Positions 1-54,881 of a stretch of 54,881 nt of DNA are shown one piece after another. The notes under the pieces were generated by a model, which was given only the letters and a program-made list of their open reading frames with translations, made no database searches and was not told the origin of the DNA. Each line of letters begins with the position of its first letter. Within the stretch, counting starts at the first letter, position 1. The translations under genes were made by a program, and so were the position numbers. This DNA is from Actinomycetota bacterium (GTDB lineage Bacteria; Actinomycetota; Aquicultoria; Aquicultorales; JAMCWL01): NCBI GenBank assembly GCA_023481285.1, contig JAMCWL010000054.1, positions 1-54,881 of the forward strand, written 5' to 3'.

Positions 1-95
1 TGCCACAACTGTCCTCGGCCGTTCTTTATGCTGCATCATGAGCAATTCTGTTACCTTGGGTGAAAACATTAATATGGAAAAGGGCCAAACGTGAG

Positions 96-122
96 AGGGC
101 ACGCCATCGGCGTGCCCCCTAC
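96..122. repeat. Dispersed palindromic repeat (GGGCACGCCATCGGCGTGCCC type), copy 1
   Basis: agggcacgccatcggcgtgccccctac; near-identical copies at 50062-50090 and 53259-53286. Confidence 0.75.
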
Positions 123-147
123 GGATCAATAAAGATTTTAGCCGTCC

Positions 148-1281
148 CTAGCTGCCGGGGATGATCGACCTGGCATCGGCCGTGGCCTTGCTCGTTTGGA
201 GCCTACGCCAGATGATCGCCGCACAGACGGAGATGACGAGGGCGATGATAATCCAGAGGAACGCCGGGTTCCTGAGAAGTTCGCTCACGATATCCTCTCT
301 GATCATCGCGCCCTTGACGCCGGGGACATTGAGCTCGATGGTCTGCAGACGATCGTTGTACTTGTCGGCGATGGTGAAGGCTCGCCCTCCGGCGAAGGTC
401 ATACCGGCCGGGTAGTAGAACTGCCCTTCCTTCTGGCCCCACTCGCCGATCTCGATGAGCTTCTTGCCGTTCGTGTTATACGCGTAAATCGTCCCATTGA
501 AAGCATCGATCATGTAGAGTATCTCGTTGTCGTCGATGGTCAACCCCGACGGCAGGCCGAAGGTGCGGTTCGGGTCGTTCATCGTGGCGCCCTTTTTGCC
601 GACCGTCCAGAGGGGCTTCCCGTCGGGGTCGACGGCGACGAGGCGATTGTTGTTCGAGTCAGAGACGTAGATGTTGCCCTTCTTATCGGCGGCGATGCCG
701 CCGGGGAAGTCAAACTGGTTCGGCCCGCCGCCTCGCCTGCCGAACTTCTTAAGCTGGCGCCCTTTGAGGTCGTAGACGATGACGGGGCCGTAGGTCGCCG
801 CATAGAGCTTGTTGTTGGCTACCGTGAGGGCGGTCGGCATCATCACGTTTATCTCGCCGACTCTGCGCCCACCGGGGTCGACGATGAATATCTTGTTCTG
901 GACCTTGTCGGCGATGTAGACGTTCCCGTTGTCGGCGACCGCCACTCCAAGATAGCCCCGGAAGTTGTTCTTCTTCTTGGGATCGAGCCCGGGATCGAGC
1001 GTGGCTTTGAGCCGCCTGTTTCGATCAAAAACAAGAACTCGCTGTCGGCCGTCCGAGACGTAGATATCGCCATTCTTGTCGACCGCCACTCCGTGAGGTT
1101 TGCTAAGAAGTTTGTCGACCCTCTTGCCCGTTCCATAAAACGCCCAGACGAGCCGGGAGTTCTCAACGGAAGCCTGCTCGTTGCCGCCGACCGGCTGAGT
1201 GAGCGTAGAGTAGAGGTAGATGAGGGCGACGAGGGCGATTAGAAGTGTGATGATGCGCGCGATTAAAACTCTCTTACTCAT
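148..1281 (-). CDS. Membrane-anchored NHL-repeat beta-propeller protein
   Basis: N-terminal TM segment, repeated GVAVDKNGDIYVSD / GIAADKKGNIYVSDSNNNR NHL repeats, C-terminal TM helix. Confidence 0.85.
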   Translation of the reverse strand: MSKRVLIARIITLLIALVALIYLYSTLTQPVGGNEQASVENSRLVWAFYGTGKRVDKLLSKPHGVAVDKNGDIYVSDGRQRVLVFDRNRRLKATLDPGLDPKKKNNFRGYLGVAVADNGNVYIADKVQNKIFIVDPGGRRVGEINVMMPTALTVANNKLYAATYGPVIVYDLKGRQLKKFGRRGGGPNQFDFPGGIAADKKGNIYVSDSNNNRLVAVDPDGKPLWTVGKKGATMNDPNRTFGLPSGLTIDDNEILYMIDAFNGTIYAYNTNGKKLIEIGEWGQKEGQFYYPAGMTFAGGRAFTIADKYNDRLQTIELNVPGVKGAMIREDIVSELLRNPAFLWIIIALVISVCAAIIWRRLQTSKATADARSIIPGS

Positions 1282-1299
1282 GAATAACCCGCCTATCTC

Positions 1300-1971
1300 T
1301 TAGTTTCCGAGCCGCTCGATGGCGCTCTTGGCGTCCACCGATCCGGGATCGTACGCGAGTATTTTCTTATACTCGGCTTTAGCGAGCGACTTCTTTCCCT
1401 GTTTCTCATAGATCTGACCGACGAGATAATGAGCGTCAACCTCGGACGGGTCGACGTCCTGCACCTTCTTGGCGTACGTTAAAGCTTTCGAGTAATCGCC
1501 CTTGTCGTACCAGGCTTTGGCGAGTCCCATCAAGCCCACCGCATTGTTCGGCCAGACCTTGATGACCTCTTCCATGGTCTTGATGGCTTTGTCTCGCTCA
1601 CCCATCTCCTGATAGGTGAGGCCTACGGCAAGCTTGGCGTTGAGTACCTTGGGGTTGATCTTAAGCGCCTCCTTGAAAGCGGCCAGCGCTTCATTATACT
1701 CCTTAGCCTCCAGGTAAGCCCCACCCAGGCTCATACGCACTCGGATATCCTTCGGATTCTTCTTGGCCAGATCGGCGTAGAGCGCGATATCCCTTTCAAG
1801 TCTCGTCCGGGGCGCCTCCGTTCCCGAAAAGAGCGAATATGCGATAAACGCGACGGCGACGGCGACGGCTACGATTAATACCAAGTAGATGCGCTTGAGG
1901 GTTCTCTCCGCCGCATCAGGGGAGCCGCTCGCAATCTCTCCAGTTTCGACGATCTCTTCCAAAATGCTCAC
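1300..1971 (-). CDS. Membrane-anchored TPR-repeat protein
   Basis: TM helix followed by TPR units (EYNEALAAFKEALKINPKVLNAKLAVGLTYQEMGERDKAI...). Confidence 0.85.
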   Translation of the reverse strand: MSILEEIVETGEIASGSPDAAERTLKRIYLVLIVAVAVAVAFIAYSLFSGTEAPRTRLERDIALYADLAKKNPKDIRVRMSLGGAYLEAKEYNEALAAFKEALKINPKVLNAKLAVGLTYQEMGERDKAIKTMEEVIKVWPNNAVGLMGLAKAWYDKGDYSKALTYAKKVQDVDPSEVDAHYLVGQIYEKQGKKSLAKAEYKKILAYDPGSVDAKSAIERLGN

Positions 1972-2165
1972 TTCCTATCCGTGGACCCGGAAGGCCCTTT
2001 GATCAACTACTAGATTCTACTCATAAGCCTCGCCGCTTTCAAGTTGACTTGTGCATTTTTTCGCAACCGGCGGCTACCTAAAATCCGACCAGACGACGAT
2101 CGACGACCGCCGCTTAAAGGCCTATGTTCTTCGTTGCTTTTATGGTGCCGAGCATGGCATGGCCA

Positions 2166-3143
2166 CTATTTAACCTGCCAGACGGCGATTCTGTTATTCT
2201 GCCGGTCGGCGATGAATGTCCCGCCGTTTTGATCGATCGTTATCCCGTTCGGATAGTAGAAGGCGTCAACCGCGTTCCCCTGCTCGCCGTAGGAGAAGAG
2301 CAAATTGCCGCTTGAGCTGAATACCAGGACCTTGTGGTTGAAGGCGTCGACCACATGGATCCTGCCCAAAGCGTCCACCGCGATGCCCCTCGGCAGCCAG
2401 GCGAGGCGTTTCGCGCCGGAATTGAAGGTCAGCTTATAACGTCCGTTCTTATCGAAGACCTGAACGCGCGCGTTATTCGAGTCGCTCACGTAGATATTGC
2501 CGGGTCGATCCGCCGCAATACCGTTTGGATAGGAGAACTCCCCTTCACCATGACCGGGACCGCCGAACCTCTTCACGAGCTGCCCGTTGGGATTGAAGAT
2601 CTTGACATCCTGGTCGCCGATGTCGGTCACGTATAAGCGATCATCGGTGACGAAGAGGCCCACCGGTTTATTAAGAGAGGCCGCCACGCCGAAGCCCTTC
2701 ATGAGCCCGTCAGGGAAGGCGTAGAGAAATTTGCCCTTCCGGTCATAGACCATTATTTTGTAGACCGATCCAACGGTTACCGTCACGTAAACCCTTTGCT
2801 TCCGGTCAGCCGCTACCATCATGGGATAGGCCGTCTCGACCTCCGGAACGGGCTTAAACGAGTCGATCGGCGTTCCATTGAGATCAAAAATGGCGATCTT
2901 CCTGTTGGCCGAGTCAGCGACGAAAACCCTATCCCCGACCCTGGCCCCGCCGAGGGGACCTTTAAGCGCGCTCTTCCCCACACCCGTAATCGAGTAGGAG
3001 TATTGGGGAACGACGTCCACCTGACCCGATGGCTTGGAATTGAAGGTTGCGTCCAGATATAAATAGGTAGCCACGCCCACGCCGGCGGAAAGGGCAACTA
3101 ACGACAGCAGCGACAGGAGTATGCGCTTACCGATCTTCGTCAC
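2166..3143 (-). CDS. NHL-repeat beta-propeller protein, paralogue of 148..1281
   Basis: N-terminal TM plus repeated GIAADRPGNIYVSDSNNARVQVFDKNG units. Confidence 0.85.
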   Translation of the reverse strand: MTKIGKRILLSLLSLVALSAGVGVATYLYLDATFNSKPSGQVDVVPQYSYSITGVGKSALKGPLGGARVGDRVFVADSANRKIAIFDLNGTPIDSFKPVPEVETAYPMMVAADRKQRVYVTVTVGSVYKIMVYDRKGKFLYAFPDGLMKGFGVAASLNKPVGLFVTDDRLYVTDIGDQDVKIFNPNGQLVKRFGGPGHGEGEFSYPNGIAADRPGNIYVSDSNNARVQVFDKNGRYKLTFNSGAKRLAWLPRGIAVDALGRIHVVDAFNHKVLVFSSSGNLLFSYGEQGNAVDAFYYPNGITIDQNGGTFIADRQNNRIAVWQVK

Positions 3144-3381
3144 TCCTCGATGATGCTCTACTGCTTGGATGATAGCACAAAGAAAAGCCAGCAGATGCAG
3201 AGGGGCGCCAGCCTGAAAGCCGCCCGGTTCTTCTCAGACCGAAAGCATCAAATGTTTTTTCAGAGTACACACAGGCTACCGGTTTTGGGTTTAAGAGACG
3301 AGCGACTCTCTCATTCCGAGAGCGAAAGCGCCTCATTACAAGCCATAAGGGGCACTTCGTGAAAAGTTTTGCTTAAGAAGA

Positions 3382-3410
3382 GGTTAAATTGTTACGATTT
3401 AACCTATAAT
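3382..3410 (+). promoter_or_regulatory. Putative promoter/operator upstream of the multiheme cytochrome
   Basis: Perfect 8-bp inverted repeat GGTTAAAT-N7-ATTTAACC abutting TATAAT at 3405-3410. Confidence 0.5.
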
Positions 3411-3640
3411 AGTGCTGGTGTTTATGCTTTGTGCATAAGCTTATCCATACCCTTATGCATGGCGGGTTGTGCGTTTTACCTGCTTACGCTAGTACTGATT
3501 CTGGCGAACGCATAAGCAGCCCGCCGGTTAATAGGTATTAAAGGCGCTCGTCCAAGCATGAGCAGCGCTCGTAGCTGTTACTTGAGACCGGCAGGTGGAA
3601 GAGCGACGGTGGCTTCGGATGGAATTCGGCCAGGAGATCG

Positions 3641-5038
3641 GTGGTGGATAGGACCGAGCCCTCACGGGAAGAGGTAAAAGAGAAAGCTCGAGAGAGAAGA
3701 GGTGCGCGCGGTCGCATAGTTAAGAGTATCGCCCTCATTATCCTAATTCTCATCGTCCTCATAATCCCGCAGAGAGCGCAGAGATACGTCTGGTACGCGC
3801 AGAGCGTCGCCTGTCTCAGTTGCCACCCGCAGATGCAGGCGAAGTTCAGCGAGAAGAATGTCCACAATCCCTTCATGCTGCGACAGTGCACCACCTGTCA
3901 CAGGCAGCACGCCTCCGTTCCCGGGCGAGAGCGCAAAAGTGAGAACCGGAGCTTCTGGGGTCGCGCCGTTGAGAGGCTGCTTCCCGGCTTCGTCCGTGAA
4001 GACATCTGGAACTTGATCCTGGGGCTGCCGACGAGCACAAAAGTGAAAGGGGTCAAGTCGGTCCTTGGCACCAAGAACCCGACGAAGCCGCAGGAAGAGA
4101 CCTGCATGACGTGCCACCAGAAAATCGCCCGGCAGATGGGGAGAAAGTTCGCACACCCCCCTTTCAACGGAAAGAAGTGCTTGAGCTGCCACGACCCCCA
4201 CGCTTCAAATTTTACATCCATGACGCGCCGCAACTCGACCGAGCTTTGCTCGATGTGCCACCGGATGGACAAGGACAGGGCTCGGCGGTTTAAGCACCCC
4301 CCATTCGCCATAAATTCGTGCGCGAGCTGCCACACCGGACACGCTTCCGACTACTCTCGATTGCTTAAAGCGAGCCAAAAGGAGGTCTGTTTCACCTGCC
4401 ACAAGAGGATAGCGCCCCTCCTCTACATGCCCGTCCAGCATCCGCCATTTGAAAATGGGCAGTGCACGGGATGCCACCTGCCCCACGCATCCGACGCCAC
4501 CGTGCTTCTGATCGACAACATGCCCCAAGTCTGCTATCGCTGCCACTCGAAGACGGAGAGCGATTTTGACCGACCGTCAAAACATCCGGTTAGCAGCTTA
4601 TTCACCTGTGCGAGGTGCCACCGGCCTCATGCCGGCCAGGAACCATCGCTCCTTTTCGGACGGGGCAACGAGGTCTGCTATCGCTGTCATGAGAAGATAA
4701 GAGCGTCGTTCGAGGTGACCAAGCATTCGACCCTGCAATTCGAGCGGGGGCGCGGGGCGTGTCTTGGCTGCCACGCTTACCATGGATCAGTTTACAGACC
4801 GCTCCTGGCAAACGAGCCGGTAACAACCTGCTCCAGATGCCATACGGATAAGGCCAATAAGGTCATGCTCATAAACCACCCGGCCGGAGCCAATTACTAC
4901 GACGTTCGCCGGAAAGCACAGCTCACCTGCACCAGCACCTGCCACTGGGTCCACTACGTCCCCGAAAACGCCCTTTTGAAGTGGAAACCGGATGAACTCT
5001 GCTTGATCTGCCACGCCCAGATCGGCATCACCCGCTAA
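3641..5038 (+). CDS. Multiheme c-type cytochrome with paired CxxCH motifs (14 CxxCH + 1 CxxxCH)
   Basis: N-terminal TM/signal anchor; CLSCH, CTTCH, CMTCH, CLSCH, CSMCH, CASCH, CFTCH, CTGCH, CYRCH, CARCH, CYRCH, CLGCH, CSRCH, CTSTCH, CLICH. Confidence 0.92.
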   Translation: MVDRTEPSREEVKEKARERRGARGRIVKSIALIILILIVLIIPQRAQRYVWYAQSVACLSCHPQMQAKFSEKNVHNPFMLRQCTTCHRQHASVPGRERKSENRSFWGRAVERLLPGFVREDIWNLILGLPTSTKVKGVKSVLGTKNPTKPQEETCMTCHQKIARQMGRKFAHPPFNGKKCLSCHDPHASNFTSMTRRNSTELCSMCHRMDKDRARRFKHPPFAINSCASCHTGHASDYSRLLKASQKEVCFTCHKRIAPLLYMPVQHPPFENGQCTGCHLPHASDATVLLIDNMPQVCYRCHSKTESDFDRPSKHPVSSLFTCARCHRPHAGQEPSLLFGRGNEVCYRCHEKIRASFEVTKHSTLQFERGRGACLGCHAYHGSVYRPLLANEPVTTCSRCHTDKANKVMLINHPAGANYYDVRRKAQLTCTSTCHWVHYVPENALLKWKPDELCLICHAQIGITR

Positions 5039-5048
5039 TACTCTTGCG

Positions 5049-6083
5049 CTATGGTGCTAAGGCACTAGCAGGTCCCTTGACGCTGGCGGGCCTTTCTCCT
5101 CTGACGTGGCAGTAAGCACAGTACGTCGGTCCGTGACACTCAAAGCAGGACTCCGCACCCTTCTCTTTCACCTGGGAGGGATGGAACTGTATCCAGGCGC
5201 CCTTGCCCGGATCGTAACCCTTATGATGGCAGGTCGAGCAGAAATCCTGCTGACGGTGGCACTTGGTGCAAGATGCGGGATTGGCTTTGCCGATGGCCGT
5301 ATGCTGCTTCGCGCCCTTCGTCCAGTTGTCGGCCGGATGGGGCATCTGCATACCGTGACAGTTCGAGCAGAAGGTCTCCTGGTGACACATCTGGCAGTTC
5401 TTACGCTCTTGTTTCGCCGCCTTGGAGTGCTCAGGAGGTAGCCAGTCCGCGCTTTTGTGGTTGACCGGTTTGAGATCGAAGTCTTTTGGATGGCAGGTGG
5501 AACATTTTCCGGGCGCTTTGGCCTTGGCGTCAAGGCCGTGGCAACGGTAGCAAGCACCCATCTTCATGAAATTCTTATACTCTTTCAGCCCGGGATGGGC
5601 CACCCTGTTATGACAGGTCGTGCAGTTGATCTCTTTTTTGATGTGTGCGACGTGGTTGATTATAATGCCGGTCGACGGTGTCGACCTGCGGTTCACCATC
5701 TTATGGCAGAGACCGCAGTTCTCGGAGCCGAGCTCTTCGGCGACCTTGCTCTCCTTATTGATCGGCTTTTCGTACCTGTCCGCTAAATGCAGGTACAACT
5801 CGGGCAGAGCCGCCATCTTGTGCTGGACAAAGCCGATGAGGTTCGGCGGAGTATGACAAGCGATGCAAGAGACATTCTTGTGGGCCGATTGCTGCCAGGA
5901 AGCGTGGTCCGCGCCCATCTCGTGACATAGCCCGCAAAAAACCGGCGTCGATGTCAGTGTGAGCGCCGACGCCGTCATGACGCCCAATATCGCCACCAGC
6001 ATGACGAGGAGGGTTACAGTTTTTCTTCTAAAGGCCTGGTCTTTGAAGAGAAGCAACAGGTTTTTCACGAAACGTTTTCCCAA
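5049..6083 (-). CDS. NapC/NirT-like N-terminus fused to a multiheme cytochrome (12 CxxCH)
   Basis: TM helix followed by FCGLCHEMGADHASWQQSAHKNVSCIACH (NapC-like) and 10 further CxxCH motifs. Confidence 0.9.
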   Translation of the reverse strand: MGKRFVKNLLLLFKDQAFRRKTVTLLVMLVAILGVMTASALTLTSTPVFCGLCHEMGADHASWQQSAHKNVSCIACHTPPNLIGFVQHKMAALPELYLHLADRYEKPINKESKVAEELGSENCGLCHKMVNRRSTPSTGIIINHVAHIKKEINCTTCHNRVAHPGLKEYKNFMKMGACYRCHGLDAKAKAPGKCSTCHPKDFDLKPVNHKSADWLPPEHSKAAKQERKNCQMCHQETFCSNCHGMQMPHPADNWTKGAKQHTAIGKANPASCTKCHRQQDFCSTCHHKGYDPGKGAWIQFHPSQVKEKGAESCFECHGPTYCAYCHVRGERPASVKGPASALAP

Positions 6084-6151
6084 TATGTGATTCAGGGCAC
6101 TATCCCAATACTACCAAAAAACGCCACTTTTACAAGCTGGGAGCGATGGAG

Positions 6152-6847
6152 TTAATAAAGGATGAGTCTCTGGGCGAGAAATGAAAGCCTGGTAAGCTGT
6201 CCGCTCAGCATCAGGAGCCCCATGGCGATAAGAAAGAACCCGGCGGCACCGCTTACGATTCGCTTATGCCGACCGAACCATTGCAGAACACCGCGTGCCC
6301 GGGCGAAGAAGGCGCCGGCCAAAAGGAACGGGATGCCGAGCCCGGCGGCGTAGGAAGCGAGCAATATCCCGCCCCGTCCGGCCGTTTCACCCTGCGCGGC
6401 AAGCAGGAGTATCGAAGCGAGGATGGCCCCGACGCAAGGGGTCCACGCGACCGCAAACGCCATGCCCAACGGCAGCGCGCCGGCAAGTCCAAAACGGCGG
6501 TTGCCCGCGGACATGCCGGACCGGAAGAGAAACGGCAGGTCAATCGCACCGGCCAGCGAGAGCCCGAAGAGTATAATGAACACGCCGGCAATTCGCTCGA
6601 TTAGACGGCGATAGCCTATCAGAAATCCCCCGACGAGAGAGGCTGACGCCCCCATGGCTACGAAGACTACCGAAAAGCCCAGAACAAAAAGGGCGCTCGC
6701 CATAATGACGCGCGTCCTCTTCTCTTCCAGGGCGTCTACCGAAACGCCGGAGATAAAAGAGAGGTATCCGGGAATCAGCGGCAGCACGCATGGTGATAAG
6801 AAAGAGAGAAGGCCGGCCAAGAAAGCGGCTAAAATCAAAAGTATCAC
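6152..6847 (-). CDS. ccdA: Cytochrome c biogenesis protein CcdA (thiol-disulfide transmembrane transporter)
   Basis: FLAGLLSFLSPCVLPLIPGYLSFISG and AWTPCVGAILASILLLA; about six TM helices. Confidence 0.9.
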   Translation of the reverse strand: MILLILAAFLAGLLSFLSPCVLPLIPGYLSFISGVSVDALEEKRTRVIMASALFVLGFSVVFVAMGASASLVGGFLIGYRRLIERIAGVFIILFGLSLAGAIDLPFLFRSGMSAGNRRFGLAGALPLGMAFAVAWTPCVGAILASILLLAAQGETAGRGGILLASYAAGLGIPFLLAGAFFARARGVLQWFGRHKRIVSGAAGFFLIAMGLLMLSGQLTRLSFLAQRLILY

Positions 6848-7164
6848 TCCGTCCGCGGCTAAATCGCCACTACTTTAGCACCGATGATGTGGAGCGGCAA
6901 CTGGCTGATTACCCACTGGCTGATTCCCTATTAGAAGCCGCCATCGAGATGCACGGTCACCGAGATATACTTTCTTCTTTCTGCGTTATGCGTAATATTG
7001 TTAAGAGTGATCATGCCGCTTCGAGGCGTCATCAGCGAATGAAAATGCGGTGGCCGGTCGGCGGTCATCGGTCGGGTACGCCACCTGCGTGCCCCCCACA
7101 TAGCGGCGGTCGGCGGTCGTATTTCACGTTAGGTTTCGCAGCATTCGGTTTGGAGAAATCCGCG

Positions 7165-8118
7165 ATGATGGATCTTGCGCTCTGTGTCGATATAGGCGGG
7201 ACTAAGACCGCGGCGGGCGTCGTCGACCGCCATGGAAATCTCCTTGAATTCTTAAGCGTCCCGACGCCGTCGGCCTCCGCTGAGGCGGTCGTCGGGGAGG
7301 CGATAGCGCTTGCTCAAGGTTTGCTCTCACGAGTGGAGCGGCGGGAACGCGTTGTCGGGCTCAGTCTGGGGGCGCCTGGGACGGTCGATTTTGAACACGG
7401 GATCGTCGTCTACACCCCCAATCTCCCACTTCGGAACGTTCCGATAAAAACACTCGTCGAAAGCGAGCTCAACCTCCCCACCTTTGTAGATAACGACGCC
7501 AACCTGGCCGCCCTCGGGGAAGCGGTCTATGGGGCCGGCCGAGCCGCAAAGTTCATCGTGATGCTCACTCTCGGCACCGGTATAGGAGGGGGGGTAATCA
7601 TCGACAGGCGCATCTATCGGGGCAGCTTCGGGGGTGCCGGAGAGCTTGGGCACATGTTCATACACTCCGTCGGCCCGGGGCAGGCTTTCGATTTAGAGGC
7701 GCTCGCATCCGGCACCGCCCTCGTCAAAAGGGTTCAGGAGCATATCAGCGCCGGCAAAGGCTCGCTCATCTTCGAGCTTTCGGGCGGATCGATCGAGTCC
7801 ATAACCGGCGAGGCGATCGCCAAGGCGGCGCGTCTGGGAGACGAGCTGGCGCTCTCTGCCTTCAAGGAGACGGCCTACTGGTTGGGGATAGGCTTTGCCA
7901 ACGTGGCCAATATCTTTAACCCCGAGATAATCATCGTAGGAGGCGGTATGGCGGACTCTTCCGAGCTCTTCCTCGAAGAGGCCCGCCGGGTGATGATCGA
8001 ATCGGCCATATCCCCAAACGGCGAGCAGGCCAAGCTCGTCCTTGCCAAGTTGGGAAACCGGGCGGGGGTTCTCGGTGGAGCGGCGCTCACCTTCGGCTGC
8101 GCAATTCCGCACGTTTAG
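7165..8118 (+). CDS. ROK-family sugar kinase/regulator
   Basis: CVDIGGTKTAAGVVD, GLSLGAPGTVDFEHGIV, NDANLAALGE, LTLGTGIGGGVIIDRRIYRGSFGGAGELGHM; start at ATG 7165 rather than the longer ORF at 6790. Confidence 0.88.
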   Translation: MMDLALCVDIGGTKTAAGVVDRHGNLLEFLSVPTPSASAEAVVGEAIALAQGLLSRVERRERVVGLSLGAPGTVDFEHGIVVYTPNLPLRNVPIKTLVESELNLPTFVDNDANLAALGEAVYGAGRAAKFIVMLTLGTGIGGGVIIDRRIYRGSFGGAGELGHMFIHSVGPGQAFDLEALASGTALVKRVQEHISAGKGSLIFELSGGSIESITGEAIAKAARLGDELALSAFKETAYWLGIGFANVANIFNPEIIIVGGGMADSSELFLEEARRVMIESAISPNGEQAKLVLAKLGNRAGVLGGAALTFGCAIPHV

Positions 8119-8288
8119 TTAGACATCCGGTTGCCCGCCTCTCACCTTAACAAGAACAAGGAACCCGGGAGAGTAGCTCCACACTTGCCAGAAGCCTGGT
8201 AAAGCCTTCATACTACGTGTGTACACCTTTGTATAGACCAATCTTTTGCCTTTCTTAAGTTTGCCTGCTAAAAGCCGACAATAATGGC

Positions 8289-9131
8289 ATGATAAGAGAG
8301 AGGAACGTCTTGGCGGATATAGCTACAGACCGGTTTGGATTGGAAGCGATCATCAAGAGAATCGAGAAGTACGGTTTCGACTGCCGGCAGCTCCGCCCTT
8401 CATACCTCGAGAGGAGACTACTGGTTAGGTTGCGAGCGACCAAGTCAAAGAGCTATACCGAATATCGAAAGCTGCTTGATAGCGAACCGGCAGAGTACGA
8501 GCTGCTGATGGACGCGCTGACGGTCAACTTGACCGAGTTCTTCCGAGACGCCGAGGTTTTCAAGTTCTTTGCCGATGCCGTGGTACCCGAGCTCCATGAT
8601 CTTATCGCCACGAGCGGCCATCGCCTGATAAGATCATGGAGCGCGGGCTGTGCGTCCGGAGAGGAAGCTTACTCGATAGCGATGACCCTGCATCAGGGCA
8701 CGATCCACCGCAAAGAGAAATTCAATATCTCGGTCACGGGAACCGACATAGACAGCCGCGCCCTGGAGAGGGCTAAACTTGGCCAGTATGACCGGAGATA
8801 CGCCGGCAAAGTACCGGAGCGCTATCAAAGAAGGTACTTCACGGACCACGGTGATTATCTGAAGATATCTCCGGCGATCAGATCACTCGTAAGATTCAAG
8901 CGGTTAGACCTTTTTGCCGAAAAACCTCTAAGAATGGTAGACGTTATCTTCTGCCGGAACGTGATGATCTACTTTAACCGTTCACAGCAGGAGAAGCTGC
9001 AAAAATCGCTCTGCGATTCCCTGCTTAACGCCGGTTATCTTATTTTTGGGCGGAGCGAGAAGTTGGTTGGAGAAGCAGCCGGGCTCATGGAGCCGGTAAA
9101 TGTGTTTCTCCGGGTTTACAGGAAGCGCTAA
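8289..9131 (+). CDS. cheR: Chemotaxis protein methyltransferase CheR
   Basis: SWSAGCASGEEAYSIAM and VIFCRNVMIYFNRSQQEKL motifs. Confidence 0.95.
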   Translation: MIRERNVLADIATDRFGLEAIIKRIEKYGFDCRQLRPSYLERRLLVRLRATKSKSYTEYRKLLDSEPAEYELLMDALTVNLTEFFRDAEVFKFFADAVVPELHDLIATSGHRLIRSWSAGCASGEEAYSIAMTLHQGTIHRKEKFNISVTGTDIDSRALERAKLGQYDRRYAGKVPERYQRRYFTDHGDYLKISPAIRSLVRFKRLDLFAEKPLRMVDVIFCRNVMIYFNRSQQEKLQKSLCDSLLNAGYLIFGRSEKLVGEAAGLMEPVNVFLRVYRKR

Positions 9132-9154
9132 TGCTTCATGTGTAAGGAGGAAAG

Positions 9155-10480
9155 ATGGAAAAGTCAGCCGTTAGGATCCCCTTTTATCGCAGCGTCGTCT
9201 TTATCTGTTACGTGATAACTCTCCTGACAGTCGGCCCGGCCGTCTTCGTAGGTCTCTTCTGGATGATGCCGGATGTGGTCCAACTGATGCCCAAGGGTGC
9301 TGACGTAAAGCCGCTGGTAAGCACACTTGTCCTGGCGGCATTGGTAAAAATGCCAGCCGTGACGCTCTTGATCGGCAGCCCGCTCTGGATTTACGCCCTC
9401 GGCAAGTACATCACCAAACCCATCAGGGGCTTGGGGGTGACGCTGACCGACGCGTCCACCGGCGATCTCACCGGCTTGGTAAAGATAAAGCGAGATGACG
9501 AGGTTGGACGCCTATCAGAACAGGTCAACGGGGTAATCTCGAACCTCCGTGAGACGGTTTCGCGGATCAAGAGTTCCACGGAGGTCGTGAGCTCGGCGGC
9601 AAACCAGCTCTCCCTCTCCGCTCAGAACGTAAATACCGCCACGATGGAGGTCTCGACAAGCATCCAGCAGATATCCAAGGGCGCCGAGCTCCAAGCCCAG
9701 AAGATAGATGAGACGGCCCAGGCACTCAAGCGAATGAACCAGGTCGTCCACGACGTTGCGCACCAGTCCCAGGCGGCTGCCGAGACGTCCGAAGAAGCGG
9801 CCACCATCGCGGAGCGCGGCGAGATCGCCACCAACCGCGCGGTGGCCAAGATCACGGAGGTGCGCGACGTCATCGCCAGCTCGGCGAGCACGGTCACCGC
9901 CCTCGGGGAGAGGTCCAAGCAGGTTACAAAGATAATCGACGTCATAACGGACATAGCGGACCAGACCAACCTTCTCGCGTTAAACGCGGCGATCGAAGCG
10001 GCGAGAGCCGGGGAGGCCGGCAGGGGCTTTGCGGTCGTCGCCGAGGAGGTTCGCAAGCTAGCCGAGGGATCGGCGTCAGCCGCAGACCAGATCGGTTCGC
10101 TCTTAAGCGAAGTTCAAAACGACACGGAAGCGGCAGTCTCCGCCATGGGCGTCGGCAAGCGCGAAATTGAAAATGGCGTCGAGGTGGTCAACGAAGCAGG
10201 CGAGGCGCTCAAGCATATAACCAGGGCCGCCCGGGAAACCAGCCAGATAGCCGTGCGAATCTCGGAGATGATGCAGGAACAGATCGTCATCTCCGAGACG
10301 GTCGAAAACGCCATGAGCGACATCGTCTCCGTCGTCGAGGAGAACGCGGCGAGCGCGGAGGAGACGGCGGCGGCGACCGAGGAGGAGACGGCGTCCATGG
10401 AAGAGATAACCGCCGCCGCCCAGGAGCTTGCCGATATGGCCGGTAAACTCGAAGAGGCCATTGGCCGGTTTAAGATATAG
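9155..10480 (+). CDS. Methyl-accepting chemotaxis protein with a very short extracytoplasmic loop
   Basis: Two TM helices, HAMP, and the signalling hairpin IADQTNLLALNAAIEAARAGEAGRGFAVVAEEVRKLA. Confidence 0.95.
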   Translation: MEKSAVRIPFYRSVVFICYVITLLTVGPAVFVGLFWMMPDVVQLMPKGADVKPLVSTLVLAALVKMPAVTLLIGSPLWIYALGKYITKPIRGLGVTLTDASTGDLTGLVKIKRDDEVGRLSEQVNGVISNLRETVSRIKSSTEVVSSAANQLSLSAQNVNTATMEVSTSIQQISKGAELQAQKIDETAQALKRMNQVVHDVAHQSQAAAETSEEAATIAERGEIATNRAVAKITEVRDVIASSASTVTALGERSKQVTKIIDVITDIADQTNLLALNAAIEAARAGEAGRGFAVVAEEVRKLAEGSASAADQIGSLLSEVQNDTEAAVSAMGVGKREIENGVEVVNEAGEALKHITRAARETSQIAVRISEMMQEQIVISETVENAMSDIVSVVEENAASAEETAAATEEETASMEEITAAAQELADMAGKLEEAIGRFKI

Positions 10481-10491
10481 CGAGGCCCAAA

Positions 10492-11001
10492 ATGGTTAAT
10501 AATGCTCCAAACGAAGAGAAAGTCGTCGTTATTCGCCTGGGCGATGAGGAGTACGGCGTTGATATCCTCGTCGTCGCGGAGATAATCAGACCGACCGAGA
10601 TAACGCCGTTGCCCAGAGCGCCCAAGTCGGTCGTCGGGTTGATCAACTTACGAGGAAAAGTCATACCGGTCATCGACGCCCGTGAAAGGTTTGACCTGCC
10701 GAAAGTGAAGTCCAAGCAAAGCGAGCGCATCGTCATACTCAGCATGGACGACGGCCAACTGATAGGGGTTCGAGTAGACGCGGCGACGGAAATCCTGACG
10801 CTCGGCGGCGACGAGATCGGTCCGGCCCCGGACCTCGCGCTAAGCGATGGAATTAAGGAAGCGATCAGAGCTGTCGCCAACCGCGACGATCGTCTCATAA
10901 TCCTTCTGAACCCGGAGAAGATTCTGCCCCCATCCGAGCTTGAGCAGACGTTTGTTGCTGCTGAAGAGCATAGCGCGGGCGAGGAGGCGGAGGTTGAGTG
11001 A
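10492..11001 (+). CDS. cheW: Chemotaxis coupling protein CheW
   Basis: EYGVDILVVAEIIRPTEITPLPRAPKSVVGLINLRGKVIPVID. Confidence 0.93.
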   Translation: MVNNAPNEEKVVVIRLGDEEYGVDILVVAEIIRPTEITPLPRAPKSVVGLINLRGKVIPVIDARERFDLPKVKSKQSERIVILSMDDGQLIGVRVDAATEILTLGGDEIGPAPDLALSDGIKEAIRAVANRDDRLIILLNPEKILPPSELEQTFVAAEEHSAGEEAEVE

Positions 11002-11360
11002 AACGAGTGTTAATCGTCGATGACGCCGCCTTTATGCGCGTGATGATTAAGAACATCTTGACGCGCGAGGGATTCAATATTGTCGGCGAGGCCGGCAATG
11101 GCGTCGAGGCCATTAAATTATACGGCGATCTCAAGCCCGATGTGGTGACGATGGATATCACGATGCCCCAAATGGACGGCCTTACGGCACTCAAGAGCAT
11201 TCTTCAGAAGGACGAGAGCGCCCGAGTCGTGATGGTCAGCGCAATGGGTCAGGAGAAGCTGATATTCGAAGCTCTCGATGCCGGAGCGGTAGATTTTATT
11301 ACCAAGCCGTTTCAGCCGAGCAAAGTGGTTGAAACGCTCAACGGCTGTCTCAACAAGTAA
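10998..11360 (+). CDS. cheY: CheY-type response regulator
   Basis: VLIVDDAAFMRVMIKNIL, DVVTMDITMPQMDG, VMVSAMGQ, FITKPF; GTG start overlaps the cheW stop. Confidence 0.9.
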   Translation: MKRVLIVDDAAFMRVMIKNILTREGFNIVGEAGNGVEAIKLYGDLKPDVVTMDITMPQMDGLTALKSILQKDESARVVMVSAMGQEKLIFEALDAGAVDFITKPFQPSKVVETLNGCLNK

Positions 11361-11381
11361 GCGGAAGATAAGGAAGACCGG

Positions 11382-12428
11382 ATGCCGATTCGTGTTTTAG
11401 TCGTCGACGACTCGGCGCTCATGCGCTCGATTGTCGTGAATATGCTCTCGACGGATGACGCTTTGGAAATCGTCGATATCGCCCGAGACGGGCTTGAAGC
11501 GGTCGAAAAGACAAAGCTTCACTCTCCCGATGTGGTGACGCTCGATATCGAGATGCCAAGGCTGAACGGCCTGGAGGCTCTCAAGCTCATTATGAGAGAG
11601 TGCCCAACCAGGGTCATCATGCTGAGCAGCCTGAGCTCGCCTGAGACGACCTACGAAGCGATAAGCCAGGGCGCGGTCGACTTCATTGCGAAGCCCCCCC
11701 CCGGAGCGCCCCTTGCCAAGGAAGAGTTCGTGAGCGAATTGATAGATAAGATTAAAGCCGCCGCCATGGTGAGCCTTTCGAAGCTGGTCGCCACTGCGCC
11801 CGCTAAAAAAGTCCGGCGACTTGGATACGGTAAGGCGCTCTTTATGAACAAGGTGGTGGCGATCGGGTCTTCAACCGGTGGCCCAAAAGCTTTGGAAACG
11901 GTTCTCGAATCGATACCCGAAGAGCTACCGGCGGCTTTGCTGATAGTCCAGCATTTGCCGGTAGGCTTTTCAAAAGCGCTTGCCGACAGGCTCAACGAGA
12001 GGTCTACGATACAGGCCAAGGAGGCGGAAGACGGCGATGAGATTTGTCCCGGGTTCGCCCTGATCGCTCCAGCCGGTTATCATATGGTCGTTGCCAAAGG
12101 GAACGGCCAGCCTAGAGTTGCGCTTGAGGACGGACAAAAGCTGTGGGGAGTCAAGCCGGCTGCAGACAAGCTGATGGTCTCGGTTGCCGAACGGTTTGGA
12201 ACAAGAAGTGTCGGCGTTCTCCTCTCTGGGATGGGCGTAGATGGAGCCGACGGGCTGTCGGCTATCAAGCGCCGGCATGGCAAGACGATTGTGCAGGATG
12301 AAGCGACAAGCATCATCTTCGGCATGCCCAAGGCGGCCATAGAAAAAGGCTCGGTCGATGAGGTTCTCCCCGTCACCGAGATCGCGAGAGCGTTAGGAAA
12401 GATCTGCGCTAAAAAGGTGGGAGGATAA
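11382..12428 (+). CDS. cheB: Protein-glutamate methylesterase CheB
   Basis: Receiver domain plus VVAIGSSTGGPKALETVL and LLSGMGVDGADGL. Confidence 0.95.
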   Translation: MPIRVLVVDDSALMRSIVVNMLSTDDALEIVDIARDGLEAVEKTKLHSPDVVTLDIEMPRLNGLEALKLIMRECPTRVIMLSSLSSPETTYEAISQGAVDFIAKPPPGAPLAKEEFVSELIDKIKAAAMVSLSKLVATAPAKKVRRLGYGKALFMNKVVAIGSSTGGPKALETVLESIPEELPAALLIVQHLPVGFSKALADRLNERSTIQAKEAEDGDEICPGFALIAPAGYHMVVAKGNGQPRVALEDGQKLWGVKPAADKLMVSVAERFGTRSVGVLLSGMGVDGADGLSAIKRRHGKTIVQDEATSIIFGMPKAAIEKGSVDEVLPVTEIARALGKICAKKVGG

Positions 12429-14302
12429 TGAGCGTAGATATGTCGGCATACCTGGACATATTCAACACTGAGGCCACGGAGCTTCTCGCAAGTCTTAACA
12501 ACGCTCTTCTCGCCCTGGAAAGAAACGGCGTCGATGCAGTTCAGATCAACGAGACGTTTCGCGTGGCCCACACCTTGAAGGGCATGGCGGCGACGATGGG
12601 CTTCAACAAGATGGCCGAGCTCACTCATGGCATGGAAGCGCTCCTCGAAAAAGTCAGGAAAGGCCAACGTACCATCAATTCGGAGCTGCTCGACCTTCTC
12701 TTCAACTGCCTGGATGCCTTAAGCGTCCTCCTTAAGACCGGCGAGCTTGAAAGCCTGGAGGAGCTGAAGGCTGCGCTCGACGCCGCGAGCACGGGGCATT
12801 GTCCAAGCGAGAGCGGTTACGAGGTGAGCGTAAAGTTCTTAAAGAGCTGTGCGATGCCAAAAGCGCGTTCCCACGTCGTTATAAAAGCCCTGGAGAAGAT
12901 AGCTACGGTTGAGAGCTCCAACATGGAAGAGCTTTCGAAGGGAACCTTACCGGATAGCTTCAAGGTTACCATCCGCTCAACAGCCGACAGGGCGACGATA
13001 GAGAGCGTTCTCTTGAGCGTCTCGGAAGTGGAGGCTGCAAGCGTAACCAGGTTTAAAGATAAGAAAAAGCCGGTTGGAAAAAAGGCGGTCGGGGAAGTTG
13101 ATGAGAGCACAAGGCAACCGGGGGTATCGCTAAGCGAAACGATCAGGGTAAACGCGGCCCATCTGGACAATCTGCTCAACTTGGTCAGCGAGATGGTCGT
13201 CAACCGGACGCGACTTGAAACGCTCGTATCTTCCGAGCAATTCGGGTCGCTCACCGATGCGATCGACGAATTGGGGCAGATCACATCCGGCCTTCAAGAA
13301 GAGATACTGGCGATGAGGATGATACCGGTAAGCTATGTCTTCAATCGCTTCCCTAGGATGGTGCGAGACGTCGCCCACCAGCTTCGCAAGGAAGTAGAGC
13401 TGGTTATTGAGGGCCAGGATATCGATCTTGACCGCATGGTCCTGGACGAAATAAGTGAACCGCTCACTCATCTCTTGAGGAATGCGATCGACCATGGCAT
13501 TGAGCCGCCCGAGATCAGGGTCGCTTCAGGCAAACCGAGGACGGGCACGGTTAAGTTGTCGGCTGCCAGGAAACATGGGAGCGTCGTCATCGAGGTCGCC
13601 GACGATGGGCGAGGGATCGACCCGGAGAAGATCAAAAAGATCGCCCTTGAAAAAGGCCTGGCCGACCCCGAGGAGATCGCATCCATGGGGAACGACGATT
13701 GCTACTCCCTCATGTGGAAGCCTGGATTTACGACCGTCGGCAAGGCGACGGCGATATCCGGGCGAGGGGTTGGGCTGGATGCGGTCAAAGACAAGATCAG
13801 CGACCTTGGCGGAATCTTGAGAATCCGTTCCATGCTGGGTTCCGGTAGCTCTTTCGGCCTAGAAGTGCCCCTGACCCTGGCTCTTATCCCTGCCCTGATG
13901 GTCACGGTAAGAAAGCAAATATTCGCGTTGCCCTTGAGCAATGTCATAGACATAGCGTCGTCCCACGATGTGGAGACGCACCGGATAGGCGACCGCCAGG
14001 TCATCGTCTTTAGGGGAGAAACCATCCCCCTCGTCGATCAACGGGCCATCTTCGGCGGTCCCGACCCCGATCGAAAGCCCGGCTATGTGGTGACCGTTCA
14101 GGTCGGCGACGACAGGGTCGGATTAAAGGTCGAGCGCGTAATCAGGAAGCAGGAGATCGTTCTCAAACCGCTCACCTGCTTTTTACGAGGGATTAAAAGT
14201 CTTGCCGGGTCAACCGTACTGGGCGACGGTACGGTGGCCCTGGTAGTCGACCCCAGAAACCTTCTCGAATGTGAGCGCAAATTAAGGGGAGCTTATGTCT
14301 AA
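12428..14302 (+). CDS. cheA: Chemotaxis histidine kinase CheA
   Basis: HPt RVAHTLKGMAATMGF; LLRNAIDHGIEPPEIR; ADDGRGIDPEKI; GRGVGLDAVKDKI; CheW-like C-terminus. Confidence 0.95.
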   Translation: MSVDMSAYLDIFNTEATELLASLNNALLALERNGVDAVQINETFRVAHTLKGMAATMGFNKMAELTHGMEALLEKVRKGQRTINSELLDLLFNCLDALSVLLKTGELESLEELKAALDAASTGHCPSESGYEVSVKFLKSCAMPKARSHVVIKALEKIATVESSNMEELSKGTLPDSFKVTIRSTADRATIESVLLSVSEVEAASVTRFKDKKKPVGKKAVGEVDESTRQPGVSLSETIRVNAAHLDNLLNLVSEMVVNRTRLETLVSSEQFGSLTDAIDELGQITSGLQEEILAMRMIPVSYVFNRFPRMVRDVAHQLRKEVELVIEGQDIDLDRMVLDEISEPLTHLLRNAIDHGIEPPEIRVASGKPRTGTVKLSAARKHGSVVIEVADDGRGIDPEKIKKIALEKGLADPEEIASMGNDDCYSLMWKPGFTTVGKATAISGRGVGLDAVKDKISDLGGILRIRSMLGSGSSFGLEVPLTLALIPALMVTVRKQIFALPLSNVIDIASSHDVETHRIGDRQVIVFRGETIPLVDQRAIFGGPDPDRKPGYVVTVQVGDDRVGLKVERVIRKQEIVLKPLTCFLRGIKSLAGSTVLGDGTVALVVDPRNLLECERKLRGAYV

Positions 14303-14909
14303 CGATACGAACTTGGGAGATTTCGAACTCGACGCCCTGCGAGAGATCGGCAATATTGGAGCCGGTCATGCGGCGACCTCACTCTCGCATGTATTGGACA
14401 GGAAAATCCTGATCGACGTGCCTAATATAAAGATCGTTCCCCTCGTTAAGCTACCGGAGCAAGCAGCCGACCGGGTGGAGGAGCCGGTAACCGCCGTTTA
14501 TGTCAGAATTACCGGGGATATCACGGGGACAACGCTCTTTCTGCTCTCAAGCGAGAGCGCCAGGAGGATTGCCTCCGTTCTCTTGAACGACGGAGAGAAT
14601 TCAATTCACTTGAGCCGCAAGGGCAAAAACTTGCTGAACAGAATCGGCGGCATCATGGTCAGCTCTTACCTGAACGCTCTGGCCATGTTCACCGGCTTGC
14701 GCGTTGTAGCCACCGAACCGAGCTTCGCTTTTGATATGGCCGGGGCTCTCGTCGAGGCGGTGGCGATCGAACTCGATCTCGAGGCGGAAGTAGGCATCGT
14801 GGTCGAAACCAGGTTCGTCGATGACGATGAAGAGGTGGATGGACGCATCGTCTTTCTGCCAACCCCCAAGTCCCTAGGTTCGATTTTGGCGAAAATTGGA
14901 GTTTATTGA
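14295..14909 (+). CDS. cheC: CheC-family CheY-P phosphatase
   Basis: LDALREIGNIGAGHAATSLSHVLDRKILIDVPNI. Confidence 0.88.
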   Translation: MSNDTNLGDFELDALREIGNIGAGHAATSLSHVLDRKILIDVPNIKIVPLVKLPEQAADRVEEPVTAVYVRITGDITGTTLFLLSSESARRIASVLLNDGENSIHLSRKGKNLLNRIGGIMVSSYLNALAMFTGLRVVATEPSFAFDMAGALVEAVAIELDLEAEVGIVVETRFVDDDEEVDGRIVFLPTPKSLGSILAKIGVY

Positions 14910-14912
14910 ACG

Positions 14913-15407
14913 ATGGCTGGAGAAGAGGTAAAGAGCACGGAGCATAACGTGGGCCTCGGTGAATTAAAGGCGTCGAGTGGGCGGGTGGTCCTGGTCACCA
15001 GAGCGCTCGGCTCTTGCATCGCGGTCGCCCTCTATGATAGAGAGCGCAAAGTTGGTGGTCTGGCCCATGTGATGTTGCCAAAAGGATCTTCGAGATCGAT
15101 TGGTACGGCCGGCAAATTCGCTGACGAGGCCATCTCCAACTTGCTTCTGGAGATGAAGAAGTTTGGCTGCGACGGCACGGTCGTGGCCAAAATAGCCGGT
15201 GGGTCAGAGATGTTTAAGAGCAAGGGCTCTTCTATCGGCACCATAGGCAAGAACAATATCGAGATGGTTAAGCAGGTGCTGAGAAAGATGAAGGTGCCCG
15301 TCGTCGCCTCGGACGTCGGCGGGAACAAGGCGCGCTCCGTCTTCTTCGATACGGAAACGGGCCTCTTAATGGTGCGCTCTGTAAACGGAGAGACGAGGCG
15401 GATGTGA
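14913..15407 (+). CDS. cheD: Chemoreceptor glutamine deamidase CheD
   Basis: LGSCIAVALYDRERKVGGLAHVMLPKG; KIAGGSEMF; position next to cheC. Confidence 0.92.
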   Translation: MAGEEVKSTEHNVGLGELKASSGRVVLVTRALGSCIAVALYDRERKVGGLAHVMLPKGSSRSIGTAGKFADEAISNLLLEMKKFGCDGTVVAKIAGGSEMFKSKGSSIGTIGKNNIEMVKQVLRKMKVPVVASDVGGNKARSVFFDTETGLLMVRSVNGETRRM

Positions 15408-16519
15408 GGTCCGGGGTTTCTATGAGGAAGATAAAGGCGGTCGAAGCGCAAGATAAAAGTCTCGAGAGGTGTAGCGCGCTCGAGAAAGAATGCTGGGAGC
15501 TCGCAAAAACAAACGCCGAGCTTGAGGATAAGCTGGCCGAGATATACTTCACTCACGAGTTCTTTAAAGCGCTGACCGGACGGGTGAACGTCATGCAGGT
15601 ATCCGCGCTCATCTCCGATGGAGCGGTCGGCATATTGGGTTCCGAGACCGCCTGTGTCTACCTCTTCAATCATCGAGAGAGCGAACTTGAACCCAAGGGC
15701 GCTCAGGGGCGCTCGCTCTCCGATTTCAAGCAATCGGTCAAGCTTGGCGAAACGGTCATCGGAGTGGCGATCGAAAGAGAAGAGCTGACGGAGCACGTAG
15801 ATCCATCGCCTGACGATTCGTTCCTCGCCAACAGCGCATCTTGGACGGGCTTGCAAGCCGCCATACCGTTGAAGACACAGGAGACGGCGCTGGGCGTGGT
15901 GGCAATTGCAACCGCCAAGCGCAACAAGCTTACTCCAGCCGAGCGGGAGAGGTTTGAGAACATCGCCAACATGAGCACGCTCGCCCTGCACAACGCCCTT
16001 CTGAACGAGGAACTCGAATGGCTGTCGGTGACCGACAGGCTGACCGAACTCTACGACTACGGTTACTTCCAGGGAAGACTTCGGGAAGAGCTGCACCGGG
16101 CTGAACGCATGGACCACAAGATAAGCCTCATAATGATCGACATCGACTACTTCAAGGATTACAACGACGCGTTCGGCCACCCGAAAGGGGATCTTGTTTT
16201 AAAGAGATTGGCACAGATTCTCAGAGACAACACTAGAGATATCGATATCATCGCACGCTATGGCGGGGAGGAGTTTGCTATAATCCTGCCGGAAACCGAA
16301 AAGCAGACGGCCTTGGTGGCTGCCGAGAGAATAAGGATGGCGGTGGAGAGAACCGAGTTTGCAGGGAATGAGAACTTGCCCATAGTGAACAAGACGATCA
16401 GCCTTGGGGTAGCCTGTTATCCGGATGACGCAAAAACCCCGGAAAGCCTGATCGAAAAGACGGATGAGGCGCTTTACGCCGCGAAATGGCGGGGACGCAA
16501 CAGAACGCAGAGTATTTGA
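15404..16519 (+). CDS. GAF-GGDEF diguanylate cyclase
   Basis: DRLTELYDYGYFQGRL and RYGGEEFAIILPET; canonical I-site RDID five residues before GGEEF. Confidence 0.92.
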   Translation: MRSGVSMRKIKAVEAQDKSLERCSALEKECWELAKTNAELEDKLAEIYFTHEFFKALTGRVNVMQVSALISDGAVGILGSETACVYLFNHRESELEPKGAQGRSLSDFKQSVKLGETVIGVAIEREELTEHVDPSPDDSFLANSASWTGLQAAIPLKTQETALGVVAIATAKRNKLTPAERERFENIANMSTLALHNALLNEELEWLSVTDRLTELYDYGYFQGRLREELHRAERMDHKISLIMIDIDYFKDYNDAFGHPKGDLVLKRLAQILRDNTRDIDIIARYGGEEFAIILPETEKQTALVAAERIRMAVERTEFAGNENLPIVNKTISLGVACYPDDAKTPESLIEKTDEALYAAKWRGRNRTQSI

Positions 16520-16528
16520 GGTGGAGAG

Positions 16529-17011
16529 ATGTCCAAGATGGTTCTGATCGTTGACGACAGCCGGATGATGAGATTGATGGTCCGAACGAACCTGGAAGCC
16601 GCCGGCTTCGAGGTCGTCGAGGCGGAGGACGGAGACGACGGCATCGAGAAGGCCGCAAACGAAAATCCCGATCTCATAATTCTCGACGCCGTCATGCCCA
16701 GGCTGGGCGGGTTCGACGCTCTTAAGGTTCTGAAGTCCGACTCGAAGACGGCGGCCATTCCGGTCATCATGTTGACCGCTCAAAGCAACACGACGGACCA
16801 GATCGAGGGGTGGTCGGGCGGAGCGTCGGAGTACGTAACCAAGCCCTTTAATCCGGCAACGTTGATGGAGATCGTCCAAAAAGTACTGGGAGAAGAGGAG
16901 TATAACCTTCAGAAGAAAGAGCGCCAGATCGAGAAGTTGACCGTCTTGCAGAAGTTAAAAGAAAGAACGGGGGCAAATGGGAGGTCAGAAGGAGACGGCG
17001 GTGACAGATAA
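16529..17011 (+). CDS. Response regulator receiver protein
   Basis: VLIVDDSRMMRLMVRTNLEAAGFEVVEAEDG; LIILDAVMPRLGG; KPF. Confidence 0.92.
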   Translation: MSKMVLIVDDSRMMRLMVRTNLEAAGFEVVEAEDGDDGIEKAANENPDLIILDAVMPRLGGFDALKVLKSDSKTAAIPVIMLTAQSNTTDQIEGWSGGASEYVTKPFNPATLMEIVQKVLGEEEYNLQKKERQIEKLTVLQKLKERTGANGRSEGDGGDR

Positions 17012-18191
17012 TCAACAGCGACCCGGTGCCACAAGCGAGAGTCCGCAGGGTGAGAGGAAGCCGGACAGGGAGAAAAACCTTAAGGCCGTACTCAAAGCGC
17101 TGAAGGAGACCAAAAAACAGCTTCGGGAGCGGCTGGCTGAGCTCGCCATGCTTCTTGAGGTCAGCGAAAGCATGGCAAGCGCCATAGATAGAACCAAGCT
17201 TGCGGATATGATAATCGACGCCGCGACCCGTTATCTGCCCTCCGATACGGCCTCGCTTTTCACCACGACAAACGATGAAGAGTATCTAACTGTTAAGGCT
17301 TCCGTCGGCCTTAGCGAGGAGGCCAAGAGAACAAAGGTAAAGTATGGCGAGGGCATTGTGGGTTGGGTTGCGCAAAACCGTGAACCCCTTCTCTTGGTCG
17401 GCAAAATCAAGGACCCGAGGTTCAAACCGCTAATCAAGCGCGAGGGAATTCGCTCGGCGATATGCCTTCCCTTAAAATTTGAGAACAGGATCGTGGGCGT
17501 CCTCAACGTAACCAACCTCAAACGCGAACGTCTCTACGCCGAAAGCAACCTACACGTGCTGATGATAATCGGCGATGTCGCCGCAATCGCGATGGAAAAT
17601 GCGCGCCTTTTCGAGGAAGCCGAGCGCGCGTACCTGAGCACCATAGCGGCGCTCGCATTGGCCATCGAGGCGAAAGACCCGTGTACGAGAGGTCATTGTC
17701 AGGCGGTCGCCAGTTATGCCGTGGCCATAGCCGAGCGCTTGAATTTGGACGGGAATGAGACCGCCCGCCTTGAAACCGCGGCCCTCCTCCACGACATCGG
17801 CAAGATCGGCATTCCGGAGGAGATCCTTAAGAAACCTGGAAAGCTCGACGAATCCGAGCGGAACGTTGTGAAGCTCCATCCTTTTACTGGGGTCCAGATA
17901 ATCGAACCGGTTGAGCACCTATCCTCCGTGCTTCCTATCATCTACCATCACCACGAGCGCTATGATGGCAAGGGCTATATAGATGGACTAATAGGTGAGC
18001 ATATCCCCATGGGGTCGAGAATTCTCGCGGTCGCCGATTCATTTGACGCCATGACATCCGACCGCCCTTACCGAAACGCCTTGAGCATCTCGGAAGCGAT
18101 AGAGGAACTTAAGCGCTGTTCGGGTAATCAGTTTGACCCCGATGTCGTCAACGCCTTCCTTGAAGTTCTTAATGAACTGGCAATAGCATAG
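16977..18191 (+). CDS. GAF/HD-GYP cyclic-di-GMP phosphodiesterase
   Basis: GAF region; LLHDIGKIGIPEEILKKPG, HHHERYDGKGYIDGL, ADSFDAMTSDRPYR. Confidence 0.9.
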   Translation: MGGQKETAVTDNQQRPGATSESPQGERKPDREKNLKAVLKALKETKKQLRERLAELAMLLEVSESMASAIDRTKLADMIIDAATRYLPSDTASLFTTTNDEEYLTVKASVGLSEEAKRTKVKYGEGIVGWVAQNREPLLLVGKIKDPRFKPLIKREGIRSAICLPLKFENRIVGVLNVTNLKRERLYAESNLHVLMIIGDVAAIAMENARLFEEAERAYLSTIAALALAIEAKDPCTRGHCQAVASYAVAIAERLNLDGNETARLETAALLHDIGKIGIPEEILKKPGKLDESERNVVKLHPFTGVQIIEPVEHLSSVLPIIYHHHERYDGKGYIDGLIGEHIPMGSRILAVADSFDAMTSDRPYRNALSISEAIEELKRCSGNQFDPDVVNAFLEVLNELAIA

Positions 18192-18207
18192 AAAACGGCA
18201 ATAGAAC

Positions 18208-18298
18208 GCAATGGAACAATGCGCTTCTTGAATCGCACGCAGGTTCCATTCTCCATGTTCCATAAGCTCCATTGTCCATTGTTCCATTGTTCCATTGC
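18208..18298. repeat. GTTCCATTG-type short-word repeat with perfect 14-nt inverted arms
   Basis: GCAATGGAACAATG (18208-18221) is the reverse complement of CATTGTTCCATTGC (18285-18298). Confidence 0.8.
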
Positions 18299-18303
18299 TC
18301 TGC

Positions 18304-18341
18304 AAAAAATTAAGGCCCCCGTGTAAGGGGCCTTAATTTTT
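18304..18341. terminator. Bidirectional Rho-independent terminator between the che/c-di-GMP operon and tRNA-Sec
   Basis: AAAAAATTAAGGCCCC ... GGGGCCTTAATTTTTT perfect stem with A/T tracts on both sides. Confidence 0.9.
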
Positions 18342-18343
18342 TG

Positions 18344-18436
18344 CGGAGGTGCGTGGGAATCGAACCCACCAACCAGGGATTAACCCGGCCGACTGGTTTT
18401 GAAGACCAGCTGAGCCACCAGGCCCAATCCACCTCC
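18344..18436 (-). tRNA. selC: tRNA-Sec (UCA anticodon)
   Basis: Reverse complement GGAGGTGGATTGGGCCTGGTGGCTCAGCTGGTCTTCAAAACCAGTCGGCCGGGTTAATCCCTGGTTGGTGGGTTCGATTCCCACGCACCTCCG; anticodon stem CTGGT-CTTCAAA-ACCAG, long variable arm, T-arm GTGGGTTCGATTCCCAC, G discriminator; beside selB/selA. Confidence 0.92.
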
Positions 18437-18574
18437 ATAAAGCAGACGTTAGACGTTAGACACTGGACCCTGTCTAGATGGCTAGGCTTAAAACCGAGCG
18501 TTTTAGTTCCTAAGTGGTCTGGCTAAAATAAATCTTACATTTCAAGGTGCTGAGCCGCTGGAGCACCGGCGCTT

Positions 18575-20476
18575 CTAGCGAAGTATGCGAGCTTCCCCGT
18601 GGCGGCGGGTGAGGCCGGTCGTGTCAAAATAGTTTAGCAGAGGTAACGCGTACTTTCTAGAAGTCCCAAGGAGCTGGCGGAACTCCGAGACGCTTATCTC
18701 TTTATCGGCAAATCTCTCTTTGAGGAGGCGCTTTGCCTCTTCGACGCTTTCAAAACCAAAATAGAACTCGTGGGAGACCCTGACCGCCCGCTTTTCTCTT
18801 GCCAGATGGTCGAGAAGGGTAACAAGCTTCCTGTCTTCAACCTTAAGCTCACCGCCGAGCTCGGCGACCTCCGGTGGGGAGTAGCCTGACTCTTTAAGGC
18901 GCTCTTCAATCTTTTCCAGCAGGGCCTTATCTTCAGCGCTGAGGGTGACCTTGGCCGACGGATCAGCGGCGAGCGCTCCCTCGAGAATAATGCGACCGCT
19001 CGCCGTCAAGCGCGAAAGAAGAACGTCGAATTCGCGTTCGGGCATCTTGGGAAAGAGATCGGCTTTAAGTTGCTGCTTTGCCACCCCGTGGCTCAGCGGA
19101 TTCTCCTTGTGGAAAGCGGAGAGACGCCGCATGATCGCATCTTCTTTCTCCCCGATCTCGCTTGCCAGAGAGAAGTATTCCTTGTCCAGTTTGACCTGGA
19201 TTACCTCACCGCCTTCAGCAAGAGCCCTGAGCACCTTTTTCAGGAGGGTTTCGGTGAGCTCCGTCTTCTTCAACGCGTCCGCAAAGCTCATGATACCGGC
19301 GCCACCGAGGACGAACTTTATGAGATCGGCCTCGTTTCCCTCCAATCTGACCTCAAGCCTTTCAAATAGGCCCTTTTCATTCTTCCGGTGCTTGGCCGGA
19401 TGGCTATCCAGCACCCTGCCCCCGCCTATCGTCTCTATCGGCGAGTAACTCCTCACCACGAACCGATCACCATAGCGGGGCACGATCGGTTCCTCCAGCC
19501 TAAGCTGGGCGAAAGCCGACTCGCCCGGCCTTAAAGCCTCCCGATCAAAGAGGACGATCCTGGCGAGAGCCTCCTTTGTTCCGTGATGGACGCGGACGCG
19601 GGTGCGGTCCTTGAGCTCTCTTGCCCCTCTGAGAAGCGTGAATCGAACGTCGATCATGAAACTCGGCGATAGAAAAGCCGGAGCGGTCACGACGTCGCCC
19701 CGTTCGATCTCCTCTTTACCGAGACCGACGAGGTTGAGAGCGACCCTCTGCCCGGCCACCGCGGTCCCCACCTTTTCGCCATGGACTTGAATGCTCCTTA
19801 CCCTGGCCTGCCTTCCTGACGGCTGGATGAGGACAAGCTGGTCGGGGGCTAGCTCCCCGGACCAGAGCGTACCGGTGACGACCGTGCCGGCGCCCGCCAT
19901 GGAGAAGACCCGGTCCACAGGAAGTCTTGCCGGTGCGTCGTCCCTTCTCTCTTTAACCTCTGACACCACCTCGTCAAGCGCAAAACGCAGCTCATCGAGG
20001 CCCTTCCCGGTTTTAGCGGAAACGGCGACGATGGAGGCGCCGGCAAGCGAGGTTTCTGCGAGGAGATTGCGCACATCTTCCTCGACTAGGGCGAGCCAGT
20101 CCCCATCGACGAGGTCCGACTTGGTTACGGCGACGACGCCTTCGGTTATCCCCAGAAGATCGACGATGGCCAGGTGCTCCCTCGTCTGTGGCATCACCCC
20201 GTCATCCGCCGCCACGACGAGAAGCACAAGGTCGATACCGCTCGCGCCGGCGAGCATGTTTCTGACGAATCTCTCGTGACCGGGTACATCGACGACGGCA
20301 AGGCGCTGGCCGGAGTACAGGTCAAGGTGGGCGAAGCCGAGCTCTATCGAGATGCCCCGTTTCTTCTCCTCCGCCAGGCGGTCCGTGTCAATACCGGTAA
20401 GCGCCTTAACAAGAAGAGTCTTTCCATGATCGATATGGCCGGCCGTACCCAGGACGAGCGGTCTCAACTTAAGCAT
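18575..20476 (-). CDS. selB: Selenocysteine-specific elongation factor SelB
   Basis: MLKLRPLVLGTAGHIDHGKTLLVKALTGIDTDRLAEEKKRGISIELGFAHLDL; winged-helix C-terminus; start placed at ATG 20476 (ORF track extends to 20737). Confidence 0.95.
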   Translation of the reverse strand: MLKLRPLVLGTAGHIDHGKTLLVKALTGIDTDRLAEEKKRGISIELGFAHLDLYSGQRLAVVDVPGHERFVRNMLAGASGIDLVLLVVAADDGVMPQTREHLAIVDLLGITEGVVAVTKSDLVDGDWLALVEEDVRNLLAETSLAGASIVAVSAKTGKGLDELRFALDEVVSEVKERRDDAPARLPVDRVFSMAGAGTVVTGTLWSGELAPDQLVLIQPSGRQARVRSIQVHGEKVGTAVAGQRVALNLVGLGKEEIERGDVVTAPAFLSPSFMIDVRFTLLRGARELKDRTRVRVHHGTKEALARIVLFDREALRPGESAFAQLRLEEPIVPRYGDRFVVRSYSPIETIGGGRVLDSHPAKHRKNEKGLFERLEVRLEGNEADLIKFVLGGAGIMSFADALKKTELTETLLKKVLRALAEGGEVIQVKLDKEYFSLASEIGEKEDAIMRRLSAFHKENPLSHGVAKQQLKADLFPKMPEREFDVLLSRLTASGRIILEGALAADPSAKVTLSAEDKALLEKIEERLKESGYSPPEVAELGGELKVEDRKLVTLLDHLAREKRAVRVSHEFYFGFESVEEAKRLLKERFADKEISVSEFRQLLGTSRKYALPLLNYFDTTGLTRRHGEARILR

Positions 20477-21881
20477 CACCGCCGGACAATGCGATTCTGA
20501 AGGCCTCCACGAGCTCCTTCTCCTCGTCCGGCTGAATCGTTCTGGGATCGATAAGGAGGGCGTCGTCCTTGACGCGGACGACGACCGGTGAGCCCCCCGC
20601 CAGCAAACCGGCTTCGAGGGCGGCGCAGGAGATCCGGGGGCGCACGACGACCACCGCGGTGGGTATTTCGGCGAGCGGCAACGATCCGCCGCCGACGCGG
20701 GCGACCTCGCGGTCAACGGAGATGTCGGCGAGCCCACCGGCTACGCCGGCGATTCTCTTGGCAAGTCGATCGGCTCGCCGCTTAACGGATGCCTTATCTT
20801 CAGTGATCATCCGCAGGGTCGGATTGGTGGTAACCACTTTTTCAAGATCGAGATACTCTTTGAGCGTGGTCTCGAGAGCCGCGATCGTCATCTTGTCCAG
20901 CCGGATCGCCCTGGCCAGCGGGTGCTTCTTCATCTTGTCGATGTACTCTTTCCGGCCGACGATTATGCCGGCCTGCGGGCCGCCCAGCAGCTTATCACCC
21001 GAGAAGGTGACGATATCGACGCCGGCTTCAATGGACTCCTGAACCGTCGGCTCGTAGGGAAGCCCGAACCTTCTCAGATCGACAAGGACGCCGCTCCCGA
21101 GGTCCTGCATTACCGGGATGGAAATCTCCCGCCCCAACTCGACGAGCTCGGCGAGGGCCGCCTCGTGGGTGAAACCGACGATGCGGAAGTTGCTGGGGTG
21201 TACCTTCATAAGGAGAGCGGTCTCCTCGGTCACCGCCACCCGGTAGTCGGAGGCGTAGGTCTTATTGGTCGTGCCGATCTCTTTGAGAACGGCGCCGCTC
21301 TGGCGCATCACGTCCGGGACCCGAAACGAGCCGCCGATTTCGACGAGCTCACCGCGCGAGACGATGGCCTCCTTGCCGGCGGCCATGGCGGAGAGGGCCA
21401 GGAGCACAGCGGCGGCGTTGTTGTTGACGGCCATCGCGGCCTCAGCGCCGGTCAGCTCGCACAGGATTCTCTCGATGTGCGAATGCCTGCTCCCCCTCTC
21501 TCCCGTTTCCAGGTTGAACTCAAGATTTGAGTAGCTGGAAGCGGCCAGAACGGCCGCCTTTATTGCGGAAGCGGAAAGAAGCGACCGGCCCAAGTTGGTG
21601 TGGATCACCACACCGGTCGCGTTGATCACCTTTTTGAGCGAGGGTTCGAACTTCGCTTCGAGCCAGCCTTGAAGATCGCGCGCCAGCTTTTCGATGGAGA
21701 GATCGCGCCCCCCGCTTGCGTCCCCATCCTCAAGAATTTCCCGGCGCCAGGCGTCGATAACGCTCCTGACCCCGTCAACGACGAGGTCCCGAGGATACCG
21801 CCCGGTCAGCTCTTGCACCACCGGGGCCTCGAGGACCGCGTCGACTTTCGGAAGGGAGCGCAAGTTTTCGCTTTTGCCCAC
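20469..21881 (-). CDS. selA: L-seryl-tRNA(Sec) selenium transferase SelA
   Basis: INATGVVIHTNLGRSLLS; FSGDKLLGGPQAGIIVGRKEYI; overlaps selB start. Confidence 0.95.
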   Translation of the reverse strand: MGKSENLRSLPKVDAVLEAPVVQELTGRYPRDLVVDGVRSVIDAWRREILEDGDASGGRDLSIEKLARDLQGWLEAKFEPSLKKVINATGVVIHTNLGRSLLSASAIKAAVLAASSYSNLEFNLETGERGSRHSHIERILCELTGAEAAMAVNNNAAAVLLALSAMAAGKEAIVSRGELVEIGGSFRVPDVMRQSGAVLKEIGTTNKTYASDYRVAVTEETALLMKVHPSNFRIVGFTHEAALAELVELGREISIPVMQDLGSGVLVDLRRFGLPYEPTVQESIEAGVDIVTFSGDKLLGGPQAGIIVGRKEYIDKMKKHPLARAIRLDKMTIAALETTLKEYLDLEKVVTTNPTLRMITEDKASVKRRADRLAKRIAGVAGGLADISVDREVARVGGGSLPLAEIPTAVVVVRPRISCAALEAGLLAGGSPVVVRVKDDALLIDPRTIQPDEEKELVEAFRIALSGGDA

Positions 21882-21995
21882 GGTACTAGCTCCTTAGTAT
21901 CTTAGTCCCCTGGTACCTTGGTGTTGGCGTCTCGGCGCCTCAGCACGTCTCCGGGAAGCAGGGTGCCATAATGGTAGGATACCAGAATCAGAATA

Positions 21996-22598
21996 CTAAA
22001 ATGTAATCACCTTACCGGCCCCCATAAGGAGCTCTATAAAATTATACATGTTTGAGACGCTTCCCACAGCCACTTTATCTTTGAGGCCATAAAAGTCGAG
22101 GCAAGTCCCGCACGCGAGAATCTCAACACCGAAATCGGCCAGCTTGGACAGCGGCTCCAGAACGGCGGAGCCTTCTGATACCAGCTTGACGCCGGAGTTT
22201 ATGAATATGAGCTTCTCGGGTCGAGCATCAACTTCGACGAGCGCTCCGAAGAAGCTCTTCCTCAAGAGGCGCCCGAGCTCATCGTCGCCCCTCCCAATGG
22301 CCTCGGAGTTAACGACCCAGGCCACCCCCGTTCCAGCGCCGGACACTTTGACCGCTTGCTCACCCGACACTGGACCGGGCTGTCCAGCGGCGGGCAGCCG
22401 TTTTATCGTCACCCGGAAATCGGCGCCCTCGACGTCGATGCCGGCCGCCGCCCCCAACGAGCGCGCCATCTCGGCGACGTTTTCAGCGGATGAACGCTCA
22501 CTGACCAGAACGGCGATCTCATCATCCGAATCCAGCGCTTTTTTTGTCAGGATCACCGGCTGAGGACAGGAAAGACCTCGGGCATCGATCGTTTTCAT
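21996..22598 (-). CDS. yedF: YedF-like selenium-metabolism sulfurtransferase (TusA/SirA domain plus DsrE-like domain)
   Basis: MKTIDARGLSCPQPVILTKKALDS; C-terminal VEILACGTCLDFYGLKDKVAVGSVSNMYNFIELL; ATG 22598 preferred over the ORF-track start. Confidence 0.85.
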   Translation of the reverse strand: MKTIDARGLSCPQPVILTKKALDSDDEIAVLVSERSSAENVAEMARSLGAAAGIDVEGADFRVTIKRLPAAGQPGPVSGEQAVKVSGAGTGVAWVVNSEAIGRGDDELGRLLRKSFFGALVEVDARPEKLIFINSGVKLVSEGSAVLEPLSKLADFGVEILACGTCLDFYGLKDKVAVGSVSNMYNFIELLMGAGKVITF

Positions 22599-22637
22599 GG
22601 GACCTCCTTCAAGAAACCAGAAATCGGAAAGGATGTT

Positions 22638-22790
22638 ATTGCGAGGAGCGAAGCGACGAAGCAATCTCATCTACACCGTAATCAGCGCCTCCAATGTGAA
22701 CCATTCCTATTATGGCGATACCATAGGGCGCTATTCGCGTTTATCGTGAGATTGCTTCGGGTCTTGAAGGGCAGACCCCTCGCAATGACA
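22638..22790. repeat. Inverted repeat of the TTGCGAGGAGCGAAGCGACGAAGCAATCTC family
   Basis: attgcgaggagcgaagcgacgaagcaatctcat (22638-22670) facing gtgagattgcttcgggtc...cccctcgcaatgaca (22746-22790). Confidence 0.7.
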
Positions 22791-22914
22791 CCTGCTCGCC
22801 CGTGAACCCGGCAACCCCATCCACCGCGAATAGCGCCTCAGATAAACACATAAAGACTCCAAGAAACCATGAAACTAAGAGACTAGAGGCGCCATCCAGC
22901 ATCCAGTATCTGCC

Positions 22915-23946
22915 TTATGCAACTTCTATTTGGCCGGGCTTGCCCTCCAGTGCCTCTCCGATGATCGCTCTCGTCTCGACTCCTCTGACTGCAAGAGCCT
23001 GGATGAGGGGGTCGACCTTGCCCGGTTCGACGCCGATAAGAAGCCCGCCGGACGTCTCGGGATCGAAAAGGAGCTCGATTGGCAGGACGTCGGTTTGCAC
23101 GTCAACATGATTCGCCAGAAAGGCCTGGTTGTTCCTGGCCCCCCCAGGGACCATACCCTCTTTCGCCAGGTCGACTGCTCCATTGTGGACCGGTATGCTC
23201 ACCGCCTCCATCCTGGCGGCGAGACCGCTGGCCAGGGTCATCTCGTGCAGATGGCCGAGGAGACCGAAGCCGGTTATATCCGTGGCCCCATCGACGCCGA
23301 CCTCCTGCATCGCCTCGGAAGCCGCACGGTTCAGTTTGGCGGCCGAGATGATGGCGTCCATGATCTCTTCTTCGGAGACCACCCCTCCTTTGAGCGCCGT
23401 GGTGAGTATCCCCACCCCGATCGGCTTCGTAAGAACCAGTTTGTCGCCCGGCTTGAGGCCGGCGTTGGTCACCAGCTTATCCAGATCGATTATGCCCGTC
23501 ACTGCCAGACCGTATTTGGGCTCATTGTCCTGGATCGTATGGCCGCCGACGATGAGCGCGCCCGCTTCCCTGACCTTTTCGTGGCCGCCGAGCATGATCT
23601 CTCCCAAAAGATCAAGCCCAAGACCGCATGGGAAGGCGGCCAGGTTCAGGGCGGTGATGGGCGTGCCCCCCATCGCATAGATGTCCGAGAGGGCGTTTGC
23701 CGCCGCGATCTGTCCGTATAAGCGGGGCGAGTCGACGACGGGTGGGAAGAAGTCCACCGTCTGTAGAAGCGCCCGTCCATCTTCCAGGCGGAAGACGGCG
23801 GCGTCGTCTGAGGTCTCGAACCCGACGATCAGCTCGGAGGCCTCTTCCGCCGGCAGCCAGCTCAAGGCGTCTTTCAGGTCTCCCGGACCCACTTTAGCGG
23901 CTCAGCCCGCTTTGCTTGAAAGTTGAGTAAGGCGTACTTCCTTCAT
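22915..23946 (-). CDS. selD: Selenide, water dikinase SelD; selenocysteine-containing (in-frame UGA at 23902-23904, codon 15)
   Basis: Upstream of the tracked ORF (start 23892) the same frame reads ATG...: MKEVRLTQLSSKAG-U-AAKVGPGDLKDALSWLP; UGA sits at the catalytic Cys/Sec position of SelD. Confidence 0.92.
23876..23890 (-). promoter_or_regulatory. Candidate bacterial SECIS apical hairpin in selD mRNA
   Basis: GGGUC-CGGGA-GACCU hairpin starting 12 nt after the UGA. Confidence 0.5.
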
Positions 23947-24214
23947 GCAATCACACCTCTATCTCGAATATAAAATTTACTTATATTTCGGCATATTAGC
24001 ATCCCCCGCGGCCTCGGTAAAGATCTCAAACCTTAATCAAGACCATATCCAGCACCTATCCTTGCATCGGCAAGAGGTAAGAACAGGCCTTTAGCGTCAC
24101 TTTTTTCGCTTTCCAATAGGTTTGGTGAACGTTAAATATGGGTATCTAACGTATAGTATGCTGGCTGGCTTTCGACCCCGCCCATATGCTGCAATAGCTA
24201 AGTCTGGCAAAAAA

Positions 24215-24307
24215 GCCGGCAGCCGTTCCTTAAATCTAAAGAAAAGTGAAGAATCGGCCGATAAGGTCAGTGTATAGTGCACTAATTGTGTAGAACGGCT
24301 TGCCGGT
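24215..24307. other. Long imperfect inverted repeat upstream of the NlpC/P60 gene
   Basis: GCCGGCAGCCGTTC (24215-24228) versus GAACGGCTTGCCGGT (24293-24307), enclosing palindromes ATCGGCCGAT and TAGTGCACTA. Confidence 0.55.
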
Positions 24308-24437
24308 GGCTACTACGTGCGTTAGAATGAACCCCGGATGTCAAATAGCAGGACAAATCCTGCAGCAGTGGGCAGGCTGTCGCAGTTTTAGCAATAGACG
24401 CAGAACTAATCGAAGCTAGCAAACAGAGAGGTGACGA

Positions 24438-26033
24438 ATGAACCGCAGCAGAACATCCAGACGCGCGCTGGTCGCGCTACTCACCTTCCTTCTCATTATT
24501 CTGCAAGTTGGAGGGGCTTTTGCAAGCGGCTATTCAACCAGGATGGCCGCGGTCAACGAGGCGACCCGACATCTTGGCGAACCCTATGTTTGGGGTAGCG
24601 GCTGGCCGCCGGGCTTCGACTGCTCCGGCTATATCAACTATGTCATGATGCTCGCAGGCGTGAGCGGTTTTTACTCCGGCGCGTACTCCCATGGACCGAC
24701 CTCCGACATCCATGCCGAGAGCCTCTCCTATCCGATCGAGGTCAACCAGCTCGCACCGGGCGACCTCCTCTTCCTCGATAGAACTTACGACGCCAACTAC
24801 GACGGCGTGCTCAATTACCTTGATAATTGGACGCACGTCGGCGTCTACGAGGGTAATGGATCGATCCTCCAGGCTGGAGGGGGCGGGGTCTCACGCCGCC
24901 TGCTGACGGACTGGACGAGCCTCGGCTACAAGCCATACGCTACAAGCTTCGCAGGAGCCCGCCGGATTAAATCGAACCTCTTCCCGGGAGGCGACTCTTC
25001 ATTCGACGCCAAAGAAGGCATCAATTACTTCGCGGGCGATTTTAACGGCGATGGAAAAGACGACGTCGTCGCATTTCAGGATTATACGAGAGGCGCGACA
25101 GGGATATGGTCGTACATCACGAAAGCGACCGGGACCATCGATACCTCCACCCCCGCCAACATCACCCTTGCCCCGTCGCTCACCTGGTTGAGCGCTAACG
25201 GCGCTTATTACTGGAAAAACGCGAAGTCCGTCGCCGTCGACTTCGATGGAGACGGCAAGGCCGACATTCTCTCCCTCTACAATTACGGCGGGACAAAGAC
25301 GGGCATCTTCCTATTCAAGTCGACCGGAAATGGATTTGTCGTCTCAAAAGTTTTTGAAAGCCAGTACTGGGATTGGAACAACACCAAGCTCGTGGTCGGC
25401 GACTTCAACGCCGATGGGAAGCAGGAGGTACTCGCCTTTTACACCTACGGAGGGAGTAAAACGGGCGTCTTCCTCTTCAAGCTTAACGCGTCGGGACAGT
25501 TCGATTACCCGAAGATGATATTCTACTCCCCCTACTGGAACTGGAGCCAGACCAAGCTTATAGCCGGTAAGAACAGAGGAGGCAAGCAGGATAACGTCAT
25601 CGCCGTCTATGATTACGGGGGCACGACGACGGGGCTCTGGCTCTTCGCCTTCGATGCGAACGGCGATCTAGTATACCCGACGTTGATCTTCTCCTCGCCA
25701 TACTGGGATGCCGCCAGGTCGACTTTTGCGATGGGCGACATCAACAACGACGGCAAGGACGATATTCTGGCCTTCTACAACTACGGCGGGTCCCACACAG
25801 GCATTCACGCCTTCTACTCGACTGGGGCTTCCTTTGCCTATCCAAACCTGGCCTTCGACTCCAACCAGTGGGACGCGAGCCGGAGTGCCTTTCTCCCAGG
25901 CGACTTCAATGGGGATGGCGAGGTCGAGATTATGGCCGTGTATAATTACATGAATGGGCCGACCGGCGCCTTCCTGTTCGCACCCGCCAACAACAAGCTG
26001 CTCGTCTACGGGCCCGTCTGGTCCGGTCCTTAA
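24438..26033 (+). CDS. Secreted NlpC/P60 cell-wall peptidase with FG-GAP/VCBS-like repeats
   Basis: Signal peptide; EPYVWGSGWPPGFDCSGYINYVM, NWTHVGVYEGNGSILQA; repeated GDFNGDGKDDVVAF / YNYGGTKTGIFLF units. Confidence 0.88.
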   Translation: MNRSRTSRRALVALLTFLLIILQVGGAFASGYSTRMAAVNEATRHLGEPYVWGSGWPPGFDCSGYINYVMMLAGVSGFYSGAYSHGPTSDIHAESLSYPIEVNQLAPGDLLFLDRTYDANYDGVLNYLDNWTHVGVYEGNGSILQAGGGGVSRRLLTDWTSLGYKPYATSFAGARRIKSNLFPGGDSSFDAKEGINYFAGDFNGDGKDDVVAFQDYTRGATGIWSYITKATGTIDTSTPANITLAPSLTWLSANGAYYWKNAKSVAVDFDGDGKADILSLYNYGGTKTGIFLFKSTGNGFVVSKVFESQYWDWNNTKLVVGDFNADGKQEVLAFYTYGGSKTGVFLFKLNASGQFDYPKMIFYSPYWNWSQTKLIAGKNRGGKQDNVIAVYDYGGTTTGLWLFAFDANGDLVYPTLIFSSPYWDAARSTFAMGDINNDGKDDILAFYNYGGSHTGIHAFYSTGASFAYPNLAFDSNQWDASRSAFLPGDFNGDGEVEIMAVYNYMNGPTGAFLFAPANNKLLVYGPVWSGP

Positions 26034-26162
26034 TGAAACGCTTGTCTCTTACCCAAAGACCGCTTCTTAAGAGTTATGGTAGGATATGAGCGACATTTTG
26101 GATTTACGGCAGCCAGCGTAGAGTGGGTGGGCCAAGTAGTTGGATTGCCAAGGAGGAGATCT

Positions 26163-26660
26163 ATGGTCATCGATAAGCAGGGGAGATTATTTGGAAAGCT
26201 AAATGCGGTCGACGCCGCCATCGTCTTCGCGCTCGTAGCCGGCGTCGTCCTTTTCGGGGCGCGTCGCTTCGGGGCGGTTAAAATCGGTCCTCCCGAGGAG
26301 AAGCCCGTCACCTTACAGCTCCTCACCGATGCGGTCACTCCGGAGACGGTCGCAAATATCGATAAGAACGGGCAGCTTTTCCTCATAATCGGGGTCGACT
26401 CCGTGCCTCTAGGCAAGATTACGGATATCTCCAGCCGCCCGGCAGAAGTGCGAATAGAGCACAGCGTGACCGGTAAGGTGACTTACGCCGCCGACCCGCG
26501 CCGTAGCCAGCTCCTTCTTACCATAAAAGGCAAGGGCACGCTAACCAAGCAGATTGTAACGATTTCGGGAAACACGGTTCTCGTCGGCGACAAAGTCGGG
26601 CTTAAGACCCAGCGAACGCGGTTTGACGCGGAAATCGTCCAGCTTAAATATGGGGAATAG
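26163..26660 (+). CDS. DUF4330-like membrane-anchored protein
   Basis: MVIDKQGRLFGKLNAVDAAIVFALVAGVVLFGARRF N-terminal anchor; start at ATG 26163. Confidence 0.6.
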   Translation: MVIDKQGRLFGKLNAVDAAIVFALVAGVVLFGARRFGAVKIGPPEEKPVTLQLLTDAVTPETVANIDKNGQLFLIIGVDSVPLGKITDISSRPAEVRIEHSVTGKVTYAADPRRSQLLLTIKGKGTLTKQIVTISGNTVLVGDKVGLKTQRTRFDAEIVQLKYGE

Positions 26661-26663
26661 CTC

Positions 26664-28253
26664 GTGAAAGATTTCGGGGCCTTCGACGGCATCGCCAGAT
26701 CGAGCTCGGCTTTTCGAATCGGCGAGCGGTTCGATCAAGAAAGCGAAATAGCGCTCGCAGGTAGCCTTACCGGTCGGATGCTTGACGCATTCGCCCGCCT
26801 GCTGGCCGGAAGCGCGATAGCTCGCTATCTCAAGCGGGAGACAGCCTACCGCTCGATCCTCTCGTCGAGCTTTGTGGCGAGATTGCTCACCGCTCTCTTC
26901 GAGGCTTTGCACAGGCCCGTGGCTCGAGTCGCCAGCCTCATCGACGGTAGTTTTACGGGCTGGCGCCGGATCTGGGCCGGCTCACGGGTCTCCGACTACT
27001 GGCGGTATCTCTACCGCTTTGAAACAGGCGTGGTCTTTTTGGCCCTCTTCATTCCGGTCGAGCTCTACCTCTTTCAATTCCTACCCAGAACCGTCAAGTA
27101 CCTCGTTGAGCTCGGGCTGTTCGTCATGACGGGAGTGCTCTTCCTCTCCGCCCTGGCCGGGCGGCGAAGGTTTTTCTGGACCGAGCTGGAACTACCCGTC
27201 TCGGCTTTCGCCGTGGTGGCCTTGTTATCGGCCGTCGTCAACGGCGTGCCCCTCATAATAACGATTGCAGGGATAAGGGCTCTCCTTCAGTTCTACCTCC
27301 TCTATTTCATCGTCGTTCAAGCCAGCTTCGACCGCGTCTGGTTGAAGCGGCTCGTCCTCGGTCTGCTCGGCTTTGCCGTGCTTCTGGCCCTCTTCGGGCT
27401 TACGCAGAAGCTTACCGGCGTCAAAACGCCCATTATGGTGGACATCAGAGAGACGACGATCAAGGGTAGGATAATCTCGACGTTCGCCAACCCGAATAAT
27501 TTCGGTGGTTTTCTCCTACTCATGCTTCCAGGAGCGATAGCGCTCTTTGTGACCCGTGTCAAAGCCGGTCTCCGATTCTTTGCCGGCTTTGCCGTCCTGG
27601 CCATGCTGCCGGCCCTGATCTTCACTTACTCGCGCGGGGCCTGGATCGGTTTCGGGGCGGCCCTCGTCATCCTCTCGATCCTCCTTGACAGGCGGATCCT
27701 CGTCGGTCTTGCCTTGGCCGTTGTCGCTCTTTTCGTGCTCGTCCCAAATGTCATCGACCGGTTGGCGTTCGCTCTCAGTACCAGCTATATAAAGACAAGC
27801 ATAGAGGCAGGCCGTCTCTTTTACTGGCAAAAAGCGCTGGACATCATGATGACCAATCCCCTCCTCGGGGTCGGCCCCGGGCGCTTTGGCGGAGCGGTTG
27901 CCGCCGTCTTCGGGGCGCCGGCCAACGCCCTCATCGGGCTCGCGCCGAACTATAAGCTCTGGGTGGACAGCCAGATCTTTCAGGTCATCGCCGAGCTCGG
28001 TATGCTCGGGCTTGCGGTCTTCTTTTGGGTTCCGCTCACCTTCGTTAAAAACGCCATCGCCTTCATGAAGAGAGAGGAAGATCCATTTTGGCGGGCGTAC
28101 GCGGCGGGTGCGATCGCCTCCATAACGGGCATTCTGATCCAGGGGGTGGTCGTCGGCGTCTGGGAGACGCACCAAATCTCGGCCTTTTTCTGGTTGACCA
28201 TGGCGATCGTCATGTCCCTTGCCATTCGCGTAAGCTCAGGGGCTGATGCTTAG
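26664..28253 (+). CDS. O-antigen ligase/polymerase (Wzy/WaaL-like) membrane protein
   Basis: Multiple TM helices; ISTFANPNNFGGFLLLMLPGAIALF; TYSRGAWIGFGAALVILSIL; NPLLGVGPGRFGG. Confidence 0.85.
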   Translation: MKDFGAFDGIARSSSAFRIGERFDQESEIALAGSLTGRMLDAFARLLAGSAIARYLKRETAYRSILSSSFVARLLTALFEALHRPVARVASLIDGSFTGWRRIWAGSRVSDYWRYLYRFETGVVFLALFIPVELYLFQFLPRTVKYLVELGLFVMTGVLFLSALAGRRRFFWTELELPVSAFAVVALLSAVVNGVPLIITIAGIRALLQFYLLYFIVVQASFDRVWLKRLVLGLLGFAVLLALFGLTQKLTGVKTPIMVDIRETTIKGRIISTFANPNNFGGFLLLMLPGAIALFVTRVKAGLRFFAGFAVLAMLPALIFTYSRGAWIGFGAALVILSILLDRRILVGLALAVVALFVLVPNVIDRLAFALSTSYIKTSIEAGRLFYWQKALDIMMTNPLLGVGPGRFGGAVAAVFGAPANALIGLAPNYKLWVDSQIFQVIAELGMLGLAVFFWVPLTFVKNAIAFMKREEDPFWRAYAAGAIASITGILIQGVVVGVWETHQISAFFWLTMAIVMSLAIRVSSGADA

Positions 28254-29387
28254 TTGACCAAGGTGATGCTCGTCTTTGGCGGTGGCGACGAGGGAGGCGG
28301 TCCCGCCTACCTGAAGAGCTTCCTTAAAAACCTCGACAAGAAGCGCTTCGAGGTGGTTTACGTCTCGCTGGGCCGCGATAGCCTCTCCAAAGAGCTTGAA
28401 GGTCACGTCTCTTCGGTCGAGATTCTTGAGGGTTGGCGAGGATCGCTCTTCCTCTCGGCGCTCGGCGTTTATCGGGCGCTAAAGATGTACAACCCGGATG
28501 TCATCCACACGCATGGCCTTCGCGCCAACCTTGCCGGAAGGCTTGCCGGGAGAGCGAAAGGAGTTCCGGTGGTTACGACCGTTCATTCCGCAATTTCCAG
28601 GGATTATGCGAATGCTTTAAAACAATTCTGGGCGCCCAGGATCGATAATCTGACGCTCTCCTTGACCGACAGGTTTATCGTGGTTTCTGAAGCTATTAAG
28701 GAAGACCTGGTCAACAGAGGGATGCCGCCCGAAAATATCTCGATCGTCTACAACGGAGTCGATATTCCGGGAGAGCGGCCGCCATCAAGTGACGGTAGAA
28801 CGCGGATTGGACTTTATGCCGAGCAATTTGTCGTAGGAACCGTCGCCAGATTGGAGCCAAATAAAGGGATTAAGTATCTCATAAGAGCAGCCAAGGAATT
28901 AAAGCCTAAGCTTGCCAACGTAAAGGTGGTCGTCATCGGGGCAGGAAGAGACAGGCAGGAGCTGGAGAGGGAGTCGGAGAGGCTTGGCCTGACGGACATC
29001 ATCGACTTTCTAGGTTTCCGGGAAGACGCGAGGTCGCTGATGACGTCCTTCGACGTTTTTACGCTGCCGTCACTGATGGAAGGGTTTGCACTCGTCGTCA
29101 TCGAGGCCATGGCCGCCGGCATCCCGGTGGTCGCATCGAAGGTCGGCGGAGTACCCGAAATCATTCAGGATGGTCGGAACGGCCTCCTTGTCGAGCCGGG
29201 CGACCCCCGGTCGCTTGCCGAGGCCATCTTTAAGCTCCAGGAATCACCCGATCTTAGAAGCATGATCGTGGCCGAGGCCTACAAGGACTTCAACGATAGG
29301 TTCACAACCGAACGATTTGTCACCGAAACGGAAAACGTTCTTGAAGAAACGGCGATGGCCGTTAGAAAGGGTATTGCCGTCCCTTAA
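28254..29387 (+). CDS. Glycosyltransferase family 4
   Basis: GGGDEGGGPAYLKSFLKNL; VVSEAIKEDLVNRGMPPENISIVYNGVD; PSLMEGFALVVIEAMAAGIPVVASKVGGVPEII. Confidence 0.92.
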   Translation: MTKVMLVFGGGDEGGGPAYLKSFLKNLDKKRFEVVYVSLGRDSLSKELEGHVSSVEILEGWRGSLFLSALGVYRALKMYNPDVIHTHGLRANLAGRLAGRAKGVPVVTTVHSAISRDYANALKQFWAPRIDNLTLSLTDRFIVVSEAIKEDLVNRGMPPENISIVYNGVDIPGERPPSSDGRTRIGLYAEQFVVGTVARLEPNKGIKYLIRAAKELKPKLANVKVVVIGAGRDRQELERESERLGLTDIIDFLGFREDARSLMTSFDVFTLPSLMEGFALVVIEAMAAGIPVVASKVGGVPEIIQDGRNGLLVEPGDPRSLAEAIFKLQESPDLRSMIVAEAYKDFNDRFTTERFVTETENVLEETAMAVRKGIAVP

Positions 29388-29527
29388 GGTTTCGAATCAT
29401 ACTCTCACGTAATCTATGAAAGTGTTAAGTGGTACCAGGTACCAAATCGGAGTAAGAAAATGCCCTTTTTCTAAGAAAAACCGCAGGTAGATAAAGTTTG
29501 CGGTGCCAGGCACCAGGAGGGTTAGGG

Positions 29528-30433
29528 ATGGATGCCTTCGATTACTCTAAAGACTTTGAAGAAGCAATCGAGCATTTTCATAGAGGAATGGAGGATTGGC
29601 CAAACTATCGGAACTACATTGAGGCCCATCTCGGCGGTCCGGATAGCCGCGTCGTCAATTTTGCAAATAGATTATGCCCCGAGATCGAATACCGTTGCGG
29701 GCGCATAAGGGATAGACGAGTATTGGATTTCGGCTGCGGTACGGGTGCCACGACGGTGGCCCTGGCGCAGTACTCCCGACACGTCTGCGCCTTTGACGTG
29801 GACGAGGAGAGCGTCGAGGTTTGCAGGCGTCGGTTGAGGGAGCATGGCCTGGAGAGCGTCGCGGAGCTCTATTTCGCCGATGACCTCGATGAGGTCAAAG
29901 ATTCGATGGGCTCTTTTGACCTGATACTGGTAAACGGCGTTCTTGAGCACATACCCCTGACAAAGACCGGGCTGAGAGGTAAAGTGGTGCGGTCCCTCTT
30001 TAATATGCTGAAAAGGCCGGGTTATCTATTTATAACCGAGACCCCCAACAGGCTCTGGCCCTTTGATTTTCACTCAACCCAGTTGCTTTGGATTCCCTGG
30101 ACGAGGGCCGGATCCGAGTGGTCGTATAAGAGGGCGATAAAGAAAGGTAGACATGCGGACGCTCCAAGGATAAGCAAAGGTCCTTTGGGCCTTGAAGAGG
30201 TTGGGGCCTGGGGGGCAACCTACTGGGAGATTATGCGCTATCTGAGGTCGGAGCAATTCGTATGCCTGAATAGAGTGCGGGGGCAAGATGATCATCTCGA
30301 TTACTCATCCCCCGAGAGTTGGAAACGGCGCCTCTTCGACTCCCTGATCTTTTGGTTCGCCGTCAAACTACTTCACGTGCCGATCACCGCTTTTGCGCCC
30401 AGTATCACCAATCTCGTCATTAAAAAGGTGTAG
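29528..30433 (+). CDS. SAM-dependent methyltransferase
   Basis: RVLDFGCGTGATTVALAQYSRHVCAFDVDEESVEV. Confidence 0.85.
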   Translation: MDAFDYSKDFEEAIEHFHRGMEDWPNYRNYIEAHLGGPDSRVVNFANRLCPEIEYRCGRIRDRRVLDFGCGTGATTVALAQYSRHVCAFDVDEESVEVCRRRLREHGLESVAELYFADDLDEVKDSMGSFDLILVNGVLEHIPLTKTGLRGKVVRSLFNMLKRPGYLFITETPNRLWPFDFHSTQLLWIPWTRAGSEWSYKRAIKKGRHADAPRISKGPLGLEEVGAWGATYWEIMRYLRSEQFVCLNRVRGQDDHLDYSSPESWKRRLFDSLIFWFAVKLLHVPITAFAPSITNLVIKKV

Positions 30434-30511
30434 ATTTGTCGGTTAGCCAAGAACAAGTCTAAACCTGAGGAAGAGGTCGAGTATCACCTGTATGAGCGGT
30501 AAGCTTTCCAT

Positions 30512-31747
30512 CTAGCCCCCTGCCGATTTGATAGCCTCCTCATAAAGAGCGCTAAAGAGGCGGGCGGCCGTCCCAGCGTCGTGGTTTTCCCGAGCATAAG
30601 CGCGCCCCTGCTCCCCGAGCTTTCCGGTGAGCTCCCGGTCGGCTGCCAGCTCAAGAATCCCTTTCGCCAGAGCGACCGGATCCTGCTCGGCAACGAAATA
30701 GCCGGTTTCACCATGAACGATCAATTGCTTAAACCCTCCGACGGGCGTCGTTATGAGCGGTTTGCCGCTCGCCATCACTTCGAGCGCGGCCACCGAGACG
30801 CCCTCCTCGGCCCGCTCATCGCTTATCGAGGGAATGACCACGAGATCCGAAAGGTAGTAGAGCTGGCTCATCTTGCCGTGGGCGACGCTTCCAAGGAAGC
30901 GGACATTCTTTCGTAAGCCCAATCCGGCGCTCTCTTTTTCAAGCTCACCCCTCAATTCGCCGTCGCCGGCGAAGAGCAGGAGGGCGTTCGGCAGCGCTCT
31001 TAAAATCTCCGGCATCGCCTTGAGCGCGTTATCGACCCCTTTAACTCTAGCCAGGCGACAGGGGCAGAGGATAATATAGGGTTCATCTTCAATCCCCCAA
31101 TCTTCCAGGAGCTTCTCCTTGGGCCAAGTCCGGGCGTAAGCATTGGGCTCGATGAAGTTGCTGATTACCGAGACCTTTTCGGCGGGGACGCCACGGCTCA
31201 AAACATGGTCCCGGCGACCGCTCTCAACGGCGACGATCCGGTCCGCCCTGTCGAGCGCTTTCCCTTCTTGACCCGTGAAGTATCTCTCCGGCCAGGTGCC
31301 CTCTCTTAATGAACCTATGCTCAAAAACTCGTATCGGAAGAGGCCATGGATGGTCAAGACGACCGGCAACCTCTGGAGAGGGTCATACTTGGCGACCGCG
31401 TTGACGGCGAAGGCATCTTGAGCGTTAACGAGATCATAGCGGCGGTGGGCTCTTCTGACGACCAGGAGGGCGAAGATCAAGAGCTTGCGGATCTCATGCG
31501 ACCAGACGAGACCCCAGCCCCTGGCAACGCGGTTGATTAGAAAGGAGGGGGCCTTTACCAGCAACCAGTAGAACCAGCGGGGGTAGCTCGAAACGGAGGC
31601 GAGCTCAACCCGATGGCCGGCTTTTTCAAGGGCGTCCGCGAGGATCGCCATATGCGTCGAGAGGCCACCGGCATGCGGATACTCAAAGGCGGTGGCGAGG
31701 AGCACCCTCGTCGATCGGCCACTCGCACTGCTTATCTCTTCGACCAC
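30512..31747 (-). CDS. Glycosyltransferase family 4
   Basis: AFEYPHAGGLSTHMAILADALEKAGHRVEL; VISNFIEPNAYA; SDERAEEGVSVAALEVMASGKPLITTPVGGFKQLI. Confidence 0.92.
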   Translation of the reverse strand: MVEEISSASGRSTRVLLATAFEYPHAGGLSTHMAILADALEKAGHRVELASVSSYPRWFYWLLVKAPSFLINRVARGWGLVWSHEIRKLLIFALLVVRRAHRRYDLVNAQDAFAVNAVAKYDPLQRLPVVLTIHGLFRYEFLSIGSLREGTWPERYFTGQEGKALDRADRIVAVESGRRDHVLSRGVPAEKVSVISNFIEPNAYARTWPKEKLLEDWGIEDEPYIILCPCRLARVKGVDNALKAMPEILRALPNALLLFAGDGELRGELEKESAGLGLRKNVRFLGSVAHGKMSQLYYLSDLVVIPSISDERAEEGVSVAALEVMASGKPLITTPVGGFKQLIVHGETGYFVAEQDPVALAKGILELAADRELTGKLGEQGRAYARENHDAGTAARLFSALYEEAIKSAGG

Positions 31748-32704
31748 TTAGACCACCAGCTCTATGTCTATCGGGAGCTCAGGTCCCCGGCCGGCCCTGA
31801 AAGAGCGGGCAAACCGGAAGAGCGCCGGGGAGATCGCGTGGAGTCGGATCGCCAAGCCTGCCTCAAACGAAGGGGCGCCCAATTCGGCCACCTGCCGGAA
31901 GGTCTCCCGGGCGGCGCCGTCGTCTCCAGAGAGCGACTGGACGATCCCCAGCTTGAAGAGGAGCTCAAGACGGCGGTGGGCGGCTATCTCCCTCTCTTCG
32001 TCATTCTCTTCAACCGACAGTATCTTATTATAGACATTGACAATGTCCTTGAGCATTCTTTCGGTGTTGGACGAGAGGCTCGAGGGGCGGCGTTTCCAAA
32101 CAGCAAGGGGCTCATCGATAAGGACCACCTCGAACTTCCCGGCGATGCGATACCAGAGATCGAAGTCGTCAGCCCCGTAAAAAGATTCGTCGAAAAAGCC
32201 AACCTCATCAAGGGCTCTCCTGCTTACCATCGCCCCGGCGGAGCAGATGAAATTATCTGCCAGAAGACGCTTGGTTATCCGGTCCCCCGTGCGGACGACC
32301 CTCCTCCAGCAGGCAATCCGATTTTCACCCTCCTGGACGTAGGTGTTCGCGGCCACAAGGCCGGCCTTAGGGTTGGCAAAGAAGGCTTCAACCCCGCGGC
32401 TTATCCTCTCGGGAAGCCAGAGGTCGTCCTGGTCGAGGAAGGCGACTAAATCGCCGTGAGAGGCGGCGACGCCGGCATTGCGGCTTGCCGCCACGCCCCT
32501 ATTCACCGGTCTCTCGATATACGTGATCCGTTCCCCATACTGGTGGAGCAACCCGGCGCTCTCGTCTGTCGAAGCGTCGTTGACGACGACCACCTCGAGC
32601 TTCGGATAGGTCTGGCTAAGGACGGATTCAAGCGTCTCGCAAATGTAGGCTGCTCCGTTGTAGACCGGAATTATCGCGCTTACGAGGGGCTCAAAGTCGT
32701 TCAC
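31748..32704 (-). CDS. Glycosyltransferase family 2 (copy 1)
   Basis: PLVSAIIPVYNGAAYICETLESVLSQTYPKLEVVVVNDASTDES; DLVAFLDQDDLW. Confidence 0.93.
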   Translation of the reverse strand: MNDFEPLVSAIIPVYNGAAYICETLESVLSQTYPKLEVVVVNDASTDESAGLLHQYGERITYIERPVNRGVAASRNAGVAASHGDLVAFLDQDDLWLPERISRGVEAFFANPKAGLVAANTYVQEGENRIACWRRVVRTGDRITKRLLADNFICSAGAMVSRRALDEVGFFDESFYGADDFDLWYRIAGKFEVVLIDEPLAVWKRRPSSLSSNTERMLKDIVNVYNKILSVEENDEEREIAAHRRLELLFKLGIVQSLSGDDGAARETFRQVAELGAPSFEAGLAIRLHAISPALFRFARSFRAGRGPELPIDIELVV

Positions 32705-32956
32705 TCTCTACTCCACCGGTAATCCCTCCGGCTTGGCTAGCGCCGGTCTTACTTGAGAATTTTAGCACATTTTGGTGTAGTAAGTTCTCACGCTTACCGA
32801 CACAGCTTGCCGACAAGAACCAAGGTGCTGGAGGCTAACCTTATAAATCATGACTGTTCGCAAAGCAAGCTATCCAGGCGATGCCAAGTTCGTCAAGTGG
32901 AAGCGAACCTACAAGAATATTCCATATTTAAAAATTCGACGCGTATATCTTCTAAT

Positions 32957-33919
32957 TTAGACCACCAAATCCAGACCGGTAAGGGTCTCTTGCGCTCGGC
33001 CTGCTCTCTTCGAGCGTACCCAGCGGAAGAGTGACGGTGAAATTGCATGAAGCTTTATCGCGATAGCGACCTCGAGGGATGGAGCGCCCTTCTTGGCAAC
33101 CAACCGGAATGTATGGCGGGCGGCCTCGTCGTCCCTGGCTATAGATTGCAGTATCCCCAGCTTAAAGCGGTACTCGCTCCGTCGTCTGGCCGCTATCTTC
33201 CGCTCATCCTCATGCTCCTCGATGGCGAGGACTTTGTCATAGAAGCGTACCACGTTCGCGACCATCCGCTCTGCGTTGGAAGAGAAGCTTGCTGAGCGGT
33301 AACGCCAGACGGTGAGCGGCTCTTCCAGTAGCACGATCTCGAAGCGGCGGGCGATCCGGTACCAGAGATCATAATCCTCGGCTGATGAGAACGATTCGTC
33401 GAAAACGCCTTCCGTATCCAATACGCTGCGACCGACCAACGTGCTCGACGTGCAGATGAAGTTCTCTTCAAGCAACCGCTGAGTCGGACGTTTTCCCGTG
33501 CGCTCGACCCTTGTCCAGGACACGACGCGGCTTCCGCTTCTTTCATCCTGGATCAGCGTGTTGGTGGCGACCAGGCCGGCCGCGGGGTGCTCACGAAAAG
33601 CCTCGACCCCCCTTGCGATCCGGTCGGGAAGCCAGAGGTCGTCCGAGTCGATAAAGGCGACCAGGTCGCCGCGCGAGGCGGCGATGCCGCTATTCCGACT
33701 TGCCGCCACGCCCCCGTTTATCGGCCTTTCGATGTATGTAATCCGGCCGGTGTAGGACTTAAGAACCAGAGCGGTCTTGTCGGTGGAAGCGTCATTGACG
33801 ACGACTATCTCCATATTCGGATAGGTCTGGCTGAGGACGGATTCAAGCGTCTCGCGGATGTAAGCGGCCCCGTTGTAGACGGGAATGATTGCGCTGACGA
33901 GAGGCGCCCTTTCAATCAT
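32957..33919 (-). CDS. Glycosyltransferase family 2 (copy 2, paralogue of 31748..32704)
   Basis: PLVSAIIPVYNGAAYIRETLESVLSQTYPNMEIVVVNDASTDKT; DLVAFIDSDDLW; ATG at 33919. Confidence 0.93.
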   Translation of the reverse strand: MIERAPLVSAIIPVYNGAAYIRETLESVLSQTYPNMEIVVVNDASTDKTALVLKSYTGRITYIERPINGGVAASRNSGIAASRGDLVAFIDSDDLWLPDRIARGVEAFREHPAAGLVATNTLIQDERSGSRVVSWTRVERTGKRPTQRLLEENFICTSSTLVGRSVLDTEGVFDESFSSAEDYDLWYRIARRFEIVLLEEPLTVWRYRSASFSSNAERMVANVVRFYDKVLAIEEHEDERKIAARRRSEYRFKLGILQSIARDDEAARHTFRLVAKKGAPSLEVAIAIKLHAISPSLFRWVRSKRAGRAQETLTGLDLVV

Positions 33920-34154
33920 TCGGCCCCCTGTCGCCACCCGACCGCTCATCAGGAAGCTCGTCGAAATTGTTGAGTTCGTCGAGGAGCTTCTTGACGTCTA
34001 TGCCGTGGGTCGCAGCCGCCTCGGCCACCGACTCGCCCTCGGCGATAGAGAAGGCGAGGCATCGCATTCCCCGGTCTATAAAGATATTCGCCGCTTTCGG
34101 ATTCAGCTCCATGGCCATCGCGACGGTCGTGTTCTCGGTGATCATTATCTCCAT
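33912..34154 (-). CDS. DUF1858-like small protein
   Basis: MEIMITENTTVAMAMELNPKAANIFIDRGMRCLAFSIAEGESVAEAAATHGIDVKKLLDELNNF; RBS GGAGGGATTACCG before ATG 34154. Confidence 0.7.
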   Translation of the reverse strand: MEIMITENTTVAMAMELNPKAANIFIDRGMRCLAFSIAEGESVAEAAATHGIDVKKLLDELNNFDELPDERSGGDRGPND

Positions 34155-34394
34155 CGGTAATCCCTCCGGCCCGGCCGGCGCCGGTCTCATTCGGGGAGAA
34201 TTTTAGCACATTTCGATGGATTAAGTTTTGAAGCTACCGCAAGGAGAATCTGGAGGGCTTGAGGCTACCTTTCTCGATTGTCTTTAAGGCGCCAGCAGGC
34301 TTCACGGAAAGAAGCTTTGCGATCCTTGATGAAGTAAAGCCCATATCAGAAGCACCTTCCTAGCGGTCAATTACGAAAAGGCCCAAGTTTTTTG

Positions 34395-34423
34395 TTGACA
34401 GGCGACGGCATAGTAAATATTAT
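34395..34423 (+). promoter_or_regulatory. Sigma70-type promoter for rrf2
   Basis: TTGACA (34395-34400), 17-bp spacer, TATTAT (34418-34423). Confidence 0.75.
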
Positions 34424-34453
34424 CAATTTAATCATCTTTGTAAGGAGGGTGAA

Positions 34454-34891
34454 ATGAAGCTCACCAGGAGAGCCGAGTACGCGATTCGCACCGCCGTCGA
34501 CCTTGCCTCACAGCCGCCCGGGCAATCGACTCTTTCCAGGGAGATCGCTGAGCGGCAGGAAATCCCGGCCAACTTCATGGTCCACGTCGTCGGCGATCTC
34601 GTCCGCACGAGAATCGTTCACGCGGCCAGAGGGAGCGGCGGAGGGGTCTCGCTCGCCATGCCGGCGTCCGAGATCAACGTTCGCCAGATCGTCGAGGCGG
34701 TCGAAGGACCGATAGCCCTGAACAAGTGCCTGCTGGGGCATGATTCTTGCGAGAGGCGCCCGGGCTGCCCGGTTGCCGCCGTATGGGAGCGCGCCCAGTC
34801 GAGCCTGGCCGGCGTATTGGAGGGAACGACGCTCGCCGATCTTGTCGCCGTCTCTACCGGAACTGCCGTTGATAAAGAGAGCGCTGGCTAA
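34454..34891 (+). CDS. Rrf2-family transcriptional regulator (probable Fe-S type)
   Basis: MKLTRRAEYAIRTAVDLA; VHAARGSGGGVSLAMPASEINVRQIVEAVEGPIALNKCLLGHDSCERRPGC (CX6CX5C). Confidence 0.9.
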   Translation: MKLTRRAEYAIRTAVDLASQPPGQSTLSREIAERQEIPANFMVHVVGDLVRTRIVHAARGSGGGVSLAMPASEINVRQIVEAVEGPIALNKCLLGHDSCERRPGCPVAAVWERAQSSLAGVLEGTTLADLVAVSTGTAVDKESAG

Positions 34892-35007
34892 GTTAGCTGG
34901 CAGGCATGAAAAGCATAAAGGCGCCCACCTGAAGAGAGATTTTACGCATGCATCCTGGGTCCTCAGCTTGAAAAGCGGTTTTTCAATCAGACTGGAGGGA
35001 ATATCGA

Positions 35008-36927
35008 ATGAGCACTGTAATCGATGGAACGGAGCAGGTCCCGTCAATCCACGAATCGACCGTCGAGATGTACCGGCATGTGAGAGAGCGAGGCATCGAC
35101 AACGTTTTCGACCGCTATAAGGCCCAGCAGCCCCAGTGCAGCTTCGGCATCCAGGGTATCTGCTGTCAGCTATGCAGCCATGGGCCCTGCCGGATAACGC
35201 CCAAAGCGCCGGCCGGCATCTGCGGGGCTGGTCCGGACATGATAGCCGCCCGGAACCTTCTGAGGCTTGCCGTCCACGGCGCCTCCGCCTACTCACACCA
35301 CCTGGAGGAGACGGCGAAAACTCTTAAAGCGACCGCCGAGGGTAAAACGCCCTTCAAAATCCAGAACGAGGCCAAGCTGCGGGAGGTCGCCGACGTTCTA
35401 GGCCTGGGCGATAACGGAAGCGTGGAGGAGCTGGCGGTCGGCGTCTCCAACGCGGTCATCTCAGAGCTCAGAAAATCGGCGGATGAGCCCCTCGCCCTCG
35501 TCGAGCTTTTCGCACCGGAGAGCCGCCTGAAGGTCTGGAGATCGCTCGGTATCTTGCCGGGCGGCGTCCACTCCGAGGTGCGGGACGCCCTCGTCAAGAC
35601 GATGTCCAATGTGAACAGCGATCCGGTCGACCTCCTTCTTACCGCGCTCAGGGTAGGAATAGCAACCGGATACATGGGGCTTGTCGCTACGATTACGCTC
35701 CAGGACATCCTCTTTGGCGCCCCGCAGATCGTCGAGAGCCAAGCCGATCTTGGCGTCATCGATCCGGCTTACGTCAATATCGTGGCCCACGGCCACCTTC
35801 CCTTCGTCGGCACCGCAGTCCTGGCCGCTCTCGACAACGAGGAGTTCAACCAACTTGCGAAGGCGGCCGGTGCGGCCGGCATACGGGTTTACGGCTCCAT
35901 GTGTACCGGCCAGGAGCTGTTACAGCGCTCCGGAACCAGCGCCAAGGGTTTTGCCGGCCAGACGGGAAACTGGCTGAACCAGGAGTTTCTCGTCGCCACC
36001 GGCGCGGTCGACCTTATGATGCTCGACCTTAACTGCACGATTCCGGGGCTCAAAGACGTGGCGGCAAGATTCCACACCAGGCTGGTGCCGGTCAACAAGA
36101 TGGTGCGCCTTCCCGGAATTCCCGCCGGCAGGGATTATGAACCCGAGACGGTCGGCCAACTCGCGAGAGAGCTCCTCGAAGAGGCCATTGAGGCGTTCAA
36201 GGAGAGAAGCGGGGATATTCACATACCGCCTCACCGGGCGAGGATCGTGGCCGGTGCCGGCGTCGAGTCGATTCTTGGAGCGCTGGGAGGCTCCCTGGAG
36301 CCCCTCCTCGAAGCGATAAAGTCCGGACAAATCCGGGGGATCGCCGCCGTTGTCGGCTGCACGACCTGCCGCGACGTTCATGACCGGCCGAGCGTAACGA
36401 TAGCGAAAGAGCTAATAGCGAACGACGTCCTCGTCATCTCGGCTGGCTGCTCTTCCAGCGCGATGGCCACCGAAGCGCTGATGGACCCGGCGACGGCCGA
36501 CATTGCCGGCCCCGGCCTGGCGGCCGTCTGCAAATCACTCGGCATACCCCCCGTTCTAAACTTCGGCAGTTGCGTCGATATCGGCCGGATCGGTGTTGCC
36601 GTCAGCGCCATCGCCGCCGCCCTCGGCGTCGATCCGAGCGCCCTTCCGGTAGCGGCATCGGCGCCCGAGTACCTGGAGCAGAAAGCGGTCGCGGACGGTC
36701 TTTTCGCCGTCGCCTTCGGGCTTCTTCTTCACCTTTCACCTGCGCCGCCGGTGGCCGGCGCTCCACTCGTCGCCGAGATCCTCACCGGTGAGGTCGAAAA
36801 ACTTACCGGGGGCAAGGTTGCCATAGAGACAGATCCGATACAAGCAGCCGAGCTTATTCTGAAGCATTTAGAGGGCAAGCGAGCGGGACTCGGTCTTACC
36901 ACCAATCTTGAAAAGGAGATGGCTTGA
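35008..36927 (+). CDS. cooS: Anaerobic Ni-Fe carbon monoxide dehydrogenase catalytic subunit
   Basis: QPQCSFGIQGICCQLCSHGPCRITPKAPAGICGAGPDMIAARNLLR; GCTTCRDVHD; PVLNFGSCVDIGRIGV. Confidence 0.95.
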   Translation: MSTVIDGTEQVPSIHESTVEMYRHVRERGIDNVFDRYKAQQPQCSFGIQGICCQLCSHGPCRITPKAPAGICGAGPDMIAARNLLRLAVHGASAYSHHLEETAKTLKATAEGKTPFKIQNEAKLREVADVLGLGDNGSVEELAVGVSNAVISELRKSADEPLALVELFAPESRLKVWRSLGILPGGVHSEVRDALVKTMSNVNSDPVDLLLTALRVGIATGYMGLVATITLQDILFGAPQIVESQADLGVIDPAYVNIVAHGHLPFVGTAVLAALDNEEFNQLAKAAGAAGIRVYGSMCTGQELLQRSGTSAKGFAGQTGNWLNQEFLVATGAVDLMMLDLNCTIPGLKDVAARFHTRLVPVNKMVRLPGIPAGRDYEPETVGQLARELLEEAIEAFKERSGDIHIPPHRARIVAGAGVESILGALGGSLEPLLEAIKSGQIRGIAAVVGCTTCRDVHDRPSVTIAKELIANDVLVISAGCSSSAMATEALMDPATADIAGPGLAAVCKSLGIPPVLNFGSCVDIGRIGVAVSAIAAALGVDPSALPVAASAPEYLEQKAVADGLFAVAFGLLLHLSPAPPVAGAPLVAEILTGEVEKLTGGKVAIETDPIQAAELILKHLEGKRAGLGLTTNLEKEMA

Positions 36928-37709
36928 GGCCTCTCTCCTCAAAAAGGGCGATGGTCTTAATAGCCCTCCTTTTCACGATAGCTTTTGCTGTGGTCGCCTG
37001 GGCATACTACTCCGGGGAGAAGAGGCCGCCCGTACCCAAGGGGGGTGATTCTCCCCAGGTGGGCTACTCCCCAAGCCCACTTGCCTCAACGGGCTCGCCC
37101 AATTCAACGGCGCCGAAGTTCAGTTGCAACGAGCCGTGTCACAGTAAAAACCAGGCGATCGTACGGATGCACGACGCGACAAGGCGCAAGGGCTGCATGA
37201 ATTGCCACCGCCCGGGTGAAAATCTGATCGGCGGAGGCGCCGCAAAATCTTCAGCGGAAGAGCTCGCCGGACGCAAGGCGAGCGATCCAAATTGCATCGA
37301 CTGCCATAAAACCGGCGGTCTTGCCAGCCAATCCGCGTCGGTCAAGGGCCGGATAGTCCCGGCAAAGAGGGTCGGCGGCTTGTTCTGCCCCAAATGCGCG
37401 GTCAGCATCAACCCGGCTGAAAACGCCGCTTGCGGTAAGTGCGGAGGCCGGATCACGCGGCTCAATGGCGGCTGGCGCTGCTCGATCTGCGGGCCACTGG
37501 TTGACGTCGACGAGATTGTCAAACTCTCCAGGGAAAAGCCGAGCAATGAGGTTTGTGCTCTATGTCATCGAAAAGACGACGAGCTCAAAGTCGAGCACAT
37601 CAAGGTCGCTTCCGGTGAGAATTGGGCCGACCAGATAACCAACTGCCTGGGTTGTCACAAGTCACACGATAAGTGCAGTGGATGCCACTTCGGACCCAAC
37701 AAGCAATAA
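36924..37709 (+). CDS. Membrane-anchored multiheme cytochrome with internal CxxC (zinc-ribbon/rubredoxin-knuckle-like) insert
   Basis: TM anchor; CNEPCH, CMNCH, CIDCH, then CPKC-CGKC-CSIC, then CALCH, CLGCH, CSGCH; TTG start overlaps the cooS stop (TTGA). Confidence 0.85.
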   Translation: MRPLSSKRAMVLIALLFTIAFAVVAWAYYSGEKRPPVPKGGDSPQVGYSPSPLASTGSPNSTAPKFSCNEPCHSKNQAIVRMHDATRRKGCMNCHRPGENLIGGGAAKSSAEELAGRKASDPNCIDCHKTGGLASQSASVKGRIVPAKRVGGLFCPKCAVSINPAENAACGKCGGRITRLNGGWRCSICGPLVDVDEIVKLSREKPSNEVCALCHRKDDELKVEHIKVASGENWADQITNCLGCHKSHDKCSGCHFGPNKQ

Positions 37710-37810
37710 GCCAACAGAGAATAAACAAGGAAACATGTTAGTCGAATGCTCGGCACGTTTATGCGCTTCCCGGTTGAGGCAAATCCCTTGTTGGACGACG
37801 CTCAACGGAG

Positions 37811-38647
37811 GTGGAGGCTTTGACGGGTCTTTTAAGTATACTCTTTTATCTCTTGTTGCTCCTCGCGTTCATAGTGCCGGCTTTGCAGCGACGCCTGATG
37901 GTCTTACAGCGCTTGCGCTTTATGAACGGGATCGAGCGCAAGCGGGGGGCGCGTCTCATCACTATGATCCACCGGCAAGAGTCGCTAAGTTTTTTGGGAA
38001 TACCGATCGCCCGTTATATCGACATAGAAGATTCGGAGGCGGTCTTAAGGGCGATTCACCTGACCGACCCCGAACTGCCGATTGACCTAGTCCTCCATAC
38101 ACCGGGGGGGTTGGTGCTCGCCGCCGAGCAGATAGCACACGCGCTCAAGAACCACCCGGCGAAAGTGACCGTCTTCGTACCTCACTACGCCATGTCGGGC
38201 GGGACGCTGATCGCCCTCGCGGCTGACGAGATCGCAATGGATTCGAACGCGGTCCTCGGGCCGGTCGACCCGCAAATCGGGGACATGCAGCGAGGAAGCT
38301 TCCCCGCGGTTTCAGTGCTGGCGGCGCTCGCGACGCCCAACCCAAACCGCGACGACGCCTATCTGATCATGGGCGATATAGCCAAAAAGGCGGTCAACCA
38401 GGTCAGGAGCCACGTCTACGACTTCGTTAAAGACCGGATGGGAGAGAAAGCTAGCCGGCTAGCCGATATCTTGACGGAAGGTCGCTGGACGCACGATTAC
38501 CCCATATCGGCGGCGGAAGCGCTGGAAATGGGGCTCTCGGTGAGAACCGATATGCCGAGGGAGTTTTACGCGCTGATGGACCTCTTCCCCCAGCCCGGGC
38601 ACAGAGCGGGAGTCGAGTATGTGCCCGTACCGTACAGGAGAAAGTAG
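37811..38647 (+). CDS. SDH/ClpP-class membrane serine protease
   Basis: N-terminal TM; LVLHTPGGLVLAAEQIAHALKNHPAKVTVFVPHYAMSGGTLIALAADEIAMDSNAVLGPVDPQIG. Confidence 0.85.
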   Translation: MEALTGLLSILFYLLLLLAFIVPALQRRLMVLQRLRFMNGIERKRGARLITMIHRQESLSFLGIPIARYIDIEDSEAVLRAIHLTDPELPIDLVLHTPGGLVLAAEQIAHALKNHPAKVTVFVPHYAMSGGTLIALAADEIAMDSNAVLGPVDPQIGDMQRGSFPAVSVLAALATPNPNRDDAYLIMGDIAKKAVNQVRSHVYDFVKDRMGEKASRLADILTEGRWTHDYPISAAEALEMGLSVRTDMPREFYALMDLFPQPGHRAGVEYVPVPYRRK

Positions 38648-38741
38648 AGACTGAGCGGATTGTAGATCAAGCGTATAATGTAGAATGCATTAATGTCTTT
38701 CCAGTCTCCACTCTCCAGTCTCTAGTTTCTAGGAGGTAAAA

Positions 38742-41700
38742 ATGGCGGTCGCAAGTATCATCAAGCGAGATGGACGCTCGGTCCCGTTCAAACGAGATAA
38801 GATAGAGAGCGCTATCCTGAAGGCCTTGCGGGCGGTCGGAAGAGATGAACCCGCGCTCGCCAGCCGCCTCGCCGGCGAGGCGGTCGATGAGGTCGACCGT
38901 TACTTTACCGACGAGCGTCCCCCGCACGTGGAAGAGGTCCAGGACATCGTCGAGCGCACCCTTATAAAGGCTGACCTGCCCGGCGCTCCCGGTAAATATA
39001 TCATTTACCGGGAGCGCCGGGCGGACATCCGGGCTACGAAGAGATTTGTCGGGGTCGCGGACGACCTCAAGGTCGGCGTCAACGCGGCGAAAGTTTTGAA
39101 CCAGCGCTATCTGAAGAAGGATGAGTCAGGTCGCGTCGTCGAGACGCCATCCGAGATGTTTCACCGGGTGGCGAAAGCGCTTGCCGCACCAGATCAAAAG
39201 TACGACGAAAAGGCCGACATCAAATCAACCGAGGAAGCCTTCTACCGGATGATGGCCTCCTTCGATTTCCTGCCGAACTCCCCGACGCTGATGAATGCCG
39301 GCACCCCGCTCGGGCAACTCGCCGCCTGCTTCGTCATCCCGGTCGGAGATTCGATCACCGGGATCTTCGACGCCGTCAAATGGATGGCCCAGATCCACCA
39401 GACCGGGGGAGGCGTGGGCTATTCCTTTACGCGGCTCCGTCCGAAGGGAGATATCGTCCGGTCGACCAAGGGGATCGCTTCCGGACCCGTTTCGTTCATG
39501 CGCGTCTTCGACGTGGCGACCGACGTCATCAAGCAGGGCGGGCGGCGGCGGGGGGCGAACATGGGCATCCTCCGCTGCGATCATCCGGACATATTGGAAT
39601 TTGTAACGGCCAAGAGGCAGCCGGGTTTCCTTACCAATTTTAACGTCTCCGTCGCCGCGACCGATGAGTTCATGAAGAAAGCCGTCGAGGGTGGAGAAAT
39701 CGAGCTCGTAAACCCGAGGACCGGCGTCAAGGTTGGTAGATTGTCGGCCCCCTACCTATTTGACGTCATCGTCGCCTCCGCCTGGACGACCGGCGATCCC
39801 GGCCTCTTCTTCATCGACCGGACGAACGAGGCCAATCCCACTCCTAATATTGGGCAGTTTGAAAGCACAAACCCTTGCGTCGTTGGCTCGACGCGAATCG
39901 CGACATCAGATGGCCTCGTCACCATGGAAGAACTGTTTATATCAAAAGAATCACTTGCTGTGCTCACGAGAGTCGGTGGTACAAACGGCGCATCGGTAAG
40001 CACAGAGCAGAGAGTGCTTCCCGCGGTTCCAGTGTTTAAGACCGGTAGTAATCAACCGGTATACAGGGTGGAGACGAAGCATGGCTTCGAATTGACGGCG
40101 ACCGGTAATCACAGGTTCTTGACGCCGAACGGGTTTGTTGAACTCAAGGACTTGAAAATCGGCGATGAGCTGTACCTGCAGGCCGGGGAGGGTTTGTGGA
40201 GTGAGAAATACGATTTACCGCCGTTTTTACCGGAGCATCACACGGCGAAAGGTCGCTACGCAGCCGGTATTGGAAAAGGTAAAATACGACCGCCAGCCAG
40301 GTGGCCGAAAGAGTTGGGCCAGCTCTTAGGCTGGGCCGTCGGCGACGGATTTTTAACCCTCAACAGCGGCGCCATGGTCGCGTTCACATTCGGAGAAGCC
40401 GAGCGACATCTGCTCCCGCACTTCAGGAAGGTATTTGCCGATTGGTTTGGAGCGGCGGGTTATTTGCGCGAGCAGCGCGGGTCGATGCAGATGCGGTACA
40501 AGGGGTTCCCTGCAAGGTTCTTGGCTAATCTGGGTCTAGATACCGCCAAGTCTCATGAAAAGAAGGTGCCGGAATCCATATGGAGCGCGCCGAGAGAAGC
40601 TGTCGCCGGTTTTATGCAAGGACTTTTTACAACCGACGGTACGGTCAATCTAAGTGAAAAGAAAGGATCTTGCAGTATACGGCTTGCCAGCAGCTCGAAA
40701 GCGCTATTACAAGAGGTGCAATTGTTGCTGCTAAACTTCGGTATTATCTCAAGGCTGCATTTGCGCCGAGAACAAAGGGAAGCCTACCTACCCGGATCCG
40801 ATGGAGAGCCAAAGCGCACGAAGACACAGCCACAGTACGAGTTAATCATCGACAAAGCGAATCGGGATCGATTCATCGATCAAATAGGCTTTATGTCGGA
40901 CGCAAAGCAGGCGAAAGCCGAATCGTTCATTCGAGCGAAGAAGCGCAAGAGCAATCGCGAGACGTTTACGACAACCGTCGCATCCGTCGAGTTCGCGGGC
41001 TACGCCGATGTATACGATACGATGCAACCTTTTACCCACACCGTCATCTATAACGGCATCATAACGCACCAATGCGGTGAGGTCCCATTGCTGCCGTTCG
41101 AGTCGTGCAACCTGGGATCGATCAACCTCTCGAAGATGTTGACGCGCTGCCCGGACGGGACCCGCTGCACCATCGATTGGGAACACCTCAAAGAGACGGT
41201 GCACCTCTCCGTCCACTTTCTCGACAACGTCATCGACGCGAGTCTCTATCCCCTCACGCAGATCGACGAGATCACGAAGGCCAACCGCAAGATTGGCCTT
41301 GGGGTCATGGGCTTTGCCGAGATGCTTCTAAAGCTCGGTATAGCTTACGATTCCGAGGAGTCGGTTACAAAGGGTGAGGAGGTCATGGCCTTCATCTACG
41401 AGGAGGCCAAGAGAGCATCTGTGAAGCTAGCCGAGGCCAGAGGCTCCTTCCCAAACTTCAAGGGGAGCAAGTGGGAGAAGGCGGGGTATAAGAGAATGCG
41501 GAATGCGACCGTTACGACGATCGCTCCTACCGGCACCATCGGCATCATTGCCGGCACATCCAGCGGTATCGAGCCCATCTTCGCCATCTCCTACGCGCGC
41601 CAGGTGATGGAGGGCACAACGCTTCTCGAGACGAACGCCACCTTTGAAGAGGTCGCAAAGGCGAGGGGTTTCTCTAACCGCGAACTTATGCTTGAGATAG

Positions 41701-42077
41701 CCAAGACTGGTACCGTGAGGGATAGGGAAGATACCCCGGAGGACGTGCGCCGCCTCTTCGCGACGGCCTTTGACGTCGCGCCCGAGTGGCACGTGCAGAT
41801 CCAGGCGGTCTTCCAAAAGTACACCGACAATGCGGTCTCGAAAACGGTGAATTTGCCTCAGACGGCTACGATGGAAGATGTGCGACGAATCTATCTAATG
41901 GCTTACGAACTAGGATGCAAAGGAATAACGATCTACCGGTATGGCAGCAAACCGGAGCAGGTTCTTTACATCGGAACGCCGGAGGAGAAAAGAATCGTCG
42001 AGCAACCGGTGACGGCGACGAGCGAGTTCTCTGGCGGCTGTGCGTACGATTCAGAAACCAGAACCTGCCATTACTAG
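38742..42077 (+). CDS. nrdJ: Class II (adenosylcobalamin-dependent) ribonucleotide reductase with intein
   Basis: ATP-cone N-terminus; NPCGE site split by intein; LLPFESCNLGSINLSKM; APTGTIGIIAGTSSGIEPIFAISYARQV; VNLPQTATMEDV. Confidence 0.93.
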   Translation: MAVASIIKRDGRSVPFKRDKIESAILKALRAVGRDEPALASRLAGEAVDEVDRYFTDERPPHVEEVQDIVERTLIKADLPGAPGKYIIYRERRADIRATKRFVGVADDLKVGVNAAKVLNQRYLKKDESGRVVETPSEMFHRVAKALAAPDQKYDEKADIKSTEEAFYRMMASFDFLPNSPTLMNAGTPLGQLAACFVIPVGDSITGIFDAVKWMAQIHQTGGGVGYSFTRLRPKGDIVRSTKGIASGPVSFMRVFDVATDVIKQGGRRRGANMGILRCDHPDILEFVTAKRQPGFLTNFNVSVAATDEFMKKAVEGGEIELVNPRTGVKVGRLSAPYLFDVIVASAWTTGDPGLFFIDRTNEANPTPNIGQFESTNPCVVGSTRIATSDGLVTMEELFISKESLAVLTRVGGTNGASVSTEQRVLPAVPVFKTGSNQPVYRVETKHGFELTATGNHRFLTPNGFVELKDLKIGDELYLQAGEGLWSEKYDLPPFLPEHHTAKGRYAAGIGKGKIRPPARWPKELGQLLGWAVGDGFLTLNSGAMVAFTFGEAERHLLPHFRKVFADWFGAAGYLREQRGSMQMRYKGFPARFLANLGLDTAKSHEKKVPESIWSAPREAVAGFMQGLFTTDGTVNLSEKKGSCSIRLASSSKALLQEVQLLLLNFGIISRLHLRREQREAYLPGSDGEPKRTKTQPQYELIIDKANRDRFIDQIGFMSDAKQAKAESFIRAKKRKSNRETFTTTVASVEFAGYADVYDTMQPFTHTVIYNGIITHQCGEVPLLPFESCNLGSINLSKMLTRCPDGTRCTIDWEHLKETVHLSVHFLDNVIDASLYPLTQIDEITKANRKIGLGVMGFAEMLLKLGIAYDSEESVTKGEEVMAFIYEEAKRASVKLAEARGSFPNFKGSKWEKAGYKRMRNATVTTIAPTGTIGIIAGTSSGIEPIFAISYARQVMEGTTLLETNATFEEVAKARGFSNRELMLEIAKTGTVRDREDTPEDVRRLFATAFDVAPEWHVQIQAVFQKYTDNAVSKTVNLPQTATMEDVRRIYLMAYELGCKGITIYRYGSKPEQVLYIGTPEEKRIVEQPVTATSEFSGGCAYDSETRTCHY
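39876..41072 (+). mobile_element. LAGLIDADG intein (399 aa) in nrdJ
   Basis: Splice block A CVVGSTRIATSDGLVTMEEL, block B TGNHRFLT, endonuclease motifs LGWAVGDGFL and VAGFMQGLFTTDGTV, C-terminus VIYNGIITHQ|C; exteins rejoin to FESTNP-CGEVPLLPFESCN. Confidence 0.95.
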
Positions 42078-42149
42078 AGGAAATCGATTACCTTGCCTTA
42101 CCTTACCTTGCCTGACCTGACCACGCCTCAGGTTCATGGCTCGAATCTT

Positions 42150-42482
42150 TTACTTCTTTTCCGCCAGGTAAGCGGCTAGCGGCGTCATGTCTCCCCTCAG
42201 GAGCTTCTTGACCACAGAGTCGATGATGATTCTTGCCAGGGCATGCCGGTCGGCCATCACCTTATAGATGAAGACCTTCCCATCCCTTGATTGCCTAAGA
42301 ACGCCTTTCTTGGCCAGGTTTCTCATGACCGCCGAGATCGTCGTATAGGGTAGATATTTTTTCTTGGATATTCGTTCGTGAACCTCGCGGATGCTCATCT
42401 TATTGAGTTCCCAAGCGATGTCCATCACTTCCATCTCCAGTACGGTAAGACTCTCTATAGCCTGGCGTCCCGTCCGCGCCAT
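42150..42482 (-). CDS. BlaI/MecI/CopY-family transcriptional repressor
   Basis: ESLTVLEMEVMDIAWELNKMSIREVHERISKKKYLPYTTISAVMRNLAKKGVLRQ. Confidence 0.85.
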   Translation of the reverse strand: MARTGRQAIESLTVLEMEVMDIAWELNKMSIREVHERISKKKYLPYTTISAVMRNLAKKGVLRQSRDGKVFIYKVMADRHALARIIIDSVVKKLLRGDMTPLAAYLAEKK

Positions 42483-42735
42483 CCCTACCTCCTTCAAACA
42501 CAGACCATAAGTACTGTTTTATTTTACATCTCAGTATGCAAAGGTCAAATAATTAATTGCTCGGTTATATTGCGCATCTATGATAATCAATCCGGTAGAT
42601 CGTCGTAGACTGCGCCAAGTTCGTGAGCGTAATCGACCCACAGCGGATACCCGCGGACAAACTGCGCCAGGATGATAAGGCTTATTGTCCTTGCTTATAT
42701 CTTGCGCTAAGATTATTAACAACATTAATAATTAG

Positions 42736-43638
42736 GTGATGATCATGAACCTCAACCAGTTAAGAGCATTTGTTGGAGTTATTGAAAGCGGTAGCTTTTC
42801 GGCAGCCGCCAGGCGGTTGGAACTTTCTCAGCCGGCTGTAAGTTTACAAATACAATCGCTCGAGGAGTACCTTGGGGTTCTGCTCCTCGACCGCCGGACC
42901 AAAAGGGTCACCATGACCGAGGCGGGCAACCTTTTCTATCCCGTAGCCTTAGATATTTTAAGCAAGCTCGAGGCCACCCAGCGCCGCCTCCAGGAACTTG
43001 GCGGCGTCGTCCGGGGTCGCCTGGCGGTAGGCGGCAGCACGACCCCCGGTCAGTACATCCTCCCGAAGCTACTCTCTCTTTTCAAGGGGGAATACCCCGA
43101 TGTCCTGGTAACGCTCAAGATAGCCGACACCGAGGCCGTCGAAGACGCGGTAATCACGGGTGACCTGGCGGCGGGTCTGACGGGAGCAAAGCCGAAAGCA
43201 CAGTTGAAGTCGCGCGTTTTTACTGAGGATGAGATAGTTCCAATCGTTCCGGCCAAAGGTGGGCCCGGTAAGCTCGACGTCGATCGCATCAAGCTCGAGC
43301 CGTTCATCCTGCGCGAGAAGGGATCTGGAACCAGGCGATCTATTGAAGAGTTCTTCGAGAGCTCAGGCGTCGCCCTCGAAGAACTCAACGTCGCCATGGA
43401 GCTCGGCAGCACGGAAGCGGTCGTAAAAGCGGTCGCGGCCGGCCTTGGTATATCGATGGTCTCCAAATGGGCCGCTGCGGACGCCATTAAGCTGGGCGAC
43501 GTGAAGGTGGCGTCGCTAAAGGGCACACCGATCGTCCGGCAGATATACCTCATCACCGGCAGGCGGGCTCCGACTCGAACGGCCGAAGCCTTTCTCTACT
43601 TCCTCGAAACGGTCGACACTTCGGCTATCAAGCCTTGA
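42736..43638 (+). CDS. LysR-family transcriptional regulator
   Basis: MNLNQLRAFVGVIESGSFSAAARRLELSQPAVSLQIQSLEEYLGVLLLDRRTKRVTMTEAG. Confidence 0.93.
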   Translation: MMIMNLNQLRAFVGVIESGSFSAAARRLELSQPAVSLQIQSLEEYLGVLLLDRRTKRVTMTEAGNLFYPVALDILSKLEATQRRLQELGGVVRGRLAVGGSTTPGQYILPKLLSLFKGEYPDVLVTLKIADTEAVEDAVITGDLAAGLTGAKPKAQLKSRVFTEDEIVPIVPAKGGPGKLDVDRIKLEPFILREKGSGTRRSIEEFFESSGVALEELNVAMELGSTEAVVKAVAAGLGISMVSKWAAADAIKLGDVKVASLKGTPIVRQIYLITGRRAPTRTAEAFLYFLETVDTSAIKP

Positions 43639-43732
43639 CCAGCTTCTTGGCACCGACGGTTTTATCTGTAAAAGGCTGTAAAAGGCTTGTAAACTTGGTG
43701 ACTTTGTGATAAGTTGACCTCAAGTTGAATAC

Positions 43733-43828
43733 TTGCTCCGACCCCGACCTTCTAAAGCGGAAGCCATGAAGGCGGGGCGATGGGTTCAGCCGGAAACGGC
43801 CGGGCCTCCCGCGTTTGGAAAGGGGCAA
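43733..43828 (+). ncRNA. Moco/Tuco-type riboswitch candidate 1
   Basis: P1 TTGCTCC/GGGGCAA; GCCG-GAAA-CGGC hairpin; GCCTCCCGCGTTTGGAAAGGGG; upstream of tungstate transporter. Confidence 0.7.
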
Positions 43829-43835
43829 TTTAGTG

Positions 43836-43868
43836 GCACTCCTTCGCGCGGGGAGTGCTTTTTGTTTT
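43836..43868 (+). terminator. Intrinsic terminator downstream of riboswitch candidate 1
   Basis: GCACTCC-N9-GGAGTGC followed by TTTTTGTTTT. Confidence 0.85.
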
Positions 43869-43913
43869 AAAAATTTACACAGATTATAACCCAATAAGCT
43901 AATTTCATATTTG

Positions 43914-44016
43914 GTCTCCGAGCCGTTGCGGCTAAGGCTGGCAAAAACTGGCTATGCCGAACGGCCGATAGGGTGGGGTTGAAAACGACCTCGCCTCCCG
44001 GGCTTGGAAAGGAGAC
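43914..44016 (+). ncRNA. Moco/Tuco-type riboswitch candidate 2
   Basis: P1 GTCTCC/GGAGAC; AGCC-gttgc-GGCT; GGTGGGGT...ACCTCGCC stem; GCCTCCCGGGCTTGGAAAGGAG. Confidence 0.75.
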
Positions 44017-44148
44017 TTCAGGAAGGCTGCCAATCAATACCTTTCCAGGCATTTGGCTTGAGGTTTGGGAAGGAGTGGTTGGATAAGGCTTAAGATGAAT
44101 TTGTACTTTGGCAAGCAGCCTTTTGTCTGGTTTTTTAAGGGAGGACAA

Positions 44149-45051
44149 GTGAAAAATTTAGCACTTTCATTACTGGCGCTTTTAACTCTGGCGGCGTTAC
44201 TCCTGGGAGTAGCCGGATGTGCCAAGGAGGCCAAAGAAGAAAAGAGGTCCGAGAGCAAGACGGCCACAGAGACTCCACCGGTCAAGAAAGAGACGATCAT
44301 TCTGGCCACAACGACCAGCACCAAGGATACGGGCCTGCTCGACGTCCTGATACCCGCATTTGAGAAGGAGACCGGGATCAAGGTGAAGACGGTCGCAGTG
44401 GGTACCGGCGAGGCGATCAAGATGGGCGAGCGGGGAGAGGCCGACGTTCTTCTCGTTCATGCGAAAAAAACGGAGGAGAAGTTCATGGCCGGCGGCTATG
44501 GCGAGACCAGGCGCGCCGTCATGCATAACGATTTCGTCTTGGTCGGCCCGTCCAGCGACCCGGCCGGAGTCAAGGGGCTGAAGTCGGCGAACGAGGCTTT
44601 CCAGAAGATCGCCGATAGCGCTTCGAACTTCGCTTCCCGCAACGACGAGTCCGGAACCCACAAGAAGGAGTTCGGCATCTGGGAGGCGCTCATCATCAAG
44701 CCCGAGGGCGGCTGGTATATCAAGACCGGTTCGGGCATGGCGGCGACGCTGAGAGTGGCGAACGAGAAGCAGGCTTACACCCTGACGGACAGGGGGACCT
44801 GGCTGGTCCAGAAGCCGAACCTTCAGCTCGAACTCATGGTCGAGAAGGACAAGCCCCTGTCGAACCCCTACTCGGTCATCACGCTCAACCCCGCGAAGTT
44901 TGAGAATTCCCGGGTCAAGTTCGAGGCCGGGAAGAGGTTCGCCGACTGGATAGTCTCGGCGGACGCGCAGAAGATGATCAACGACTTCGGAAAGGACAAG
45001 TATCCCGAGCCGCTGTTCACCGGGGATTCGACGCTTACAACATCCAAGTAA
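44149..45051 (+). CDS. tupA: Tungstate ABC transporter substrate-binding lipoprotein
   Basis: GTG start at 44149 after AAGGGAGGA; lipobox LLLGVAGC; IILATTTSTKDTGLLDVLIPAFEKETGIKVKTVAVGTGEAIKMGERGEADVLLVHAKKTEEKF. Confidence 0.92.
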   Translation: MKNLALSLLALLTLAALLLGVAGCAKEAKEEKRSESKTATETPPVKKETIILATTTSTKDTGLLDVLIPAFEKETGIKVKTVAVGTGEAIKMGERGEADVLLVHAKKTEEKFMAGGYGETRRAVMHNDFVLVGPSSDPAGVKGLKSANEAFQKIADSASNFASRNDESGTHKKEFGIWEALIIKPEGGWYIKTGSGMAATLRVANEKQAYTLTDRGTWLVQKPNLQLELMVEKDKPLSNPYSVITLNPAKFENSRVKFEAGKRFADWIVSADAQKMINDFGKDKYPEPLFTGDSTLTTSK

Positions 45052-45061
45052 CGGTTCCGAT

Positions 45062-45094
45062 GGCGGGCGGAAGCCAAACTTCCGCCCGCCTTTT
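45062..45094 (+). terminator. Strong hairpin plus T4 between tupA and tupB
   Basis: GGCGGGCGGAAG-CCAAA-CTTCCGCCCGCC-TTTT. Confidence 0.75.
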
Positions 45095-45114
45095 CGGTTA
45101 TCATTGAGGCGACC

Positions 45115-45834
45115 ATGGATCTTATATATCTAGGCTTTAAGCAAGCGTTCATAATGATCTTCAAAGGCGACCGATTGGTCTTCGAGATAGCCCTGCGCTC
45201 TCTAATCGTATCCGGGACCGCCGTCGCCATATCAATGATCATAGGCATATCGCTGGGGCTGACGATAGCCCTCGCCCGCTTCCCCGGTCGGAGGGTGCTG
45301 CTGTCGCTGGTGAATACCGGGATGGGCCTCCCCCCGACGGCCGTCGGACTTTTCGTGGCGCTCCTCTTGGCCCGCCGGGGCCTCTTCGGCTTTGCGGAGC
45401 TCCTCTATACCAAGCAGGCGATGATCGTGGCGCAGACGGTGATCGCCACACCCATCGTCGCCGGGCTCACCGTCGCCGCCGTCCAGAACCTGAACCCAAA
45501 GTTGAGACTCCAATCCCTTGCCCTGGGAGCGACCAGGGCGCAGATGCTCTGGACGCTCATCAAGGAGGCGAAGCTGCCGATGCTCGCCGCCGTCATGGCA
45601 GGTTTCGGAGGCGTCATCTCTGAGGTGGGTGCCGTGATGATGGTCGGGGGGAATGTCACGGGTGATACGCAAGTGTTGACCACGGCGGTCGTCGAGTATG
45701 TCGGCAAGGGTAACTTCCCGGTGGCGATCGCGCTCTCGCTCATCCTGCTAACGCTCATCTTCCTGGTTAATTTCGTACTTACGCAAGTGCAACAGAGGGA
45801 GACTTCATCTTGGCCGAAGCGCATATCGAAGTAG
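45115..45834 (+). CDS. tupB: Tungstate ABC transporter permease
   Basis: ISLGLTIALARFPGRRVLLSLVNTGMGLPPTAVGLFVALLLARRGLFG; LGATRAQMLWTLIKEAKLPMLAAVMAGFGGVISEVGAVMMVGGN. Confidence 0.92.
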   Translation: MDLIYLGFKQAFIMIFKGDRLVFEIALRSLIVSGTAVAISMIIGISLGLTIALARFPGRRVLLSLVNTGMGLPPTAVGLFVALLLARRGLFGFAELLYTKQAMIVAQTVIATPIVAGLTVAAVQNLNPKLRLQSLALGATRAQMLWTLIKEAKLPMLAAVMAGFGGVISEVGAVMMVGGNVTGDTQVLTTAVVEYVGKGNFPVAIALSLILLTLIFLVNFVLTQVQQRETSSWPKRISK

Positions 45835-46967
45835 CCGGTTTAATCCACGAATATGACGGCAGGCGCGTCGTTTCGGTCGAGCGCTTCTCAATCGAACGGG
45901 GCAAAGTGCTGACGCTGATCGGTCCGAACGGCTCCGGGAAAAGCACATTTCTGCGCCTCGTCGGTCTGTTGGAGAAGCCCACCTCGGGGAGCACGCTCGT
46001 GAACGGAGTCGATCCCTGGCGGGCAAACAAGACGCTCGACTACCGGAGGCGGATGGCCGCCGTCTTCCAGGAGCCCCTCCTCTTCTCGGGCTCCGTGTTC
46101 GACAATATCGCGTATGGCCTAAAACTTCGTCGACTGCCTCGAGACGAGGTGAGGCGCCGGGCGAGGCGCGCGATGGAGACCATAGGCATCGCCCATCTTG
46201 CCGGGAGGCCCTCGAACAGGCTCTCCGGCGGGGAGGCTCAGCGGACGTCGCTTGCGAGGGCGCTCGCCATCGAGCCGGAAGTTCTCCTCCTGGATGAGCC
46301 GCTCGCCTCGCTCGATCCTCCTACCAGGGAATCGCTCCTTGGAGACTTCGAACAGATCCTCAAGGGCTGCGGTATCACAACCATCTATGTGACGCACAAC
46401 CGGACGGAAGCCCTTCTTCTCGGCGACGCCATCGCCGTCATGGTCGACGGGTCGGTAGACCAAGCCGGCACCGCACGTGAAGTTTTCGACAGGCCCAAAA
46501 CGATGACCGTCGCCGAGATCGTCGGTTGCGACAACCTTTTGCCGGGAAGGATCGTCGAGTCAAGCGGCGGCCTGGTCACCATAAAAATTGGCGACGGGGA
46601 GGTGGAGGCTCTCTCGGAGCGGCCGGTTGGCGAAGAGGTTCTCGCCTGCATCAGGCCGGAGGATATCACTATTTTCAAGGACGGATCGCCTCCCTCGAGC
46701 GCGCGCAATCACTTCTCCGGCAGAATCGCCAAGATAGCGGATTTGGGAGCTCTATCCAGGGTGACGGTTGAGGCTTGCATCGAGTTAGTAGCCTTTGTTA
46801 CAAAGAAGTCAGTCGATGAGATGGGGCTCGCCATGGGCTCCCAGGTCACCGCCACATTTAAAGCCACGGGGATCCATGTGATAGGGAACGGTAGAAGGAT
46901 GTGCGATGAAGAGGGGTACTGCGATCATTCTGGCCGGCGGGAAAAGCCGTCGGATGAGACGGGATAA
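45810..46967 (+). CDS. tupC: Tungstate ABC transporter ATP-binding protein with C-terminal TOBE/mop-like region
   Basis: LIGPNGSGKSTFLRLVGLLE; RLSGGEAQRTSLARALAIEPEVLLLDEPLASLD. Confidence 0.9.
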   Translation: MAEAHIEVAGLIHEYDGRRVVSVERFSIERGKVLTLIGPNGSGKSTFLRLVGLLEKPTSGSTLVNGVDPWRANKTLDYRRRMAAVFQEPLLFSGSVFDNIAYGLKLRRLPRDEVRRRARRAMETIGIAHLAGRPSNRLSGGEAQRTSLARALAIEPEVLLLDEPLASLDPPTRESLLGDFEQILKGCGITTIYVTHNRTEALLLGDAIAVMVDGSVDQAGTAREVFDRPKTMTVAEIVGCDNLLPGRIVESSGGLVTIKIGDGEVEALSERPVGEEVLACIRPEDITIFKDGSPPSSARNHFSGRIAKIADLGALSRVTVEACIELVAFVTKKSVDEMGLAMGSQVTATFKATGIHVIGNGRRMCDEEGYCDHSGRREKPSDETG

Positions 46968-47496
46968 AGCGCTCGTAACCATCCTCGGGGAACCTTTGAT
47001 CCTGAGGATTGTGCGGATAGTCGCCCCGCTCTTCGAATCACTGATCGTCGTCACCAACGACGACCTGGGGGTGGATCTGGCGGGCGCCATATTCGTCCAT
47101 GACAGCGTCCCCGACCAAGGACCGCTTGGCGGCATCCATGCCGGATTGACCGCGTCGCGAAGCGAAGATAATTTCGTCGTCGCCTGCGATATGCCCTTCA
47201 TAAACGCGGAGGTCGTCGAGCGGATCAGGTCTTTACGGGGCAAAGCCGCCGTCGCCCTGCCGGAGACGGCCGATGGCCTCGAACCGCTTTGCGCCGCCTA
47301 CTCGAGGTCATGCCTGCCGGCGGTTGAGGAGGCCATGGCGGCCGGGAAGAGGCGAATAATCGCCTTTTTTGATAGAGTAGAGGTTCGGGAGATTTCCCGG
47401 GCGGAACTGGCCGACATTCCGGGCGTCGAATACGCTTTCTTGAACGTCAACACGGAATCGGATCTCGAGGCGGCCATCATGATTGCCGGAGGTTGA
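46906..47496 (+). CDS. mobA: Molybdenum cofactor guanylyltransferase
   Basis: MKRGTAIILAGGKSRRMRRDKALVTILGEPLI; DQGPLGGIHAGL; ACDMPFI. Confidence 0.92.
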   Translation: MKRGTAIILAGGKSRRMRRDKALVTILGEPLILRIVRIVAPLFESLIVVTNDDLGVDLAGAIFVHDSVPDQGPLGGIHAGLTASRSEDNFVVACDMPFINAEVVERIRSLRGKAAVALPETADGLEPLCAAYSRSCLPAVEEAMAAGKRRIIAFFDRVEVREISRAELADIPGVEYAFLNVNTESDLEAAIMIAGG

Positions 47497-47500
47497 ACCG

Positions 47501-48250
47501 ATGGCTAAAAGCGCGAAAGAGCTGGAAAAGATCGACATGAAGCTCCACATGCCGGTTGAGAGACCCGTCACCGTATATCTGAACGGGGTGGAGATCGTCA
47601 CCATACAGACCAGCCTCGGTTTTTTGGAAGAGCTGGCCGCCGGCTTCCTCGTCGCCGAAGGGATACTGGCGGGCGCCGACGACCTTCGGAAGATCACGGT
47701 CGATGAGCGTAAGGGCATGGTCTGGGTCGAGGCAAAGGGTTCGAAAGAGATCGCAGGCCAAATGGTCGGCAAGCGCTTCCTGACCTCCGGGTGCGGCAAG
47801 GGCTTTTCCTTCTCAAATCCGGGAGACCTGCGGGGGCTCGGGGTGATCGAATCGTCTTTCAAAATCTCTAAAGGGCGGTTGACCGAGCTGATGAAAGAGG
47901 TCCTCATCGAGGGCCGCCGGCCCGGATTGCACTGCTCCGCCCTCGCCGACCTTGACGGAATTGTTGCGCTCCGCCACGACATCGGTCGTCACAATACGGT
48001 CGACATGCTCGTCGGGCACCTCTTCCTGTCGGGAAGGAGCGGCGGCGGCCTCGTCATGATGACGACCGGCCGGATCTCCTACGAGATGGCGGTCAAGGCG
48101 GCGAAGGCGAAGATCCCGGTGATCGCAACCCGCTCGGCCGCCACCGACCTCGCCGTCGAGGTGTCGGAAAAGATCGGCGTTGAAGTCGCCGGCTATGTCA
48201 GAGGCAGAGACGTCGTCGTCTATACGAACCTGGGTCGGGTCGCCGACTAG
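47501..48250 (+). CDS. fdhD: Formate dehydrogenase accessory sulfurtransferase FdhD
   Basis: LEELAAGFLVAEGIL; FLTSGCGKGFSFSNP; ALADLDGIVALRHDIGRHNTVDMLVG; VIATRSAATDLAVEVSEKIGVEVAGYVRGRDVVVYTN. Confidence 0.9.
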   Translation: MAKSAKELEKIDMKLHMPVERPVTVYLNGVEIVTIQTSLGFLEELAAGFLVAEGILAGADDLRKITVDERKGMVWVEAKGSKEIAGQMVGKRFLTSGCGKGFSFSNPGDLRGLGVIESSFKISKGRLTELMKEVLIEGRRPGLHCSALADLDGIVALRHDIGRHNTVDMLVGHLFLSGRSGGGLVMMTTGRISYEMAVKAAKAKIPVIATRSAATDLAVEVSEKIGVEVAGYVRGRDVVVYTNLGRVAD

Positions 48251-48334
48251 AAGTTACGGCCCAAGGTCGACCAAAAGCCATGGGCCTCCAGGTCGACTCC
48301 AGGCCAACAAAAGTTGTAGACCCCAAAGGAGTAG

Positions 48335-48811
48335 ATGGGTTTGTTTAATAAGTTCTTGAAAGAGCTGTTCGATGAGGATTCCGTCTGGATCGGCTGGTCG
48401 ATCTACTGGCGAGTGCTGGTCATCTCGATACCGGTAAGCCTTGCCGTCGGTCTGATCGCCATCCGTGAGGAGCTGGCGTTTCTGGCTGGCGCCTTGAGCG
48501 CTTTCGCGACGATGGCGATACTCGGGGCCGTCATGAGGCGCGTCGCTCTCAATCTACCGGGGAAGACCCTCTCCTCCGAGACCCTCTACATCGGCTGGGC
48601 GACCTTCTGGCGCTACGCGCTCGTCGGACTGCCGGGCTTTCTCTTGATATTTGGGATAGTGATCGCCCTGGCGGCGGTCGTTAACTTTAGCTGGATCATC
48701 CTGCTTGCCCTGCCCTTCCTGGTGCTCTGGCTTTCCGTGAGCATGGGCTGGGCAGCCATCAAAGTCAAGCACTTGATTCAGGATCGAAAAGGCTCAGAGC
48801 CAAATGTTTAA
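48335..48811 (+). CDS. Uncharacterised membrane protein with an internally duplicated GWxxYWR segment
   Basis: SVWIGWSIYWRVLVISIPVSL and TLYIGWATFWRYALVGLPGFL; about four TM helices. Confidence 0.6.
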   Translation: MGLFNKFLKELFDEDSVWIGWSIYWRVLVISIPVSLAVGLIAIREELAFLAGALSAFATMAILGAVMRRVALNLPGKTLSSETLYIGWATFWRYALVGLPGFLLIFGIVIALAAVVNFSWIILLALPFLVLWLSVSMGWAAIKVKHLIQDRKGSEPNV

Positions 48812-48831
48812 CGGTCAACTAAAGGTTTATC

Positions 48832-50058
48832 TTGGAGGTATCTTGTTTGATTAGCGTGGATGAGGCGCGCGAAAGGATACTGTCGGAGATCACTCCCCTC
48901 CCACCGGAGGAAGTGCCGATTCTTGACGCACTCGGTCGCACGCTCGCCGAGGAGGTTCGCTCCGACGTTGATATCCCCCCTTTCGATAACTCAGCGATGG
49001 ACGGGTATGCGGTTCGAGCGGCCGACGTCGAGATCGCGACGGCGGAAGCCCCGGTGGTCCTTGAGGTACTCGAGGACGTCGCTGCGGGCTATGTGGCGAC
49101 CAATCGTGTCGGTGAGGGACAGGCGATCAGAATAATGACTGGCGCGCCGCTTCCGGAAGGGGCCGACGGGATCGTCATGGTCGAGTTCACTGAAAGAACG
49201 GGGAGCGGCGTCAATATCTTCAAGGGCGTGAGAAAAGGAGAGAGTGTGCGCTACGCCGGGGAGGACGTTCGGGAGGGTGAGGTCGTTCTCGCGCAGGGCA
49301 AACTCCTGAAGCCGGGCGACATCGGCATGCTCGCCAGCACCGGGCGCGCCGCCGTTCGCGTCTTTCGCCAGCCGCGCGTCGCGATCCTCTCGACCGGCGA
49401 CGAGCTGGTCGATGTGGGTGAACCGCTTGCTCCGGGGAAAATCAGGAACTCGAACGCGTACTCTCTCGCCGCCCAGGCGCTCGAAGTGAGCGCGATCCCG
49501 GTCATCCTCGGAATCGCGAGAGACCGCCGTGACGATCTGGTTGAGAAGCTTGAGAAAGGCCTGGAGGCGGATATCTTGATCACGAGCGGGGGAGTCTCAG
49601 TCGGCGATTACGACCTGGTCAAGCAGGTCCTGGCCGAGCAGGGAGAGATGCTGCTCTGGAAGGTCGCCATGAAGCCGGGAAAGCCGCTCGCCTTCGGCAT
49701 CGTCAAAGGTAAACCCCTCTTCGGGCTACCCGGGTACCCGACGTCGTCAATGATCAGCTTCGACCAGTTCGTCCGCCCCGCCATCTTGAAGATGGGCGGC
49801 CGGAAAGATCTCTTGAGGCCGGAAATCGAGGCCATCCTCGACGAGCGAATCACAAAGAAGCAGGGGCGCCGCTACTTCCTGCGCGGTATTCTCGAACGAA
49901 GGGATGGCGAGCTTCACGCGAAGTTGGCGGGCTCCCAGAAGTCAGGCGCTTTGAAGTCGATGACGCTCGCCGACGCGCTTCTCGTCATTGGTGAGGAGGT
50001 CACCCTAGTAGAGCCCGGCGAGCGGGTGACCGCCCAACTGTTATATGGGCTACCTTAA
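48832..50058 (+). CDS. moeA: Molybdopterin molybdenumtransferase (start codon uncertain)
   Basis: PPFDNSAMDGYAVRAADV; GAPLPEGADGIVMVE; GDELVDVGEPLAPGKIRNSNAYSL; FGLPGYPTSSMISF. Confidence 0.93.
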   Translation: MEVSCLISVDEARERILSEITPLPPEEVPILDALGRTLAEEVRSDVDIPPFDNSAMDGYAVRAADVEIATAEAPVVLEVLEDVAAGYVATNRVGEGQAIRIMTGAPLPEGADGIVMVEFTERTGSGVNIFKGVRKGESVRYAGEDVREGEVVLAQGKLLKPGDIGMLASTGRAAVRVFRQPRVAILSTGDELVDVGEPLAPGKIRNSNAYSLAAQALEVSAIPVILGIARDRRDDLVEKLEKGLEADILITSGGVSVGDYDLVKQVLAEQGEMLLWKVAMKPGKPLAFGIVKGKPLFGLPGYPTSSMISFDQFVRPAILKMGGRKDLLRPEIEAILDERITKKQGRRYFLRGILERRDGELHAKLAGSQKSGALKSMTLADALLVIGEEVTLVEPGERVTAQLLYGLP

Positions 50059-50061
50059 CTT

Positions 50062-50111
50062 GTAGGGGCACGCCATCGGCGTGCCCTTTGGAGTACGCGA
50101 TAGCGTACTCC
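50062..50111. repeat. Dispersed palindromic repeat copy 2 followed by a second palindrome
   Basis: gtaggggcacgccatcggcgtgccctttgg then ggagtacgcgatagcgtactcc. Confidence 0.75.
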
Positions 50112-50177
50112 AAATACATAAGCGCGCCGTGGCGTGCCGACGCAATCAACCACTCGTTATCGTTTTGGAGGAGAAAG

Positions 50178-50357
50178 ATGGATGAGTTACCAGCAGAGCT
50201 TTTGACCAGAATTAAAGAGGCGTCTATCGAGAAGCGCATATCCTGTTCCGTCGCTCGCCGGATCGCCGAGGAATTGAAAGTCCCCATGAAAAAAGCGGGC
50301 GAGGCGGCTGACGAACTCGGCATCAAGATATACGCCTGCGAGCTCGGGTGTTTCTAG
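50178..50357 (+). CDS. Small (59 aa) HTH-like protein of unknown function
   Basis: RBS GGAGGAG before ATG; MDELPAELLTRIKEASIEKRISCSVARRIAEELKVPMKKAGEAADELGIKIYACELGCF; stop overlaps mobB start. Confidence 0.6.
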   Translation: MDELPAELLTRIKEASIEKRISCSVARRIAEELKVPMKKAGEAADELGIKIYACELGCF

Positions 50358-50872
50358 TGACCCCTATCATTTCGATCGTCGGTAAATCAAACGTCGGCAA
50401 GACGACCTTGCTCGAGAAGCTCATCGCCGAGCTGGTCTCAAGTGGCTACCGGGTGGCGGCTATCAAGCATAACAAGCACGGCTTCGACCTCGACCGCCCG
50501 GGCAAGGATACCTGGCGCCTGGCAAGAGCGGGGGCCTCGGCCGTCGCCATAGCCAGCGCCCACCAGCTTGCCGTCATGCGCGAGGTCGAGGGGGAGCCCG
50601 CCCTGGAGGAGTTGCTCCCCCTCCTTGGGGACGGGTATGACATCGTCCTCACAGAGGGCTACAAAAATGGGCCCGCTCCGAAAGTGGAGGTTTTCCGCGC
50701 TGGCGTCTACGACTCCCTGCTTTGCGGCGACGAAGACTGCCTGATCGCGGTGGCGACCGACGTCGAGGTCGAGACGGGAGCACCCCAATTCCCCCTCGAT
50801 AATGCGTCCGCGCTCTCCGATTTTATAGAAGAGAAGTTTTTGAAAGGGCCCCGGCGTGAGCGAACTTTATGA
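50357..50872 (+). CDS. mobB: Molybdopterin-guanine dinucleotide biosynthesis protein B
   Basis: PIISIVGKSNVGKTTLLEKLIAELVSSGYRVAAIKHNKHGFDLDRPGKDTWRLARAGA. Confidence 0.93.
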   Translation: MTPIISIVGKSNVGKTTLLEKLIAELVSSGYRVAAIKHNKHGFDLDRPGKDTWRLARAGASAVAIASAHQLAVMREVEGEPALEELLPLLGDGYDIVLTEGYKNGPAPKVEVFRAGVYDSLLCGDEDCLIAVATDVEVETGAPQFPLDNASALSDFIEEKFLKGPRRERTL

Positions 50873-51827
50873 CGGGTTTAACCGGCGGATAGATTACCTA
50901 AGGCTTTCGATAACGGATCGATGCAACCTTCGATGCACTTACTGCATGCCTGAGGAGGGTATTGAAGAGCGACCGCACGGCGATATCTTGAGCTACGAGG
51001 AGCTGGAGACCTTCACCACGGGGGCCGTAGGGGCCGGAATCTCGAAGGTCAGAGTGACCGGTGGCGAACCCCTCGTCAGGAAGGATGCCGTAGATCTGAT
51101 AGCCATGCTGGCAGCTCTTCCGAACCTGAACGACGTCTCCCTTACGACAAACGGCGTCCTTCTCGAAGAGCATGCGGCCGATTTAGCCAAGGCGGGGCTC
51201 GCTCGCGTAAACATAAGCATAGACTCGCTCGATCCGGCCGTCTACAGGAAGCTCACCCGCTGGGGAAGGGTCGACAGGGCGCTCTCGGGTCTTAGGAAGG
51301 CGCTTGAAGTGGGTCTGGAGCCGGTCAAAGTCAACGCGGTTCTACTGCGCGGGGTAAACGACGACCCGAGCGATTTCATAAAGCTTACCTACGACTATCC
51401 GGTCCACGTACGCTTTATCGAGCATATGCCGATCGGCAAGTCGAAGGCTTGGAGCCCGGAGGATTTCGTCTCGATAGGCGAGCTCAAAGAGAGCTTGGCA
51501 AGATACGGCAAGCTTGAGGAGTCGGCGGGCCCTGTTGGCGCCGGACCGGCGACTTATCTGAAGTTTAAAGAGGCGCTCGGCACCGTCGGCTTCATCAGCC
51601 CGATCAGCCGCCACTTCTGCGACGAGTGCAATCGCTTAAGGCTAACCCCCGACGGAAGGCTGAGGGTCTGCCTCTTCTCCGACGAGGAGATGGATGTGAG
51701 ACCAGCCATCTGGCAGGGTGAAGCGGCGGTCAAGGCCGTGATCGCAAAGGCCTTAAAGACAAAACCGAAGGAGCACGCGACCGAGCTTCAGAGCTTCAAG
51801 CGCCTCATGTTCCAAATCGGAGGTTGA
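50856..51827 (+). CDS. moaA: GTP 3',8-cyclase MoaA (radical SAM)
   Basis: LRLSITDRCNLRCTYCMPEEGIE; RVTGGEPLVRKD; SRHFCDECNRLRLTPDGRLRVCLF; C-terminal GG. Confidence 0.95.
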   Translation: MSELYDGFNRRIDYLRLSITDRCNLRCTYCMPEEGIEERPHGDILSYEELETFTTGAVGAGISKVRVTGGEPLVRKDAVDLIAMLAALPNLNDVSLTTNGVLLEEHAADLAKAGLARVNISIDSLDPAVYRKLTRWGRVDRALSGLRKALEVGLEPVKVNAVLLRGVNDDPSDFIKLTYDYPVHVRFIEHMPIGKSKAWSPEDFVSIGELKESLARYGKLEESAGPVGAGPATYLKFKEALGTVGFISPISRHFCDECNRLRLTPDGRLRVCLFSDEEMDVRPAIWQGEAAVKAVIAKALKTKPKEHATELQSFKRLMFQIGG

Positions 51828-51828
51828 A

Positions 51829-52314
51829 ATGGCAAAAAAGAGCCTTACCCACCTTAACGAGGAAGGCAGGGCCCGCATGGTGGACGTTGGCGGCAAAGAG
51901 ATCACGGCGAGGGAGGCGACCGCTGAGGCGATCGTCTCCATGAAAGCGAAGACGATGCGCCTGATCAAAGAGGGAGCGATCAAGAAGGGCGATGTTCTAG
52001 CGGTCGCCCAGGTGGCCGGGATAATGGCCGCGAAGCGAACCCCCGACGCCATCCCGATGTGTCATCCAATCCAAATAACAGGTGTGGACATAAACTTCAG
52101 GTTTATAGATGATGAGCACCTCGTCATAGAGGCTATCGTTCGGACCCTGGATAGAACGGGTGTCGAGATGGAAGCCCTAAACGCCGCCGCGACAGCCGCG
52201 CTTACCGTCTACGACATGGCGAAAGCCGTCGATCGGGGAATGACGGTGGAGCGGGTAAGGCTGCTAGCCAAGTCGGGGGGAAAGTCGGGCATCTTTAAGA
52301 GAGAAGAAAGGTAG
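51829..52314 (+). CDS. moaC: Cyclic pyranopterin monophosphate synthase MoaC
   Basis: LTHLNEEGRARMVDVGGKEITAREATAEA; AQVAGIMAAKRTPDAIPMCHPIQITGVDI; DMAKAVDRGMTVERVRLLAKSGGKSG. Confidence 0.95.
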   Translation: MAKKSLTHLNEEGRARMVDVGGKEITAREATAEAIVSMKAKTMRLIKEGAIKKGDVLAVAQVAGIMAAKRTPDAIPMCHPIQITGVDINFRFIDDEHLVIEAIVRTLDRTGVEMEALNAAATAALTVYDMAKAVDRGMTVERVRLLAKSGGKSGIFKREER

Positions 52315-52315
52315 C

Positions 52316-52425
52316 GGTCTCTTGGCTACATGGTCTCTTGGCTACATGGTCTCTTGGCTACATGGTCTCTTGGCTACATGGTCTCTTGGCTACATGGTCT
52401 CTTGGCTACATGGTCTCATGGTACC
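52316..52425. repeat. 16-bp tandem repeat (GGTCTCTTGGCTACAT), six perfect units plus a degenerate seventh
   Basis: Units start at 52316, 52332, 52348, 52364, 52380, 52396; partial ggtctcatggtacc from 52412. Confidence 0.97.
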
Positions 52426-52459
52426 TTGGAAAAGGCATTAAAGGCCTACGGCTAAAGAC

Positions 52460-52535
52460 GGCGCGCTCGGGGAGCGCCCTACATCAAACGGATGACCGGT
52501 ATCTTGAAGTATAGGGGCCGCTCCCCGAGCGGCCC
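52460..52535. repeat. Paired GC-rich palindromic elements
   Basis: GGCGCGCTCGGGGAGCGCCCTAC and ATAGGGGCCGCTCCCCGAGCGGCCC in inverted relation. Confidence 0.65.
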
Positions 52536-52637
52536 AAACCGCAAGAGAGGGATCGCCGCGATCCGTTTCGCAGACCCCGCGATGACGGCAAAGGAAGGCC
52601 TTTGCTGAGAGACCAAGATACCAGGAGGTTTAGCGAT

Positions 52638-53144
52638 ATGAACGAAGTCGAAGAGAAAGCAACCGGACAGGCATCCGGCGTGGGAGCTACCGGTATGATC
52701 GTCTCGGTCAACGTCGCCCCCCGGAAGACGGTCCGCAAGAAGCCGGTCGGCGAGGGCAAGCTAAAGGTGGAGCACGGCCTCTCCGGCGACGCCCATGCCG
52801 GCGATTGGCATCGCCAGGTAAGCCTGCTAGCTCAGGAGTCGATCGATAAGATGATTGCGATGGGGCTGGATGTCGGCCCAGGTGATTTCGCCGAGAACCT
52901 GACGACGTCCGGGCTCGACTTACTCGCCCTTCCCATCGGAAGCCGTCTGCGCGTTGCCGAGTCCGTCCTTCTGGAGGTCACCCAGATCGGCAAGGAGTGC
53001 CACACGCGCTGCGCCATCTACTACCAGGCGGGCGACTGCGTCATGCCGAGGGAGGGGATTTTCGCCCGCGTCATAGAAGGCGGTAAGGTGAAGGCTGGCG
53101 ATTCGGTCGAAATCTTAAGCCTAGGCGAAGAAAATAGAGAGTAG
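52638..53144 (+). CDS. MOSC-domain protein
   Basis: HGLSGDAHAGDWHRQVSLLAQESIDKM; GDFAENLTTSGLDLLALPIGSRLRV; GKECHTRCAIYYQAGDCVMPREGIFARVIEGG. Confidence 0.9.
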   Translation: MNEVEEKATGQASGVGATGMIVSVNVAPRKTVRKKPVGEGKLKVEHGLSGDAHAGDWHRQVSLLAQESIDKMIAMGLDVGPGDFAENLTTSGLDLLALPIGSRLRVAESVLLEVTQIGKECHTRCAIYYQAGDCVMPREGIFARVIEGGKVKAGDSVEILSLGEENRE

Positions 53145-53258
53145 AAATGTGTGGGTCGGGCCACCGGCCCGATCTTTGCTTAAGGCGAGCGCGAGCATAG
53201 AATACCGGAGTACGCCAGGAAAGATAAGGCAAACAAGCTAGAGGACGAGCAATGAATA

Positions 53259-53286
53259 GGCACGCCAACGGCGTGCCCCTACAGGA
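53259..53286. repeat. Dispersed palindromic repeat copy 3
   Basis: aggcacgccaacggcgtgcccctacagg. Confidence 0.7.
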
Positions 53287-53295
53287 GGTGTTACC

Positions 53296-53802
53296 GTGCG
53301 CATAGCGATCATAACCGTTAGCGATAAAGGCTCTCGCGGTGAACGAGCCGATACCGCCGGCCCGGCTATCCGTGAGATCATGGAAGCGAAAGGGGCCGAG
53401 GCGGTCTCGTACGAGATCGTTCCGGACGAGCGAGAAGTAATAGAAGATCGCTTGAGGAAGCTCGCCGATGAGTGTGCGGCCGACATAATCTTCACGACCG
53501 GCGGAACCGGGTTCTCCCCCCGCGACGCAACCCCCGAAGCGACACTCGCGGTCATCGAACGCGAGGCCCCCGGAATCCCTGAAGCGATGAGAGCCGCGTC
53601 GCTCACCATCACCCCCCATGCCATGCTCTCGCGCGCCGTCGCCGGAATTCGTAAGCGAACGCTCATCGTAAACATGCCCGGGAGCGAAAAGGCGGTCCGC
53701 GAGTCACTCGCCGTCATCATCCCCGCGCTACCCCATGCAGTCGAAATCCTGACAGGCGAGGGCGGGGATTGTGCAAACCAGAAAATAGAAAATAATATTT
53801 AA
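53296..53802 (+). CDS. mog: Molybdopterin adenylyltransferase (MogA/MoaB family)
   Basis: MRIAIITVSDKGSRGERADTAGPAI; DIIFTTGGTGFSPRDATPEAT; LIVNMPGSEKAVRESL. Confidence 0.92.
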   Translation: MRIAIITVSDKGSRGERADTAGPAIREIMEAKGAEAVSYEIVPDEREVIEDRLRKLADECAADIIFTTGGTGFSPRDATPEATLAVIEREAPGIPEAMRAASLTITPHAMLSRAVAGIRKRTLIVNMPGSEKAVRESLAVIIPALPHAVEILTGEGGDCANQKIENNI

Positions 53803-53936
53803 CGCAAACCGCCGATTATCTATACGGAGCGCTGGCGAGCGCCTGAGGCGCCAACGCCATTTAAGTGCAGGGATTGCGTAAAGGCGGCGTTCTACTTATA
53901 ATGAGCGTCGTTTTTAGCACAGAGATAGGTGATTGA

Positions 53937-54881
53937 ATGAGACTTATCGTAACCGAGAAGAACCTCGCCGCCGAGAGAATCGCAAAAATCCTCTCCAACG
54001 GAAAGGTTTCGACCAGCAAAGTAAATAACGTGCCCGTCTACTCTTTCTCCGCAAACGGAGAAGAGACCCGGGTGATCGGCCTTAAGGGTCATCTCCTTAA
54101 AGTCGATTTTCCGGCCGAGTACGCCGACTGGCAAGGCGTCGAGCCTGAGAAGCTCGTCGACGCGCACCTGATCAAGGTTCCAACCGTAAAGCAGCTTGTC
54201 AAGGCCCTTCAAAAAGAAGCAAAGCCGGCGTCCGAGGTCTTAATCGCAACCGACTTCGATCGCGAGGGTGAACTGATCGGCCTTGACGCCGCGACCGAGA
54301 TCAGGCTGACCAACGAGAACGTGCCGATCAGGCGCGCCCGCTTCTCGGCCATTACACCAGCCGAAATCGAACGTGCCTTCAGCGAGCTCGAGGAGCTGGA
54401 TCAAGACCTCGCTCGCGCTGGAGAAGCACGTCAGGACATAGATCTTATCTGGGGCGCGACTCTCACCCGTTTCATCTCTCTCGCCTCATCGAGGCTTGGC
54501 AAGCAGTTCCTTTCGGTCGGGCGCGTTCAGTCCCCAACGCTCGTCCTCATCGCCGGGAGGGAGAAGGAACGCAGCGCTTTCATTCCCGAAAAGTACTGGC
54601 AGGTCAGGGCTAGATTTAGAAACGGCGAGGAGTTCGTCGCCCTTCATAAGACAGAGCGCTTTGGCAGCAAGGACGAGGCCGAAGCCGTCCTCGCCCGCCT
54701 TGGCGACAAGGCGACGGTGTCTAACGTTTCTAAGACCGAGCGCACCGTCGAGCCGCCGGCTCCTTTCAACACTACTGCGTTTCTGGCTGCCGCGGCGTCC
54801 CTGGGAATCTCGACGTCGAGCGCGATGCGCGCCGCCGAGAATCTCTACATGCGCGGCTTTATCTCCTACAGGGGGTGTTAC
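53937..54881 (+). CDS. topA: Type IA DNA topoisomerase, N-terminal part (truncated by window end)
   Basis: Manual translation: MRLIVTEKNLAAERIAKIL...VLIATDFDREGELIGLDAATEIR...ARQDIDLIWGATLTRFISLASSRLGKQFLSVGRVQSPTLVLIAGREKER; open to the window end so absent from the ORF track. Confidence 0.88.
   Translation, partial: MRLIVTEKNLAAERIAKILSNGKVSTSKVNNVPVYSFSANGEETRVIGLKGHLLKVDFPAEYADWQGVEPEKLVDAHLIKVPTVKQLVKALQKEAKPASEVLIATDFDREGELIGLDAATEIRLTNENVPIRRARFSAITPAEIERAFSELEELDQDLARAGEARQDIDLIWGATLTRFISLASSRLGKQFLSVGRVQSPTLVLIAGREKERSAFIPEKYWQVRARFRNGEEFVALHKTERFGSKDEAEAVLARLGDKATVSNVSKTERTVEPPAPFNTTAFLAAAASLGISTSSAMRAAENLYMRGFISYRGCY

Follow-up and report, generated by a model that had tools for sequence, protein, structure and literature searches.

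The window analysed here, the whole stretch of 54,881 nucleotides, carries on its plus strand a tungstate transporter and cofactor operon preceded by an RNA leader. The first gene, tupA (44149-45051), encodes the substrate-binding protein of a tungstate ABC transporter, which matches NF041772 with an E value of 7.4e-69, below that model's curated cut-off, and is 55-63% identical to its orthologues in the order. It is followed by the permease gene tupB (45115-45834; NF038017 above cut-off, NF041773 TupB at 3.1e-42) and by a tupC/wtpC-like gene (45810-46967, start codon uncertain) for an ATPase with a TOBE domain (NF040840, 2.6e-88; PF00005 and PF03459). Then come mobA (46906-47496; TIGR02665, 2.2e-34), fdhD (47483-48250; TIGR00129 above cut-off), moeA/glp (48832-50058; NF045515, 5.1e-127; NF007960, 2.3e-124), a gene for a small conserved protein of Mo/W operons (50088-50357; weak PF24655, DUF7645, match), mobB (50348-50872; TIGR00176 above cut-off), moaA (50856-51827; TIGR02666 above cut-off), moaC (51829-52314; PF01967), a MOSC-domain protein gene (52602-53144; PF03473) and a mog/moaB-like gene for a molybdopterin-binding protein (53296-53802; PF00994). 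The small protein is 52% identical over 48 aa to one encoded between two Moco RNAs in locus L047; its family ends in Y.C.LGCF and recurs at L047 9765-9953, L048 8860-9048 and L049 8297-8485, in each case between a Moco RNA with the P3 stem and one lacking it. The window further holds a LysR regulator gene adjoining the leader (42736-43638), above the cut-off of the selenium-metabolism family NF040786, a selenocysteine tRNA gene on the minus strand (18345-18436) and, at 38742-42077, a gene for a 1111-aa ribonucleotide-reductase-like protein which, judging from its translation, seems to have a mid-protein intein.

Scanning the tupA leader with all Rfam families returned RF01055, the Moco RNA motif, twice, each match running across the whole model and scoring about twice the gathering score of 36. 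Copy 1 occupies 43724-43841 (72.0 bits, E 1.7e-15; conserved core 43736-43825) and copy 2 occupies 43904-44030 (71.2 bits, E 2.9e-15; conserved core 43916-44014), both on the plus strand, and the Moco/Tuco family proposed by the initial annotation is thereby borne out. The assembly, at about 92% completeness, has no further RF01055 copy, and these two stand where the family is expected, upstream of Mo/W transport or cofactor genes (tupABC, mobA, moeA, mobB, moaA and moaC). The two motifs share sequence blocks and each is closed by its own P1, as the annotation had described: in copy 1, TTGCTCC (43733-43739) pairs with GGGGCAA (43822-43828), and in copy 2, GGTCTCC (43913-43919) pairs with GGAGACT (44011-44017). 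Their fold z-scores are -2.3 and -3.7, respectively, and copy 1 reached 88.3 bits under a model built in the present analysis, of which it is itself a member. In an alignment of 22 related P3-less RNAs that includes both window copies, 93.8% of cells pair and 15 of 28 pairs are altered on both sides. The covariation score was 0.405; shuffles reached 0.150 and slid structures no more than 0.08, the signal being lost once the pairing was slid by a single column. The stems are thus strongly covarying in relatives. We also considered the first P2 pair (C-G in copy 1, G-C in copy 2) as a subclass mark and rejected it as an ordinary covarying pair (alignment columns 8 and 53).

Between the two copies lies the hairpin GGCACTCCTTCGCGCGGGGAGTGC with a T-rich run. 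It begins 6 nt past the P1 of copy 1, spans 43835-43859 and is followed by TTTTGTTTTA, giving an intrinsic terminator at 43835-43869 on the plus strand (-14.6 kcal/mol, z -3.0). Because a simple terminator scan would find about 1.2 terminator-like sites by chance in this region, the call is based on where the hairpin lies, how it folds and the terminators found at the same place in relatives, both in the same order and in three genomes of an unrelated family of the same phylum (G089, G331 and G248). The two tandem copies, the terminator between them, and the tungstate transporter and cofactor operon downstream are thus confirmed.

The 3' end of the copy 2 P1 lies 132 nt upstream of the GTG start of tupA at 44149, which has its own ribosome-binding site, GGGAGG (44139-44144). 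When the P1 of copy 2 was forced in constrained folds, the downstream region formed a branched hairpin closed by CAGG/CTGG and directly abutting TTTTTT (44131-44136), and we propose this element, at 44019-44136 on the plus strand, as the putative terminator of copy 2. When the 5' strand of P1 was held single, GGAAAGGAGAC paired with GTCTGGTTTTTT instead, and the alternative partner of the 3' strand lies at 44125-44138, which takes in the T-run. This alternative pairing was no better than that obtained with shuffled sequence, and the proposed terminator is long and branched, with a fold energy unremarkable for the region (z -1.3). It seems that both copies in the window look like transcription terminators, the second on the strength of folds, which does not favor the suggestion of different expression platforms for the window; in three relatives (G003, G008 and G007), the P3-less copy instead has the ribosome-binding site in its P1.

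The subtype of the two aptamers follows from P3. In alignments and by parsing, the window copies have nothing but CGAT or CGATA where this stem would sit, between P2 and P4, which makes both structurally P3-less (Tuco/Wco). The 2008 study found 58 of 176 RNAs without P3, and 17 of 19 organisms with such RNAs had tungsten-cofactor genes, while P3-bearing RNAs accompanied molybdopterin or Moco genes only (PMC2408646). Since both lack P3, by this published rule the two window copies would be of the tungsten-cofactor type, and the pairing of one Moco-type with one Tuco-type copy that had been suggested for the window finds no support there. The window is thus a tandem of two aptamers of one structural subtype with a terminator after copy 1, the platform of copy 2 being deduced from folds. 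The genome encodes ModA alongside TupABC and has four stretches matching PF00384, the molybdopterin oxidoreductase domain; no AOR was found in it, and AOR presence in same-order relatives does not track the P3 state.

Comparison with relatives places this leader in a changing series. The RNA is present in front of tupA in 10 of 11 same-order relatives. In G003 (L018 1286-1619) and G008 (L015 1501-1912), a P3-bearing aptamer, a terminator and a P3-less aptamer follow one another, and the GGAAAGGAG of the second aptamer is the tupA ribosome-binding site. G001 (L028 1501-1740) keeps the first aptamer and terminator with a damaged P3-less remnant lacking the CCTCCCG...GGAAAGG part, G002 has a duplicated 3' fragment in that place, and G004, G009, G010 and G011 have the P3-bearing aptamer and terminator only. 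Single copies with the ribosome-binding site in P1 occur in G005 (P3-bearing) and G007 (P3-less). In the unrelated family of the same phylum, G089, G331 and G248 share the window layout of P3-less copy, terminator, P3-less copy and tupA, and G120 (L042 1929-2327) has a P3-less copy, a terminator-like hairpin, a P3-bearing copy and tupA. Because relatives show single, mixed, homotypic and remnant arrangements, the window layout is, as read from these sequences, one of the forms taken by a leader in which copies come and go. A P3-bearing plus a P3-less aptamer, taken as a proxy for two ligands, thus occurs in one leader in G003, G008 and G120, and the idea of a Moco and Tuco pair fits the lineage better than the window genome, because G003 and G008 carry a P3-bearing and then a P3-less copy. 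Three further candidates for mixed leaders (G020, G029 and G032) were set aside, as a 62-aa gene lies between their two RNAs. Besides the tandems, head-to-head Moco RNAs on opposite strands, 80-500 nt apart, were seen at L044 6397-6720 (G089), as if divergent operons use one control region; more such pairs lie on G149:C29, G169:C102, G198:C8, G238:C103, G297:C246, G323:C172, G347:C127.

According to the above-described analysis, we favor, with a probability of roughly 0.6, two tungsten-cofactor OFF switches acting in series, which would terminate transcription when the cofactor is plentiful. The two P3-less riboswitches most likely lie on one transcript. Abundant cofactor would bind each aptamer and stabilize P1, the stable P1 would sequester the conserved GGAAAGG(A/G)G strand, and the downstream terminator would then form and leave tupABC and the cofactor genes untranscribed; under scarcity, polymerase would get past both checkpoints. 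Two checkpoints instead of one may give a tighter and steeper response. The tungsten cofactor is the likeliest ligand of both copies because P3 is absent and because of the gene context, and OFF switching by termination is proposed because of the fold pattern in copy 2 and because the E. coli Moco RNA reduces expression in cells that produce Moco (PMC2408646). The matching layout in G089, G331 and G248 and the S. wolfei precedent also speak for this reading; ModA and the missing AOR in the genome, and the exceptions to the P3 rule, weigh against it.

When folded as far as the terminator loop, the leaders of G001, G009 and G010 favor a competing hairpin in which P1 is open, an outcome that 4 to 8% of shuffles match; the same calculation gave no support for copy 1 of the window, where antiterminator pairings were no better than shuffles. 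Antiterminator complementarity was dropped as evidence, since single cases were mostly not significant and the pooled test (12 hairpins, p 8e-5) fails, hairpins read backwards scoring equally. A TTG...-17-TAT..T site recurs 29-31 nt before the aptamer in most P3-bearing relatives; a sigma-70-like promoter upstream of copy 1 was rejected, no window site beating shuffles. A promoter between copies 1 and 2 is conceivable.

Copy 1 could instead stop transcription while copy 2 controls the translation of tupA, through the ribosome-binding site or through remodelling of the 130-nt stretch before it. Precedents exist in G003, G008 and G007, where the ribosome-binding site, a few bases ahead of a TTG start codon, is the P1 3' strand of the P3-less copy itself, so that in G003 and G008 one leader appears, from its sequence, to combine a transcriptional with a translational switch. 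However, the copy 2 P1 in the window ends far from the GTG with its separate GGGAGG, a hairpin ending in TTTTTT precedes that site, and the predicted pairing around it follows the P1 state in no simple way. Such a division of labor is therefore unlikely in the window, and serial termination remains our preferred reading.

The ancestry of the copies bears on another alternative, in which copy 1, a descendant of the order's P3-bearing first copies, has kept its response to Moco and copy 2 responds to the tungsten cofactor, the operon being on only when both are low (NOR). The two copies are 67% identical, which makes a recent duplication unlikely, although the AU test does not formally reject it. 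Copy 2 is closer to the second copies of relatives than to the first (75% versus 67%), and copy 1 has the same CTCCGACC start and terminator position as the P3-bearing copies, which are its nearest rows by tree path. The mixed leaders of G003 and G008 and the presence of both TupA and ModA in the genome also speak for such a gate. A tree of 36 aptamers (93 columns) is compatible with single origins for the P3-bearing first and the P3-less second copies, but it gives the window copies no firm position, and no grouping is rejected by AU tests. Against the gate, copy 1 lacks P3, its kinship is equivocal (70.8% identity to P3-bearing first copies versus 68.9% to P3-less copies), the E. coli RNA no longer regulated once its P3 had been deleted (PMC2408646), and many genomes have a lone P3-bearing RNA before tupA, where P3 may stand for something other than Moco. 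We consider a two-ligand gate in the window quite doubtful. For the order as a whole, we tentatively raise, at rather long odds, the possibility that the tungstate-transporter operon is controlled by a mixed tandem whose first unit is a P3-bearing (Moco-type) transcriptional switch and whose second is a P3-less (tungsten-type) switch, working as a natural Moco/Wco NOR gate, with copy 1 of the window as a P3-less descendant of the Moco-type unit. That only one copy works and the other is a decaying remnant is very improbable, for despite the fast turnover in the order (a damaged second copy in G001, a 3' fragment in G002, one copy in others), no conserved block is missing from either window copy, their stems are closed and their scores are equal.

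Serial P3-less aptamers are not new. The window copies have in common with the RF01055 family (PMC2408646) the sequence blocks, P1, P2, the GAAA-loop hairpin, the GGAAAGGAG strand and the association with Mo/W transport and cofactor genes, and differ in the absence of P3 alone. Tandem Moco RNAs were reported in Syntrophomonas wolfei and G. metallireducens in 2008, and the same work put forward the triple P3-less array of S. wolfei, with its terminators, as a digital Tuco switch (PMC2408646). The S. wolfei arrays resemble the window in that P3-less aptamers stand in series, with terminators behind the earlier copies and a gap ahead of the first gene, in an operon with Mo/W transport genes, whereas the window has two copies, a different phylum, and tupABC with a long cofactor operon downstream. 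A 2022 survey applied the term "pseudo-cooperative" to homotypic doublets, of either Moco or Wco RNAs, in which every aptamer has its own expression platform (PMC9481103); the window pair is likewise of one structural subtype, with a putative copy 2 platform drawn from folds. Unlike the window pair, the Wco doublets of that survey precede genes unrelated to tungsten-cofactor synthesis (PMC9481103). In our data, a tandem of P3-less Moco RNAs separated by a hairpin also lies upstream of apparent hydrogenase genes (L143, G228:C15:37500-42500), comparable to those Wco doublets. The window tandem therefore belongs to a type known since 2008 and documented again in 2022. Mixed Moco/Wco pairs such as those of G003 and G008 are absent from the 2022 table of two-input gates (PMC9481103), and none was found in the open literature, supplements aside.

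What goes further is these mixed pairs, together with the frequency of P3-bearing RNAs before tupA, against the exclusivity rule. Of 80 tupA loci from named genomes, 29 are preceded by the RNA at a distance of up to 600 nt, and roughly 20 of these RNAs are P3-less while roughly 9 have an insert at the place of P3; the latter span Aquicultorales, other actinobacteria, a WOR-1 bacterium and Firmicutes, and P3-bearing RNAs stand directly before the tungstate transporter gene at L060, L062, L081, L099, L108, L114, L115, L122 and L134. P3 was called with a simple sequence parser and a check by eye, because our P3-less model R1 misaligns P3-bearing sequences. Basal P3 pairs are kept in most Aquicultorales sequences, partly through two-sided changes. 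The 2008 rule thus has apparent exceptions, although such operons can also hold cofactor genes, and the inference from P3 to ligand is weakened to a correlation with exceptions because P3-bearing RNAs often precede tupA.

For the question of how a cell uses RNA to tell the molybdenum from the tungsten cofactor, the P3 rule of 2008 is the sole sequence guide we found, and the lone P3-bearing aptamers before tupA already suggest exceptions to it as then stated. This lineage gives a direct test, with adjacent P3-bearing and P3-less aptamers in one leader before the same tungstate transporter, and close relatives caught at different points of copy gain and decay.
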